A DNA stretch of 60,061 bases, taken from NCBI GenBank assembly GCA_905480605.1, contig CAJQRD010000014.1:1-60061 (forward strand). Direction: 5' to 3'. The notes under the pieces are model-generated. The model was not told where the DNA came from. It saw only the letters and a program-made list of their open reading frames with translations, and did no database searches. The DNA comes from an uncultured Saprospiraceae bacterium. Lineage in GTDB: Bacteria > Bacteroidota > Bacteroidia > Chitinophagales > Saprospiraceae. Below are positions 1-60,061 of the stretch, in pieces. How positions within the stretch are numbered: position 1 is the stretch's first letter; each line of letters starts with the position of its first letter. The translations under genes and the position numbers were made by a program.

Positions 1-2
1 AA

Positions 3-125
3 CTAAATGATGTTAATCCCAGGGAGTGGCTCACTTATGTTCTTGAGAACATTAATGATACCAAAATAACAGAGATTCATAAGCTCTTACCCAATAATTT
101 TAATACTCCAAATCTATACATGTAG
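3..125 (+). mobile_element. IS66-family transposase, C-terminal end only (5' truncated by window edge)
   Basis: The window opens inside a reading frame in phase with base 3 that ends at TAG 123-125, giving about 40 residues. It contains N-P-R-E-W-L, then V-L-E-N-I, then H-K-L-L-P-N-N-F. This is the conserved C-terminal element of IS66 transposases, normally DP-x-W-L-x-D-V-L followed by E-L-L-P-x-N-W. IS66 transposases are DDE enzymes that move the element by cut-and-paste. The rest of the gene and element lies left of the window. I could not identify the terminal inverted repeat just after the stop codon. Family assignment is quite sure. Whether the element is complete cannot be judged here. 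Confidence 0.8.
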
Positions 126-257
126 ATGCTCCTACGGATACAGTACTCTTTCGTGTCTATCGATTGTTTACTATAATCCTTATTGACTGTTATCAGTTAA
201 TTAGATAGATTTTATTTGGATATTTATTCTATCATATTATTTCTTTAAACTAAAAAA

Positions 258-790
258 ATGGAAACTAAAACAACAGCAACATTCAAAACAATCGAATTAC
301 CAAAAAATACATTTGTTTACTTACGAAATGTTGGACCATATATGGGAGACACCGAATTATTGGAAAGACTCTTTAACGAAGTGATAGTTTGTCTAGCACC
401 CAAAAACTTACTTTCACCTTCCTCGGAATGCCCTTCTATGCAGCATGATGACTCTGAATCTGTTCCAACTTAGCAACAATGAATTAGCATAGGTTTACAA
501 TTCCAGAAGGAACCCAAGGTGAGGGTAATGTCGAAATCATATAAATACCTGAAGGCAAATTATTTGTAGGTGCTTTTGAAATTCTTTCAAACGAGTAAGG
601 GCAAGCATTGGGTGTAGTTATGAAACAGCCAAATGAAAACAATTTAACTATAAGAGGGGTAATGTATGAATCTTATAAAAACGATCCGAATCAACATCCA
701 AAAGGTAAGTTTTTTTATTCGCCAATTCATCTGTTAATGAAAAAACCTTCAATGATTTTAGTGCAAGGTATTTTCAAACAAAACACCTAA
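258..790 (+). pseudogene. GyrI-like (AraC effector-binding domain) protein, degraded
   Basis: An ATG at 258 opens a frame whose first 55 residues read like a GyrI-like small-molecule-binding domain (E-L-P-x-x-T-F-V-Y-L-R-N-V-G-P-Y near the N-terminus, H-D-D-S-E-S-V-P near the end), but it stops at 473. The homology continues in the frame of position 494, with T-I-P-E-G-T and E-G-N-V-E-I, then a TAA at 542, P-E-G-K-L-F-V-G-A-F-E-I, a TAA at 596, and finally Y-E-S-Y-K-N-D-P and H-P-K-G-K, typical of the last strand-helix of the family. One frameshift plus two stops make this a pseudogene. Intact members are about 150-160 residues and bind drugs or act as regulators. The 3' end overlaps the converging N-acetyltransferase gene. 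The exact end is uncertain. Confidence 0.75.
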
Positions 791-1570
791 CTCTTTTTCT
801 GTAAAATCGAGAGTTAAAGAAAATTCATTTCTGAGCACCTCAAGCCAATCTTCCCCAAAGTCGACTTGCTTTTTAGCCACAACTTTTATCCCTTTCCGAA
901 TTGCCATTTTATTATTGAATAGTCCAATCCTCCCCTCCTTGGTATTTCTTCCGACAAATATATGACTGCAAAAATGTGATCTAGGATTCGTTGACATATA
1001 ATAGTTAGAAAGATATATATCTTCTTCTCCAATCTCCACATTCTCAAAACTATATAAATTGGCCCACTCCTTTTCAGTTTGTCTTTGAATCATGAATTGA
1101 TGGTCTGCAATTGGGACTACTCTAACCATTCCATCTTTGTCACTGACCGGTGATGATACATTTATGTCTAAAGGAATACTAGAAATGAGTCCCCCAAAAC
1201 CAACATCAGTTACATAAGTTCTTCCTTCCAATTCAACCAAATGTGCCAAGTGATTTCTAGGTGGAATTCCTTTGGGATTGCTTAACCAAACTCTTGCTAA
1301 AACTGGCTTAGGGAAAAATCCTATCGACTTTAATAGTTCAGCATGTAAAGTGTTGAGTTCAAAGCAATATCCTCCACGCTTTTTTACTACAACCTTCTCA
1401 AACAGATCATGATAGTCTAGTGAAATTTTTCTGCCTAACGCTATATCTAAATTTTCAAATGAAATATTTTCTACATGATGTTCTTGTAGCTTAGTTAAGC
1501 CCTCTAAATTAGGATTACAAATATCGAGATTTATTCTACTTAGATACTCAGTTTTTTCAGGGTCCTTCAT
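758..1570 (-). CDS. nat: Arylamine N-acetyltransferase
   Basis: A 270-residue cytosolic enzyme of the arylamine N-acetyltransferase family, which moves an acetyl (or longer acyl) group from CoA to aromatic amines, hydrazines or related acceptors through a cysteine thioester. The triad sits in its canonical places: Cys69 in R-G-G-Y-C-F-E-L-N, His107 in P-R-N-H-L, and Asp122 in V-T-D-V-G-F-G-G. The 69/107/122 numbering is the same as in the well-studied enterobacterial enzyme. Length is normal (about 255-290), so it appears intact. The ATG at 1570 gives the expected N-terminal helix. It is transcribed toward the broken GyrI-like gene, overlapping its end. The MFS transporter lies 250 bp upstream on the same strand, so they are not clearly an operon. 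Physiological substrate unknown. Confidence 0.92.
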   Translation of the reverse strand: MKDPEKTEYLSRINLDICNPNLEGLTKLQEHHVENISFENLDIALGRKISLDYHDLFEKVVVKKRGGYCFELNTLHAELLKSIGFFPKPVLARVWLSNPKGIPPRNHLAHLVELEGRTYVTDVGFGGLISSIPLDINVSSPVSDKDGMVRVVPIADHQFMIQRQTEKEWANLYSFENVEIGEEDIYLSNYYMSTNPRSHFCSHIFVGRNTKEGRIGLFNNKMAIRKGIKVVAKKQVDFGEDWLEVLRNEFSLTLDFTEKELGVLFENTLH

Positions 1571-1817
1571 TCGATTAATTATTACCTACGTCTCCATGAA
1601 TGAGAAACCCGGGTTGTGCTTGAAGGAAGTATGATTTGTACTTCCCCAGTTAGAAAATATTTTTTCTCTTATCTAATACTCAAGAATATTACCAGGTGCT
1701 TTTAATTGTACCAGCATCTATACTTGCTTTTTTATGTGCTTGATATTTTGTTTTCTTCATTCTTTATTTACAATATTAGAAATAATTTATTTAGGACTTC
1801 CAAGTTCACTTCATATA

Positions 1818-3092
1818 TCAATTCTCACTCTCAACACTTTGCTTTCCATACAAATGAAAATAATACCAAGAGGCCAAACCACCGATAAATGAAAATATAG
1901 CCAACATATAAAAAACATGTTGATGACCTTGAGCACCAGGTGAATTGTCGAGAAGGTAACCCATAGCTGGTCCAGCGAAAATATCTGGGGTATATCCAAC
2001 AACTGATATTAGACCAACCGCCGTTCCAGTTAATATCAAAGGTATTTGTCCTCTCTCCATCACTGCAAAGTATAAAGAACGTGCTGCGTATATTCCTGTG
2101 GCCACAACCAAAATAGATACAAAAAAAAGTGCAGTTTCTGAATCTGTAATTATGCCTGTAGCAAACAATAAAGCACCAAAAAATGAAATCACAAAACTAA
2201 CCAACAACCAAAAAGTAGTTTGGGAGCGGTCTGCCAAAATGCCAATCATAACACCAATGATAGGACGGATAAATAACAACGAAGTTCCAACTTTCGCCGA
2301 TTGAATTTGATCATAAAGCATTACATCTTTTGCGTACAGTGAGAGCACATCTGTAATTTTATAACCAACATAAGCACACAAGATAATTATCATCAACAAC
2401 CAAACTGAAGGCAACTTCAAAACATCTTTAATTTGCGATGCCGTGATCTTTTCTAATATTATTTCAGATTCTATTTTAGGATCCATTTTCATAAAAACCC
2501 ACACCAACAGACCTACAAAGGCCACTAATCCAGAAGAGATTAAAATGACATATTTGAAGGCTGCCTTGCTTTCTGAAACTGTTGCAGCAGATATTTCTGA
2601 AGTAATAAAAAGAGCAAATACAAGAACGCCCATAGCACCAAACAGTGCACCTACTAATCCTCTCCCTCCGTCTAAAAACCCAAAAGCTTTGCCTTGAGAA
2701 GTTGAGCCTCCCCACACGCGCGTAGCCTTTATCATTGGAGCCCAGAATATAAAAATCGTCGTAAAGCCCCAATAACCGTAAAGTATTCTTAGAACTGTAA
2801 AGCTAGGAAAAGTAGCATAAACCAATCCACCTAATGCTGTCAACCAAAGTGCCGTTGCAATCAATTTTCTAGGTGGATACTTATCGGCCAAAGGACCTCC
2901 AAAGATATAGGACAACAAAGCCACTAAACCATAGACTGAAAAACATAAACCTAATTGAACATTGTCAAGTGCAAATGCATCAAGTACTGTTGGCCTGAAG
3001 ACTCGTGCAAGAACAAATGGTAAAATGAACACAGACTCTCCAGCCAATATCAGCAATAAGAGGTAATGCCACGGTGCTTTGTATTGATTCAT
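1818..3092 (-). CDS. Major facilitator superfamily (MFS) transporter
   Basis: A 424-residue inner-membrane protein with about 12 hydrophobic segments in two halves. The MFS signature between TM2 and TM3 is visible (G-G-P-L-A-D-K-Y-P-P-R-K, residues about 66-77), and a weaker copy follows TM8 (I-G-I-L-A-D-R-S). A charged cytoplasmic loop rich in K and E lies near residues 205-225, between the halves. The N-terminus is short, with the first membrane segment starting by residue 10, so the ATG at 3092 is plausible. Members of this subgroup carry sugar phosphates, anions or small organic acids by proton-coupled or exchange transport. The substrate cannot be read from the sequence. It is flanked by the N-acetyltransferase downstream and a gene-poor stretch with a KorA remnant upstream. 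Confidence 0.9.
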   Translation of the reverse strand: MNQYKAPWHYLLLLILAGESVFILPFVLARVFRPTVLDAFALDNVQLGLCFSVYGLVALLSYIFGGPLADKYPPRKLIATALWLTALGGLVYATFPSFTVLRILYGYWGFTTIFIFWAPMIKATRVWGGSTSQGKAFGFLDGGRGLVGALFGAMGVLVFALFITSEISAATVSESKAAFKYVILISSGLVAFVGLLVWVFMKMDPKIESEIILEKITASQIKDVLKLPSVWLLMIIILCAYVGYKITDVLSLYAKDVMLYDQIQSAKVGTSLLFIRPIIGVMIGILADRSQTTFWLLVSFVISFFGALLFATGIITDSETALFFVSILVVATGIYAARSLYFAVMERGQIPLILTGTAVGLISVVGYTPDIFAGPAMGYLLDNSPGAQGHQHVFYMLAIFSFIGGLASWYYFHLYGKQSVESEN

Positions 3093-3427
3093 TAGATATG
3101 GGGATTAAATACAAATTCAAAGAATAATCAAGTGATTTACGTCATTCTTATAATTTTCAATCGGGCTGTTTATTAGATCAAAAGTAAATCTCGATTTTAA
3201 ATTACATTAATTCTAAATCAAAACCAAAATTGATTCTTAATCATAAAAAAAGTACTCTACATCCCTATCCAAGTTTAGCGCTTTCAAAGACGATCACAAC
3301 GAGTGGTACAATAGCTATTATACCTCACTCTTGGAAAAACATATCAAATACTTTAATTCACTCCTTAATCAAAATACAATGATTCCTAGAGACATAAATT
3401 ATCCAGAATATATTAAACTCATTACAC

Positions 3428-3631
3428 GAAAACTATATTCGTGATGACATCAACTATATAGGTGTTCCTATGATACAGTTATCAATGGCCAACTATGATA
3501 CAGCACGGATTCAACAGCTCTTTAAAAAGATTATCTATGAAGGCGCAGTAGCAACTTTACTTGATATTGAAATCGATGTAGTCAAAGAAGTGATTGCGGA
3601 CCAATTTAAAAAGAAACCTAATTTCCTTTAA
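3428..3631 (+). pseudogene. Remnant of 2-oxoacid:ferredoxin oxidoreductase alpha subunit (KorA)
   Basis: In the 850-bp stretch upstream of the MFS gene, a plus-strand frame without its own start reads I-R-D-D-I-N-Y-I-G-V-P-M-I-Q-L-S-M, then L-F-K-K-I-I-Y-E-G-A-V, then L-L-D-I-E, and ends D-Q-F-K-K-K-P at TAA 3629-3631. This pattern (the I-G-V-P-M motif, an I-I-Y-x-G-A-x-x-A-L-L helix, then an E-V-I-x-D-Q-F end) matches, from memory, the gamma-type domain at the N-terminal part of Bacteroidota KorA-like subunits. No Rossmann or TPP-partner domain follows. Just upstream (about 3287-3444) a second short frame runs in another phase, ends in TGA and is not recognised. I interpret the segment as a gene scrap, not an expressed protein. 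Confidence 0.55.
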
Positions 3632-3942
3632 TTACAATGACTCGATAAATTAGGTGGATAGTGCACGGTCCAGCTTTAGCAATAATATATTAAATATGTC
3701 TTCTATAAAATCATCGCTAATTTCTTATGCAGATTCCCATCTAAAACTCAGAGTAAGAAAATCTTAGAAAGATAAACGTTAAAATAAAAGTAATTAGAAA
3801 ATAGTCTTGATTAGATCGATCATTATACTTTGTAGGAATCTCAATTTTCTCCTTCAAATTTTTCAGAAGAAATTTTTCATTGGTTTCTTGGTAGTTTTAA
3901 TCAAGGCCAACAGTCCTGTGTATTAACAGTATCTATACTAGC

Positions 3943-4515
3943 CTATAAAAATTGCTGTATATTCTTAATCATTCTGTGCGTTTTATAGTGTTTACAAAAT
4001 GCCGTATGATAACTATGATTACCAACAAATCTAACCTGTATTGCATTCCATTCATCACGCGTAAAACTAGCGTTATAATGTTTTAATTCTTGGTATAATT
4101 TTTCACTGAAAAAATTAAAATGTTTAGTGCCTAAATATTCCAAATCGGCATCTGCAAGTATTTTCTCAAGTAATGTCTTTGGATGCTGGGGGATTTTAGT
4201 TGCCATTATCATTCCACATATAATAGCAATACTTTCTTCTGAATAATTATAAGCTTTCAATTCTTTTCTCACAATTTTACAACCTATCGCCTCATGATTG
4301 ATATGCGATTTTATAAAACCTATATCATGATATATTGCAGCTATTTTTAACAACTCAATATTCTCTTTAGAAACACCTGACCTTTCAGCAATAAAGATGG
4401 CGCGCTTCAAAACATATAAAGTATGGTCGATGTTGTGATACGTTAAATGTTCAGGTAAATCTCTGTTTAACGTATCAGTTACATGCTTATATATAGTTTC
4501 AAACGATGCTTTCAT
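3943..4515 (-). CDS. HD-domain metal-dependent phosphohydrolase
   Basis: A 190-residue soluble protein with the HD superfamily metal-site layout: His31 in H-N-I-D-H, His63-Asp64 in I-Y-H-D-I-G-F, His74 in the next helix, and an acidic pair D122/D124 in A-D-A-D-L-E-Y-L-G. HD proteins hydrolyse phosphate esters such as nucleotides or cyclic nucleotides. Which substrate this one uses is not visible, and there is no RelA/SpoT synthetase or GGDEF-type partner domain. Its start codon overlaps the stop of the YitT gene (TAATG at 4517-4513), so translation is probably coupled and the two products may act together. Length is normal for stand-alone members. A hairpin terminator was not seen downstream. 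Confidence 0.85.
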   Translation of the reverse strand: MKASFETIYKHVTDTLNRDLPEHLTYHNIDHTLYVLKRAIFIAERSGVSKENIELLKIAAIYHDIGFIKSHINHEAIGCKIVRKELKAYNYSEESIAIICGMIMATKIPQHPKTLLEKILADADLEYLGTKHFNFFSEKLYQELKHYNASFTRDEWNAIQVRFVGNHSYHTAFCKHYKTHRMIKNIQQFL

Positions 4516-5489
4516 TAACGCCTGCTTTTTTTACTTAAAATACCACCATCTACTTCTGTAATATTCTGAATAAACATAAATGCTTTAGGGTCTGTAGCAG
4601 CTATTGCTTTTTTCATTTTATGCACTTCCAATCGGGTAACAACTGTAACAATTATATCGCAATCATGCTTTACATCAAACGATTTTGGCAAATTTCCTCG
4701 TTCACCTTTATAAACAGTAATCGCTTTATTAAATTGATTTACAATTAACGATTTCACAAGTTCAGAATTAGGCGAAATGATAGTTAAAGATATTAATTTT
4801 TCAAACCCATCAACCACGTAGTCTGAAACGCGTAAGGCAGTATAATAGGTTAATATAGAATACATAGCCTTTTCCAAACCTAAATAAAAGGCAATAATTA
4901 AAAATATTATGGTATTTATCGCCATAATAATTTCGGTAGTCGATAAACCAAACTGCTTATTGGTATATTCTGCAATTACCTCAAGACCATCTATAACACC
5001 ACCACTACGTATTACAAAACCAATACCCAAACCTACAAAAACACCACCGAAAATTGCCGTAAGAAAATGATCATGTGTTACCACTGGAACTTTAATAAAG
5101 TATAACGAAAACCCTAATATCATAACAGCTAGTAGAGAGTGTGCTGCAAAGTTTTTTCCTATTTTTCGATAACCAAGATATATAAATGGAAGGTTTAACA
5201 ATACAAGTGGCAAAGCAACTTCAATATGATAAAATTCATGCATAAGAATTGAAATCCCCAACAAACCACCATCAAAAAAGTGATTAGGAATCATAAATCC
5301 TTTTATGGCAACGACAGCAGAAAGAACACCTATGGTTTTTAAGAACACTGACTTAAATGAAAAAACATTTTTGATGCTTAAATGTTCAGAAGTACTATAA
5401 CTCATATGTTTATGATTAAATATAACACAATTTACTTTTGGTTGATCGACTAATTTCTTTAAAATTAAAGACATTTTCTGCCTTCGCAA
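4515..5489 (-). CDS. YitT family membrane protein (DUF161 + DUF2179)
   Basis: A 324-residue polytopic membrane protein. After an N-terminal tail come about five membrane segments (roughly residues 48-215) with the YitT-type G-G-L-L-G-I-S motif and the loop G-L-G-I-G-F-V-I-R-S-G-G-V-I-D-G, then a soluble C-terminal DUF2179 domain (about 235-320) ending in F-I-x-x-x-x-E-V-D-G-G. The family is widespread but its transport role is not settled. Start choice: the first ATG (5489) adds a polar tail unlike homologues. Met29 (codon at 5405) would give a more typical N-terminus, so the true start may be there. The stop codon overlaps the start of the HD hydrolase gene, indicating a two-gene operon. Confidence 0.85.
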   Translation of the reverse strand: MRRQKMSLILKKLVDQPKVNCVIFNHKHMSYSTSEHLSIKNVFSFKSVFLKTIGVLSAVVAIKGFMIPNHFFDGGLLGISILMHEFYHIEVALPLVLLNLPFIYLGYRKIGKNFAAHSLLAVMILGFSLYFIKVPVVTHDHFLTAIFGGVFVGLGIGFVIRSGGVIDGLEVIAEYTNKQFGLSTTEIIMAINTIIFLIIAFYLGLEKAMYSILTYYTALRVSDYVVDGFEKLISLTIISPNSELVKSLIVNQFNKAITVYKGERGNLPKSFDVKHDCDIIVTVVTRLEVHKMKKAIAATDPKAFMFIQNITEVDGGILSKKSRR

Positions 5490-5749
5490 AAAACATTCGA
5501 AATTGGTAGTAATTTAAAATTACACTTTCTATAAAAAGCATATACTCAACCAATAATTTGATTATCAAAATACATTGCAATTCCTCCTTTACATGTATCT
5601 TGTACTTTTCCTCAACGCTCAAAAGTATTCTTTTTTAGAGCACAAATCGTAAATTTACCTACAAAAAACATGACGAAATCCAATAAAAAAAATGCTTTCA
5701 CCCACAGACTTTGTGATTGAACCACAATTTTTCACCCAATTCAATTTCG

Positions 5750-7006
5750 TTAATCAATTACTATTTTCCTTACTTTTTCTGCGCCTCCACCTGTGGTTAG
5801 ATACAGAGCCCCATCAGAATCCATCGTCAATCCTTTTGTCAGGCTAAACTTGGCTAGGTGACCAGGTCCGTCTGTGCAACCAAAGGTACTGCCAGCAACT
5901 GAGGAAACAGTCCCATCAAAAGATATTTTTCGAACTGAAGAATTGTCAGAATCACATAAGAATATATTACCCGATGGGTCCACTATTAAACCTCTTATAG
6001 ATCCAAATTGTGCCATATTGATGGCCCCATCCAAAAATCCCTGGGTAGTTCCTGCAACTGTAGAGACAAAACCATCCGGAGTAATTTTTCGTATCTTATT
6101 GCCATCAGCAACCAATAATTCCCCTTCTTTATCCAATGCTACATCAATTGGACCTTCAAATTGAGTACTCCCGGCAATTGTAATTACAACTCCAGAAGGA
6201 GAGATTTTTCGTATTTTATAATTAAGAAGATCAGCTACGTAAACATTTCCAACGGAATCCACCGTAAGGCCAAATGGGAAGTAGAATTTAGCATTTTCAC
6301 CTGAACCGTCAGCATAGCCAGAATTACTACTTCCCGCAAGTGTGGTAACCATTCCGTCTTTTCCTATTTTTATTATAGAGTTGTCAACAGTCGCATACAC
6401 ATTACCGTCTTTATCAACCGTAATCCCACGAGGTATTTCTGGACCAATTGAATCCCAAGACCATACAGTGATCAGGGAGCCATCTGGTCTTATTTTTACT
6501 ATCTCGCGGAGGTGGTTTTCAGCAACATACAAATTCCCATCGGCATCTATATCTAGATCAATTCCACCATAGCTATGCGCAGTACTGACAGTAACATTGG
6601 GTATGTAATCTGGAAAAGTAATCACAAAGTCTTCTGAAGATGTAGCAGTTTGACCCATAGCTGTTACAGTGATTGGGCCAGTGGTCGCACCTTCTGGCAC
6701 GACCACATTTATGCGTTGCATGTTGATGCTGTCCTGATAAACAAATTCAGCTTCAGCTTCTGTTCCGTTGAACTTGACAATACTTGTATTTAAATGAGGT
6801 CCGGCACCTTCTTCAGATGGTACTGGAAGGATGAAATTATTACCACGCAAAGTTACATGCCTCCCAATCAATCCACTTCCTGGTGAAAAGCTATAGATTT
6901 CAAGCTTGGGTTCTAGAGTATCATCTTTGTGACACGATGATATTAATAACAAAGAGCTAGTGATCAGTGAAAAACCAATAATAACAATAATCCATTTTTG
7001 TAACAT
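5750..7006 (-). CDS. Lipoprotein with IPT/TIG domain and NHL repeats
   Basis: A 418-residue exported lipoprotein. A hydrophobic signal of about 22 residues ends in L-I-S-S-C, so Cys25 is the likely lipidated residue. Residues about 35-130 form an IPT/TIG immunoglobulin-like domain (F-S-P-G-S-G-L-I-G, then V-T-L-R-G-N-N-F). From about 135 to the end there are some five NHL-type beta-propeller blades, each with G-N-V/L-Y-V-A-D/E followed by I-R-K-I-x-P-x-G and an A-G-S/T strand. The TIG plus NHL arrangement is common in Bacteroidota cell-surface lipoproteins and probably mediates binding of carbohydrate or protein. No catalytic residues are evident. It has 260 bp of non-coding sequence on each side, so it is probably monocistronic. 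Confidence 0.88.
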   Translation of the reverse strand: MLQKWIIVIIGFSLITSSLLLISSCHKDDTLEPKLEIYSFSPGSGLIGRHVTLRGNNFILPVPSEEGAGPHLNTSIVKFNGTEAEAEFVYQDSINMQRINVVVPEGATTGPITVTAMGQTATSSEDFVITFPDYIPNVTVSTAHSYGGIDLDIDADGNLYVAENHLREIVKIRPDGSLITVWSWDSIGPEIPRGITVDKDGNVYATVDNSIIKIGKDGMVTTLAGSSNSGYADGSGENAKFYFPFGLTVDSVGNVYVADLLNYKIRKISPSGVVITIAGSTQFEGPIDVALDKEGELLVADGNKIRKITPDGFVSTVAGTTQGFLDGAINMAQFGSIRGLIVDPSGNIFLCDSDNSSVRKISFDGTVSSVAGSTFGCTDGPGHLAKFSLTKGLTMDSDGALYLTTGGGAEKVRKIVID

Positions 7007-7277
7007 AATTCATATTAGTTATTTGGTTGAATGTAATTACCCATAATATATGAAATTTACTAAGTTTTTACTTCTTTTACGCACTTAGAACGATTTATTA
7101 CATATGACATCTTCAGCTATTCTTCAAAAGAATTTAAACATTGATCTTCATTTTGTTTCTCTGAGGGTTATAATAAATATCAATTGTTAGCGGTATGAAT
7201 TGTTGGGAAGTTCGGAGCCACATCACTACAAAGTACAAAGAAGATTTAATGCACAAGTAGAATCTCAGTCAACCACC

Positions 7278-7631
7278 TCACCCTGTTTTTTTATCTAACA
7301 ACTCCTTTATACTTTTTGCTTTATCAGCCATATAAGAATCGGTCAACCATATCCCAAGCTTTGTTTTTTTGAAATGAATAATAAGGTTGGCTTTTCTATA
7401 AGATTCTGCATCAGGAAAATATGGAACTCCATTAAATATCCACGTAATAGCTCTTAACCATTTGGCTAGTTTTGGAAACCATATCTTATTTAATTCTATA
7501 GATTGTAAATCGTCGTAAGAGTAAAGACCGGAATTTCGTTCAGTTTGCCCATCAATTATTTTAAATCCATTTTCAAGAAGTTGGAATTCAATTTTTGGAC
7601 TTTTCTTTAAAAGAATATTTTCTCGCATCAT
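7278..7631 (-). CDS. Hypothetical protein, 117 aa, PH-like fold suspected
   Basis: A small protein without signal peptide. It starts with an M-M-R-E-N-I-L-L-K-K-S-P-K segment and continues as alternating polar and hydrophobic strands (I-E-F-Q-L-L-E-N-G-F-K-I-I-D-G), a Y-S-Y-D-D-L-Q-S-I-E-L motif, a short hydrophobic stretch (W-L-R-A-I-T-W-I-F-N-G) and a C-terminal helix K-A-K-S-I-K-E-L-L-D. This pattern resembles bacterial PH-like domains seen in Flavobacteriia, but I do not recognise a named family and assign no function. The second Met may be the real start. It stands alone between the NHL lipoprotein and the FNT channel. Confidence 0.6.
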   Translation of the reverse strand: MMRENILLKKSPKIEFQLLENGFKIIDGQTERNSGLYSYDDLQSIELNKIWFPKLAKWLRAITWIFNGVPYFPDAESYRKANLIIHFKKTKLGIWLTDSYMADKAKSIKELLDKKTG

Positions 7632-7852
7632 CTTTTTTTATTTCCAGTTAATTGTTACAATTTACTCAAAAAAAAAGGAGAAACAAACTGAGCTTGTGTT
7701 CATTGTCAATTCAATATATCTGTACAACTTGTCTGTTGCTCTTAAAAGTTCTTTTGAGTCGAATATAACAGCGAGCCGCATAGCATGATGACATGAGTAA
7801 TAGCACAGTTGACTTTCTAGATAATAGGCTGGCCAACAACCATTCTATCTCT
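7632..7852. other. Non-coding stretch, part of the 490-bp gap before the FNT channel gene
   Basis: The gap 7632-8121 between the 117-aa gene and the FNT gene contains only the RhuM-like scrap at 7853-7966. In this part all frames are short. No hairpin with a T-tract or repeat is obvious. Confidence 0.5.
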
Positions 7853-7966
7853 TCAAAACAATTCACTACGTTGAGCTTGATTTAGCTACACTGTCTCATT
7901 TCCTAATCTAGCTGCAACTATCGTTTCTATATCCTTAGATTTAAAAACTTCAATATTCCCAGACAT
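7853..7966 (-). pseudogene. RhuM-family protein, N-terminal remnant
   Basis: On the minus strand an ATG at 7966 opens M-S-G-N-I-E-V-F-K-S-K-D, then E-T-I-V-A-A-R-L-G-N-E-T-V, then TAG where family members have Trp, and then L-N-Q-A-Q-R-S-E-L-F before TGA. The N-I-E-x-F-K-S-K-D start and E-T-V-W-L-N-Q-A-Q-x-x-E-L-F continuation are the recognisable N-terminus of RhuM-type proteins (a family of about 330 residues found near restriction systems and in mobile islands). Nothing similar can be read further on, so only about 38 codons survive, with one nonsense codon. The assignment rests on recalled family motifs. Confidence 0.5.
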
Positions 7967-8121
7967 TTAGTAAACCAATAATTATCATAAGTACGACTTT
8001 TTGTCTTATGGATAACGTTTTGAACAGACGCTTCTTTTTTTGGTTTTTATTTTTTGATATACTTCTTATTATGGATTATGTTCTGAATATTTGTTTGTTA
8101 TTTATCGTATTTACGATGGCA

Positions 8122-8961
8122 TCATTCTTCTTTCTTATTGTCATTCAAATAGACGAACCAGTATACAAACCCAACCAATACTGCACCACCTATTATATTC
8201 CCAATAGTTACTGGAAACATGTTGTTTATAATAAAATTACTCCATGTTAGGTTTTCATACATTTCAGGAGAAGAGTTGATGCTTGCCCAGAATTTTTCGG
8301 GTGCGAAACTTTTTATCAGCAATGCTTTCGGGATGAAATACATGTTTGCAATACTGTGTTCAAAGCCTGCCACAACAAAGGCGGTGATAGGGAAAATTAT
8401 TGCCAGAATCTTCCCGCTTGTATTTTTCGCACTGAAACAAAGCCAAACTGCTAAGCAAACTAACGTATTACAAAAGATTCCTAAAATAATAGCCTCTACA
8501 AACCCCAATGAGCATTTGGTTTCTGCAATTCTCAAAGCTTTTGCTCCAATATCTCCAGTTCCAGATGTATACTGCTGTGAATAAAACATGAGAACGACTA
8601 TTGAAATTGCACCGACAAAATTACCGAAGAAAACAATAGACCAATTTCTTAAAACCTGACTTGTTTTGATTCTTTTATTTGCCCATGCCATTACAATGAG
8701 GTTGTTTCCAGTAAATAACTCTGCACCTCCAACGATTACAAGAATGAGTCCTAAGCTAAAAGCTAAACCCCCTATCAATTTTGTAAAGCTAGAAGAAAGT
8801 GTTATTTCCGCTGTAACTGTTGTTGCGAATATTGCTCCGAAAGAAATAAAAGCACCAGCTAAAATCGCCAAGACAAAAGTTTTCGAAAAACTTCTTTTTA
8901 CTTTTTTTATTCCTGTCTCCTCAGCTTGTTTAGCCATTTCACCTGGCATCAATGAATCCAT
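8122..8961 (-). CDS. Formate/nitrite transporter (FNT) family channel
   Basis: A 279-residue inner-membrane protein with the six-helix FNT fold, a pentameric pore for small monovalent anions such as formate, nitrite or hydrosulfide. Family marks are clear: G-G-A-E-L-F-T-G-N (residues 78-86), G-x-F-C-N-T-L-V-C-L-A-V-W (about 161-173) and the pore histidine His202 in G-F-E-H-S-I-A-N-M. The charged N-terminal tail (first 27 residues) and short acidic C-terminal tail fit cytoplasmic ends. FocA, NirC and HSC subtypes cannot be separated safely by eye, and no formate, nitrite or sulfite enzyme genes are adjacent. Length matches the family, and the gene stands alone. Confidence 0.92.
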   Translation of the reverse strand: MDSLMPGEMAKQAEETGIKKVKRSFSKTFVLAILAGAFISFGAIFATTVTAEITLSSSFTKLIGGLAFSLGLILVIVGGAELFTGNNLIVMAWANKRIKTSQVLRNWSIVFFGNFVGAISIVVLMFYSQQYTSGTGDIGAKALRIAETKCSLGFVEAIILGIFCNTLVCLAVWLCFSAKNTSGKILAIIFPITAFVVAGFEHSIANMYFIPKALLIKSFAPEKFWASINSSPEMYENLTWSNFIINNMFPVTIGNIIGGAVLVGFVYWFVYLNDNKKEE

Positions 8962-9598
8962 AAATCTACTCTTGATTTGTTTAAATTAATTACAACAATT
9001 AGTATATGAAGCATAGCCTGCTTTTAGGGGGTTGTGATTCAAGTACATTAATGCACTAAGTCTCCTACTGTCGACAGAAAAACCTAGCACAAAGCTTTCC
9101 ATATAGTATTAATTATTTCTGACAAAAAATAGATATGGAAACTCCTATAAAAAGCAAGATCATTGATCGAGCAAAAAATGAAGTTAATGGATTTAATTCA
9201 ATGTACGAAAAGTTAGACCAAAAAGTTTTTTCTGGTGATATGTCCTCATTTGTACTTTTCAATTTTGGCAGGTGTGTTGCAACAATAGTTTTCACATGAA
9301 AATACCAAAGTAAATTTTTCACATACCGATTATAAGCATCGTAATCAAAACAAGGCAATGGAATTATCAACGTAGGAATATGTTCAAAGATTCACATTGC
9401 ACATTTTACCCAATGTCCAAATTGTAATAAAAGAAAATTAACTCTAATCCGAAAAATCCAACCTAGTAAGAGGGCCATCCAATAAAACATAAAATTCAAG
9501 CGAAAAGAACGAAGTTCGAAAATTTCACAAATATTTAAATAACACTATTCATAATCATCTGGTGCATATTTGAGTATTCAAGAGGATAACTTATTGAA
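8962..9598. other. Gap with a doubtful 85-codon ORF and a zinc-ribbon-like scrap
   Basis: The minus strand has an open frame at 9113-9370 (85 residues) with a hydrophobic C-terminal segment (F-F-A-R-S-M-I-L-L-F-I-G-V-S-I-S-I-F). The same frame continues upstream through one TGA for another 25 codons or more, so it may be the decayed end of a membrane protein. I do not recognise it. On the plus strand, 9396-9485 holds C-P-N-C-N-K-R-K-L-T-L-I-R without an ATG, reminiscent of half a zinc ribbon. Neither is convincing as a gene. Confidence 0.3.
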
Positions 9599-10390
9599 CT
9601 AACATCCTGTCTGACCATAAGAAAAAACAAAGGTCTGTTCTACTTTATCACCTTTACCATTCTTAGCAATATTCCAGACATCAGGAAGTTTATTCATTAA
9701 ATCCATCATTCTTTCATCTACGATTGAGTATCCACAAGTTGAGTTATTTTTAATGTTTGAAATGGTTCCTTCTGTAGTTACTGTAAAACTAATATTCCCA
9801 TACTTTAGGCTTCCTTTTTGAACTTTATCTATTGTTGATTGACACTTAGTAGATAAGTAGTCAATAAACGCATTGTTTCCAGATTTATAGGTTGCTTGTT
9901 GTTCAGGTACAACTGCAATATGATAATTGAAATACTGTTCATTTTTTAACCCTGAATTCACATTGTTGCGAGTAACAAAACCTTCAAGAAAAAAACTGGT
10001 GGAATAGTCAGTAGATTTAAAAAAATCTAACTGCTCCTTGCTTAAATTGTTTCCATTTGCTTTTACAGATCTCTTTTTAGTGTTGTCTACGTTATCTTCT
10101 TCAATTCTAATTTTTACATCTCTTAAGGATGTAACATTATTTTTTAGATTTTCTTGCATGCTATAATCAGGCATAAGGTCTGATATGGTTTTAGCATTAT
10201 GCATTTTTTCTTTAGTTATGGTATTCTTACAAGTTGAAGAAAGATTGTAAAAGAAGTTAGGCGGTTCAATTACTCTAGTTGGTTGACTGCAGGTTTTATC
10301 AGTAAGTGGGCCATTCCAATTTGAATAAGTAAAAGCAGTTAAAGTAAAAGATATAATTACTGTACAAGCGATTAATGTGATATTTTTCAT
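9599..10390 (-). CDS. Secreted protein with TonB-C-like C-terminal domain
   Basis: 263 residues. An N-terminal signal peptide (M-K-N-I-T-L-I-A-C-T-V-I-I-S-F-T-L-T-A-F) implies export to the periplasm. The middle is polar and not recognised. The last 90 residues follow the TonB C-terminal pattern: a K-Y-G-N-I-S-F-T-V-T strand, E-G-T-I-S-N-I, a Y-S-I-V-D-E-R helix, L-P-D-V-W-N-I-A, G-x-K-V-E-Q-T-F-V-F. Conventional TonB proteins have a transmembrane anchor, a Pro/Lys-rich spacer and Q-Y-P/P-x-F motifs; the spacer is absent here. Such domains are also used in Bacteroidota as general periplasmic interaction modules. Several Cys pairs (Cys34/Cys53, the C-terminal Cys) suggest disulfides. It is isolated, with no TonB-dependent receptor nearby. 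Confidence 0.65.
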   Translation of the reverse strand: MKNITLIACTVIISFTLTAFTYSNWNGPLTDKTCSQPTRVIEPPNFFYNLSSTCKNTITKEKMHNAKTISDLMPDYSMQENLKNNVTSLRDVKIRIEEDNVDNTKKRSVKANGNNLSKEQLDFFKSTDYSTSFFLEGFVTRNNVNSGLKNEQYFNYHIAVVPEQQATYKSGNNAFIDYLSTKCQSTIDKVQKGSLKYGNISFTVTTEGTISNIKNNSTCGYSIVDERMMDLMNKLPDVWNIAKNGKGDKVEQTFVFSYGQTGC

Positions 10391-10642
10391 ACGATATCGT
10401 TAAAGTTTAGTTACTCAACAAAAATAGCGAGACTTGAATCAATACAGTTTAATGATATGTAAAACAATGTAAATTGGATGTAAAAGTTTATTTAATAATA
10501 ACCCTTCATGGTAACTGAACTGGTTAGTAAAAAGAAAATTGCGGTTTATAAATCATAATTTTCAGTTGTTATTTATTTCGACTAATTGATTGTCGAATTT
10601 TACGAAAGTTTTATGCAGCAAAATTTTACACATAGTTGGCGT

Positions 10643-11272
10643 TTATAGTTGTTTTTTGAACACAAAAGAAATCAATCTTGGTAATCCCTTTTTTGTCTTT
10701 TCATCAAACCATTCTTTCATTTCCACAAATTCGAATCCATTATTTTTTGCATCATCAATATATTCCGAAATATGGTGAATATAAACTTCTAATTCCTTTG
10801 TTCCGCTTTCAGTTTCATATCTTGCTTTGCTTCCAGAATATTGCTTAAATGGGTGTAATTCACTTATGAAAAACAAACCATTTTTCTTTAATTTCAGATT
10901 TGCTTGATTAAAAATATGATTTAAGTTTTCTATATGTTCAAGAGTTAAACTACAAGTTATTAAATCAGCAAAGTTATTGTCTACCTCCCAACTTTCAGTC
11001 AAATCTGCTCTTTTGAAAATAACTCTTTCATCAGATATTTTTTCTTTCGCTTTCTTTAGCATTTCCTGGGAGAAATCCAATCCAATTATTCGTGTTGCTT
11101 TTTCCAATAACCATTTTGTGTTTTTCCCTGTTCCACAACCTAATTCCAAAACACTTTTAAAATCATATTTACTTAAAGTTTCTATTGTTGATACTTTATC
11201 TAAATCTCTTGTACGGTTTGCATTTGTATCATATTGATTTGCCCAAATATTATATGCTTTTTCTATACTCAT
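10643..11272 (-). CDS. Class I SAM-dependent methyltransferase
   Basis: A 209-residue cytosolic methyltransferase with the Rossmann-like class I fold. Motif I is V-L-E-L-G-C-G-T-G-K-N-T (about residues 40-51). The acidic end of strand beta 2 is I-I-G-L-D-F-S, the D-L motif lies near residue 90, and the post-motif segment T-C-S-L-T-L-E-H-I-E is visible, followed by a F-F-I-S-E-L-H-P-F strand. It belongs to the broad UbiE/methyltransf-25 type group. The substrate could be a small molecule or a lipid and is not determinable. Length is normal for single-domain members and the ATG at 11272 is directly followed by the usual substrate-capping helix (Y-N-I-W-A-N-Q-Y-D). No operon partners. Confidence 0.88.
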   Translation of the reverse strand: MSIEKAYNIWANQYDTNANRTRDLDKVSTIETLSKYDFKSVLELGCGTGKNTKWLLEKATRIIGLDFSQEMLKKAKEKISDERVIFKRADLTESWEVDNNFADLITCSLTLEHIENLNHIFNQANLKLKKNGLFFISELHPFKQYSGSKARYETESGTKELEVYIHHISEYIDDAKNNGFEFVEMKEWFDEKTKKGLPRLISFVFKKQL

Positions 11273-11367
11273 TATCTCTTCCTTTTGTATTAATAATGCT
11301 AATGTGCTTGTTTATTATATGTGTGCCTTAAAATGCTTAGAATTTACAGTCGAAGCAAATCAGTTGT

Positions 11368-11541
11368 TTAAAGAATTAAATTTATATTGTAGTAGTAGAG
11401 CATTATTAATGGCGCCAAAGATTGCATATTCCTTTTCAAATATCCGGTAACATTTTGCTTAAATTCGATTCCTTTTGATATTCGTATTCCAAAAATTAAT
11501 AGAGATACTAAAATCAATACAACACTGAGTATATTCTTCAT
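11368..11541 (-). CDS. Short membrane-anchored ORF (57 aa), possibly truncated
   Basis: A 57-residue frame starting M-K-N-I-L-S-V-V-L-I-L-V-S-L-L-I-F-G-I-R, i.e. one N-terminal membrane segment or uncleaved signal, followed by E-F-K-Q-N-V-T-G-Y-L-K-R. That last stretch resembles, from memory, the start of a longer uncharacterised protein found in marine bacteria (E-F-x-Q-x-V-T-G-x-L-K-R-A-A-D-A), after which this copy diverges and ends. It is either a 3'-truncated relic of that family or an independent small protein. An A/T-rich leader precedes the ATG. Low confidence that it is expressed. Confidence 0.35.
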   Translation of the reverse strand: MKNILSVVLILVSLLIFGIRISKGIEFKQNVTGYLKRNMQSLAPLIMLYYYNINLIL

Positions 11542-11739
11542 TTTATTTTAGCTTAATTATTATATTCTAAGTTTATTTTTTAAACAACCCATCTCAGATT
11601 GGGTCAATAAAATAACCTTTTAATGTTATATTTTAACAAATCTTTATTGTTATGACAGTTGAGCAATAATATTTCTATGATTCATAGTGCATTTTCCAAT
11701 GGGTAAGTACTATACACGATATTGCAAGCCGTTTTTATT

Positions 11740-12315
11740 CTATCTAAATTGTTTTGGTTTCAAATTTCTACTTGCCTCCTCGGCGATTTCTAAAATTCGC
11801 TTTTGTCTTGTTTCTTTTCTTTTAGCAGAAACGACCCAGTACAATAAAATCTTTTTAACAGACTTACTTAAACTTCCAAAGTATTCTATTGAGCCTTTGT
11901 AATTTGCAAATTCTTTTTTTAGATCATCTGGAATTATAAGTGCTTCAACTCCATCCAACATCGTCCAAGAACCATTTGTTTTTGCACTTTCAATGCTCCT
12001 GTAGCCTTCTTCTTCCATTAGTCCTTGGTTAATTAAGGTTTTCACTTTATCCTTATTTATCTTAAACCAATTACTTTTTGCTTTTCGTTTACTGAAATAC
12101 TGTTTGAACTTCTCATTGTCTATTGTCTTTTTGGTGCTATCAATCCAACCAAAACAAAGTGCCTCATCAACTGATTCACTCCAACTTAAATTATGGTTCT
12201 GGGATTTTATCTTATAAAAAACAAGCCAAACTGCCTCTTTTTTATTATGGTTCAATTCGAGCCAGTTTCTCCAGTCTTTTTTGTCATGTGGACAAAAGTC
12301 TTCAACATCTTTCAT
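11740..12315 (-). CDS. YdeI/OmpD-associated family protein
   Basis: 191 residues, cytosolic. The whole chain follows the YdeI (bacteriocin-protection, OmpD-associated) family pattern: W-R-N-W-L-x-x-N-H near residue 20, V-W-L-V-F-Y-K, E-A-L-C-F-G-W-I-D-S at about 51-60, a Y-F-S-K-R-K-A-K-S-N-W-F basic segment, L-I-N-Q-G-L-M, a W-T-M-L-D turn and I-P-D-D-L near 130, ending in a K/R-rich helix with R-K-E-T-R-Q-K-R. The biochemical role of the family is not established, though it has been linked to peptide-antibiotic tolerance. Full length and apparently intact. It lies between the methyltransferase and the cyclase operon without obvious coupling to either. Confidence 0.85.
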   Translation of the reverse strand: MKDVEDFCPHDKKDWRNWLELNHNKKEAVWLVFYKIKSQNHNLSWSESVDEALCFGWIDSTKKTIDNEKFKQYFSKRKAKSNWFKINKDKVKTLINQGLMEEEGYRSIESAKTNGSWTMLDGVEALIIPDDLKKEFANYKGSIEYFGSLSKSVKKILLYWVVSAKRKETRQKRILEIAEEASRNLKPKQFR

Positions 12316-12496
12316 ATTCTATCTTGGGCTTTTCTAATGGCTTAAGTCCTCAGTATTGTAATATGTTACAGAATTGATGACTTACCTTTGCTTAGACTCA
12401 ACGGAAAACCTGCGGGTCTGGCATCATCATAATTTGTTATGTGCTGGCTATAATTTTTTTTAAACACAATTGTATTTATTCAATAGATAAGCTTCT

Positions 12497-14290
12497 TTAG
12501 TCAACAAAGAACATCTTCATAGAACCTCTGTTTTTGACATCAAACTCCCCTCGATAAGTGCAGCTAAATTTATCTTTGACCAATTCGTAAGTGGATTCAG
12601 AAATATTTATCCTTCCAATCTTAGAGTTGGTTTCCATCCGTGAAGCTACATTAACTGCATCACCCCATATGTCATAAGCAAACTTTTTCGTGCCGACTAC
12701 ACCAGCGACTACAGGACCTGTATTAATACCGATTCTTATATTTAAAGGCTTCATCCCTTCAGGTGGGTTTTCCTGAGTTTCAATCATAACATTAATAATA
12801 TCTTGGGCTGCTCGCACACTGTTCTCTGCATGATTTTCACTGGGATCTGGTAAGCCTCCAGCACACATATAGGCATCACCTATCGTTTTTATTTTTTCAA
12901 TATTATGCTTATCCATAATTTCATCGAAAAGTGAAAAGTAATAGTCTATCGATTTGACGAGATCTGCCGGATCTAGATTTTCAGAATAACGGGTAAAGTC
13001 TTTGAAATCTGTAAAGATGACAGTAACAGAATCATACTTACGGGCATCAACATGTCCCTTTTCCTTTAATTCGTCAGCTGTTCCTTCCGGCAAGATATTA
13101 AGGAGGAGCTTATCTGACTTATCTCTTTCGGCAGCTATAATTTGGCTAGTCTTTTTGATATACCGATTTCTTCGATACAGAAAGAATGCTAGTAATCCAC
13201 TTAAAAAAACTGTTATAAAAGTACCGATGATGGTTATGCGCTGGATCTTTTTCTCTTGCTCAAGTAAGTCGACTTCTAGTTGCTTTTGTGAAACTTCAAA
13301 ATCAGCTTCCTGATTGGCCAAGTCTCGAACACTTGCAATGTTGATTATACTATCCTTGTAGATATGATAATCAATATAATGAGAGAGAGCTGTTTCGTAA
13401 TCACCAGCATGCTTATTCAATTCATAAAGCTTTTGGTAAGCTTCACTTATTTGATCTTTTAATCTATAACGCAAAGCAATATCTAAACTTTGTTCGGCAA
13501 ACTTTAAAGCTTTTAAGTGGTCTCTTCTTTCATGATATATATTTGACATATAGGTCAAATAAACTGAAATAGGATAATAATCTCCAATCTCTTCTAGTAT
13601 GGCAATACCAGCAGAGAGATTCTGTTCTGCCAACTTATGTTTACCTTGACTCGCATAAACCATCCCGATATTTCCAAGATTGTAAGCTTTACCTACTTCG
13701 AAATTTATTTCATCAAATATTTGTCCCGCCTCTTTGAAGTAAATTAAAGCACTATCATATTTTTCTTGATAAAAATAAGTGTCCCCCGCATTGAATATTG
13801 CAGAAGACAAAGATTTTGCATCCAAGGTATTTCTCAAAGTTGCAATCGATTTATTATAATACTCTATAGCGTTATCATAATCTTCGCTAATGCAATATAC
13901 GTCAGCGATTGAGCCGTAGACTTGTCCTTCAAATATTTTATTTTCTGACTTTAATGAAATCTCAAGAGCATTAAAATAAGCACTCAAGCCTTCTTTCAAA
14001 TTACCTTGTTCAACATTAGCATTTCCTTTTTGTAGATAGCCATTAAATTGATACTTAGTATTTTTTAATTCTTTGGAGTTTGCAATTAAAATATCTGCAT
14101 ATTCTTCACTGACTTCTGGATCTGTTTCTGCGTAAGAAATCTCAATAAGCAACTTGAGGTAGACAGAATCTATTGAAGTAGGTTGAGTAATTAAGCCTTT
14201 TAAACTGTCTGCAAGAGCTTGATTCTGAGCTATGCAATGATTGAAGGAGCAAAATATCAAACAAATGAAGATAGTATATCTGAATATCAA
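12497..14290 (-). CDS. Exported TPR sensor fused to membrane-anchored class III adenylate cyclase
   Basis: 597 residues. A signal peptide (to about Ala21) leads to a periplasmic domain of about six TPR units (residues about 80-310). A coiled segment (325-350), one transmembrane helix (about 352-372) and a linker helix follow, then a cytosolic class III cyclase domain (about 418-597). Both metal aspartates are present, D428 in F-T-D-F-K-D-F-T and D472 in T-I-G-D-A-Y-M, as are N547 and R551 (V-N-V-A-S-R-M). The base-choosing pair is K468 (K-I-K-T-I-G-D) and D540 (Y-D-I-W-G-D), the adenylate-cyclase combination, not the Glu/Cys of guanylate cyclases, so cAMP is the expected product. It starts 5 bp after the 137-aa gene, as an operon. 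The TPRs probably sense a periplasmic protein partner. Confidence 0.9.
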   Translation of the reverse strand: MIFRYTIFICLIFCSFNHCIAQNQALADSLKGLITQPTSIDSVYLKLLIEISYAETDPEVSEEYADILIANSKELKNTKYQFNGYLQKGNANVEQGNLKEGLSAYFNALEISLKSENKIFEGQVYGSIADVYCISEDYDNAIEYYNKSIATLRNTLDAKSLSSAIFNAGDTYFYQEKYDSALIYFKEAGQIFDEINFEVGKAYNLGNIGMVYASQGKHKLAEQNLSAGIAILEEIGDYYPISVYLTYMSNIYHERRDHLKALKFAEQSLDIALRYRLKDQISEAYQKLYELNKHAGDYETALSHYIDYHIYKDSIINIASVRDLANQEADFEVSQKQLEVDLLEQEKKIQRITIIGTFITVFLSGLLAFFLYRRNRYIKKTSQIIAAERDKSDKLLLNILPEGTADELKEKGHVDARKYDSVTVIFTDFKDFTRYSENLDPADLVKSIDYYFSLFDEIMDKHNIEKIKTIGDAYMCAGGLPDPSENHAENSVRAAQDIINVMIETQENPPEGMKPLNIRIGINTGPVVAGVVGTKKFAYDIWGDAVNVASRMETNSKIGRINISESTYELVKDKFSCTYRGEFDVKNRGSMKMFFVD

Positions 14291-14295
14291 GATAA

Positions 14296-14709
14296 TTAAT
14301 TACGGCCTTCTGCTGAACCTCTCATTCGTATTTTGGGATCTTCCCAAATAACGGGACCGCCATTTTTAGAATAACCGATTTCAAAAGATTCTAACAATTC
14401 ATTGGATGGCATTTCAGAAACAACATTAAAAACAATTGTTTTGGGGTTGCCTTCAGCGTTTACTACAGGACTGCCAGAAGAAATTTCTGAGATGATATGA
14501 CCCTCATTATCAGTACAATCTCTGATTCCAGTTAGAGCTATAGACTGATCACTAGATTCTATAGTAAACCTATCTCCTGGTTGAACTAAATGATCAAATT
14601 CTAATGCATTTTCGAAAGGACCTTGATCGTACTGTAAGTCAAGCTTAGCACTTTCATCATTGCCTGTACCTACAACATGTCCGCGTACTTTGATTCTATG
14701 ATTTCCCAT
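14296..14709 (-). CDS. Unknown 137-aa protein upstream of the adenylate cyclase
   Basis: A 137-residue acidic protein without signal peptide or membrane segment. It is predicted to be mostly beta: V-R-G-H-V-V-G-T-G-N-D-E-S-A near the start, D-R-F-T-I-E-S-S-D-Q-S-I in the middle, T-I-V-F-N-V-V-S-E-M and a Gly-rich tail. The spacing of short Gly-Asn/Asp turns suggests a small beta-sandwich. I recognise no family. Its stop codon lies 5 bp before the cyclase start, so the two are almost certainly co-transcribed, and it may bind or modulate the cyclase or be one of its targets. No cysteines beyond Cys62, and no catalytic pattern. Confidence 0.7.
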   Translation of the reverse strand: MGNHRIKVRGHVVGTGNDESAKLDLQYDQGPFENALEFDHLVQPGDRFTIESSDQSIALTGIRDCTDNEGHIISEISSGSPVVNAEGNPKTIVFNVVSEMPSNELLESFEIGYSKNGGPVIWEDPKIRMRGSAEGRN

Positions 14710-15902
14710 TATTATTCATTTATTAGTTAAGTAATATAAAATATAATTACTGAATTGTGCAATTAAAATACACTATTTCTTCAAAAATATTTTTATAATC
14801 AATTGTAAATCATCTATTTATAATTTGCTTCGCATTTCGTCGCCATAGGCTTAGTCCGACGGGGACGGCAGCACTTTCCCCATCTGAAACTGATGTTTCA
14901 GTTCTCTTTCTTTTAAGCAAGATTTACTTGCATTAATCCACTGAAGGTGAACCACCCATTCATGTCTTGAAACATAAACAAAACAATTTCCGGTAGCTAT
15001 CAGTAATCAAGGCTCTCTGTATTTCTTCACGGTTTCAAAAGATTAAAATTCAGAATGCCGTATCAACCTTGTACTTATAAGACAGTTATTAAATTGATAT
15101 CGCATATGTAACCTAAATGCGCTATTAGGTATATTTGATTTAAATATAATAAACAGCTAGGACATTATTCAAGTAAATACTAAAAAATTTCTGTTCCTTT
15201 TATTACATCAATTATTCTATCTCAATTATTAATGGAAAAGGTAATTATGAATTTAATTTATTCAAATTTAATTCTGTAGAATAAAAACCTAAAAGCAATT
15301 CAATGGGAAGCACCATTGAGCAGAAACTCAATACTTCTTTTGTTGCATATTTATCATCAAACAATTACAAGGTGTCTAAAGTCTGTACTTGCGTTGAAAA
15401 TACTAAAGGAATTCTATCAATATTGGATTAACCAGAATCATTAAGTTTAATTACAAATTTCATGAATGGATGTTTTAAGCAAAGAAACTGCCAATAATAC
15501 TTCCTTTTAAAAGTTATTGTCATTATTCTAAACATAGTTATCTTTTTAAATCACATTGAGTCAAATAAAATATTGAATAATCACAAATATATTCAAGTAA
15601 TATAAACTCTAATTGATTTACAACCTCAAATCAATTGAGGAAATAATACCAATAATCGATTTTCATTATGACAACTAACGGTATAATATCTGTCAGTATG
15701 ACAATATTACTGATGCTAAAGATATAAACTAAGAATAAACACTCGAAGCGAAGGTGTCAAGTTTAAAATAAATTTGATTCATGCCGATCATGAGGAGTAT
15801 CCATGTAAAAGCCTTGGCATTAGCAGAAGCTAAAACTACAGAAACCAATTCAGCAGCCAATTGGGTTGAATCAAATTAATCATTCTGTAGCATTGTTCAA
15901 TA
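14710..15902. other. 1.2-kb non-coding stretch with a GC-richer patch and hairpin
   Basis: No convincing gene. Between about 14830 and 14930 the sequence is markedly richer in G+C than its surroundings and contains the perfect inverted repeat CTGAAAC-tgat-GTTTCAG at 14884-14901. All frames across it are broken, though the minus strand gives gene-like pieces (S-D-G-E-S-A-A-V-P-V-G-L-S-L; H-E-W-V-V-H-L-Q-W-I-N-A-S-K-S) in different phases, as a dispersed repeat or relic would. ORFs of 42 codons (15303-15431) and 32 codons (15781-15879) on the plus strand have no support. Confidence 0.45.
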
Positions 15903-16853
15903 TTATTCTAAAACAAACTTGCTTGGATTACCAGTATGTGTCAAATAAAGCTTGTGCATAGTCCTTGTACAAGCTACATATAGCATTTGCATATCAGTAG
16001 TACTAAGGTAGTTTTTGTTCGTGCAATAAGGTACAATAACCTGGTCAAACTCCAATCCTTTTGCCAAATGTGAAGTTGTAATAACAATGCCACTTCCAAA
16101 GTCAACACTTACTGCATTTAACAGATTGATTTGGAATAGCATACAAAGCGACTGAAAAAGCGAATCAGCTTGTTTTTGCGTTTTAGTAATAATACCCAAT
16201 GATTTAAATTTACTCATATTAAAAGCAGCAATTAATTTTTTAATTTCTTCCAGCTCAGTATCTTTATTTTTACAAGCAATAATTAGTGGCTCCTCCCCAT
16301 GTCGTGCCAAGGCTTCAACATTCACATTCTGACTTATACGTTTTGTGAATTGAGTGATTTCGAAAGTTGAACGATAACTTTTAAGCATTGTCATAGATGT
16401 CGCACTTGGGAATATTTTTTCTATCGTGTTCAGATTAGAAGAACTAAAGGGGTTTACAGATTGATTTATATCGCCTAAAATGGTTTTTTTACAAGAATAT
16501 ATTCTGCTTAACACCTGATACTGAACAACAGAATAATCTTGCATTTCGTCAATGACCAAGTGCTTAACAATTTGGTTCTGTTTGATGCCTTCTAATTTCA
16601 TTTTTAGGTACAATAATGCATAGACATCACTCCATTCATAAGTGCTGCCTTTTCTTAATTTGAATAGATCAGGTCTGCCCAGCCATTGGTAAAAACCTTT
16701 ATATAATACTCTTGGGTTGTAAGAAGGGAACATTTTACGAATGGTTGTATGCAAATCTGTTCGGTCTTTATATTGAATCTCTATTTTATAGTATCGATAA
16801 ATACTTTCAACGATCTCCTTTACTACTTCATTAAATCGTTTCAGAAGAGGCAT
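15903..16853 (-). pseudogene. helD: HelD-like helicase, C-terminal half (frameshifted)
   Basis: 316 residues of the C-terminal part of a HelD/UvrD-type ATPase, the protein that removes RNA polymerase from stalled or inactive complexes. Visible motifs: Walker B with V-I-D-E-M-Q-D, then L-G-D-I-N-Q-S-V-N-P-F (motif III), K-S-Y-R-S-T-F-E-I (motif IV), I-T-T-S-H-L-A-K-G-L-E-F-D (motif V) and L-Y-V-A-C-T-R-T-M-H-K-L (motif VI). The listed start is only the first Met in this phase. The frame is open further upstream (V-P-S-W-F-I-K-E-T-F-E-K-Y-S-R-M), continuous with the other half after a one-phase shift near 16915-16930. It lacks Walker A, so it cannot act alone. Confidence 0.85.
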
Positions 16854-16879
16854 TCTACTGTATTTTTCAAATGTTTCTT

Positions 16880-17944
16880 TTATAAACCATGAAGGAACGA
16901 GTTTGCCTTTAACAAATATATTTTAAATGCATCATTTTGCAAATAAATATGATATTCATCAATTTTTTTCAAGAGCTCTTGTGATGATTTAAATTGAATG
17001 CGTTCAATAAGTTTTTGGTCATTTTTTTCAAGTAATTCTGTAACCTGTTCAAAGAAGGATTGAAACTTTATTTGATATCCTAAAAGTTCATCAGCAATTT
17101 CTTCAACACTCGTTTCAGCCACTGTTTCTTCTCCCAATTCGGGTAATACATTTGAGATATAACTGGCAAAAACTTTATTTGGCGAGATAATCAAAATATC
17201 TTCTGATGTAATTGTTTCTTTAAAGCGGTATAATAAATAAGCGATTCGGTGTAAGGCAATTGATGTTTTCCCTGAACCAGCAACTCCTTGAATTATGAGA
17301 TGCCGTGCTTCTTCATTACGAATAATAGCATTTTGTTCTTTTTGAATGGTAGCGACAATATTCTTCATTTTGGAGCTGGATGTCTTGTTAAGCTCCTCTT
17401 GCAACACTTCATCGTGAATGGTTATGTTTGTATCCAACATGTATTCCATTTCTCCGTTGCGAATCCTGAATTGCCTTTTGAGTAAAATAGAACCTTCAAT
17501 TGTCTTTGCATTAATTTCATAAAAGGCTTCACCTAATTCAAAGTCATAAAATAGACCTGAAATAGGTGCCCGCCAATCGAATACTAAATTTTTGTTTCTT
17601 TGAGAATCTTGAAAGTTATGTACACCAATATATATGTTTTTTGCAGTTTGTTTGTTGTTCTCTAAAAAATCAATTCTTCCGAAAAAACCCGTATCCTTTA
17701 ACCGGATCAAACGTTTTCTGTTTTCAAGACTGTGCTCTCCTTGTAATGAATAATTTCGAATTACTTCGCGCATCGCGTTTTTTTCAAGATTATCCATGTC
17801 CCGCTTATGATCTTGCATATGTTTGTGTATCTCAGCTATTTCATCGCTCTTTCCTAGTATCGCTTCATTTATCTCAGTAAGTTTTTGGTCAACTTTTATT
17901 AATAAATCTGATAGATAATTTCGTTCTTTTTCTTCTTCTGACAT
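16880..17944 (-). pseudogene. helD: HelD-like helicase, N-terminal half (frameshifted)
   Basis: 354 residues. An antiparallel coiled-coil of about 60 residues (the HelD arm that enters the polymerase secondary channel) is followed by the HelD-specific segment F-G-R-I-D-F / Y-I-G-V-H-N-F / V-F-D-W-R-A-P-I. Then comes M-K-N-I-V-A-T-I-Q-K-E-Q, typical of the family, and Walker A G-V-A-G-S-G-K-T-S (220-228). After residue about 340 the frame leaves homology and stops (L-H-G-L). Downstream bases in the neighbouring phase complete the protein, so a one-base insertion or two-base deletion in an A/T run splits an otherwise intact gene of about 690 codons. This could be a real mutation or a sequencing error. 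Confidence 0.87.
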
Positions 17945-18664
17945 ATTTTTAAAAATTCCAGTTTTATCATTGTATATTATTAGCCTAGTTTATACTTGCC
18001 TTAAGACACGATACGCAATCATCTATAACGTTTTAGTAGAAGGCTTATGCTTGATCATGCCAACATTAAAGTTAAAAATAATTATAACGTTCTTACCACT
18101 TTTACAATCTTCTAAAGACTTAAAGCATATAACATCCTACTTAGAGTGAGTATAAGGCTTTTTCCAAATACTAAACTTTAATCAAATTAAGACTCCCTTT
18201 TGAAGCACCCAGTACTTCATTCTTCAAAATCAGTCGTTCATTCTTAACGAATCAAATTGTTTAGTTAACAGTCTATCACAATTAGAACCATCATTCTAAA
18301 CAGTTATCCTCCTATTTTCCAAATAATTATATTTGATTGTTTTTACAAATCACAATTATTGAATCATCGTTATTATTCTAAGCTCTTTATTTCTCGAATC
18401 CTAATAATGATTTTACACACTGTGTGCCTTTCGTTATTTATAATCTAATGACGGTAAGGTTATAGATAAATTTTTTTACTTCAATATCAATAACGGCCTT
18501 ATAACAAAAGCAATTATCGCCTTTTGAAGTTTTGTTGCTATAGGTTTCACAAATTTGATCAATGCAGAATTTAATTTCATGAGTCCCAAGTTGGATACTA
18601 ACCCATTGCTTATTATAATACTACAATTAATTAAAAATGGTAGAACTTAAAATATCAATTGTGT
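17945..18664. other. Non-coding stretch upstream of the HelD gene
   Basis: About 720 bp of AT-rich sequence holding the HelD promoter region and ending at the terminator of the next gene. I see no credible ORF, repeat or RNA gene. Confidence 0.5.
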
Positions 18665-18700
18665 ATTAAAAAGCACCTAGAAAATTAATTCTAAGTGCTT
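18665..18700 (-). terminator. Rho-independent terminator of the 275-aa lipoprotein gene
   Basis: On the minus strand AAGCACTTAGAA pairs with TTCTAGGTGCTT (12-bp arms, one mismatch, loop of about six), immediately followed by TTTTT. It lies about 70 bp beyond the stop codon of the gene at 18768-19595 and points the right way. Confidence 0.8.
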
Positions 18701-18767
18701 GAATATATTTTCAATCTACTTTCGTATCGAAGGTTCTTTTTTACATATCAATACAACATTTTCAAAA

Positions 18768-19595
18768 CTACTTACAATCATATGTATATACAATCGGAGG
18801 TGGAGTCCATCCATTCGCAAGGTCCGTGTAGGACGAACTAATTGGATAATCATCACTATTATACTCGTATGTAAAATCCGAACCACGCATTATGCCTGCG
18901 TAAGTATAACGGTTGCTGAGTACGTTATTTTCACTTAAATTAAAAAGGCTTTGGGTTTGAGCAAATGCCATAGTGAAATTACGATAAGGTCTTTTCTTAT
19001 CATCGTAAGTGTAAATAGTACTGACCAGTTCTCCACCCAATAATCGTGTGATTTTTGTAACATTATTGCCTGTCCAATCCAAGGTTGTCACATCTTCCAC
19101 GATTGAATTATCTACTGTCAATGTAAGATACGTTGTGAGTTTCACCACTTTATCACCACTATATTCCAATAACATATAAGACTCATCCTTATAAGTATAC
19201 GTACCAGTTATAGGCGGACGATTCGCGTCTACAGAAATAGAATCGACAAGATCATTTTCGTAAAAGAAATAGGTAATCTCATGTTCATCTTCTGGGTCTG
19301 TTCTGAATTGTGTATAATGGTTAACCCGAGACACCTGATTACCGTCGTAGGTCAAGGTCCATCTTTCATTATATGGTGTTGGGTCCAGGTCGTAATCTGC
19401 CTTAGCTATTTCAATAAGTTGCCCTGCCGAATTATAATTATATTCCGTAATTCCTTTTGAGGGGTCATTTGGGGCATCCCAAATTGATTCCAGGAGCACA
19501 CATGTTTCATCATTTGTAATTATCGGATCATCTTTATCACAAGATGTGATGAATACCATTCCTGCTAAGGCGAGCAAATAAAAACCACTTTTCAT
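18768..19595 (-). CDS. Lipoprotein with RHS/YD-like beta repeats
   Basis: 275 residues. The signal peptide ends in V-F-I-T-S-C-D-K-D-D; Cys19 is the lipidated residue, and the acidic D-K-D-D after it is the kind of sequence that directs Bacteroidota lipoproteins to the cell surface. The mature part is a series of short beta units, each with a T-Y/E-Y-x-Y-x-x-x-G/D-x turn (for example I-T-E-Y-N-Y-N-S-A-G-Q-L, W-T-L-T-Y-D-G-N-Q-V, Y-T-Y-D-D-K-K-R-P, F-T-Y-E-Y-N-S-D-D-Y-P), reminiscent of YD repeats or DUF4595-like lipoproteins. No enzyme motif. Probably a surface-binding protein. It is transcribed alone with its own terminator. Confidence 0.82.
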   Translation of the reverse strand: MKSGFYLLALAGMVFITSCDKDDPIITNDETCVLLESIWDAPNDPSKGITEYNYNSAGQLIEIAKADYDLDPTPYNERWTLTYDGNQVSRVNHYTQFRTDPEDEHEITYFFYENDLVDSISVDANRPPITGTYTYKDESYMLLEYSGDKVVKLTTYLTLTVDNSIVEDVTTLDWTGNNVTKITRLLGGELVSTIYTYDDKKRPYRNFTMAFAQTQSLFNLSENNVLSNRYTYAGIMRGSDFTYEYNSDDYPISSSYTDLANGWTPPPIVYTYDCK

Positions 19596-20086
19596 TTTTC
19601 TAAATTTTAGGTTAATTAATTGTGCTATCTACATACTGTCATAAATTCCTGATACCAGCAATTTAAAATACTTATCTATGTCCATTCAAGTACATAACTT
19701 TAGTTACCCTAAATATTCATAAAAATTATTAAAGCTAAAATGATATGCATCATAATTGAAAATGATTTCGCTTCAAATCATCATACCAATCTTCATTTGA
19801 TTACTCATTGTTTCTGCCTCCATTTCGCAAATGACTTAATATAATGCATTATGGATGGTGGGTGGAAATAGACCCGAGAGGCAGAAAAAGCAAAGAGTCA
19901 TTCAGACTTTTTTCGTCTTTTGTGGATTGGAAAATTTCACTTAATTTAATGCATCTACTCCCAAACTTATTTTTCAGCTTACATCTAATGGAACTCGTAT
20001 ATACAGCGAGGAACCGCCTACAGAACTGACCATCATATGTATTATTGGAAACAGTAATTTATTTCTATAAATTATCTCTGTTATAT
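19596..20086. other. Non-coding stretch between the lipoprotein promoter and the next terminator
   Basis: Upstream region of the lipoprotein gene. A 61-codon plus-strand frame at 19844-20029 has no start context or recognisable sequence and I do not call it a gene. Nothing else seen. Confidence 0.5.
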
Positions 20087-20121
20087 AAAAAAACATCCAG
20101 ATGGTTAAAACCATCTGGATG
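20087..20121 (-). terminator. Strong Rho-independent terminator
   Basis: CATCCAGATGGTT and AACCATCTGGATG pair perfectly over at least 12 bp with a 2-4-base loop. On the minus strand the stem is followed by seven T residues (the A-run at 20087-20093). It ends the transcript carrying the 121-aa secreted protein and the small ORF at 20133-20258. Confidence 0.88.
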
Positions 20122-20132
20122 CTAAATATAAT

Positions 20133-20258
20133 TTAATTCTTTATTATTTTATAATAGTATTTTACATACCAGCTAAATCTCTCAACGTTTGAAATTAAAA
20201 TTTTGTTTAGTAAAACCGCGAGTAAAATGATAAGCTTCAATATCAAGACAATGCGCAT
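20133..20258 (-). CDS. Putative 41-aa membrane miniprotein
   Basis: Between the 121-aa gene and its terminator, an ATG at 20258 opens a 41-residue frame: M-R-I-V-L-I-L-K-L-I-I-L-L-A-V-L-L-N-K-I-L as a single hydrophobic helix, then a Tyr/Lys-rich tail (W-Y-V-K-Y-Y-Y-K-I-I-K-N). It ends 12 bp before the terminator stem, where a last gene of a transcript would end. The frame is open further upstream without another ATG. No homologue known to me. It may be a real small protein or a 3' untranslated leftover. Confidence 0.35.
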   Translation of the reverse strand: MRIVLILKLIILLAVLLNKILISNVERFSWYVKYYYKIIKN

Positions 20259-20295
20259 CCACAAAGTCTTCTCTGATTCTTCATAAACACTTTAA

Positions 20296-20661
20296 TTATT
20301 TCTCTGCTCTTACATAGGCCACTGGGAAAGAGTATTGCTCAAGATGCATACTACTGTATGAATTTACTTTGTAAAATTCCTCTTCAATTTCCGTAGTTAA
20401 TATTAATATTTCTCCAATTTCATTTACCATAAAATCTACATTGTACAAATCTCCATTTTCATTTATTAGAAAATCCGAGAATATAGTTACAGTTTCAATA
20501 TCATGCGTAAAATTAATAGTTGATAAATAGTTAACTATTTTTGAAGAAACGGCATTTTTACCTTCAATTGAATTGATATTTGTATTGGCTGTTACGGTAA
20601 GTGTAGAAAATATGAAGAGTACACCTAAAATTAAATTTGAATTTTTCATAATTGATAGCAT
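20296..20661 (-). CDS. Small secreted hypothetical protein
   Basis: 121 residues. The first Met gives a short M-L-S-I prefix; Met5 (codon at 20649) gives a standard signal peptide M-K-N-S-N-L-I-L-G-V-L-F-I-F-S-T-L-T-V-T-A-N-T and is the better start. The mature part of about 95 residues is acidic, with F-S-D-F-L-I-N-E-N-G-D-L and V-N-E-I-G-E-I-L-I-L strands. It resembles a group of short periplasmic Flavobacteriia proteins without known function. It is followed by a possible miniprotein and a strong terminator. Confidence 0.65.
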   Translation of the reverse strand: MLSIMKNSNLILGVLFIFSTLTVTANTNINSIEGKNAVSSKIVNYLSTINFTHDIETVTIFSDFLINENGDLYNVDFMVNEIGEILILTTEIEEEFYKVNSYSSMHLEQYSFPVAYVRAEK

Positions 20662-21115
20662 TATAGATTATGTAATATTTACAATTCAAAGTTGAGGTAA
20701 TTTTATGTCGCATGGATTGAATTTCCGATCAAATGGCATAAAAGCGCGCTGAATCAGAAAAAAAAATTAAAGCTGAAATTTAGTCGTGAATAGTTGTTAT
20801 TTCATCGATTATAAATGAATATCCTACTCTAAAAAAAAATAGATGACTTAACACAACATGTGCTAAGCATCAATATCTAATGTGAGAGTGATTACTAAAA
20901 CAAGGAAGTTTGCTTTAAACATTTCCGAACTTCATAACAGATGTTCTCATTTTCAAACAATACTCCCTTAACAATAGAAAAGAAGTATTGCGTCTATGAT
21001 TTCAATCCTCTTTCAAAATGATAATTCCTGCTATACTATTTATCCTCACTATAATACTTCTTTAGAAACTCACTTTTTTTGAGACTTCAGAAAGGGAGGG
21101 ATTCAATAAATGAAT
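20662..21115. other. Non-coding stretch downstream of a truncated gene
   Basis: Contains the promoter region of the 121-aa protein and, at its right end, what would have been the body of the DUF6090 gene. No recognisable continuation of that gene can be read, so the rest has been deleted or lost. No repeats seen. Confidence 0.45.
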
Positions 21116-21283
21116 TTAATCTAAGAAGTGTCGCTGATCTTTTTTTATCCAATTGTTAATTTGAAGTGCAATCAAAATACCCAATACCACAAGAAGAATC
21201 TCCCCTACTGAGTAATTTAAATATCTTTTAAGATTACCTTCGTCTATTAATTTTAGTCTTACCTTTCGAAAGAACTTAAGCAT
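21116..21283 (-). pseudogene. DUF6090 family protein, truncated to the N-terminal 55 residues
   Basis: The minus-strand frame from ATG 21283 reads M-L-K-F-F-R-K-V-R, then a Y-L-N-Y-S-V-G-E-I-L-L-V-V-L-G-I-L-I-A-L membrane helix and Q-I-N-N-W-I-K-K, and stops at 21116. The F-F-R-K-x-R start and G-E-I-x-L-V-x-x-G-I-L-I-A-L-Q-I-N-N-W helix are the highly conserved beginning of DUF6090 membrane proteins of Bacteroidota, which normally run to about 240 residues with a long C-terminal domain. Here only the anchor remains, so I call it truncated. Function of the family is unknown. Too short to have been picked up by most gene callers. Confidence 0.75.
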
Positions 21284-21340
21284 CAATTAGAATTTTGTAC
21301 CATCAACTTATTTTATCCAAGCCAGTATTGTTTTCATAAT

Positions 21341-23245
21341 TTAATTAGAGATTATAGGCAACCTTATTTGTGAGGCATATTTTGAAGAGTGATGAATTTT
21401 ATTATGAGCGACTACACCTTCCTTTTCATCATAGTTGTTTCCACCTGTATTCAAATTACGCGCAAAACGAGGGAAATTACTACTTGATATTTCAATACGT
21501 ACACGATGTCCTTTTTTAAAGTAATTACTTGTTGACATAGGTGTTAAATCAACTTTATAAATCTTGTCTTTCTCCATAAATACTTCCTTGTCATAACCTT
21601 CACGATATCTTACACGCTGAATGGTTTCATCTAAGTTGTAAGCCTCTCCATTAGGATAAACATCGATAAGTTTAATTGTAAAATCAGTATCTTTTGCATC
21701 TGAAGACACATATAATGTAGATTCAATAAAACCTGAAATTTCGACACCCTCCTCTAAAACATCTGTGGTATAAACCAGAATATCATTTCTGGTTTCCATT
21801 TGCTGCTGATCGAAAGCTCCTCCTTCAATTGCATTCCCTGTACAACATACATTACCTCCATAAGAAGGCACTGGATTCATGGGGTCATAAATAAAACTAT
21901 CAGGACTGTCAGAGTTTGCCTTTGAGGGTGATAAATTACCATCGCCAAATAAACTATTGGCTTTACCATTACTGTTTAAATAATAGGTTGTCATTTTAGC
22001 ACTTTCTGGAGGCCAAGTATCTGATGCTTGCCACTTGTTACTTCCCATTGTATAATATTGCACGCGAGGTGTTTTCTCCTTAAAATCGTTTTGGTCACCT
22101 TTCAACCACAAATCAAACCAAGCATAAACTTGCTCTTCATAGTTAAGCCTTGCATCACCAACACTTCGTTCGCCAACTATAGTATTTTCGGTTGCTCGTG
22201 TATAACGACAGTGTAATGTTGGTGCAATCACCAAGTACTGGTTGTCTCTAATTGCTTCATCCTTAGAGTTATTTCTAACATGATTAAATAAAGCCAGGTT
22301 TGGAGTTATAGACACGTCATACCAAGAGGCGAACCAAAAACTAGGAACACCTATTTCCATATTATCATGATAGATTCCTCCATTAAACCAGGCTTCATCA
22401 TTTGGCTTACGGCGTACCATTTTATCAAATACCTCCTTTTTACCATTCATGTTTTTAAGCATATCCTGAATAGGCAAGTGGTTCAAAGCTTCAGACATAT
22501 CTATTGGTGGATTTTCAGGAGCTAAATCATAAAACCTAGATATTCTTATTAAGTCTTCTTGAGTGGCTCCTTCTGGAATCCGAGGTTTGAATTTATCATG
22601 TTCTACCCCATATAGCCAAGCAAAAAACAACAACTGTTCAGCACCACCACGATACCAGTTTCCCTGTTCATTAATTTTACCAACTCTGCCTACACCAGCA
22701 CCAAAACCCTGGGGAACCATTGCTGCATGAGAAGGATGGTCTAAGGCCGCAACAGCCATTTGCCATTCAGCGGTTGAAGAACAACCATAAGTCCCAATCT
22801 TTCCATTAGACCAAGATTGATTTTTCATCCATGTAAATGCATCATAACCATCGGTTAGTGGTACGCCCAGTATATCCCACTCTCCTTCCGAAAAATATCG
22901 TCCCCTTTCATTTTGAACTACATATGCATATCCACGCTTAACGGCTTCTAAAGCTCTTTGAGCTGTTCGTGTTTTTTGTTCCCCATCTCCCCAGGAATTA
23001 AAATTATACGGTGTGCGAGAAAAAATAACAGGCACTTTTTTATCGGTTTTGGGGCGATAGATATCTGTTGCTAAGCGAATACCATCACGCATTGGCATCA
23101 TTATTTTTTGATCTATAATGGCAATTTCTGCAAGTTCCTTAAGCACCTCGTCTTGTGCTTGAAGATTAAAATTACCTACAACGAAACAAACAAATACAAG
23201 AGAAACTAGAATAGAGTGTTTTTTCATTTTTAGTCTTATTAGCAT
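21341..23245 (-). CDS. CocE/NonD family (S15-type) secreted hydrolase
   Basis: 634 residues. The better start is Met7 (codon at 23227), giving signal peptide [10 protein letters not shown] to about Ala30. The alpha/beta-hydrolase domain follows (about 45-360) with [16 protein letters not shown], characteristic of CocE/X-Pro-peptidase relatives. The nucleophile elbow is G-C-S-S with Ser156, the acid is Asp310 in S-W-Y-D-V-S and the base is His345 in A-P-T-L-H-C. The last 230 residues form the jelly-roll PepX-C domain ([14 protein letters not shown] and [14 protein letters not shown]). Members hydrolyse acyl esters, beta-lactam side chains or dipeptides; the substrate here is unknown. Periplasmic or outer-membrane location expected. 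Monocistronic. Confidence 0.9.
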
Positions 23246-23640
23246 TTAGTAAATTATTTTATTCGAGAATTGCAAACGGATTCTTTAAAGAATTTTTAAT
23301 CATTGCTTAGTAATTACTTAATATTATAACCTACGCAATTGATAAATAATCGCTCTCAAAATTGTACGGATATGAAGATACTGAATTTAAATGAAAGTAA
23401 TTTTAATCTATTGTAAAAATGAATGGCATGATTAACCATTGTTACCAACTCTATTGGTTTTGATGCTAATTCTATTTGGAATAATGATTTTTCCAGTTAA
23501 TGAAATTGAATTTATTATTTTCATAAATAAATATAGATTCAGTTGCTTACAACTAACTTCTACAATACACTATTTTACCATTGGTTAATCACTAAGCGAG
23601 AAATTAAGGGCCTGAGAACTTTATAATTGCTATCGTCTTA
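23246..23640. other. Non-coding stretch
   Basis: About 395 bp between the CocE hydrolase promoter and the end of the TPR gene. No ORF, hairpin with T-tract or repeat recognised. Confidence 0.5.
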
Positions 23641-24975
23641 TTAATTTGTATTGACTTTATACTTAATAAGTAATGCATTCCATTTTTCACCATCGTGCAA
23701 CCATAAGTTTTGTAAGTTGTGATTATCAACAATAAGGTCAAATAAGTCAAATCCATTTTGCAGCGATTTTTCTAAATATTCAAATCCATTTTGATATTTA
23801 TTGTTTAAGCTGCTTATGATAGCAAGAAAAAAGTTTCTCCATTGTTTATCCGGGTCATCTAGAAGTGAAGCCTTCAAATAACTATCCGCTTTTTTATGGT
23901 CACCATTGTTTCTGAATATAAATTCCAAAGCTACATTTGATCCTAAGTAACCTGGGTTAAATTCCAGCAACTTTAAAAAATTCTCTTTTGCCGGCTCATA
24001 TTTTTTCTGCCTTAGGTATAACCATCCTAAATCATTATAATACTCAGATGTCAATTCCTCATTAACATCCAATGGCATATGATTTTTATAAAACATTTCA
24101 GCTTGATCAAATTTGCCTCTACGCATATAGTAATTCCATAATTCAAGATAAACACCGAAATACATGTCACATACAGCTGCATCTGCTTCAGCAACCAATA
24201 CTTTTTCAAGTTCATAAGTTCGATCAAGTCCTAAAAGAATATGAGCCAAAAAAAAGTAATCACTCACAGGAAGGTAGTCTGGTTCAGCGTTAAGTTTTTC
24301 ATAAAACTTTGTGATGTATAAATTTTTATAAAACGTAACTGAATCCGGTTCATTTAAGACATTATAGCCTTCCGAAATAGCCCAATAAGGCTCTAGGTAA
24401 TAAGTTTCATCATTGAGTGTTTCCTTATAAAGGCTTATAGATTTTTTTGGATCAGTATATATATATTCTGCTCCAAAGGTCATCTTCCATTTTATCCACT
24501 CAGGCGCAATGGTTTCTATTTTTTTAATATAATTCACAAAACTATCTCGGGATGACAGCCAAGCGATATTAAGTATAATGTGAGGTGCCTCTGGCGTATA
24601 AGACAAGGCTTGACGCAAGGATTTCAAGTCATAATAATCCGAAGTATCCTCATTTTCATAATACCTATTCAATTCAAAAGATTGAAAATAATATGCATTA
24701 GACATTAAGTTATTATAGTAATAATGCTTTTCACCTAATAGCTCAGCCGCTAAAAAAAAATAATTTTTGTATAAAGCATAATCAATACCAATTCCACATT
24801 CCAAAATCTCATCAAACTTTTCATCTCCACTCAAATATTTATTAATTACTTGTTGGCCATGATCCATAAGTGCCACAACAAACTTTCTTTTAATGACACC
24901 GGAAAGTTTTCCGATACCAGGATTATTTTGCAATTTATTAAAGTAATCACTGGCTGAAGAACCTTGAGGTTTCAA
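23641..24975 (-). CDS. TPR protein, C-terminal half of a caspase-TPR gene split by one TGA
   Basis: 444 codons directly following, in the same frame, the TGA of the caspase ORF. As an independent gene it would need a TTG start (24975) or the internal ATG at 24867 (residue 37). There is no signal peptide, unlike its neighbour. About six TPR-like units are visible, for example G-W-L-Y-L-R-Q-K-K-Y-E-P-A-K-E-N-F near residues 335-350. It aligns along its whole length with residues about 347-749 of the intact plus-strand paralogue, including the shared L-G-x-x-H-Y-x-Y-N-N segment and the C-terminal Y-L-E-K-S-L-x-x-G-F. Unless TGA is read through or re-initiated, this half stays in the cytosol or is not made. 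TPRs usually bind peptides or proteins. Confidence 0.8.
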   Translation of the reverse strand: MKPQGSSASDYFNKLQNNPGIGKLSGVIKRKFVVALMDHGQQVINKYLSGDEKFDEILECGIGIDYALYKNYFFLAAELLGEKHYYYNNLMSNAYYFQSFELNRYYENEDTSDYYDLKSLRQALSYTPEAPHIILNIAWLSSRDSFVNYIKKIETIAPEWIKWKMTFGAEYIYTDPKKSISLYKETLNDETYYLEPYWAISEGYNVLNEPDSVTFYKNLYITKFYEKLNAEPDYLPVSDYFFLAHILLGLDRTYELEKVLVAEADAAVCDMYFGVYLELWNYYMRRGKFDQAEMFYKNHMPLDVNEELTSEYYNDLGWLYLRQKKYEPAKENFLKLLEFNPGYLGSNVALEFIFRNNGDHKKADSYLKASLLDDPDKQWRNFFLAIISSLNNKYQNGFEYLEKSLQNGFDLFDLIVDNHNLQNLWLHDGEKWNALLIKYKVNTN

Positions 24976-25989
24976 TCAGTTATTGTTCTCAATGGCTACT
25001 AAAAACTGATCATATAATTTTCGGATTATTGTGTCAGCTTCTGAAAGAAAGATATCTTCCATTCCGCGATCATTTACCGCTAAAAATTTGGTGCCCTCGC
25101 TATCTAGTAAACTTCGTCTTGCTTGTAATTGTGCATCATCCACAAATGAAATTGTAGTCCTTGATGGCCCTTGCACAATTGGGTACTGGGATTGAGGAGC
25201 AACTTCTTCACTTACATGATCTTCAATATATCTTTGTACCTCCGTTAAACTAAGCACATAGTCATTATTGCTATCAGCCAATCCATACAAGGCATTTTCT
25301 AAATGATAAGAGAAACAACCTCTACCTCCACCCCATTGTTCTCCCTCCAAACTAAATTCTTCTGGCTGACATGACAGAATTTTAATCTCATTAGCAAATT
25401 GCTGACTCATTCTTGCTGCTGTAACACCAGTCCCGTTTTCAGAACTTCCAGCCAACTTCCCTGCCCTGCAAGCATCTGTTATTAATATTACCTGAACACC
25501 ATTGTCAGACAATGTAGCGATCATATCTTTTAAATAGTTTACGGCAAAAGCACCTGCACCATAAACTGATGGAGGAGAATCATATCCCAGAAGATATCCA
25601 TTATTATATTTAGTAACACGTTCCACGTCTCCATGACCAGAAAAATATATAAGCGCTCTGTCACCTTCTCTACTTTCCTCAATAAGCCAATCCATAGAAA
25701 CAATTATTTGAGCATTTGTAGCTTCATCATTTACATGGACCATTATATTGTCATTATCTATATTCCAGCCTGCTTTGGATTGCACCCATTTTGCTATGGC
25801 ACTCGCATCTTTATCTGCATATTCAAGATCAGGAATTTCTGCGGATTGATAATCAGAAATCCCAACAATAACAGCACGTGAGCTGCCTGCGTTGGCCATC
25901 TGTTTTTTTATAGGAGTTAAGCCCTTTTCTTGTTGTGCTTGGATAAAAGGTGAAATCAAGCAAAGGAATAATAAATTATAGAATTTCAT
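24976..25989 (-). CDS. Exported caspase-family (C14) peptidase, split copy
   Basis: 337 residues. A cleavable signal peptide (M-K-F-Y-N-L-L-F-L-C-L-I-S-P-F-I-Q-A-Q) sends the protein across the inner membrane. The caspase/p20-like domain spans about 35-290. The catalytic dyad is visible as His119 in Y-F-S-G-H-G-D and Cys174 in T-D-A-C-R-A-G-K. A 12-residue EF-hand-like loop D-S-N-N-D-Y-V-L-S-L-T-E lies further on, followed by a helix with Y-I-E-D-H-V and the S-Q-Y-P-I-V-Q-G strand near the p10 end. Caspase homologues cut after Lys, Arg or Asp. Specificity here is not readable. The frame ends in TGA where the paralogue at 26908-29157 has Phe346 and continues into TPRs. Confidence 0.88.
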   Translation of the reverse strand: MKFYNLLFLCLISPFIQAQQEKGLTPIKKQMANAGSSRAVIVGISDYQSAEIPDLEYADKDASAIAKWVQSKAGWNIDNDNIMVHVNDEATNAQIIVSMDWLIEESREGDRALIYFSGHGDVERVTKYNNGYLLGYDSPPSVYGAGAFAVNYLKDMIATLSDNGVQVILITDACRAGKLAGSSENGTGVTAARMSQQFANEIKILSCQPEEFSLEGEQWGGGRGCFSYHLENALYGLADSNNDYVLSLTEVQRYIEDHVSEEVAPQSQYPIVQGPSRTTISFVDDAQLQARRSLLDSEGTKFLAVNDRGMEDIFLSEADTIIRKLYDQFLVAIENNN

Positions 25990-26169
25990 TATCTAGGGTT
26001 TCAGGGTTTGAATCTATTCGATTTTCTTATTAAAAACTTAATATTAAATAACTTTAACTCAAGTTTACAACCTATCATGAGAATTCATCAAAAGTCCATT
26101 GACTTGTCCCATTAATGATAAATATGATTTTAATTTTTAAATTTTCTTCATTTTTTTTTGCACCTGTGA

Positions 26170-26505
26170 TTATTTTAGAATATGACTCAACCCTCTAAAG
26201 AGGTTTTCTTCCATAATATCATAGTCGTTGTCACTTAAAAAAAGTTCTTTCATTTCTTCAAAAAGACCATTTGTTTCATCATTTGTATATCCATGTTTTT
26301 CAATAGACAATTTAATTTTTTGGATACTCTTATAATCATTGTCGTGTTCAAATTCCGCATGAATTTTTTCAAAATTACTGGTTTGTATTTTTGACTTTAT
26401 AAAATCTACCTCAATTTTTGATTCTGAAAGATCTGCATTTGCACAATAAATCAATGTGTAGATTTTAAGTTCTTCTTTTGTCCAGTTAGTGTTGTATTCT
26501 TCCAT
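26170..26505 (-). CDS. TerB-like small acidic protein
   Basis: 111 residues, no signal peptide, all-helical. The pattern W-T-K-E-E-L-K-I-Y-T-L-I-Y-C-A-N-A-D, then a K-S-K-I helix, D-N-D-Y-K-S-I-Q-K-I and E-M-K-E-L-F-L-S-D-N-D-Y-D-I-M-E-E-N-L, fits the TerB-like (tellurite-resistance B type) four-helix fold, in which acidic residues bind metal. I recognise it as similar to short cytosolic proteins of Flavobacteriia rather than classic TerB of the ter operon, and no other ter genes are present. It sits between the two divergent caspase-TPR genes, on the strand of the split copy and 180 bp upstream of it, so it could share its transcript. Confidence 0.6.
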   Translation of the reverse strand: MEEYNTNWTKEELKIYTLIYCANADLSESKIEVDFIKSKIQTSNFEKIHAEFEHDNDYKSIQKIKLSIEKHGYTNDETNGLFEEMKELFLSDNDYDIMEENLFRGLSHILK

Positions 26506-26907
26506 TATTTCTTTCTTAATAGTTATTCTTAAGTTTTAGTACCGATTTGGGTATCTATCATACCACGATACCTAATCATGATCTAAAATGAAGATACTCA
26601 ATTTAACCCAAAGAATCAAAATGCGAGCTTAAGTGTATATGGTCATGATATAGTTTTATCATTCCTTGTGCATCACAATGATGAAGATTCATAAAAAGAT
26701 ATATAGAAAAAATCTAAGTGTAATCCATGAACTCTAAGTTAGATTTTTATTAAAACACTAATTCATAATGATTAAAAAATCCAAAAATTATATAACTTAA
26801 TATTCCAAGAGTCTATTTAGCTACTTAACCTACTATTTTAATAATTCATCAATTCTTCACTTTTACCTAAAGAATCGTTATATTTAAGAAGCCTACCGAA
26901 ATAATCT
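26506..26907. other. Divergent promoter region of the caspase-TPR locus
   Basis: About 400 bp between the TerB-like gene (minus) and the intact caspase-TPR gene (plus). It is very AT-rich and must hold promoters for both directions. I see no exact TAnnTTTG box at a sensible distance and no operator-like palindrome. Confidence 0.45.
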
Positions 26908-29157
26908 ATGAGTATTAGAACCCCATACCTGAATTTTCAAATTTTAACTTTATTGTTATTTTTTGCGTTAAATTTATTTGCTCAAGAGAATGGTGCCAAT
27001 TCTTTAAGAATAATAGGCGCCAAAAAACCAAAAACTTTTGCAGTTGTTATCGGTATTTCAGATTATCAAAATCCAGAAATACCAGATCTTTCTTTTGCAC
27101 ACAGAGATGCACAGGTTTTTGCTGATTTTCTCAGATCACCTGCAGGTAATAATTTACAAGATGACAATCTTCGAATTCTTATTAATGAAGAAGCAACTGG
27201 TGCAGCAGTAGCCACTGCCATTGATTGGCTGTACGATTCTGTCGAAGAAAATGACCAGGCTTTGATATATTTTTCTGGTCATGGAGATGTGGAAAGAAAA
27301 GGAATCAATCAACTTGGCTTTCTACTTTGCTGGGACAGTGGCCCGAAAATTTATATGGCAGGCGGTACTTATAGTTTATATTATCTACAAAACATGATCT
27401 CCGCAATATCCATCGAAAAAAAGGCCAAAGTTGTTTTAATTGCAGATGCTTGTCGTTCTGGGAAACTCGCAGGAAGTTCAGTCAATGGCTCACAATTAAC
27501 GGCCGCCAACTTGGCTCAACAATACGAAAATGAAATAAAAATTCTATCATGTCAACCTGATGAATTCAGTGTTGAAGGAATTCAATGGGGAGGTGGAAGA
27601 GGAGCATTCTCATTCCATTTAATCGAGGGTCTAATAGGGAAAGCAGACGCCAATCAAGATAAAACCGTTAAGCTGATGGAAATAGGAAGATACCTCGAGG
27701 ACAATGTATCTGCTGAAGTTGCGCCTCTTAGTCAAATTCCTATGATTGTGGGTGCAAGAGGCACAAAAGTTTCGTTGGTAGATGAAGTTTCTCTTGCTGC
27801 TCTTTTACTAGAGAATGAAAACTCTGATCCTAATAAAAATTACATCGCCAGTAAATCAAATTTATCTTATGATTTGGAACTTTTGGATTCTACTAGTTAC
27901 CAAACATATCTCGATTTTGAAAATGCTCTTTCAAAAAAAGAATTTCTAGCTCCAGATTCACTATGTGCTGAATTTTATTTCAATCAATTGATAGCTAATC
28001 AATCAATAATCCATTTACATCCCGAAGTGACTCGGCGTTATGTAATTGCATTACAAGATGATGCGCAACAATCGATCAATGCCATCTTGGAAGAAGATCC
28101 AAATAGTCTCTACAATTCACAAGTGGCATTTCAAAAGAAATTTAAAGATTTTCCAAAGTTGCTAAATAAAGCCGGCCAGCTATTGGGTAACCAACATTAC
28201 CTATACAACAATATCAAAGCTCGAGAATATCTTTTTGAAGGTATTTTATTATATATGAAATACAGTTCTTTTGAAAATCCGAGCATTGAAAAAGGACAAG
28301 AGATATTGAATTACTATTTTAAGTCATTGGAATTAGAACCAAAAATGGCTCTTACTCATTACTTTATTAGTCTTTGCTACAGTAAAATATTTAAAGATTC
28401 GAAGGAAAGTTTTTCTTACGCCGTAAAAGCATCTGAATATGCAGGATCTTGGGCAAGACCATATGTTCATCTGGCATATTACTTATCCAAAGATTCAAAA
28501 GATTTTGATAATGCAAAAATTTATTTAGACAAGGCTACCGAAATGGATTCGACCAGTGCCCTGGTATGGAAAGGTTGGACTTCCTGGCATTTATATCAGC
28601 GAAATTTTGAACAAGCTTTGAGTGTTGCACAAAAAGTAGCAGAGTTGACACCTCAGGATCCATTCGCATGGTTAAATATTGCTGGAATTCACATACATGT
28701 AAGACGGGACTCCCTTGCCAAAATTGCCTTATTAAAAACAATAGAACTGGACAGTAGTCAATTTATGGCCTTTTATTACTTAGGGTACATCGCGAGTCGA
28801 AATGGTGAAAATGGTGATGCAGAAATCAACTACTTACAAGCGCTTAATATTAATCCTGAAAATGAAAAAATCAGGATTATGTTTGCAAAACATTATACCA
28901 AGATAGAAAGTTATTCAAAAGCAGAATCTCAATACCTGGAACTTATAAAATACATTGATCCTAATGCCAACAACTGGTTTGATATGGCCAAGGTAAGTGC
29001 AATGAATCAAAATTCTGTGACAGCTTTAAAATATTTAGAAAAATCTCTAATTAAAGGATTCAAAGATTTGGAGAAAATTGAAAATGATCCTATGCTTGAT
29101 TCAATACGCAATGTCGAAGATTACAAAAATATGATACTAAAATATTTTCAAAATTAA
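26908..29157 (+). CDS. Exported caspase-family peptidase with C-terminal TPR domain
   Basis: 749 residues. A signal peptide (to about Ala25) is followed by the caspase domain (about 40-290). The dyad is His125 in Y-F-S-G-H-G-D and Cys182 in A-D-A-C-R-S-G-K. A 12-residue Ca2+-type loop D-A-N-Q-D-K-T-V-K-L-M-E (about 247-258) carries ligands at positions 1, 3, 5 and 12 as in EF-hands. A linker (about 295-355) leads to some eight TPR units (about 455-749), such as A-K-I-Y-L-D-K-A-T-E-M-D and Y-L-Q-A-L-N-I-N-P-E-N-E. The chain is colinear with the two split ORFs on the other strand, so this is a divergent duplicate. It is likely co-transcribed with the lipoprotein 32 bp downstream. Predicted role: a periplasmic, perhaps calcium-triggered, protease with a protein-binding arm. 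Confidence 0.92.
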   Translation: MSIRTPYLNFQILTLLLFFALNLFAQENGANSLRIIGAKKPKTFAVVIGISDYQNPEIPDLSFAHRDAQVFADFLRSPAGNNLQDDNLRILINEEATGAAVATAIDWLYDSVEENDQALIYFSGHGDVERKGINQLGFLLCWDSGPKIYMAGGTYSLYYLQNMISAISIEKKAKVVLIADACRSGKLAGSSVNGSQLTAANLAQQYENEIKILSCQPDEFSVEGIQWGGGRGAFSFHLIEGLIGKADANQDKTVKLMEIGRYLEDNVSAEVAPLSQIPMIVGARGTKVSLVDEVSLAALLLENENSDPNKNYIASKSNLSYDLELLDSTSYQTYLDFENALSKKEFLAPDSLCAEFYFNQLIANQSIIHLHPEVTRRYVIALQDDAQQSINAILEEDPNSLYNSQVAFQKKFKDFPKLLNKAGQLLGNQHYLYNNIKAREYLFEGILLYMKYSSFENPSIEKGQEILNYYFKSLELEPKMALTHYFISLCYSKIFKDSKESFSYAVKASEYAGSWARPYVHLAYYLSKDSKDFDNAKIYLDKATEMDSTSALVWKGWTSWHLYQRNFEQALSVAQKVAELTPQDPFAWLNIAGIHIHVRRDSLAKIALLKTIELDSSQFMAFYYLGYIASRNGENGDAEINYLQALNINPENEKIRIMFAKHYTKIESYSKAESQYLELIKYIDPNANNWFDMAKVSAMNQNSVTALKYLEKSLIKGFKDLEKIENDPMLDSIRNVEDYKNMILKYFQN

Positions 29158-29189
29158 TTCAACATTTAACTAACTAAATAACACCCACT

Positions 29190-29855
29190 ATGAAAACGTT
29201 CAAATACTCCTTTGTTTTTTTCGCCTTATTATTTATTCAGTGCAAAGAAAAAACAGCACAGAAGGAAATACCAGATACTAAACCTGCTGAAGAATTGAAT
29301 TCCCCAGACGACCAAGGCACAATATCCGTAACAGTCTTAGATTATTACGACAAAAGCCCTATGAAGGAAGTAGATATAGAGATAGAAAAAGGAGGCGTCT
29401 CCCTCGGTCATGATAAGACTAATTTACAAGGTAATGTAACACTAAAATCTGTCGATAGAGAGAACGACTATGTTTTTAAAAAAGCAGGTTTCACCCCTCA
29501 AACAATCAGGTTTGATGTTTATCAAAAAATTGATGCATTAACTCTTTACTTAAAGCCGGAAGATGATCCTAGTTTATCTATGATTAACATTAGAGGAATT
29601 GTTTCAAATAAAGATGGACAATCCGCAAAGAATGTCTCAGTAAGGTCCACTGGAGTTACTACCCAAACTCATTCTAATGGTTTCTACTCACTGGACATAC
29701 AAAGACCTGAAGGAACTTTTCCATTAGGCTATTTTCAAGGCGACATCAATGGGTCACTGAGAATGGATGTTGCTGAAGATACCGTTATTATAGATATTTT
29801 CATTGATGGATTTACCAATGATAGTATTCTAATAAAAAATAACACCCAGAACTAA
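29190..29855 (+). CDS. Lipoprotein with two carboxypeptidase-regulatory-like domains
   Basis: 221 residues. The signal ends F-A-L-L-F-I-Q-C-K, so Cys19 is the lipid anchor, followed by a K/E-rich flexible stretch. Two beta-sandwich modules of the CarboxypepD-regulatory-like type follow: the first (about 44-122) with I-S-V-T-V-L-D-Y-Y-D-K-S-P-M-K-E-V-D-I-E-I and T-N-L-Q-G-N-V-T-L, the second (about 130-215) with I-N-I-R-G-I-V-S-N-K-D-G-Q-S-A-K and S-N-G-F-Y-S-L-D-I. Such domains are structural or binding modules. It lies 32 bp after the caspase-TPR gene on the same strand and ahead of a strong terminator, so the two form an operon, and it may tether or receive the caspase at the membrane surface. 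Confidence 0.82.
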   Translation: MKTFKYSFVFFALLFIQCKEKTAQKEIPDTKPAEELNSPDDQGTISVTVLDYYDKSPMKEVDIEIEKGGVSLGHDKTNLQGNVTLKSVDRENDYVFKKAGFTPQTIRFDVYQKIDALTLYLKPEDDPSLSMINIRGIVSNKDGQSAKNVSVRSTGVTTQTHSNGFYSLDIQRPEGTFPLGYFQGDINGSLRMDVAEDTVIIDIFIDGFTNDSILIKNNTQN

Positions 29856-29896
29856 AAGAATTAAAGTACGTCTGTATTCCTAAGTTTGGGCTGTAC

Positions 29897-29952
29897 AACT
29901 AAGTCTATCCCACTGATATTATATATCGCTGTGAGATAGACTTAGTTTTTTT
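29897..29952 (+). terminator. Long Rho-independent terminator of the caspase-TPR/lipoprotein operon
   Basis: AACTAAGTCTATC (29897-29909) pairs perfectly with GATAGACTTAGTT (29935-29947), followed by a T-run ending at 29952. The 25-base interior pairs further (CAC/GTG after one mismatch, then GATAT/ATATC), making one long, slightly bulged hairpin. Confidence 0.9.
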
Positions 29953-30087
29953 GTGTCAATTACTTTAAAAGTCACTTCATCACAAAAATGAAATCTTTGA
30001 ACGAAAATTGCTAATGAAGTTAACTGTTATGGTTAGAAACCAATTAGGGAATTATTCAGTATCTGGCTAATCTTGGAAATAAGGTGT

Positions 30088-30411
30088 TTATTTTTTTAAA
30101 ATTCTATCAGCAACTTGCTTAGCGTCTCGGCAATACTTGTCATCACCTTGTAATTTCCATTCACCAAATTTTTCTATGTAATACTTAACTATTTTTTCTA
30201 CAACTTCTGAATACCCACCATAAGATGTCAACACCTTTTGCACTTCTTCAACATAGTCACTCTTGCTTAATTCATCTTTTAATACCAAGCTCCAAAGTCT
30301 ATTCATGCGTTTAGACTTCTCTTTATAAATTGGGTCTTTTGTTTTATACGCCATTAAAAAGAGAGAAAGCGCCTTCGCTTCTGGTGATGGTTTTTCTGTT
30401 TTCTTAGTCAT
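30088..30411 (-). CDS. Hypothetical protein, 107 aa
   Basis: A small, Lys-rich, helical cytosolic protein beginning M-T-K-K-T-E-K-P-S-P-E-A-K-A-L-S-L-F and containing K-S-K-R-M-N-R-L-W-S-L-V-L and a C-terminal D-K-Y-C-R-D-A-K-Q-V-A-D-R-I-L-K-K. No signal, membrane segment or known motif. I do not recognise the family. It converges on the terminator of the caspase operon and diverges from the antiporter gene. Confidence 0.6.
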   Translation of the reverse strand: MTKKTEKPSPEAKALSLFLMAYKTKDPIYKEKSKRMNRLWSLVLKDELSKSDYVEEVQKVLTSYGGYSEVVEKIVKYYIEKFGEWKLQGDDKYCRDAKQVADRILKK

Positions 30412-30634
30412 ACTTCTTGTTATATCATAAAATAAGTAGCTAAATGTAATTTATTAATATCACTCGACTTCTTTTTCCTTAAGATATTTTATGTGCCACC
30501 TACTCAAATATATATGATAGACAGATTTTCCAAAACATGATAAAACACAGAATTATCTATTCCAAAAAACATCTTATTTACTGTAAGCCAAAAATCCTTA
30601 CTATATTCACAACCAATAATAATAAAAACCAACC

Positions 30635-31909
30635 ATGGATTTATTTACAATTTCCTCTATAGTCATAGCTTTATCGGCCTTATTCGGCTACATCAATATT
30701 CGATTCCTGAAACTTCCAAATACTATCGGCTTAATGCTCATTGCTATTGTATTTACACTCGTTTTGTTTGCTTCAAGCTTGGTGGATCCTACGATATATG
30801 ATGCTGCAGAGAAAATGGTAGCACAGATAGAGTTTGATCATATTTTACTAGACATATTACTTGGGTTTTTGCTATTTGCAGGAGCAATGCACACAAACTT
30901 TGATCAACTTCGGGTTCAACGTTGGCCAATCCTTGTATTTAGTACTTTGGGAGTACTAGCCTCCACGTTTATAACCGGTGGGTTGGTTTTCTACTTGCTT
31001 CAACTTATGAGTTTCAACATACCTTTTATTCATTGTCTAATTTTTGGAGCTTTGATCTCTCCTACTGACCCGATTGCTGTTTTGGGTATTTTGAAAAAAG
31101 CAGGGGTGCCTAAAAAGTTAGAAACAAAAATTGTAGGAGAATCCTTATTTAATGATGGCGTTGGAGTAGTTGTTTTCTTGACTATACTAGGTCTAGCACA
31201 AGGAGGAACACATGGTGGCGATGCATTTAATATTGCAAAACTATTTGGGCAAGAAGTATTTGGAGGAATTGTAATGGGAGGGATTTTAGGATACTGTACA
31301 TACTTGCTATTGCGATCTATTGACGATTATGACATAGAGGTTATAATTACTCTCGCGTGTGTAATGGGTGGATATTCATTGGCACATTACTTACACCTAT
31401 CTGCCCCATTGGCAATGGTTGTCGCTGGATTAATAGTGGGAAATGATACCGTTCGAGGTACTTCAATGTCTGATACCACAGAACAATATGTCGATAAATT
31501 TTGGGAGCTAATTGATATGCTATTGAATGCTATCCTTTTCGTATTGATAGGTTTAGAAATGCTCATACTCACCTTCAATGGTAAATATATAGTTGCAGGC
31601 TTGATATGCATCATACTTGTATTATTCGCTCGTTATATCTCCCTGTTTATTCCAGTAAAATTATTTAGTGAAAAGTTAGAATTCATACCCCATACAGATA
31701 AAATAATGACTTGGGGAGGACTAAGAGGTGGTATTTCTATTGCGCTGGCCTTGAGTCTTCCTGATGAAATGAGCAGAGACATCTTTATAATAATTACTTA
31801 TGTTGTTGTTGTCTTTTCCATTTTAGTGCAAGGGCTAACAATTGGAAAATTTGCAACGAAATTAATTGGAAAAGAACATATGTTGGTGGGTGACGGAGAT
31901 GGCCACTGA
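30635..31909 (+). CDS. CPA1-family Na+(or K+)/H+ antiporter (NhaP-like)
   Basis: 424 residues, about 12-13 membrane helices, length typical for bacterial CPA1 antiporters without a long cytoplasmic tail. Conserved ion-path elements are present: I-S-P-T-D-P-I-A-V-L-G (about 146-156), the N-D active pair in G-E-S-L-F-N-D-G-V-G (about 169-178) and W-G-G-L-R-G-G-I-S-I-A-L-A (about 361-373) with the family arginine. This exchanger uses the proton gradient to expel Na+ (or K+), important for pH and salt balance and in keeping with a marine-type organism. The C-terminal tail is short. It is not operonic with the neighbouring permease, 395 bp away. Confidence 0.92.
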   Translation: MDLFTISSIVIALSALFGYINIRFLKLPNTIGLMLIAIVFTLVLFASSLVDPTIYDAAEKMVAQIEFDHILLDILLGFLLFAGAMHTNFDQLRVQRWPILVFSTLGVLASTFITGGLVFYLLQLMSFNIPFIHCLIFGALISPTDPIAVLGILKKAGVPKKLETKIVGESLFNDGVGVVVFLTILGLAQGGTHGGDAFNIAKLFGQEVFGGIVMGGILGYCTYLLLRSIDDYDIEVIITLACVMGGYSLAHYLHLSAPLAMVVAGLIVGNDTVRGTSMSDTTEQYVDKFWELIDMLLNAILFVLIGLEMLILTFNGKYIVAGLICIILVLFARYISLFIPVKLFSEKLEFIPHTDKIMTWGGLRGGISIALALSLPDEMSRDIFIIITYVVVVFSILVQGLTIGKFATKLIGKEHMLVGDGDGH

Positions 31910-32279
31910 TAAACGTAGAACGGTTTCAAATATTAAGCTTATAACATTTATCTTCTTGACTATAATACAAAATTATGTGTGCAACGATTGTGAATAGAAG
32001 ATATATCAACCTGCAAGGTCCTATCATTTTTAAATATCGATACGTTAATTGCTATCAAGATTGCAACTGGACTAAATTATTTCTCAATTGATTTCAAAAG
32101 GTTACTGTTGAAAACAAATAAATTTTGTGGTTTGTTTATCGAAATGGGATTTTAATTATCAAAAATTATTTTAAAAACTGCTAAAATATGCGCTCAGTTA
32201 TATTGCGTATATTCAAAGTGTTTTTTTATTCCTCAACTTTTAGATAAATAGAATTCAAAAATGAAATAAAACAATACCT
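31910..32279. other. Non-coding stretch upstream of the APC permease
   Basis: About 370 bp separating antiporter and permease. A 38-codon frame at 31975-32091 has no support. The promoter of the permease lies at its right end. No terminator hairpin found after the antiporter. Confidence 0.45.
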
Positions 32280-32287
32280 TATCTTTG
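32280..32287 (+). promoter_or_regulatory. Candidate Bacteroidota -7 box upstream of the amino-acid permease
   Basis: TATCTTTG matches the TAnnTTTG -7 consensus exactly and lies 17 bp before the ATG at 32305. It is embedded in the small palindrome TTATC-tttga-GATAA. No clear -33 TTG is present 19-21 bp upstream, which lowers confidence, and the 5' leader would be very short. Confidence 0.35.
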
Positions 32288-32304
32288 AGATAAACCCTTA
32301 AGAC

Positions 32305-33534
32305 ATGAGCGATGAAAAGGAACAAATAGGACTTAAGAAACAACTCGGCACAGTTCAAATTTTGTTGTATGGCGTCGGGACCATGCTAGGTGCTGGTATT
32401 TATGTACTGGTAGGTAAAGTGGCCGGTTATGCTGGAACACTAGCTCCGCTCTCTTTTCTTATTGCTGGAATTTTAGCAGGATTGACCGCTTACTCCTATT
32501 CACTTCTTTCGCCACGTTTTCCAAAAAGCGGTGGAGAAATTGATTATGTAGACAATGCTTTTCATTCAAAACGATTGGCAACCCTTGTTGGGTGGAGTGT
32601 AGTTTTCACTGGCTTCATTTCAGCTGCAGCCATTATCAAAGGGTTTGTTGGATACCTTGACGTGTTTATTGAGCTGCCCGATGCCTTGGTCATCATCGTT
32701 ATGATGACGCTCCTATGTATGCTTGCCATATGGGGAATTGGTGAATCGTTGAATGTGATCGGATTAATAACGCTGATTGAAATTGGTGGTCTCGTATTTG
32801 TCATTGTAATTGCAGGCGTCGATTTGGATAAGTTCACTTCGCAGTTTTCACAAATGTTCATTGAAGCACCAGGCTATGATGTCTTTGCTGTGTTTCAAGG
32901 TGCATTTTTAGCATTCTATGCTTTTGTTGGATTTGAAGACTTGGCCAATGTAGCCGAAGAGGCCAAAGATCCGAAAAAGAGCATGCCTATAGCCATTATG
33001 GGCAGTTTTTCTATCGCCTTGTTCCTGTACATAACTGTGGCTATTGTTGCTGTAATGTCTTTACCTCTGAATGAACTTTCTACCACAAATGCACCCATGG
33101 CTGATATACTTTCAAGCAAGGGACCACAGTATGTTTATATTATAAGTCTAATCAGTTTGGTAGCTGTTTTAAATGGGGTATTGGCACAAGTTATAATGGG
33201 ATCAAGAGTTTTGTATGGATTGGCAGAACGGAACAATGCACCGAAATTATTTCATCAAGTACATAAAAAATTCCAGACTCCTCTCCCTGCCACCGTCGTG
33301 ATTTCCTTTGGGATCATGGTCTTGGCCATATTTGTTCCTATTGTTCAACTTGCAAACACCACCAGCTATGTTATCATCAGCGTTTTCGTGCTGGTAAACC
33401 TCTCACAGGCAAAATTGGCCTTTAATGATTTTGGGGAAAAGAAATGCTGGAGCACTCGAAAGTTTGTCCTACCATTGATTGCTGCTCTGCTATGTATTGT
33501 ATTTCTTGTTTATAAAGTATTGGCCGTTTTGTAA
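32305..33534 (+). CDS. APC superfamily amino-acid permease
   Basis: 409 residues with about 12 membrane helices. The broken first helix carries the substrate-binding G-T-M-L-G-A-G-I-Y-V-L-V-G (about 25-37). The sixth helix region has A-F-Y-A-F-V-G-F-E-D-L-A-N-V-A-E-E-A-K-D-P, the APC signature ahead of a cytoplasmic helix, and P-K-S-G-G-E-I-D-Y-V lies in the first loop. These features indicate an inner-membrane, proton-coupled amino-acid or amine importer of the cationic-transporter-like branch. Specificity is not readable. Length is slightly short (family about 420-480), with no soluble C-terminal domain. Confidence 0.9.
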   Translation: MSDEKEQIGLKKQLGTVQILLYGVGTMLGAGIYVLVGKVAGYAGTLAPLSFLIAGILAGLTAYSYSLLSPRFPKSGGEIDYVDNAFHSKRLATLVGWSVVFTGFISAAAIIKGFVGYLDVFIELPDALVIIVMMTLLCMLAIWGIGESLNVIGLITLIEIGGLVFVIVIAGVDLDKFTSQFSQMFIEAPGYDVFAVFQGAFLAFYAFVGFEDLANVAEEAKDPKKSMPIAIMGSFSIALFLYITVAIVAVMSLPLNELSTTNAPMADILSSKGPQYVYIISLISLVAVLNGVLAQVIMGSRVLYGLAERNNAPKLFHQVHKKFQTPLPATVVISFGIMVLAIFVPIVQLANTTSYVIISVFVLVNLSQAKLAFNDFGEKKCWSTRKFVLPLIAALLCIVFLVYKVLAVL

Positions 33535-33821
33535 TACAGTAAGTGAGTAGGATATGTAAGGATTGGTTTTTAGACGTATTCACTAAGTTTTTACTCCATT
33601 AAAAAGGCAAATAAATTTGATGAAAAATTTAAGAAAGTAATTATATGGTTCAAATGTATTATTGCGCTTGTGGTAATAGTAACTTATTTAAACCAAAAAA
33701 AAGATTAAGCTATGTGCCAACAAATAATAAAACTAAACATTGTCTGCCTCACTAATTGGATTAAAAAGACAGATCCGTTAAGTCCTGCATTTCAAAGAAA
33801 TTAATTTTTTTATTCTGCAAT

Positions 33822-36800
33822 CTACTTAAGCAAAGTAACTGTTCCAAATACATTTTCGATTTGACCGTCTACCTTATACTGTACGTGATACACATACACA
33901 CCTTGTTCAAGACTATTACCATCTCTTGTACCATCCCAGCCCAGATCGGAATCATTAGGACTAAACGATTCATTTACGAACACTAGGTTACCCCATCTGT
34001 CATAAATAGCCAATTTTTCAATAGTATTAATATCAGAACTTGAGAAAACAGTAAAGTCCTCTCGTTCACCAGGGTTAATAACGTTTGGAATATAAATATT
34101 TGGAATTCTTTTAACTCGAATCAAAACCTCTGCTACATCAACACACCCTTCCAGTGTTGTAATTGTTAAAGACAAAACTGTACTGTCTTGAGCCGATAAT
34201 ATCGTTGGGTTAAGACAATTGTAACAAGAAAGACTTGCTTCACCTTCCCACAGAATACTTGCCAGCAAATTCTCATCGATGTTTAATTCAGCAGACAATT
34301 CGCCAGTTTCATCATTGATCAATGTTATTTGTTCGCGAAGATCTATAGAAGGTAAAGTAGGACCTTCTATCACAAAACTTTCTGTATTTGTACATCCATT
34401 AACCAAGTCAACCAATTCAACTGTATACTCACCACTTGTGCCAAAACAATATGTTATCTCATCATTTGAAATTAAAGTGCCATTGGTATCATACCAACTA
34501 TATTGTATGTCATTGTTTGATGAATTGTTTGCAGTCACACACGATTCGCCAGTAGTACAATCAAGTTTTTCCACATCTAAAATGGAAATTTGAGGGTAAG
34601 TTGTTTCATCCAAAATCATAAGAGATGATTCGGACTGACATTCAGAAATTATATTTACGGCAATTAACCCGACTGTCTGCGGTTCTGATAGAATTAATTC
34701 ATTTTGAGTCGATACAATCTGATTATTGACGATCCAGTTATAATCAGTATTTGGTTCTACTTCATAACTTAGGTTAACATTCAAAATTATGCAATCCAAA
34801 ATATTTCCAGGATCTGCATAGATTATTGCTACAGGTATATCTACATTTTCTTCAACCAGAACCATGTCTATTTCTGATATACAATTATTAACAGCATCAA
34901 TAAGTTGTAAACCATACAAACCTGGCTCAGAAACTTCAAACTGAATATCTTCTGAAATTATATTACCAGACTCATCCAGCCAATTTATTATAACATTGTT
35001 ACCATACTCACTTTGGGTACCATCTAGTGTTACAGTTGCAGTTTCACAATTAAGCAATAAATCATCACCTGCATTACTTATGGGTACATCTGTAGATGAT
35101 ACAATAGTAATACTTTCATTTAAAACACATCCATCTTGAAAGATTGCTTGTAAAGTATATTCTCCTGAAACACCAACACCAATTTCAGCTAAACTAGAAA
35201 TAAAGTTATCAGGCCCTTCCCATAAGTATTCTACTATTGCTTCATCACCTTGAGCATCTAGATTACTTGTGGTATTCTCACAATCAATTGTAAGAATATC
35301 TGCATTTAATTCTAGACTATGATTACATGTAGAACATCCTTCTTGTGAAATTGATAGCTCAAGAATACAACTTGTATTAAATGCGTCACTTAAGCTTAAA
35401 ACAATTTCACTACCATCAGCAATAAATGGCCCCAAAAAGTTAGTATTACCATAAACAAAAGGTCCGAATTCATTTCCATTGTCATCAATAAGTATAAAAT
35501 CAGAGCCAGAACCTAGAATACTGCCAACTGTAAATTCAATAGAGAAAAAATCATCCGTATCAACCATTCCTGTACCGTTATCATCACAATCAAGAATTGC
35601 TAAATCTAACAATTCAAGATCGCAAGGCGTAGAACAAGGTGCAGGTGCAGGAATAGTAACCTCTGCTACACAGCTAATGTCATTTGAATCAAAAATTTCT
35701 ACTACTAGATCTCCATTTAAAATCAAATTATTGTCCAGGACTATCAATTCATTATAATTAAACACACCACCTGTCTGTTCAACTGTAAAGCTTGATGACG
35801 CATTAATTCCACTTACTATAATTCCAACTTCAAAAAGATCATCATTGTTGTTAGAAGGTGTTCCTGGGTCTATACAATCTACCGACTCAATGGAAATATC
35901 CAATTGACATAGATTAGAACATGGAATTAAAAGATCAGTATCCAAGTTTAAGGAACAGTCATTTTGATCTAAGTCTTCAAAGCCTAAGGTAACGGAAGCA
36001 TTGGTTGCATCTAGATTAAAGTTTGATACTACATCATAATCGAATGAAAAAGTGAGAACATTGTCAACATAAATGTTATACATATTAGAAGAACCGCTAT
36101 TAATAGCCGAAACATTCACTGTGTACTCAAAATAATCATCAAGAGGGTCAAGAGGTGTCCCATTGTCATTACATACTGAATCCAATTGATCTAAACTTAA
36201 TTCACAATCTGTTGAACATTGTTCCAAATTCCCTAAGTCAAAACTTGTTGTACAATTAAATATCACATCCGTAGCCGTTAATGTAATAACATTGCCATCA
36301 GCTGGAACTTGTATTGATATCGTCTCGTCATAATTATATGTTCCTTGATTTATCACAGATCCTACATCTAAACTAAATTGACCCGAACCACCAACAAGTA
36401 CAAATTCAACTTCATAAAAATCATCTGTGGAATTGGTTCCTGTTCCATTGTTATTACAATCGGAAAATACATTCTCAAAATTAATTTCGAAGCCTGTTCC
36501 AACTTCTATTGAATCCAATACACTACATCCTAAGCTATCAATCAGTAGAAACTTATAATTGCCTGGAATCAAATCACTTATTGTATTAATATTAATAGTA
36601 TCATTATCTTGTAAGAGAGTATAAGTCGAAAGATTTATAGGTACAGAAATTTCTATACTACCATCCGCTGATCCCAAACAGGTTTCAGCCATACTCATTA
36701 AGTCTAATGATGGGACCGCCTGAATTTTTATTTCAATATTTAATTCAGAGTAACATCCTCCAGCATCAGTAACTGTAGCGTAGATAAATGCTTCAGGAAG

Positions 36801-38591
36801 GTTTTCTGAATTTACTGGAAAAGTAATTTCATTTGCCCCTGCTGCCAAATCAGCAGTTGTCGGGTAATAATTGACAGTAACATTGGTAAGGTCACTGGCA
36901 ACAACGGTATCTAAATCTGTTTGGTCTATTACAACATTACCTGTTTGATTTATATCACAAAAGATTATAGAAGTATCCCGTGCCATGACATCAGGTATTA
37001 TATTAATTTGTTGAGTTGCAATCAGCTCCCGACCGCAAGGATCAATAGTAGCATATGTCACTAATACAAAACCTGCGCAACCGTTCCTATTGTCTTCAAT
37101 AAGTGGATTAAGGGTACCTGAAATTTTACAGTCTCTCGTCAATCCATTGGTATATTCAAGCGGTGAAATCACATAGGACTGATATTCCAGATTGCTCATA
37201 GTCGTATCAGAAGGTGGATTAAGAAATTGAGGAGCTGCCCATGGTAATATTGTTATTGTCTGTTGATGAAAAACTTCAAGTCCACAATCGTCCATAAAAA
37301 ACCATTCTCTTACAATTGTCCCGCCTTGACATGTATCTGCTTGAACAACTTCTGCACCCAAGACTTCAGTATCTTCTATACAGTTGTCTTCAACATCAAG
37401 AAAATCGACTTCATCAATTTCTAAGTCGTATAATGATAAATAACAATCTATAGTAATATCTTCGGGTGGCTTATCAAATTCTGGAGCATCTTCATCTTCA
37501 AAAACAACATCAATAAAAGTTTCATCACAACAAAACAGCATACAATCACTACCCATATAATCATCACCTACATCAGGAACTTCTATATCTTCTACAGTAA
37601 CAAAATTTAAACTGTATATTCTAAAAATATCACAAGTTGGCCATGTAAAATTATAATTTGAGACGCCATTTAAAACCAACACAACTTCTCCTTCGGAATT
37701 GACAAAGATTAAAAGTTCCGTATATATATCAGCATTGTTATATTCTTCTACTGCTATCTCTATGAACTCATTAGGACATTCTGGGGAATCATTGGCACTC
37801 AAATCTCCAGCATCAGGATTGGCTACTGTTATCATTACGCAATTAATTTCAGGATCTTCATCTACATCCAAACATATATTGCTTACATCTACACAAAGTT
37901 CATATTCGCCTTCATCCTCCCACGCAATCTCATAACTTGGAATATCCGTAACATCAATCTCCTCTCCATCTAAATACCAATGCCAATTTGTAGCTCCAGA
38001 TAGATTGTCAACAGTATAGATTATAGATTGTGCGACACAAATTACTTCATCCTCTGTTACCGGGTCATCCCAGTCCTCAATAAATTCATCACAATCTGTA
38101 GGAGAAACAGAAAGCTCATAATCACAAGCACTGCCAAAACAGCCATCCAGCATCACATAGTAGGATTCGCCAATAGTCAAACCTGCCAAGTCTATACTTG
38201 CTGTACTATCATCATTACATTGAGAATCACAATCAAGCTGCTCACTAAATGTACAGTCAGTATATACTGCCAATTGTGCTCCTTCGAAATTGTTAACTGT
38301 AGTGCAATTTTCAAATGCTACTTCTAAGGTTATATCAGAACACCATGCAATAAAAGCAAACCATGTAGGATTATTAGTTTGAGTGCCTCCTCCACAAAAT
38401 GGAGATGGTCCATCTCCTGGATGTAGAAAACTACCCATAGTACTACTAAAACCGTCAAGTTCAGCAACTGAACAAAGTACCTCTGCTGTCTCGCATGTAC
38501 ATTCGGGTTCGCTTCCTGTATCACATTGAGAATATGACACAGTGACTAAACTGCATAGGAAAAGTACTATACTAAAAACTGATTTTTTCAT
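33822..38591 (-). CDS. Giant type IX-secreted surface protein with type B (gliding-motility-type) C-terminal domain
   Basis: 1589 residues. A signal peptide (to about Ser21) precedes a Cys-rich N-terminal domain (F-A-F-I-A-W-C-S, about 75-165), a PKD-like segment (about 170-255), several Ig/HYR-like beta domains (370-620) and a four-fold repeat (about 705-1095) with C-[ND]-x-[NP]-G-T-x5-D-D. Further Ig-like units follow. The last 95 residues are the T9SS type B sorting domain: I-Y-I-P-N-V-I-N-P-G-E-R-E-D-F, I-Y-D-R-W-G-N-L-V-F, G-W-D-G-T-R-D-G and G-V-Y-V-Y-H-V-Q-Y. It is acidic throughout, exported across the outer membrane and probably held at the surface as an adhesin or scaffold. A tetranucleotide repeat lies 52 bp upstream of the start. 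Confidence 0.93.
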   Translation of the reverse strand: MKKSVFSIVLFLCSLVTVSYSQCDTGSEPECTCETAEVLCSVAELDGFSSTMGSFLHPGDGPSPFCGGGTQTNNPTWFAFIAWCSDITLEVAFENCTTVNNFEGAQLAVYTDCTFSEQLDCDSQCNDDSTASIDLAGLTIGESYYVMLDGCFGSACDYELSVSPTDCDEFIEDWDDPVTEDEVICVAQSIIYTVDNLSGATNWHWYLDGEEIDVTDIPSYEIAWEDEGEYELCVDVSNICLDVDEDPEINCVMITVANPDAGDLSANDSPECPNEFIEIAVEEYNNADIYTELLIFVNSEGEVVLVLNGVSNYNFTWPTCDIFRIYSLNFVTVEDIEVPDVGDDYMGSDCMLFCCDETFIDVVFEDEDAPEFDKPPEDITIDCYLSLYDLEIDEVDFLDVEDNCIEDTEVLGAEVVQADTCQGGTIVREWFFMDDCGLEVFHQQTITILPWAAPQFLNPPSDTTMSNLEYQSYVISPLEYTNGLTRDCKISGTLNPLIEDNRNGCAGFVLVTYATIDPCGRELIATQQINIIPDVMARDTSIIFCDINQTGNVVIDQTDLDTVVASDLTNVTVNYYPTTADLAAGANEITFPVNSENLPEAFIYATVTDAGGCYSELNIEIKIQAVPSLDLMSMAETCLGSADGSIEISVPINLSTYTLLQDNDTININTISDLIPGNYKFLLIDSLGCSVLDSIEVGTGFEINFENVFSDCNNNGTGTNSTDDFYEVEFVLVGGSGQFSLDVGSVINQGTYNYDETISIQVPADGNVITLTATDVIFNCTTSFDLGNLEQCSTDCELSLDQLDSVCNDNGTPLDPLDDYFEYTVNVSAINSGSSNMYNIYVDNVLTFSFDYDVVSNFNLDATNASVTLGFEDLDQNDCSLNLDTDLLIPCSNLCQLDISIESVDCIDPGTPSNNNDDLFEVGIIVSGINASSSFTVEQTGGVFNYNELIVLDNNLILNGDLVVEIFDSNDISCVAEVTIPAPAPCSTPCDLELLDLAILDCDDNGTGMVDTDDFFSIEFTVGSILGSGSDFILIDDNGNEFGPFVYGNTNFLGPFIADGSEIVLSLSDAFNTSCILELSISQEGCSTCNHSLELNADILTIDCENTTSNLDAQGDEAIVEYLWEGPDNFISSLAEIGVGVSGEYTLQAIFQDGCVLNESITIVSSTDVPISNAGDDLLLNCETATVTLDGTQSEYGNNVIINWLDESGNIISEDIQFEVSEPGLYGLQLIDAVNNCISEIDMVLVEENVDIPVAIIYADPGNILDCIILNVNLSYEVEPNTDYNWIVNNQIVSTQNELILSEPQTVGLIAVNIISECQSESSLMILDETTYPQISILDVEKLDCTTGESCVTANNSSNNDIQYSWYDTNGTLISNDEITYCFGTSGEYTVELVDLVNGCTNTESFVIEGPTLPSIDLREQITLINDETGELSAELNIDENLLASILWEGEASLSCYNCLNPTILSAQDSTVLSLTITTLEGCVDVAEVLIRVKRIPNIYIPNVINPGEREDFTVFSSSDINTIEKLAIYDRWGNLVFVNESFSPNDSDLGWDGTRDGNSLEQGVYVYHVQYKVDGQIENVFGTVTLLK
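35307..36479 (-). repeat. Four tandem Cys/acidic repeats inside the 1589-aa surface protein
   Basis: Four protein repeats of about 95-99 residues begin at Cys712, Cys807, Cys906 and Cys1002. Each opens with C-[ND]-x-[NP]-G-T, five variable residues, D-D-[FYL]-[FY], then a beta strand ending E-[FVI], and closes near a second Cys and a C-[ST]-x-x-C motif. DNA similarity between copies is low, so they are old. Confidence 0.75.
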
Positions 38592-38643
38592 GCCCTGAAA
38601 AATTATGATACAAATTAACTACGAAATGACAATTATCCTAACA

Positions 38644-38667
38644 TAAATAAATAAATAAATAAATAAA
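38644..38667. repeat. Tetranucleotide tract (TAAA)x6 upstream of the giant surface-protein gene
   Basis: Six uninterrupted TAAA units, read TTTA on the transcribed strand, lying 52 bp before the ATG of the 1589-aa gene and 64 bp after the end of the SRPBCC gene. The position is right for altering promoter spacing if unit number varies. Confidence 0.85.
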
Positions 38668-38731
38668 AATCTGAAGAATACCTGGACTTCATTTCCAACC
38701 AAAAGAAAGAATAAGAAATGAAATTTCATCA

Positions 38732-39175
38732 TCAAACTAGTTTTTTAAAATAGTCTTGATAGATATTCTTCCTAGGATAAAAACCTAGGAATATTGCTGG
38801 GAACAGTAATAAAGAAAAAATGAAATTTCTTCCAGAAAAAGTAATATCATCAATTATCAAGGAGTTCTCATCATCAATTTTCTCTACGATGTGACAGTGA
38901 GTCCAACTCGCTAATGGCCAAGGGAGTTTGACACCCACATCAACAAACCAAGCCTGCTTATCGTTTACTCCGTCTTCTACAATATCGCTGACCCATTCAG
39001 CCTTTATTGGACTGAGAAACTTAATGTGGACTTTATCTCCCTTTTGAGAGCCAGTAAATTCTACAATTTCCATCTGACCGATGGGCGGTTTGAGGGCTTC
39101 GAAAAGGTTACGGTCGAAAGCAGACATGATTTTTTTATAATTTCCCTTGACAGAGGTTTTCAGTATTAATTTCAT
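38732..39175 (-). CDS. SRPBCC (START/Bet v1-like) superfamily protein
   Basis: 147 residues. A helix-grip ligand-binding protein: V-K-G-N-Y-K-K-I-M-S-A-F-D-R-N-L-F-E-A-L-K-P-P as the first helix, V-E-F-T-G-S-Q-K-G-D-K-V-H-I as the following strands, L-P-W-P-L-A-S-W-T-H-C-H-I-V-E-K-I and a C-terminal helix with F-L-G-F-Y-P-R-K-N-I-Y-Q-D-Y-F-K-K-L. The hydrophobic F-I-F-S-L-L-L-F-P-A-I-F-L stretch (about 118-130) is part of the last helix, not clearly a membrane anchor. Common single-gene family in Bacteroidota; the ligand is unknown. It lies upstream of the giant surface-protein gene on the same strand, but with the repeat tract between. Confidence 0.8.
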   Translation of the reverse strand: MKLILKTSVKGNYKKIMSAFDRNLFEALKPPIGQMEIVEFTGSQKGDKVHIKFLSPIKAEWVSDIVEDGVNDKQAWFVDVGVKLPWPLASWTHCHIVEKIDDENSLIIDDITFSGRNFIFSLLLFPAIFLGFYPRKNIYQDYFKKLV

Positions 39176-39335
39176 ATTTGCGTACGTAATTTAGTAGTAA
39201 ACAAATGATATGTAGGAATTGTTGAAGAAGGAATCAAAATAGGTTAACGTTTTCACCTAGCCCCAAACAGAGACTTTCCTAGTTTTCTTTGCAACAGCAT
39301 AATTAGTTTCATCCATGCATTCCTTCAAATACTAA

Positions 39336-41399
39336 TTACTCTTTATCCTTATACTTTTCAAACCAAGCCAGAATACTTGCTACTTTGGCAACCAAGTTAC
39401 TTGGCTTGTTGGCAATGCCATGTGAAGCACCTGGAATTCTTACCATGGCCGTTTCAACGTTTTCCAATTTCAATGCTGCATAAAACTGCTCTGTTTCCGC
39501 TATGGGTGTTCTGAAATCCTCCTCACCAGTTAGCAACATGGTTGGTGTGGTTATATTACCAACATAAGACAATGGCGAGCGTTTTAAATAGTTATCTGGA
39601 TCTTCCCATGGCTTTTTAGCAAACCAATATTTTGAGAAGAATTGAACGCCATCCGCGTATAACACAAAGCTGTACCAATTAATAACTGGCTTGGCAACAA
39701 CTGCTGCTTTAAATCGATCGGTCTTACCGACTATCCACGCCGTAAGCGTACCGCCACCGCTTCCTCCAGTAACAAATAAATTTTTATCATCAATGAATCC
39801 TTTTTTGATAACTGCATCAACCCCAGACATAAGATCGTCATAATCATGATTTGGGTAGTCGTGATGTATCAAATTTCCAAACTCCTCGCCATAACTTGTA
39901 CTTCCTCTTGGGTTAGAATAAAGCACGACATATCCTGCAGCAGCAAATGCCTGTATTTCGGCTGAATATACAGAGCCATAACTTGCAAATGGGCCTCCAT
40001 GTATTTCCAAAATCATTGGATACTTTTTACTGGCATCAAAGTTTGGAGGAGTGACTACCCACCCTTGTATTTTTCGCTGATCAAATGAAGATTCCCACCA
40101 TATTTCTTCTACATTTCCAAGGTTCCTAAAAGAGAACAGGTCATCATTAAGTGCCGTCAATCGGATATTAGATTTTAAGTCTGCAACACCAAGGTCGGCC
40201 GGATGATTTGTTCCACCAAGTGTGTAGGCGAATTTATTTGTATTTGATACCGTATAACTGGCGGCATTATAAGGTCTGCCAAGTGATAGGCCACCTAATT
40301 TTTCTGTGATTATAGTCACCTTTCCAGCCAATGTAATGTATGCCAATTTGGTATCTCCTTTATCATCATATTGAAAATATAGCCCCGTACCATCATTACC
40401 CCAATTAATATTCTGAACATCTCTATCAAAGTCTTCAGAAATAATTTCGGAATTGGTTCCGTCTACATTCATAACATAAAGATTGGTAATTTGATAACCT
40501 TGGTATGTGTCATCAAATCCTAAGTACGCGATTTTTGTTCCGCTTGGTGACAATACTGGATTGTTGTCAGGACCATATCGATTCGTTAATGATTTTATCG
40601 TACCATCATTTAAATTTATTTGATGAATCTCTCCATCAAGGGGTTCTATTTCTTCTGGCTTATGAAAATTGGCATTGAAAAAAAGCCTTACATTGTCTTT
40701 TGACCAAATTGGTTTACTGTGATTAATATCCGTAAAAGTCAATTGCCTTGGTGTGCCTCCCTCAATAGGCAAAGTAAATAATTGCATGTTGCCACTTCTC
40801 AAATATCCTTGCCCATCACCGCGGTAGTTCATATCATCAATATAAATAGGTGGGGTGTTCCATATGGCTCCTTCAGGTTTGTTCGGCATTTTTACAATTG
40901 ACTCATGCTTTTTGGGTACAAACATATTAAATGCTATAGTGTTATCATCGTATGACCAAGCCACATCATTTGGCACCTCCGTTGTGTTTGTCAATGGAGC
41001 AGTTTCTTTTGTATCCATCCACATCATATACAACCTCATTTTCTCATCAGCCATATTCGATTTGAAAATTACTTTTTTTCCATCATGTGACCATCTGGCA
41101 TAAAAATCGTTTTGGTTTCCAGTGGTAAGTGGTCTATTGTTAGAACCGTCAAAATTTATGATCCATAGATTTGATAAATTTCTATCAGTCATAATATCTT
41201 TGAAATTCCGAACATAGATAATTCTGGATCCATCAGGAGAGATCTGTGGATCAGACACATACTCCATATTAAATATGTCAATAAGTTCTAAGTTTGATTT
41301 TACTTGACTGTAACTACATTGAACTATAAGAAATAAAAGTAAAATCGTTTTTAATAAATGCTTCATTATACTGGTTTTTAATTTATTTCTATAATCCAT
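39336..41399 (-). CDS. Secreted S9 family (prolyl-oligopeptidase-type) peptidase
   Basis: 687 residues; Met12 (codon at 41366) gives the better signal peptide (M-K-H-L-L-K-T-I-L-L-L-F-L-I-V-Q-C-S-Y-S). Residues about 35-420 are a beta-propeller of WD40/PD40-like blades (I-S-P-D-G-S-R-I-I-Y-V-R, A-R-W-S-H-D-G-K-K-V-I-F). The C-terminal alpha/beta-hydrolase (about 455-687) has H-G-G-P, the nucleophile Ser547 in G-G-S-G-G-G, Asp628 in G-E-E-D-F-R and His660 in G-A-S-H-G-I, the acylaminoacyl-peptidase-type arrangement. It cleaves short peptides after removal of larger fragments by other proteases, probably in the periplasm. Length and motifs are complete. Monocistronic. Confidence 0.93.
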   Translation of the reverse strand: MDYRNKLKTSIMKHLLKTILLLFLIVQCSYSQVKSNLELIDIFNMEYVSDPQISPDGSRIIYVRNFKDIMTDRNLSNLWIINFDGSNNRPLTTGNQNDFYARWSHDGKKVIFKSNMADEKMRLYMMWMDTKETAPLTNTTEVPNDVAWSYDDNTIAFNMFVPKKHESIVKMPNKPEGAIWNTPPIYIDDMNYRGDGQGYLRSGNMQLFTLPIEGGTPRQLTFTDINHSKPIWSKDNVRLFFNANFHKPEEIEPLDGEIHQINLNDGTIKSLTNRYGPDNNPVLSPSGTKIAYLGFDDTYQGYQITNLYVMNVDGTNSEIISEDFDRDVQNINWGNDGTGLYFQYDDKGDTKLAYITLAGKVTIITEKLGGLSLGRPYNAASYTVSNTNKFAYTLGGTNHPADLGVADLKSNIRLTALNDDLFSFRNLGNVEEIWWESSFDQRKIQGWVVTPPNFDASKKYPMILEIHGGPFASYGSVYSAEIQAFAAAGYVVLYSNPRGSTSYGEEFGNLIHHDYPNHDYDDLMSGVDAVIKKGFIDDKNLFVTGGSGGGTLTAWIVGKTDRFKAAVVAKPVINWYSFVLYADGVQFFSKYWFAKKPWEDPDNYLKRSPLSYVGNITTPTMLLTGEEDFRTPIAETEQFYAALKLENVETAMVRIPGASHGIANKPSNLVAKVASILAWFEKYKDKE

Positions 41400-41553
41400 T
41401 ATTATTTATTATTTCCATTTACTTGATCGTCCATCACTGCGAATTTTTCTCGGTATTCAAAATTTGAACAATGCTTTTTTCAAATGTACGATTTATTTTT
41501 ACTTATAAACTACAGCCAGTTTACTTACATTATGACCAGTAGGCAGGAAATTG

Positions 41554-42627
41554 TTATTTTACAAAATCTGGCCATCTCTTTAAATACTTTATAAACTTTT
41601 CTCCTAATCCTTCCTTTTTAAGATGTTCTTCTGAAACTGGAACTGTAATAGGAATAAAATTAGGGTGTTCAATAACCAATTTTGGAAAGTTGTGATGTAA
41701 TATTGCTGAAGTTCCAATAGTCACAAAATCTACTTCAGAATCTAAAATTTTTTGTACATCAAAAGCGTTACTGATTTTTCCAGCAACAGTCCATTTTACC
41801 TGTTTAAAATCTAAAGATTTAAAGTGTTCCAACAAAGTGATTTTTTGATATCTTTCTTCATGAGGTATTTTAAAACTATCCCACAAGGAAATGTCTAAAA
41901 AATCAATATTCCCTTCATCAATTAATCCCTGACAAACCGTTTTTACCTCTTCAAGATCCATTCCAAATCTTTCGGGAGACAATCTAACACCAAGTAAAAA
42001 TTCCTTACCACACTTTAATCTTATACCATCAACAATCTCAAAAAGAAGGCGTGATCTGTTTAACAGTGAGCCACCATAATCATCTGTTCTTTTATTTATT
42101 TCCGCACTTAAAAATTGGGTTAAAATATAACCATGAGCACCGTGTACCTCAACACCATTATAACCACATTTTTTGGCACGAATAGCTGCAGAAATAAAAT
42201 CTTCTCTTAATTGTTTAACTTCCGTGATAGTAAGACCGCGCGCATTGGTTTTCTCGTTGTTAGAAGGGCAAACAGGATTTCCATTTATCAATTCAGCTGG
42301 AGATCGCATTCCAGCATGATGTAATTGAACAACAGCTAAACTTCCATGTGTTTTAATATTAGCCGTTAACTTTTTATGTCCTTCAATTAAGTTATCACTA
42401 AAAATACCTAGTTGACCAGGGAATCCCTTTCCAACTTCTTGGACATGAGAAGCGCAAGTCATTACCAAACCAAACCCACCTTCTGCTCTCATCGTTAGCC
42501 ATTTTAGCTCATCAGTAGAAAGTTGACCATCATCATGGCTTTGTTGGTTGGTTAATGGCGCTAGCATAAATCTATTTTTCATAAATGCGCCACAAGAAAA
42601 AGTCAATGTAGAATTTGCTCTGATCAT
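41554..42627 (-). CDS. NADH:flavin oxidoreductase / old yellow enzyme family
   Basis: 357 residues: a single FMN-binding TIM barrel without the C-terminal FAD/Fe-S domains of the larger members. Family motifs: A-P-L-T-N-Q-Q-S near residue 23, Q-L-H-H-A-G-M-R near 101, V-E-V-H-G-A-H-G-Y-I-L-T-Q-F-L-S (about 160-175) and R-T-D-D-Y-G-G-S-L-L-N-R-S-R (about 180-193). V-D-F-V-T-I-G-T-S-A-I near 310 binds the FMN phosphate. It reduces electron-poor C=C bonds or related substrates with NAD(P)H; the physiological substrate is unknown. It follows, 239 bp away and on the same strand, the Rieske/acetolactate-decarboxylase-like pair, so a linked pathway is possible. Confidence 0.9.
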   Translation of the reverse strand: MIRANSTLTFSCGAFMKNRFMLAPLTNQQSHDDGQLSTDELKWLTMRAEGGFGLVMTCASHVQEVGKGFPGQLGIFSDNLIEGHKKLTANIKTHGSLAVVQLHHAGMRSPAELINGNPVCPSNNEKTNARGLTITEVKQLREDFISAAIRAKKCGYNGVEVHGAHGYILTQFLSAEINKRTDDYGGSLLNRSRLLFEIVDGIRLKCGKEFLLGVRLSPERFGMDLEEVKTVCQGLIDEGNIDFLDISLWDSFKIPHEERYQKITLLEHFKSLDFKQVKWTVAGKISNAFDVQKILDSEVDFVTIGTSAILHHNFPKLVIEHPNFIPITVPVSEEHLKKEGLGEKFIKYLKRWPDFVK

Positions 42628-42866
42628 ATTGGTTATTAAAAATTATTTGAGTTTATAAATAAAAATTTGGATTTATAAATTTAGGGTTTTCCAAGTAGGA
42701 TAAATTCTGATATAGAGAGTTAGATTTTTGAACATTGGTTTCGTTTTTATTCATTTTTAGTAAAAAAATCATAAGGCCATATAGCATATCTCTTTAAATA
42801 TTTTTGTATCTCTGATTCTTACTGTAATTTTAACAGGAACAAAACCTTCTGTTAGACACTATTTAA

Positions 42867-43601
42867 TTAGTTCTTAGGAAGACTTAAAACCATATTCTCC
42901 CCCAACTCTAATTCATCAACATGGCCCGCAATTTTACCATCTTGCAATTTTACATGCATGTGCATATTTGTCGTATGATGGGTAAATATGGAATGGTGGG
43001 AATTAGAATAGAAACCAAGCAATTCAACATCAATGTTTTCAATGCCTCCGTTTAAACCAGATGAGACATGCTTACTGTGTGAGTGTTCCTGATCTCCATC
43101 CTTCCAATTTATCACATGCCAATGTACTTCTTTCAATTTTCCTTCTATTCTGAATGGAAATGGTTGCTTGGTATCAATTTTGTTTTCAAATGCTACTTTT
43201 TGAATATAGCTTTCAAGTTCTTTTCCCGAAGTAAGATTATCAGGTAATTTGATTGAAACCCAATCTTTAACCGTTGCATATACTAAAAGAGTTGCCCGTT
43301 TCGAATAGCTGGTGTCAAATTTCAAGATGTTTTTTTCAACAAATGAAACATATGGTTTACTATCAAAAATTTGAATCTCACCTTTTAAATTTTCTACAGC
43401 CCCAAGTGCATAAAAGTTTTCGAGCGTACTAAATTCTGATAAATCGACTTTAGCTGACAAATCTCCTTTATGCATTATATTTTTCAATGCCCCTTTATAT
43501 TCAACTTGAAATGATTGGTTTATTTTTGAGTCAAAACAACTTGTGAAAATCATCAGCCATAGAATTGCAAAATTTGTTTGTTTAATTTTTGATTTTAACA
43601 T
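42867..43601 (-). CDS. Acetolactate-decarboxylase-like lipoprotein
   Basis: 244 residues. The signal ends W-L-M-I-F-T-S-C, so Cys22 is a probable lipid anchor, which is unusual because classical alpha-acetolactate decarboxylases are cytosolic. The rest follows that family: F-Y-A-L-G-A-V-E-N-L-K-G-E-I-Q-I-F-D near residues 63-80 matches the G-x-F-x-x-L-x-G-E-M-x-x-x-D motif, F-P-F-R-I-E-G lies mid-chain, and the metal site is His214-x-His216 plus His227. The 1, 3, 14 spacing is exactly that of the zinc histidines 194/196/207 of the characterised enzyme. Classical members convert acetolactate to acetoin; I do not infer that reaction here. It starts 40 bp after the Rieske oxygenase gene, so they probably form an operon. 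Confidence 0.72.
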   Translation of the reverse strand: MLKSKIKQTNFAILWLMIFTSCFDSKINQSFQVEYKGALKNIMHKGDLSAKVDLSEFSTLENFYALGAVENLKGEIQIFDSKPYVSFVEKNILKFDTSYSKRATLLVYATVKDWVSIKLPDNLTSGKELESYIQKVAFENKIDTKQPFPFRIEGKLKEVHWHVINWKDGDQEHSHSKHVSSGLNGGIENIDVELLGFYSNSHHSIFTHHTTNMHMHVKLQDGKIAGHVDELELGENMVLSLPKN

Positions 43602-43641
43602 TGGTTTTCGTTTTTTACTTTGACTTCACATCCCAAAATCT

Positions 43642-44736
43642 TCACTCCTCTCTAGTCATAAACTTACTCAACAACAGGTGAAAATGATGAACACCCTGTT
43701 CGCGTATTGGTGAAAATCGGCCTGCCTTATAAAAATGAGATTTAATGCCTTGATGCACACTCTCAACAACATCCTCGTCCTCTTTCTCTACCCTATCCAA
43801 AAACTCTCCCGCACTTCCTTCTATCTTTGTTTCGTCCCAAACATAAGACAAAAAACTCAATTTCGTCAGTTCTTTGGATATGGGCTTTACGATATTGACA
43901 GACAAACCCCATGGGTAAAAATTAAACATCATATTCGGAAATACCCAGTAATAATAAGAGGCCACATTTTTACCGTAATCAGGGTGGTCTGTTGGTAAAT
44001 CAAAAGTATTGGCATCACTATCTGCATAGCCAATCTGCAAGTTACAATTGTCATAAATATGAGTGGCATAATTACCATAATCTAAAGCTTTATTGAGATC
44101 GTGGTGTACAAATGGGATGTGAAATCCTTCTAAAAAATTATCACAATACAATGCCCAATGTGCGTTTACACGATAGTCTTTCGATCTGCTGGCATCGAAA
44201 ACAAAATCATCTATAGGTAAGAAGCCTACCCGTGCTTTCATTGTCTCAATGATGCTTTGGAAATCAAACTTTTCATCAAATCCTGCAAACAACATTGGCC
44301 CCCATTTTATCAAAGGAAAGGTATGCAAATCATCACAGGGCCTTGGAAAATTTTGAGCTTGCTTGAATTCAGGCATGAATTCAAATTTTCCATCGAGACC
44401 AAATCGTCGGCCATGGTAGCCACACACCAGTTCTTTCGTTTTGGCTCTTTCGCTGAGTATAAGATTTGCGCGATGTGTACAGACGTTTGAAAAGCAATGC
44501 AGTTTGCTTGAAGCATCATTGGACAATATAAGAGATTCACCCAGGTATTTATCCAGAACATTTATGGGTAGTACCTCATTTGGGTTTTGTATTTCTTCGG
44601 CATTGCACAAAAACTGCCAGGTCTTTAAAAACACCTTTTCTTTTAAGGCTTCAAATATCTGATCGCTTCTGTAAAAAGAAGCGGGAAGGGTTTCTGCTTT
44701 TTCGATCTCTGGATGGATGTGGAATTTATGACTCAT
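43642..44736 (-). CDS. Rieske 2Fe-2S ring-hydroxylating-type oxygenase, alpha subunit
   Basis: 364 residues, cytosolic. The N-terminal Rieske domain (about 35-130) binds a 2Fe-2S cluster with Cys86-x-His88 (N-V-C-T-H-R) and Cys105-x2-His108 (V-C-G-Y-H-G-R-R-F). The C-terminal catalytic domain binds mononuclear iron through His206 and His211 (N-F-L-E-G-F-H-I-P-F-V-H) and a later acidic residue in a D/E-rich helix. Length and the missing linker resemble the choline/glycine-betaine monooxygenase branch (quaternary amine or small-substrate oxygenases) more than aromatic dioxygenases. No ferredoxin or reductase gene is adjacent, so electrons must come from a shared reductase. Followed after 40 bp by the acetolactate-decarboxylase-like gene. 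Confidence 0.9.
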   Translation of the reverse strand: MSHKFHIHPEIEKAETLPASFYRSDQIFEALKEKVFLKTWQFLCNAEEIQNPNEVLPINVLDKYLGESLILSNDASSKLHCFSNVCTHRANLILSERAKTKELVCGYHGRRFGLDGKFEFMPEFKQAQNFPRPCDDLHTFPLIKWGPMLFAGFDEKFDFQSIIETMKARVGFLPIDDFVFDASRSKDYRVNAHWALYCDNFLEGFHIPFVHHDLNKALDYGNYATHIYDNCNLQIGYADSDANTFDLPTDHPDYGKNVASYYYWVFPNMMFNFYPWGLSVNIVKPISKELTKLSFLSYVWDETKIEGSAGEFLDRVEKEDEDVVESVHQGIKSHFYKAGRFSPIREQGVHHFHLLLSKFMTREE

Positions 44737-45575
44737 AAAAATATAAATATGCTAAGTTTATCTGTGCTAAAAGTAAATATTTAATTTATATCATTCTTAG
44801 TATAATTATTAATTAAGTCAAGTAACTCGAAAAATCGACAGTCATATTGCTTGTTGTATGCAAAATAGCAGGTGCAGCTGTATTTATAATGCCAACAGTC
44901 TTGGCTTATTATGTGGTTCGCAAACCTACTCTTTTGTCGCCTTGTTTATTTATATGTTATTCAATTTTTATCCGAATCCAATTTCGAATCGCCATACAAT
45001 AAAATTGGAATTAGATTTTTTCTTTAGTGATAATATTTCCATATTAATAGAGCCTTGTTAAAGCAATACATGGTAAACATAGTTGTAAAACTGTTGATAT
45101 TGATTGTTCTGATATTTTGCCTAGACAATACCTGGCAAATTATACAACTCAAAACACCGTATTAATTAGATTAATAGCTTAGATACAATAATGTTTGACT
45201 GTCGCATTATACTCGCTATTTCAAGGTCTCTAATGTCTGGTTTCTATTGTACAAGTAATTTACCACAAAAAGTATAATGCCATTTATTTCTAGGGTCAGA
45301 ATGCAGTATTTTTCATCAGTCTCAATTAGTTTTAAACCGAGCTCTGAAACAGATTAGGGAAAAAATATGTAAAAAAAAATTGATTTATTAGTACTGTCAA
45401 TAGTCAATCGACATTTCGTACATTTACTAAGGATTAGAAAATTATCTTTCACTAATAAGAATTTGTTGTCTTCGCATCTGAGCTAACGGTTTATGTATAG
45501 CTCGTTATAGAATATAAACTGTGATTTTTCTTCCTGCTCAAATGTAACAATTATACACGGTTATTACCCGAAGCA
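44737..45575. other. 840-bp non-coding stretch
   Basis: No credible gene on either strand. A 67-codon plus-strand frame (44858-45061) begins in a Cys-rich, low-plausibility sequence and I regard it as chance. The segment 44845-44960 has a higher G+C content than its surroundings and is a candidate for a dispersed repeat. No hairpin terminator found. Confidence 0.45.
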
Positions 45576-46460
45576 TCAATTTAGTTTATACACCTTATAA
45601 TTCCTGGACCATTCAGCTGATTTGCCAGGTTTAATAAATATATTAAAAAATAGCTCCGGACTAATCACGTGCCTCCATCCCCATAGATTCACTTTTTTAG
45701 TTTGAAAACTACAGGATTCACTAATTCCAATATTGCTTGCAACATTCTCTAATTCCCATTTTGCATTGACTTTTTTATTCCCTGATAGGTTACTAAAAAA
45801 AAATTGTTCTTTTGGTGAACTGTTAAACTTAATTTTATTTAGCCCAATATCAACTTTTAGCTCAGGATTAACTGTTTCATCAAATAGATAAGGTTTTATT
45901 TGAAATGGAAACTTTAGTACATAATTAGGTCCTATTAAATCATTATTTATTGCTGTAAAATTGTGGACGTATTCATTTGTAATAATATCTTTTTCACCCG
46001 TATTTTGTAAAAAATACTTAATAGTAAAACTAGAATTGTGTAAGTCAATCTCTTTTCTTAATAAATACGAATAGCCATTGATGATTTTTGATTTACAGCT
46101 TATTGTAAGACTATTTGGTTTAGAAATAATTTTAAATTCGGCGGGTTCTATTTCATAATTTTTATCAAACAGATATTTATTATCATCTTTTTTCAATAAG
46201 CCTACGCCTATTTTGTGAAACCAGCCACCTATATCCGCTTCATCAAAACCTAATGCCGTATCAATTCCAAATTCATTATAAAATCCTTTTCCAAAATAAT
46301 TCTCATTTTGACATTCAGTGTTTTCAACACCAGACAATATAATATTTCGAAATTTTACTTCTACAATTTTTCCAGTCCAGTCAAAGCGTGAAAAATTATA
46401 ATTTTCATAAGGGGTATCAATATGAATTTCTAGATTTTTATTTTTAAGTATATGTGTCAT
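45576..46460 (-). CDS. Galactose-mutarotase-like protein
   Basis: 294 residues, no signal peptide. The all-beta layout and motifs F-S-R-F-D-W-T-G-K-I-V-E-V, a G-K-G-F-Y-N-E-F-G-I-D-T segment, F-H-K-I-G-V-G-L-L, L-R-K-E-I-D-L, Y-F-L-Q-N-T-G-E-K and E-Y-V-H-N-F fit the galactose-mutarotase-like beta-supersandwich used by aldose epimerases and by carbohydrate-binding lyase domains. The catalytic His/Glu pair of aldose 1-epimerase cannot be assigned with confidence (H-N-F near residue 168 is a candidate). It may bind or epimerise a sugar. No sugar-metabolism genes are adjacent; the nearest gene, 127 bp upstream, is a small hypothetical on the same strand. Confidence 0.65.
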   Translation of the reverse strand: MTHILKNKNLEIHIDTPYENYNFSRFDWTGKIVEVKFRNIILSGVENTECQNENYFGKGFYNEFGIDTALGFDEADIGGWFHKIGVGLLKKDDNKYLFDKNYEIEPAEFKIISKPNSLTISCKSKIINGYSYLLRKEIDLHNSSFTIKYFLQNTGEKDIITNEYVHNFTAINNDLIGPNYVLKFPFQIKPYLFDETVNPELKVDIGLNKIKFNSSPKEQFFFSNLSGNKKVNAKWELENVASNIGISESCSFQTKKVNLWGWRHVISPELFFNIFIKPGKSAEWSRNYKVYKLN

Positions 46461-46587
46461 CTTGAGAAAAGAGGAATTAGTGAAGCAGTATAAATTGAGC
46501 GCTAAGCTCTATGTTTAAAACAACTACTGTTATTAACTCGATTTTTATTTTTTATAATCATTTGTTGTTCACTTCTAAGGACAAATT

Positions 46588-46842
46588 TTAATCTCCCAAA
46601 ATTATGTAATCAGGAGTCACTTCAATTACATCGAACTCTTTATCAAAAACATGAATTACATTTGAGTTTGAATTATAGTAAATGTTTGGACTAAAGCCTT
46701 GATATCCTTTTGTAATAAATGGTGATAGAACAAAAGTCATTTCATTAGACATGCCACAATACATAATTTTTAATGCTACTTTCATGAATCCTCTCTTGAT
46801 TTTTAAAAGTGTCCCTGCATATATTTTATATTCCATATTCAA
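46588..46842 (-). CDS. Hypothetical protein, 84 aa
   Basis: A short soluble beta-rich protein: M-E-Y-K-I-Y-A-G-T-L-L-K-I-K-R, V-A-L-K-I-M-Y-C-G-M-S-N-E-M-T-F-V-L-S-P, and an acidic end F-D-V-I-E-V-T-P-D-Y-I-I-L-G-D. Not recognised. Met3 could be the start. Same strand as, and 127 bp upstream of, the mutarotase-like gene. Confidence 0.5.
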   Translation of the reverse strand: MNMEYKIYAGTLLKIKRGFMKVALKIMYCGMSNEMTFVLSPFITKGYQGFSPNIYYNSNSNVIHVFDKEFDVIEVTPDYIILGD

Positions 46843-47406
46843 AAAGTTTTTTTCTCAAAAATACTTAAATTGTTAAGTACCCCATCTCTTTACGTATTTT
46901 AGTTTATACCTATTTTATAATAGAATCGAAAGCAATAGGTCATTTTATTTTCTCGTTTTTGATTGCAAATTTTGCATTTATCATTTTAATTTCTACTTCA
47001 TTATCAGATATCTATTTCAATAAAAATTCATCATAACCTATCTAAGTATTTTAGTTTGCTATTTTTAGAAAACTTGCTGTCAGGATATGCATCATAAATT
47101 ATCAATCCAGTTTTATGTTACACAATCGCAGTTATATGCTATTACAAAGGCTACCTATCAAGAAAACCATTTATTGAATTAACCAAAAATAAAAGTTTAT
47201 ACTTGATCAGCTCTTGTAATAAACTGAAATACTAAATTCGAAATAGAATTTAAAGATTCAGATCTGTTTATGTATTCAACAAAATAACTGTGGCGAAGAA
47301 GTCTTGTATTATACACATGGTTGAAATTTATAATATTTCTTTTGTACTTTAGATTATAAATGTCTTTCATCTATTAAATTATAATTCAAACTCAATTAAG
47401 CGACTT
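46843..47406. other. Divergent intergenic region before the type A T9SS gene
   Basis: About 560 bp, very AT-rich. It must contain the promoter for the 1183-aa secreted protein. A TTTTGTAC with TATAAATG about 12 bp later (47338-47360) is the closest promoter-like arrangement, but it does not meet the -33/-7 consensus. Nothing else seen. Confidence 0.4.
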
Positions 47407-50400
47407 ATGAGATTATTAATCACTACCACCTTCGTTGCATGTGCCTTATTTCTCAATGCTCAAATTGAGAACGGCTGTATTTCCATAGATTTTGAAACTT
47501 TTCCTAAGGAATCACCTAGTTCTGGGTTGATATTATCAGATCAATTTAAAGATGCCTTTGGATTGAGTTTCAGATTAGAAGGAGGTGGCTTTCCTGTTCT
47601 TGCTCAAGTAGGGGGCAATAATGCTGAAGCGTTCGGCAGTGCATGGGGCAATGATACGCCAGCGCCTGGTGTTGATATTGGCCAATTTTTCCTAACAGAT
47701 GACGGACAATTGTCAGGCCTTACTTCTCCACCCATCATTCTGGATTTTGAAATCCCAATTGATAGTTTTGCAGGTTGCATTTTAGACATGGATTTTGAGG
47801 AATTTTTTATCATTCAGGCTTTGGATGCTTCTGGAACTGTTATTCTGGAAGAAAGAATCGATGCCGGCGATCCTGGTACAGGAGATGGAGCCTTGACTTG
47901 TTGGGGCTTTAATTTACCGGGATGTGAAGGTTCCATTTATTCAATCAGATATGCCGGATTTAGACCTGCCTCCTCACCAGGAGCTTTCGGCCTAGGAATG
48001 GATTACTTTAGTTTTTGCTATTCAGGATTACAAATTGATACTGAAACAACCCCTGTAACTTGTGATGAACTTGGATCCATAAATATTTTTAGTACTGCCA
48101 ATGAAGTGTATGAATATTCGATAGATGGGATCAATTATTCTATTAATGGATTCTTCGATCAATTGAATCAAGGTGTTCAAGTCATTTATGTGAGGGATGG
48201 TGATAATTGCACGACTTCAGTAGACGTAAATATTGAATTGGATACAGAGGATCTGCCTGACCCTATCTTCGTTGATGAAGAAATATGTGAAGGTCAAATT
48301 TTCAGTTATAACGATCAGCAATACTCTACTACAGGTACCTATCAACAAACCCTAATTACCGCTAATGGTTGCGATACGCTTTGGAACCTTACGCTTACTG
48401 TCTTTCCAAATTCATCAGAAATAATAAACACGGAAATCTGCGAAGGTGAAACTTTTGTATTAAATGGGCAAAGCTATTCTATGGGAGGCACTTTTGAGCA
48501 AGAGCTTAATACCGTTGAAGGCTGTGATTCTATCATAGAAATTAATCTAATTCTAAATCCCAATACTGAAGAAAACATCAGTGCCCAGATCTGTGAAGGT
48601 GAATCCTATAACCTAAATGGAGAAACATATGCCATCTCAGGTTTTTATAGTCAACAAATAACAAATAACTTCGGCTGTGACTCTCTTTTAAATCTGGATT
48701 TAGAAGTACTTGGATTAACCGCGGAAACTTTTTCTACGCAATTTTGTGAAGGACAATCGTTTGAACTTAACGACCAAATATACACATTGGAAGGTAGTTA
48801 CATACAAATGCTCACCAATGAAGCAGGCTGCGATTCTACTTTAACTTTAGAGTTAGAATTTGCTACGCCGAGTACTGAAGCTTTGTTTGAAGAAATATGT
48901 GAAGGCGGTGACATCACCATCAATGGAATATTATATAGTACTGCAGGATCCTATTCTCAGGTCTTAGTGAATTCTGAAGGCTGTGATAGTTTACTCGATA
49001 TCAAAATCGACTTCCTTCCAGCTGCAGAAACATGTGAAAACATCAGTATTTTCGAAGGAGAAGTTTTCAATTTAAATGGGCAAACATATAGTGCAGAGGG
49101 CACTTATCAACAGTTGTTACAAACCACTGATGGTTGTGATAGTTTAGTAATTATTAAGCTTAAAGTACTCCCTAAACCATCGACGTTAGTTCATTATGAT
49201 TTAAATGATTGCGCTGCCGGTGGATCAAGTTATAACGAATTTATACCTCAATACGAAGAGGAACTTCAATGCGCTGAAATAATTGCATCAATATTAAATA
49301 GACCCAGTGGTCTTACACATTCTTGTACACCAGGTGCAATCGGTTCTGGTATGTGTATCTCATCAGAACCTTCTTGCATGTATCAGGAAGACTCAGAACA
49401 TCGAATGATTTTTGAAGTCTTTATAAGTCCGACAACTGGACCAGTTTCAATAGCAGAATTAAGATTCTTTGAAAAAGCGCCCGAACGTTATCAGTTTATT
49501 GCTGGGGGTACAGGACTAAATAATTATCCAACCTTATATTCCTTAAAAGTATTCAAAGATAATAATGAAATTTATTCCAGTCAATCTATAAGCACTAACC
49601 GTGAATGGACTCAACAGTCTTTCAATTTTAGAGACTTGGACCAATTTGTATTTTCTGATCCAGGTAATTTGACAATCGAATTCCTTGCTTATTGTCCTAT
49701 AGGTATTCCTTCTAATGTAGCAGCTTGGGATATTGATGAGCTCAGCCTATTTGGCTTTTGTCAACCTGACAATAATAAAGTTATCGGAAATGTCATGACA
49801 ACAAAAGTCCAGCCCTTATCTCAAGTCGAAATTGGTGTAAGGGATGCTGATTTGTGGGAATATTATACATCAGATTCTAATGGAGATTTTGCATTTGATA
49901 CAGACTATGATCAAACTTCAGTTGTTATCAAACCCAACAAAAATGACGACCCTTTGAACGGGGTTTCTACTCTGGATTTGATTCATATTCAAAGGCATGT
50001 ATTGGGCCTCGAAAGCTTTGATGCGTTTACTGAATTAGTCGCTGCAGACATCAACAAAGATGACAAAATTGATGTAATGGACCTCTTAGAATTAAGAAAA
50101 CTGCTTTTAGGTATATATGAGAATTTTCCTCAAAATACAAGCTGGCGTTTTCTAGATGCCCATAAAAAGTATACTTTACTATCAGACATTGATGACCAGA
50201 TGACTATAAGAACGCTTGGTGAAGAAATCAACTTAGAAGGTATAAAAGTGGGTGATGTCAATCAGAGTTATATTTTAAGTGCAACTAAAACTGAATTGGA
50301 GCCCAGGTCCCAATCAAGTTTTAAACTTATCGTAAACGAGTCTAGAAATAATGATGAAGAATTATTGGTTGGATTTTTTGCATCTGAAGATTTCCATCTG

Positions 50401-50958
50401 TCTGGATTCCAAGCTACTTTTAATGTCGGTGATTACTCCGAGTTTAGACTTGTTCCGCACAAACTACCGATAGCTAAACAAAATTTTCATATTAATAATG
50501 ATGCACTTAAAATTACTTGGTCAAGCCAAAATCAGGAAATTAAAAAAGACGAACTTTTATTTGAGATAGTATTCGAAGAATATCAAGAAGTGGGAAATAT
50601 TTATCTTGACTCCTCCACCAAGAATGAAATTTATCAGGCTTCAGACCTCAGTGTCTATTCACTTGCTTTGGAAAATGAAATCAATCACCAAAACAATGAT
50701 GATGCTGTTCAGTTGAATATACTTCCAAATCCTTTTAGAAATGTAACGAAAGTACAAATTGTTAGCAAAGAGAGACTTGCAACTAAGTATGAACTGATAG
50801 ATGCTACAGGTAAGCTGATCAAATCAAAATCTATCCTATTGGAACCTGGAATTAATGAGATTGATCTTAATCGAACGGAGCTTCCGGGAGCTGGTATTTA
50901 TTTCATTATGATTCATCGAAATCAATCTGTCTTCATTAAAAGGATCGTTTTGTTATAG
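47407..50958 (+). CDS. Type IX-secreted protein with six Cys-pair repeats, dockerin-like module and type A sorting domain
   Basis: 1183 residues. A signal peptide (to about Ala18) is followed by a beta-sandwich domain (20-205) with V-D-I-G-Q-F-F-L-T-D-D-G, and a linker domain (210-285). Six repeats of exactly 51 residues come next (287-592), then a second sandwich (595-775) and a Cna-B/regulatory-like strand set (780-850). A dockerin-like pair of helices (about 854-902) carries A-D-I-N-K-D-D-K-I-D-V-M-D-L-L-E-L-R, a Ca2+ loop, and a cohesin-like stretch follows (1000-1085). The C-terminus (about 1100-1183) is the type A sorting signal: I-L-P-N-P-F, Y-E-L-I-D-A-T-G-K-L-I-K and G-I-Y-F-I-M. Secreted to the surface; likely adhesive. 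No catalytic domain seen. Confidence 0.92.
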   Translation: MRLLITTTFVACALFLNAQIENGCISIDFETFPKESPSSGLILSDQFKDAFGLSFRLEGGGFPVLAQVGGNNAEAFGSAWGNDTPAPGVDIGQFFLTDDGQLSGLTSPPIILDFEIPIDSFAGCILDMDFEEFFIIQALDASGTVILEERIDAGDPGTGDGALTCWGFNLPGCEGSIYSIRYAGFRPASSPGAFGLGMDYFSFCYSGLQIDTETTPVTCDELGSINIFSTANEVYEYSIDGINYSINGFFDQLNQGVQVIYVRDGDNCTTSVDVNIELDTEDLPDPIFVDEEICEGQIFSYNDQQYSTTGTYQQTLITANGCDTLWNLTLTVFPNSSEIINTEICEGETFVLNGQSYSMGGTFEQELNTVEGCDSIIEINLILNPNTEENISAQICEGESYNLNGETYAISGFYSQQITNNFGCDSLLNLDLEVLGLTAETFSTQFCEGQSFELNDQIYTLEGSYIQMLTNEAGCDSTLTLELEFATPSTEALFEEICEGGDITINGILYSTAGSYSQVLVNSEGCDSLLDIKIDFLPAAETCENISIFEGEVFNLNGQTYSAEGTYQQLLQTTDGCDSLVIIKLKVLPKPSTLVHYDLNDCAAGGSSYNEFIPQYEEELQCAEIIASILNRPSGLTHSCTPGAIGSGMCISSEPSCMYQEDSEHRMIFEVFISPTTGPVSIAELRFFEKAPERYQFIAGGTGLNNYPTLYSLKVFKDNNEIYSSQSISTNREWTQQSFNFRDLDQFVFSDPGNLTIEFLAYCPIGIPSNVAAWDIDELSLFGFCQPDNNKVIGNVMTTKVQPLSQVEIGVRDADLWEYYTSDSNGDFAFDTDYDQTSVVIKPNKNDDPLNGVSTLDLIHIQRHVLGLESFDAFTELVAADINKDDKIDVMDLLELRKLLLGIYENFPQNTSWRFLDAHKKYTLLSDIDDQMTIRTLGEEINLEGIKVGDVNQSYILSATKTELEPRSQSSFKLIVNESRNNDEELLVGFFASEDFHLSGFQATFNVGDYSEFRLVPHKLPIAKQNFHINNDALKITWSSQNQEIKKDELLFEIVFEEYQEVGNIYLDSSTKNEIYQASDLSVYSLALENEINHQNNDDAVQLNILPNPFRNVTKVQIVSKERLATKYELIDATGKLIKSKSILLEPGINEIDLNRTELPGAGIYFIMIHRNQSVFIKRIVLL
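48265..49182 (+). repeat. Six tandem 153-bp (51-aa) coding repeats
   Basis: The first Cys of each unit is at residues 294, 345, 396, 447 and 498, and the G-C-D-[ST] Cys at 322, 373, 424, 475, 526 and 577: a constant period of 51 with no insertion or deletion. Consensus: I-C-E-G-E-x-F-x-L-N-G-Q-x-Y-S-x-x-G then T/S-Y-x-Q-x-L and G-C-D-S. The sixth unit has Phe in place of the first Cys, with a displaced Cys543 nearby. Nucleotide identity is moderate, so the array is diverged. Confidence 0.88.
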
Positions 50959-51960
50959 TAGGTAAGGAATCTAATTTTTAGTCAATGATTGTTTTTAATT
51001 TAAGCCAACAACAGAACTATTGTTATCTAAAGGCATTTACTATTTAGAAATTTCATTTCTATAAGATTGAATGAATTATTCTAACGATAAACATTGTATA
51101 TATTCTTTTCAGATTGACCTGCTATGTTTCGCTCGAATTGACTAAAAGAAGCTAACTTTTTTAGTTCTGATTCATTTAGGACTTTAGGCCTTTTACGTTA
51201 AATACATCCGACTTACTATTAACATTTAAGCTGGTTGAATTACGGCTACTCAATCTTTTGATTATAGAGTACTTCTTTGTTATGATAAATTCTTTTACGT
51301 GTTGATCAATTTCTAAAGTAAAATCCGCCATGTCTAAATTTCCAAATTCATATTGGACTGAGATGGGAATTGAACGATAATTAACTATTGCTGAATAAAC
51401 AATAGTTGTAATTTCTGAAGATCCTAATCCGCGATTTCTATATTCGTTTATTTCTTAATTAGTCTTATAGGCCTTACTTAGTATGTCAACTGATTTTTTT
51501 TGAAATTCATCCAGCAGTTTTATTTAGTATAGCTTGTAAGTTGTGAAATCCTTTATTTTCCAAATCTGCAGGCTTCATTTTTGCTCTTTCATGTAATTCT
51601 GCTAATACATTTATTCTTTTTAAAAGTTTTTCATTAGTCGCGAGTTGAGGGCATTTTTTGTCGCAATATATTTTAAGCAAAAAAAATTACCTGTAGCCTA
51701 GATGCTATATTCAGTTTTTAAATTCTCGATTACTCATCTTCTTTATTGTTTTTTTATAATAATTTCCAAACATCTTTTACCCATTCATCAGCAGTGTCTT
51801 CAGTATGTCGCTGTTTTCATTATTTAGGCATCAGACCGGAAAATTATAAGCGCCATTTTTGCAAGGTATGAAGCAGATTTGGTCGACTTATGTAATATTA
51901 TATGCTGTTCTTCTTTAATTGTCGTATATATTTAATTTCCAGATATTTGTACAAAAACAA
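50959..51960. other. 1-kb stretch with a decayed coding segment on the minus strand
   Basis: From about 51650 down to 51190 the minus strand reads as gene-like pieces in changing phase: E-K-L-L-K-R-I-N-V-L-A-E-L-H-E-R-A-K-M, stop, then Y-R-N-R-G-L-G-S-S-E-I-T-T-I-V-Y and Y-E-F-G-N-L-D-M-A-D-F-T-L-E-I. Several stops interrupt it. I do not recognise the family; it looks like an old pseudogene of some 150 codons. The remainder shows nothing. Confidence 0.4.
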
Positions 51961-51998
51961 GAGGTCTGGCTACTATATGATTGTCAGACCTCTTTTTT
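51961..51998. terminator. Rho-independent terminator, possibly bidirectional
   Basis: GAGGTCTG (51961-51968) pairs perfectly with CAGACCTC (51985-51992), followed by TTTTTT on the plus strand. On the minus strand the stem is followed by TTGTTTTTGT, weaker but usable. The nearest gene-like units reading into it are the small minus-strand ORFs at 52057-52530. On the plus strand nothing nearby needs it. Confidence 0.75.
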
Positions 51999-52012
51999 AC
52001 CCGAGAAAGGAG

Positions 52013-52037
52013 ATGTTGTCGAAACGTTAGACAACAT
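52013..52037. repeat. Perfect 8-bp inverted repeat between small ORF and terminator
   Basis: ATGTTGTC and GACAACAT flank the nine-base loop GAAACGTTA. There is no T-tract, so it is not a terminator by itself. It could be an RNA stem protecting the 3' end of the small-ORF transcript, or a protein site. Confidence 0.6.
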
Positions 52038-52056
52038 AAAACATTAGAAAACTAAA

Positions 52057-52179
52057 TTATTCATTCCTATACATCCAACTCGGTTTGTGGTTTTTAAGTC
52101 GATCATATTTCCCTTTGGATATTTTGGGTTTAAAAAGGTTTTTAATGTGCTTAATTAAATGAAATGGGTTTTTCTTCAT
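52057..52179 (-). CDS. Putative 40-aa basic miniprotein
   Basis: ATG at 52179: M-K-K-N-P-F-H-L-I-K-H-I-K-N-L-F-K-P-K, an amphipathic cationic helix, then G-K-Y-D-R-L-K-N-H-K-P-S-W-M-Y-R-N-E and TAA. It is strongly basic, with about a dozen Lys/Arg. It ends 20 bp before the inverted repeat and is followed by a terminator, which is where a real last gene would sit. It has the same direction as the 60-aa ORF 168 bp upstream. No family recognised. Confidence 0.45.
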   Translation of the reverse strand: MKKNPFHLIKHIKNLFKPKISKGKYDRLKNHKPSWMYRNE

Positions 52180-52347
52180 TTTCAAATGGTTTTAGAAGAT
52201 GATAAAATTTAAGTTTGTTGTTCTCAAAAGTGTTTAGCAGCAAAACTCCTTAATCCTATAATCAATTTTTTACGGTTACATTTTGAATTATTAACTCAAG
52301 AACCGAAAGTAAGAAACAAGTTTATTTTATTAGCCAAGTATAAAACC

Positions 52348-52530
52348 TTAACTTGGTGAATCACTCAAATAAGTGTATTCAAAATAATCTAACTCGTTTT
52401 TCTTTATCCTGTTCCCTTTACTTTTTTCATTGGTACTCTTTATACTACTAGTACTCTTTACCTTAAATATTCCTCTTAAAATCTGAATGAAGCTAGACTC
52501 CAGGGATTGCTTTATAATTGAACTTTTCAT
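52348..52530 (-). CDS. Putative 60-aa basic small protein
   Basis: M-K-S-S-I-I-K-Q-S-L-E-S-S-F-I-Q-I-L-R-G-I-F-K-V-K is a probable amphipathic helix, followed by a Ser/Thr/Lys-rich linker and an acidic-aromatic end L-D-Y-F-E-Y-T-Y-L-S-D-S-P-S. It is divergently transcribed from the LysR regulator 240 bp away, the usual geometry for a LysR target. The A/T leader before its ATG (AACCTAAAAATT) is similar to other starts in this window. Not recognised. Confidence 0.5.
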   Translation of the reverse strand: MKSSIIKQSLESSFIQILRGIFKVKSTSSIKSTNEKSKGNRIKKNELDYFEYTYLSDSPS

Positions 52531-52771
52531 AATTTTTAGGTTTAGCTATTAAAATGTAAAAATCAATTTGACAATGGTCTGAATTACAAATATGGACCTT
52601 TTGTGTCATATAAATAAGTATATAATATTTATGACTACCATAAAAAAATTTAATAGTTGTAAGTTTCTTTATATCTTGTTGATTGCATTTATATTTAAAA
52701 ATGTATTGTAATTATTTATAGGTTTCTCATCTATAAAGACAACTCAAATTCTTAACTAAAATATCAATAGT

Positions 52772-53665
52772 ATGAATTTTACCTTTCATCAATTAAAAAT
52801 TTTCTTAGAAGTAATACGACATCAGAATATCACAAAAGCTGCTGAAGAAATGTACATGACTCAGCCAGCTCTTTCTATACAATTAAAAAATTTCCAAAAG
52901 CAATTCGATATTCCTTTAATCGAAAAAGTAGGGAAAAAAATTCAACTTACAGATTTTGGAAAATCAATTGCCCAGATTGCTAAAAATATATTAAGCGAAG
53001 CGGAAGAGCTTAAATATAAGACCAAAGAATATGAAGGACTGTTAAAAGGTAAACTTAGAATATCTGCTGCTTCTACGGGTAAGTATGTTATTCCTTATTA
53101 TCTAAGTGAATTTGTTCATAAATATCCCGGCATAGATCTCACGCTTGATGTTTCTAACAAGACTACTGTGATAAAACAACTCCAAAATAATGAAATTGAT
53201 TTTGCATTGGTGTCTGTACTACCAGAAAAACTAGATACGGATGAAGAGGTATTGCTAGAAAATAAATTATATCTGATTGGTGATACTAAAAAGATAATCA
53301 AATCTCGACCATTAATTTATAGAGAACAAGGTTCAGCTACAAGAAATGCAATGAGTATGTATTTTCGTAATTCTACTAAACGGAAAAGTATAGAGTTAAC
53401 TTCGAATGAAACAGTTAAACAAGCAGTTGTTGCAGGGCTTGGTTATTCTATTATTCCCTTGATAGGTATGCGTAATGAATTGCAAAATAAAGACATATAT
53501 ATTATATCTTCTAAAGGACTTCCTATATTAACTTACTGGCGATTAATTTGGTTAAAGAATAAAAAACTTTCACCTGTCGCCTCTGCCTACTTAGGTTTTA
53601 TTAGAAAAGAAAAAGAAGCCATTATTAAAAAACACTTTAAGTGGTATGTTGATTTTAAAAAATGA
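52772..53665 (+). CDS. LysR-family transcriptional regulator
   Basis: 297 residues. The N-terminal winged helix-turn-helix spans residues 1-60: F-H-Q-L-K-I-F-L-E-V, I-T-K-A-A-E-E-M-Y-M-T-Q-P-A-L-S-I-Q-L-K-N-F as the HTH, then L-I-E-K-V-G-K-K-I-Q-L-T. The linker helix and a two-lobed effector-binding domain (about 90-290) follow, starting G-K-L-R-I-S-A-A-S-T-G-K-Y-V-I-P. LysR proteins bind as tetramers, usually to a promoter shared with a divergent target gene. Here the divergent partners are the two small basic ORFs at 52057-52530. The inducer is unknown. Its A/T-rich upstream region contains no exact T-N11-A operator that I can single out. Intact. Confidence 0.9.
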   Translation: MNFTFHQLKIFLEVIRHQNITKAAEEMYMTQPALSIQLKNFQKQFDIPLIEKVGKKIQLTDFGKSIAQIAKNILSEAEELKYKTKEYEGLLKGKLRISAASTGKYVIPYYLSEFVHKYPGIDLTLDVSNKTTVIKQLQNNEIDFALVSVLPEKLDTDEEVLLENKLYLIGDTKKIIKSRPLIYREQGSATRNAMSMYFRNSTKRKSIELTSNETVKQAVVAGLGYSIIPLIGMRNELQNKDIYIISSKGLPILTYWRLIWLKNKKLSPVASAYLGFIRKEKEAIIKKHFKWYVDFKK

Positions 53666-53870
53666 AAACCATTATGCTCTTTGTTGAATTTTAATTTATT
53701 AATGAGATTAAACATTCAAAGTGAAGCTCTCAAATTTCCCCAAAATTTTAGTCACACTAATCATGATTACCTTGAGCGATTTAAAGGTTTTTATTGAATT
53801 ACTCAACTAACCTTTTTGGTATATTTTAAATTATAGGTAGTCTTAAATAAAGTAAGTCTACATATTTACT

Positions 53871-54032
53871 TCAACAAACTTCTTTATGTTTATCTGCTTC
53901 ATATCCTTCATCAAGCGAGTTAACAGCCTTATAACCTCTATGCTTACCCTGGCTTCTTGCAGCACAACTCCCTTGTCTTTTCGGCTGTTGGCACGATAGA
54001 TCAGTTAGTAGTTCTATCTTTTCCTTTTTCAT
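53871..54032 (-). CDS. Putative 53-aa Cys-containing small protein
   Basis: ATG at 54032: M-K-K-E-K-I-E-L-L-T-D-L-S-C, then R-Q-G-S-C-A-A-R-S-Q-G-K-H-R-G-Y-K-A-V-N-S, ending K-H-K-E-V-C and TGA. It has three Cys and a charged leader-like N-terminus. The codon content looks coding rather than random (few A/T-only codons compared with the surrounding spacer, and a visible G+C rise over 53930-54000). No family recognised. Its stop converges on the LysR gene end. Confidence 0.4.
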   Translation of the reverse strand: MKKEKIELLTDLSCQQPKRQGSCAARSQGKHRGYKAVNSLDEGYEADKHKEVC

Positions 54033-54833
54033 ACTATGAAAAGTAAATTTTTCATAAGAGTTATTTTGTTTATTAAAAGTATATTCTTCAAAAGAATAAA
54101 AAGAAAAAGGAATATATTGAAAACCTTTATATCATACTCATTAAAACTTAGTTATTTATATCTCAATAATTATGTTTAGCAAAGACAAAATATGGACCTA
54201 ATCAACTCAGAGAATGACTTACATCACGTTAGTACTTCAATTGCACTTATAAACTTGGGCTATAGAAGAATTATTAAAAGTAATAATAAATACAAAATCA
54301 CCTTGATTTCATAATGGAGTTTGAACTTAAATTGAGAACATTCTTAATTTTACAAATGACCAAAAAGGTTATTTTGAAGATAGATGGACGTATTTGCAAG
54401 CGAATTGAGCCATAAAAGCTTCAAAATGAAAACCAACCCTTTCTATATCTAAATAAAAGTTAATTAGGATGGTGATTTGACGATCTATATTAGAACGGAC
54501 TAAATAACATCAAACCCATTATAAATTAATTAAATAAAAAACATAAAAATTCTTACTTTAATGCACAAAGGTTTTCTGAAATACTGACACAAAAAAGTAC
54601 ATAGTATAAAAAGTCACAGACACTACTAAATATGCAATTAATTATTAGAGAGCATTTAAACATACGAAAGGAGATTTTGCAGAACAGCATTTAGGCTGTT
54701 TCTTTTTTACTATTTTAGCACTTATAATGACTATCCACTCAAGAACATTTAATGAGCAATGAAAAAACATGGGTAAAAAAAATCTTCTTTATTAAAGTTA
54801 AACAGAATTGATTGGTTTCGAATAAAAACTATA
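54033..54833. other. 800-bp non-coding stretch upstream of the second cyclase
   Basis: A 40-codon plus-strand frame at 54192-54314 (M-D-L-I-N-S-E-N-D-L-H-H-V) is unsupported. At 54769-54782 an ATG-GGT is followed by a run of eight A residues. With one base more, this ATG would be in frame with the cyclase (see findings). No terminator or repeat. Confidence 0.45.
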
Positions 54834-55874
54834 ATGATAGCCTCTATATTGATACCGCTATTGTTCATAATCTCCATTTATTTATTCTTAGGCTACTTTA
54901 ATGAGAATTCTACAGCTTTTTTTGATTTTCCCGTGGAGCTAGAAGTCAATTTAATAGAAAGTATTATTTCTGGTCTTATAGTAGCATTACTTGAAATCTG
55001 CGTATTCAAAAAGCACTTTAGAAAATCCAAGTCAATTATAAGAATTGGTTTAAAAACAATTATTTACGGCCTTCTTATCTTTTTTGCTATACTTATTTCT
55101 TCATATTTTTATATTTCTAATGAATCAACTGAATTTATAAACAGTTATAGTAAAAACTATTTGGGCATCATAACCTCTAGAGGAATATTTTATAGTTTAG
55201 GAATCCATTTATCAGCAGTTATCGCAGCCCTATTTATAATTGAAATCGATTCTTTCCTAGGGCATGGTGCCACTATGAATTTATTGTTGGGTAAGTATAG
55301 TTATGGAAAAGAAGAGAATCGCGCATTTATGTTTATGGATTTAAAGTCTTCGACGACATTTGCTGAGAAATTAGGACACCTAACATATAGCAAATTAATT
55401 CAAGATTGTTTTATTGATGTCACTAAAGCCCTTTTAAAATACAACGGAGTAGTATACCAATATGTAGGTGATGAGATAGTTATAAGTTGGGAAAATATAG
55501 ATGAGTCAAATATTGAGGACATTGTTAATACTTTTGAAGTATTTAGAGATACACTCAAAAGCAAGTCTAAATATTATATTGAAAAATATGGTATTGTACC
55601 TGAATTTAAAGCTGCTGTTCATAAAGGAAAAATTATTATGACAGAGGTAGGAGAATTAAAAAAAGAGATTGCTTTTCATGGCGATGTATTAAATATTGCT
55701 GCTAGATTGGAAGGTTTTTGTAATAAAAAGGGCTATTCTCTAATTGTATCAAATACTATATATAATCTTTTTGTAAATCCGAAGACCTATAACTTGATAA
55801 AATTGGGTGCATTAGACCTAAAGGGAAAGCAAGAAAAGGTAATCGCTTATGGTATGATACCTTATGTATCATAA
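54834..55874 (+). CDS. Membrane-anchored class III nucleotide cyclase
   Basis: 346 residues. About four membrane segments (roughly 3-21, 40-57, 72-94, 118-137) precede a cytosolic class III cyclase domain (about 160-346). Metal aspartates are D169 in F-M-F-M-D-L-K-S-S-T and D213 in Y-V-G-D-E-I-V, and the N287/R291 pair lies in V-L-N-I-A-A-R-L-E. The base-recognition positions are Gln209 and Ala280 instead of the Lys/Asp of the cyclase at 12497-14290, so product specificity is less certain. The domain follows the shorter Bacteroidota type with F-H-G-D-V-L-N. The ATG at 54834 gives an N-terminus that begins inside the first helix; an upstream start may be lost to a homopolymer shift. Monocistronic. 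Confidence 0.85.
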   Translation: MIASILIPLLFIISIYLFLGYFNENSTAFFDFPVELEVNLIESIISGLIVALLEICVFKKHFRKSKSIIRIGLKTIIYGLLIFFAILISSYFYISNESTEFINSYSKNYLGIITSRGIFYSLGIHLSAVIAALFIIEIDSFLGHGATMNLLLGKYSYGKEENRAFMFMDLKSSTTFAEKLGHLTYSKLIQDCFIDVTKALLKYNGVVYQYVGDEIVISWENIDESNIEDIVNTFEVFRDTLKSKSKYYIEKYGIVPEFKAAVHKGKIIMTEVGELKKEIAFHGDVLNIAARLEGFCNKKGYSLIVSNTIYNLFVNPKTYNLIKLGALDLKGKQEKVIAYGMIPYVS

Positions 55875-56149
55875 TTGATAATCAACTTAGAAACAAAAAA
55901 TAGTACAAAGTCAGCAAAATTCTCAACATTGAATACCAAATAATATCCGCTGGCTGCACGCTTTTTGAACTTGTAAATGCCGCATAAAAATTCAAACCAT
56001 TAATAATCAACCTAGTTGAAATAAAAAGCTAGTAGAAAGCATTGAGAAGAAAACTAATCATCCAAATTTAAAAAAATAAGCCTTTTAGGATTTTTAAGAG
56101 AAAGTTCTAATATTTTTTCTTCAGAAATCCAGCCATTAATTAGTTGATC

Positions 56150-56370
56150 CTTACAACTAGTATTTTTTTGAGGTCCCAAACCATTGCAGCTAGAAAAGTT
56201 TTGATTTGTGGTAAAGTTCAACTACTCAGATAGTTATTTTTCATTCTAAAGTGCTTTTTCAAATGACCGAATACCGGTTCGATTGCTGCTCTTATTCTAA
56301 ACTTTCTTTGTATACCTCTAAGCTGTTATCCTTTATCTCGTATTATAGGTTTGTCGTCCGGTGTTGATTT
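56150..56370 (-). mobile_element. IS5-type transposase remnant
   Basis: The minus strand reads F-R-I-R-A-A-I-E-P-V-F-G-H-L-K-K-H-F-R-M-K-N-N-Y-L, then a TGA in place of a codon for the family's W/G, then L-P-Q-I-K-T-F-L-A-A-M-V-W-D-L-K-K-I-L. This is the C-terminal part of an IS5/IS1182-like DDE transposase: the R-x-x-I-E-P-V-x-G-H-L-K motif bearing the last catalytic Glu, and the final A-A-x-x-W-N-L-K-K helix. A second stop lies just upstream. The N-terminal half is missing, no terminal repeats were found, and it is clearly inactive. It lies about 140 bp before the interrupted phosphoesterase gene. Confidence 0.75.
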
Positions 56371-56507
56371 GTTTGTATTTAAATTTTTTGTAACGTTTAT
56401 GAATGCATCAAAATAATAAATCCTATCGTTCATTATTAAATTTTTACTTATTTTGAAGAAAGGTTTTTATAACCCATCGATTTTAAACATTTTACGCAAA
56501 TATATTT

Positions 56508-59500
56508 ATGAAAAAAAGGGAAATTACTTTCTTCGTTATTACCATATTCATGTGTTTTGCAACTCACGCATTTTGTCAAAAAACCAATGCTGATCACAAA
56601 GTATTTCTACTAGGAAACTTAGAAAAACTAGATTTCGAATCTGACTATTTCAAAACTCTTTCTTCAGAAATCAATTCTGTTGATGGTCCTTACACAGTAT
56701 TAGTCAATGGTGATTTTGTAGGCCCTACCGGCCTTTCTATTCCTTCCAAATCTGAAGAAACTGACAGAATCGATGCGCTCATATCATTAGGCAGTGCAAA
56801 TGGTAAAGTTATTTTCATTCCTGGACACAAAGAATGAGATGACTCTGGAGATGATGGCAAAAAGAAACTATCTGCGTTAGAAAAGTACCTGAAAAAAAAT
56901 GGGGGGCGGAATGTAAAACTGTACCCAAGAAACAATTGTCTAGGACCTCAAATGATTAACTTGAATGATCATGTGCAGTTACTTACTATTAACTCACAAT
57001 GGCTTCTACAAGATAAGCGTATAGAAGAAGAAGACGAAAAGTGTAGTTTTCTCTCCGATCGAGAACTATGGAGCGAACTATCAGACCTAATAGCAAAAAG
57101 TGATAATAAAAACTTGATCGTAGCAATTCACCACCCATTAGTTTCATATGGACAATTTGCAGGATATAAACTAGGCGCTATGCATGTATCCCCTCCTATA
57201 TATGGTACTTTTAAAGCTGCTTTTCATAAGAACATAGGAGGCGCTAAAGATTTACAGAACAAAAAATTAGCCGCATTTAGAAATAGATTACAAACTATTG
57301 CTAAGAAAGTAGATGGTCTAATCTTTACATCAGGACATGAATATGATCTACAGATCAACAAAAGTGCTGGGAATTACCACATCAATAGTGGATCTCTAGT
57401 AGAATCAAGGCCAGTGGCTAGTAGAAAGGGAACTATATTCAGTAAAAACATGAAAGGCTATATCACATTAGACTTCAAAGGTGATGGAGACGTAATTGCT
57501 TCTGCCATGGAGGTGACATCAGGTAACTTCAAACAAGCATTCAGCCAAAAATTGTTTAGTAGCCCATGTAGAACAAACAAACCAGATTTCATCCCTCACA
57601 ACCCATCATATAATCCATGTCCAAATATGGTTACGCTAATAGATAGTGTGAATATTCCTGAAAAAGGAACAGCAATAGCAAGTACTGACTATAAAAAAGG
57701 CCCAGGTGATTTATATAGATCTACTTGGGAATTACCTATCAAAGACGTCCCTTACTTAGATATAGGAACCTACGAAGGTGGCCTTACGCTATACAAAGCC
57801 GGTGGGGCTGGAGAAACATCTTCATTAAAGTTCAAAACTAAGGATGGCAGAAAAATAGCATTCAGATCAGTAGACAAGAATCCGCAAACAAGATTCAGCG
57901 AGTCGATCGAAAATAGTTTGATAGGTCATACGGCTAAGGATCTAATTGCACATCAGCATCCATATGGGTCGTTAGCCGCTAAAGAATTTGCTGAAAAACT
58001 TGATCTTGGGCATACTGATCCACAGTTATACATAATGCCTGATGATCCAAGATTAGGTGTATATCAGAATGATTTTGCAGGTATGCTCGGTACATTAGAA
58101 ACAAAACCTTTTGGTGAAAACAATGGCAGCCCTGGTTATAAGGGTGCTACTAAGGTAGCGTCTACTTTTAAAATGTATAAAAAACTACTTAACGATAAGA
58201 ATGCAAAATTTGATCAAGACTCCTATGTTAAAGCTAGGCTACTCGATATGTGGTTAGGTGACTCGGATAGACATGATGACAATTGGGCATGGTTGGTTTA
58301 TGAAAAGGAAGGTGAGACTCTATACAAAGCATTCCCAAAAGATAAAGATAAAGTATTCGCAGTCTTAGATGGAATTTACCAGTTCATTGACTGGGAGATT
58401 GTCGGTAAGAATTGGGCTACATTTAAGGAGCATTACAAAGGGCTTAAGAGTCTTAACTTTAATTGCAAAGATAAAGATAGATGGTTACTTAGTTCATTAA
58501 CTAGAGAAGATTGGCAAAGTCAAGTGAAATATTTTTTAAGTGTGATGGACAATGCTACTATCGATAAAGCCTTAAGTAATATGCCTCCAGAGGCTCAAGC
58601 TATGACTTCAGCAGATATGAAGAAAACTATGCTGATCAGAAAAGATCTACTACCTGCAGCTATTGAAAAATACTATAAATTATTAGCTAAGTCTATCTAC
58701 GTAGTAGGAACGAACAACAGAGAACAATTTGACCTAGTAAGGCAAGCTAATGGAGACGTGCAAGTAACAGTTCATCACCTTTCAAAATCTGGAGACAAAA
58801 AAAAAGTAATCTACTCTAGACTAGTAAAAGAGACAGAAACCAAAGAAATAATTTTATTTGGCCTTGGTAAAAAGGACATATTTGAAATATCTGGAAATGC
58901 AAGCAAAAAGCTACTTATAAAAATAGTCGGTGGCGCTGGTAAAGATAAAATCAATGACTCATCTAAAGTAGCTGGGGGTAAATCTACTATTGTATATGCC
59001 AAAAATGAGAAGGATGAAATGACTCTCGGTGAGACAGGAAAATACATGCAAACTGAAAAGGATATTGTTTTCAACACGCAAAATATTTTTAATTACGATT
59101 ATGGATTTACTCTTCCTCGTCTTGGGTATAATGCAGATGATGGATTACAAATGGGAGTGATGTACTCGAATATCAAACAAGAATTTGGAAAACAAGAATT
59201 TGGTAGTAAAACAAGTATGACAGCAATTATTACTACTAACTTAAATGCAAGTCTTCAGTATCAATACATCAAGCGAAGAATAGGAACATTATGGGATGTT
59301 AGCTTTGAGTTATATGGAAACAACAGAGATAGAAAAAACCAATATTTCTATGGATTTGGAAATGAAACTAATGTAAATGCTGATTTAAGACTAGATAAGT
59401 TTTATAGGAACAATACTAAGCTACTTGGTACCAAAATAGGTCTAATTAGACAATTTTGGAATAAATCACACTTTAACCCTTCACTAAAAATAGAATATAG

Positions 59501-60061
59501 AGACGTATCAGCTAATCCTATCAATACCGAAGCCAGTTCCATATATGATGAATTTTTAGCTAGTAGATTATTAGGCACTAATACTTTAGTCGGTGGCGAG
59601 ATGGAACTATTACTAGATTTTACCGATAGTAAGAAGCTTCCTAAAGATGGCACTAGACTAAAGCTAAACAACTACACGTTCTATAATACTGCAGAAAATC
59701 TTGATCTCGGAGGCAGATTAGATGCAGAAGCTTCATTATACATGTCCGCTGGCGCTAAGAAGAGAATAACTCTAGGTTTAAGGGGTGGCTACAGTCAGAC
59801 TTATGGAGATTTGCCTTTCTATCAACTAAGTTCTATAGGACAGCAATCTAATAACAGAGGCATCAGAAGGAATAGGTACATTGGAAGATCTGCGGCATTT
59901 TATAATACAGAATTAAGAATACATCTTGGGAAGATCCATAATTTGAGTATTCCAATTAGATTTGGAGTATTCGGATTGTATGACTCTGGAAGAGTATGGT
60001 TTGATGATGAAACGTCAACTACATGGCATGCTTCATACGGTGGTGGCTTTTATATAGTACC
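56508..60061 (+). pseudogene. Calcineurin-like phosphoesterase fused to OMP85-type barrel, interrupted by TGA and cut by window end
   Basis: The frame starts with a signal peptide (to about Cys23) and a metallophosphoesterase domain: V-N-G-D-F-V-G (Asp69), P-G-H-K-E (His107), A-I-H-H-P-L, T-S-G-H-E-Y. At codon 110 (56835-56837) there is a TGA exactly where the family's G-x-x-x-W has Trp. After it the same frame stays open for 1074 more codons to the window edge. A large middle region is rich in K-D-K and contains W-L-G-D-S-D-R-H-D-D-N-W. From about residue 850 there are outer-membrane beta strands with R-G-I-R-R-N-R-Y-I-G, the OMP85/BamA loop-6 motif, and N-T-E-L-R-I. It matches a recurring Bacteroidota protein of about 1200 residues. 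Codon use is rich in CTA and AGA. Disabled unless TGA is read as Trp. Confidence 0.8.

Follow-up and report, generated by a model that had tools for sequence, protein, structure and literature searches.

The window, which is the whole stretch of DNA analysed here (60,061 nucleotides from an uncultured Saprospiraceae bacterium), is an entire contig (C14) of a draft genome of 4.51 Mb in 125 contigs that is 98% complete. One of its genes joins a caspase-like protease to a TPR arm in the same reading frame, with a single TGA between the two parts, and the question is what this stop means. It could be a recent nonsense mutation that has severed the protease from its arm, a stop that is read through, or the boundary of a regulated split in which the two halves are made separately; these three options had been left side by side when the DNA was read from its letters alone. 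The features on which the analysis bears are collected in the table.

Table. Features of the interrupted gene, its copies in the same genome, and a second interrupted gene of the window. Positions without a contig name refer to the window.
Feature	Position	Strand	Evidence
Caspase half, Peptidase_C14, ends in TGA	24976..25989	-	ORF list, Pfam, alignment
In-frame TGA at codon 338, in a predicted loop that follows the second arm helix	24976..24978	-	
TPR half, in frame with the caspase, open for 444 codons up to TAA	23641..24975	-	
Intact, divergently transcribed paralogue, caspase and TPR, 749 aa	26908..29157	+	
Second intact caspase-TPR copy	C24:4004-6574		
Caspase-TPR copy, frameshifted by one base within a run of A (L042)	C24:6757-9440		
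Caspase-TPR copy, caspase domain interrupted by one TGA (L041)	1635-3986, contig C78		
Metallophosphatase-like start and Omp85-like barrel, one TGA at 56835-56837, open to the contig end	56508..60059	+	

In the copy at 23641-25989 the continuity of caspase and TPR arm is broken at codon 338. On the minus strand, re-reading of the sequence confirmed the TGA at 24976-24978 and the TTG codon that follows it directly with the frame unchanged, both of which the sequence-only reading had reported. The upstream ORF encodes 337 aa, begins with ATG and carries a hydrophobic N-terminal leader; the frame behind the stop is open for 444 codons to the TAA at 23641, and an ORF check bore out the claim that no further stop interrupts it. 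The chance that a random stretch of the same base composition stays open for 444 codons is about 1e-16, so we regard the downstream frame as real coding sequence. The caspase half matched Peptidase_C14 (Pfam, E 4.2e-20, residues 38-273) and the TPR half scored above the Pfam cut-offs for TPR families. His119 and Cys174 are invariant in an alignment of 12 sequences and are, from what is known of the family, presumably the catalytic residues. The neighbouring paralogue had been described as one chain, and it does hold caspase and TPR parts intact in 749 aa; its alignment with the interrupted gene is free of gaps around the site and places the TGA opposite Phe346, as proposed. When five proteins were scanned with PADLOC, only P0003 and P0002 gave matches, both to a generic caspase profile.

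The structure predicted from 38 sequences (mean pLDDT 82.7, pTM 0.58) has a caspase core at about residues 37-297 followed by two helices, and codon 338 sits in a loop (335-345) ahead of the remaining TPR arm. Foldseek matched the core to the MALT1 paracaspase (3v4o, TMt 0.72) and also gave matches to TPR superhelices (O-GlcNAc transferase 1w3b). Since the TGA falls in a loop past the caspase core, the model predicts that the stop would leave the caspase fold complete but deprived of the arm.

Relatives of the gene were examined in 122 distinct genes from 111 loci. These loci were seven of the 29 relatives' loci of a search of 60 genomes, namely those with strong matches, together with sets of 29 and 75; they were chosen by similarity and sequence patterns, which gives some bias toward intact genes. 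In 119 of the 122 genes the frame is open beyond the position of the TGA, and in the other three the sequence ended earlier. No stop was found within 300 codons 3' of the catalytic Cys in any of the 122, as far as the sequence reached, and none of the 119 genes that could be read past the site shares the TGA of codon 338. The comparison of orthologues with and without the stop, which had been suggested as a check, thus returned one chain in 119 of 122 and the stop in none of those. The disabling stop is lacking in homologues, and this is one of the features by which a pseudogene is recognised. In the column of the TGA, 89 other aligned sequences (86 relatives' genes and three copies of this genome) have Phe in 58 cases, Leu in 29, Tyr in one and Thr in one. 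The best long match among the relatives is 44% identical. One of the 122 genes (in L183, near 7667) carries a stop 24 codons upstream of the Cys and may be broken in its early part.

The gene family was also followed at a wider scale. Matches at E 1e-40 or better were present in 87 of 398 genomes of the bacterial family, this genome counted in, and among the matches listed for these 398 genomes (at most two places per genome, stops counted within the match) all those outside this genome are free of stops. A full relative is absent from all 13 genomes of the same genus (53 to 98% complete), four of which give weak partial matches. The caspase-TPR family is accessory and multi-copy. The deeper search of 60 genomes recovered four weaker caspase-type matches elsewhere that do hold a stop (two in G014, one each in G033 and G047), so caspase genes are broken in other genomes too, at some rate.

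These comparisons bear directly on whether the locus makes two proteins, a caspase that ends at the TGA and a TPR arm re-initiated at the adjacent TTG. The position of that TTG, directly behind the TGA and at the head of a stop-free frame, is what such an arrangement would use, but none of the 122 relatives' genes shows a split, and 119 of them could be read beyond the site. The arm would moreover begin without a hydrophobic leader, as the sequence-only reading had predicted for a re-initiated half, and the first ATG lies 36 codons downstream of the TGA, inside the conserved arm. We consider two separate products extremely unlikely. Separate orthologous genes with independent ATG starts, which had been named as an observation that would refute the sequence-only reading, did not turn up among the 122 genes, and fission into two genes was dismissed on the same ground.

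The genome itself offers a closer comparison. It has five strong caspase-TPR copies, of which two are intact, two carry a single TGA and one is frameshifted, so that three of the five have a lesion, one each. In the copy on contig C78 the TGA stands in a column that is mostly Trp (Trp in 104 of 165 homologous readings shown, Tyr in 41, His in 17 and Ile in three). A second family is decaying in a similar way. The metallophosphatase-like start of the gene at 56508-60059 scores below the Pfam cut-off, and its family is present here as an intact copy (C72), this single-TGA copy and a copy with several stops (C37); a relative occurs in 11 of 13 congeners, none of them with a stop within the match.

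Taken together, the one-chain relatives, the broken sister copies and the decaying metallophosphatase family support a recent nonsense mutation. We conclude that the gene is very probably a recently broken copy, a young pseudogene, of a multi-copy family of leader-bearing caspase-TPR proteins. A nonsense mutation would have created the TGA at codon 338, and translation would stop there, giving a product with the leader, the caspase domain and two arm helices that lacks the TPR superhelix. Except for leak or weak re-initiation, the TPR half would be lost from the product. We infer that the event was recent and functionally costly and that the cell makes the truncated product; the recency and the TGA base itself are read from one assembly. 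Against recent decay stands the fact that, of the three TGA lesions that were noticed first, two fall on Trp or mostly-Trp columns, Trp being what leaky decoding of UGA would insert.

The metallophosphatase-like gene is the third gene broken by TGA and lies in the window, and Trp occupies the column of its TGA (56835-56837) in all 15 alignment rows (14 loci, two of them overlapping); this all-Trp column raised the suspicion that TGA is decoded in this organism. The machinery of decoding looks ordinary. RF2 scored over the family cut-off and has intact GGQ and SPF motifs, which we take to be the motifs of that factor. The prfB gene (L125) keeps the CTT-TGA-C leader for programmed frameshifting, with TGA as codon 21, a leader that responds to the level of RF2. 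None of the 32 tRNAs found has a TCA anticodon, in a set that is incomplete (tRNA-Ile(GAT) is missing, and scoring covered 150 of 405 candidates). In the tRNA-Trp with anticodon CCA the anticodon stem is 5 bp long, and A9 and G24 (our own numbering) are unchanged; UGA reading has been linked to a 4-bp stem, A9C and G24A (PMC13092985). No tRNA-Sec was found above the cut-off among 150 of 200 candidates scored, and a hairpin 3' of the TGA was not significant (z -1.09). Of the 810 ORFs in 1.92 Mb that reach 250 aa, 82 end in TGA, a few of these ends being interruptions, and in the first 448 kb the tails behind 20 of 22 TGA-ended ORFs are shorter than 60 codons. A change of the genetic code was rejected because RF2 is intact, the 32 tRNAs found include no TGA decoder and TGA is a normal stop. 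Selenocysteine was rejected as well, there being no tRNA-Sec over the cut-off among the candidates scored and no significant hairpin after the TGA.

Interruptions of this kind were surveyed in 1.92 Mb, or 43% of the genome, with a homologue required across the stop. A homologue reads across the stop in 41 of 617 same-frame candidates. A longer frame shadows 25 of the 41, which were dropped, and 16 remain; one of the shadowed candidates is a TGA opposite Trp (L065:637). Three of the 16 were set aside by eye, namely the frameshifted caspase-TPR copy (L042) and two doubtful junctions of genes, each supported by one weak homologue (L048 and L056). The final tally is 13 in-frame stops in ten genes, with all three stop types represented; it covers in-frame stops, and one entry (L272) rests on one homologue. 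Eight of the genes hold a single stop (TGA in four, TAA in two, TAG in two) and two more hold several.

The survey speaks to a subtler form of decoding, in which ordinary tRNA-Trp leaks through the UGA and the gene stays useful, giving a little full-length protein beside the truncated one. In PMC7918605, UGA is described as being read very rarely as Trp in E. coli, and a TGA reporter in Bacillus subtilis as showing 6% readthrough. The C78 and metallophosphatase lesions, on mostly-Trp and Trp columns, are what leaky reading would favour, and two of the eight single-stop genes have TGA at Trp, a borderline result, the chance of at least two being 0.045 to 0.106 (post hoc). The same eight genes are broken by all three stops, however, and TGA in four of eight is not a marked excess (P 0.137, post hoc). 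The intact RF2, the 5-bp stem of tRNA-Trp with its unchanged A9 and G24, the lack of a TCA anticodon among the 32 tRNAs of the incomplete set and the insignificant hairpin 3' of the stop all count against it. Leaky readthrough is in our judgement unlikely as the explanation of this gene. A more speculative version, to which we give little credence, is that ordinary tRNA-Trp partly reads TGA as Trp at Trp or bulky hydrophobic sites, so that such lesions would outlast those made by TAA or TAG and would serve as down-tuning switches. If true, TGA-bearing genes would give mostly arm-less caspase and little full-length protein.

Among the three options of the sequence-only reading, then, a recent nonsense mutation is the one that gained support; the regulated split found no support in the 122 relatives' genes, 119 of which run beyond the site, and readthrough found no specific support in the ordinary machinery.

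The TGA could also be an error of sequencing, assembly or binning over a true sense codon, a concern with this one draft genome in 125 contigs. Interruptions are nevertheless rare, with ten genes in 1.92 Mb compared with 810 ORFs that reach 250 aa, and they are not evenly spread: nonsense is concentrated in the caspase-TPR family, at two of five copies versus about eight of 805 (Fisher P 0.0013, post hoc). Across the first 1.23 Mb of the sampled sequence the letter N is absent. An error at this codon is accordingly very unlikely.

The divergence of the two halves was compared in separate trees, with mixed results. The downstream half exceeds the upstream half 3.13-fold on the terminal branch, where the median is 2.64 (rank 34 of 90), and 2.09-fold from root to tip, where the median is 1.23 (rank 5 of 90). 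The downstream terminal branch of the interrupted gene is the fifth longest of 90 and the upstream one the 18th, and the half-trees place the gene beside different nearest neighbours. Scored against family profiles in a set of 34 (30 relatives, each left out in turn, and four copies of this genome), both halves come lowest, at 1.34 and 0.52 bits/aa. An unconstrained downstream frame would be expected to gain a second lesion after about 5 to 11 substitutions, and none was seen. The long downstream branch and the low scores could reflect relaxed constraint that predates the stop, or a divergent subfamily. The data fit a lesion of young age in a copy that was divergent or under relaxed constraint beforehand, and they would also fit a gene that is still in use.

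In its parts the gene resembles bacterial orthocaspases and metacaspases (PF00656, Peptidase_C14) with TPR, sharing the His-Cys dyad, the leader and the TPR arm; unlike these caspase-TPR homologues, the copy at 23641-25989 has a TGA between caspase and arm. Single-stop pseudogenes of bacteria have a lone nonsense codon in an otherwise open frame, belong to redundant families and stand beside more decayed genes in their genome. The interrupted gene shares all of this and does not differ from them in kind. In PMC3501461, TPR_1 and TPR_2 are given among the four commonest partner domains of bacterial metacaspases, and Haliscomenobacter hydrossis, also of the Bacteroidetes, is given 28 metacaspase genes. 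Some in-frame stops of bacteria have been argued to be kept, and PMC7918605 uses as its criterion a stop present in orthologues of at least two species. The kept stops described there likewise include in-frame TGA with an open downstream part, but the TGA of codon 338 is shared by no relative examined. A literature search on caspases in Saprospiraceae found nothing relevant; no paper on this locus was noticed in the literature searches, and we make no claim that the locus is unreported.

The apparent split protease is thus most likely ordinary decay in an accessory family of one bacterium. Its value lies in the copies that survive in differing states, two intact and three with one lesion each. 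Strains, if found, could time the loss of caspase-TPR genes and allow the persistence of TGA lesions to be compared with that of TAA and TAG lesions.

Several other interrupted genes were recorded in passing. One gene at L267 (5594-7151) has three in-frame stops, and a second gene at the same locus has a single TGA (15101) at an Arg column. At L129:11623, L272:7590, L282:13049 and L295:19465, unshadowed TAG or TAA stops are read through by homologues. The stop at L282:13049 belongs to the gene on C82 that had given a weak caspase-like match in the earlier homology search.
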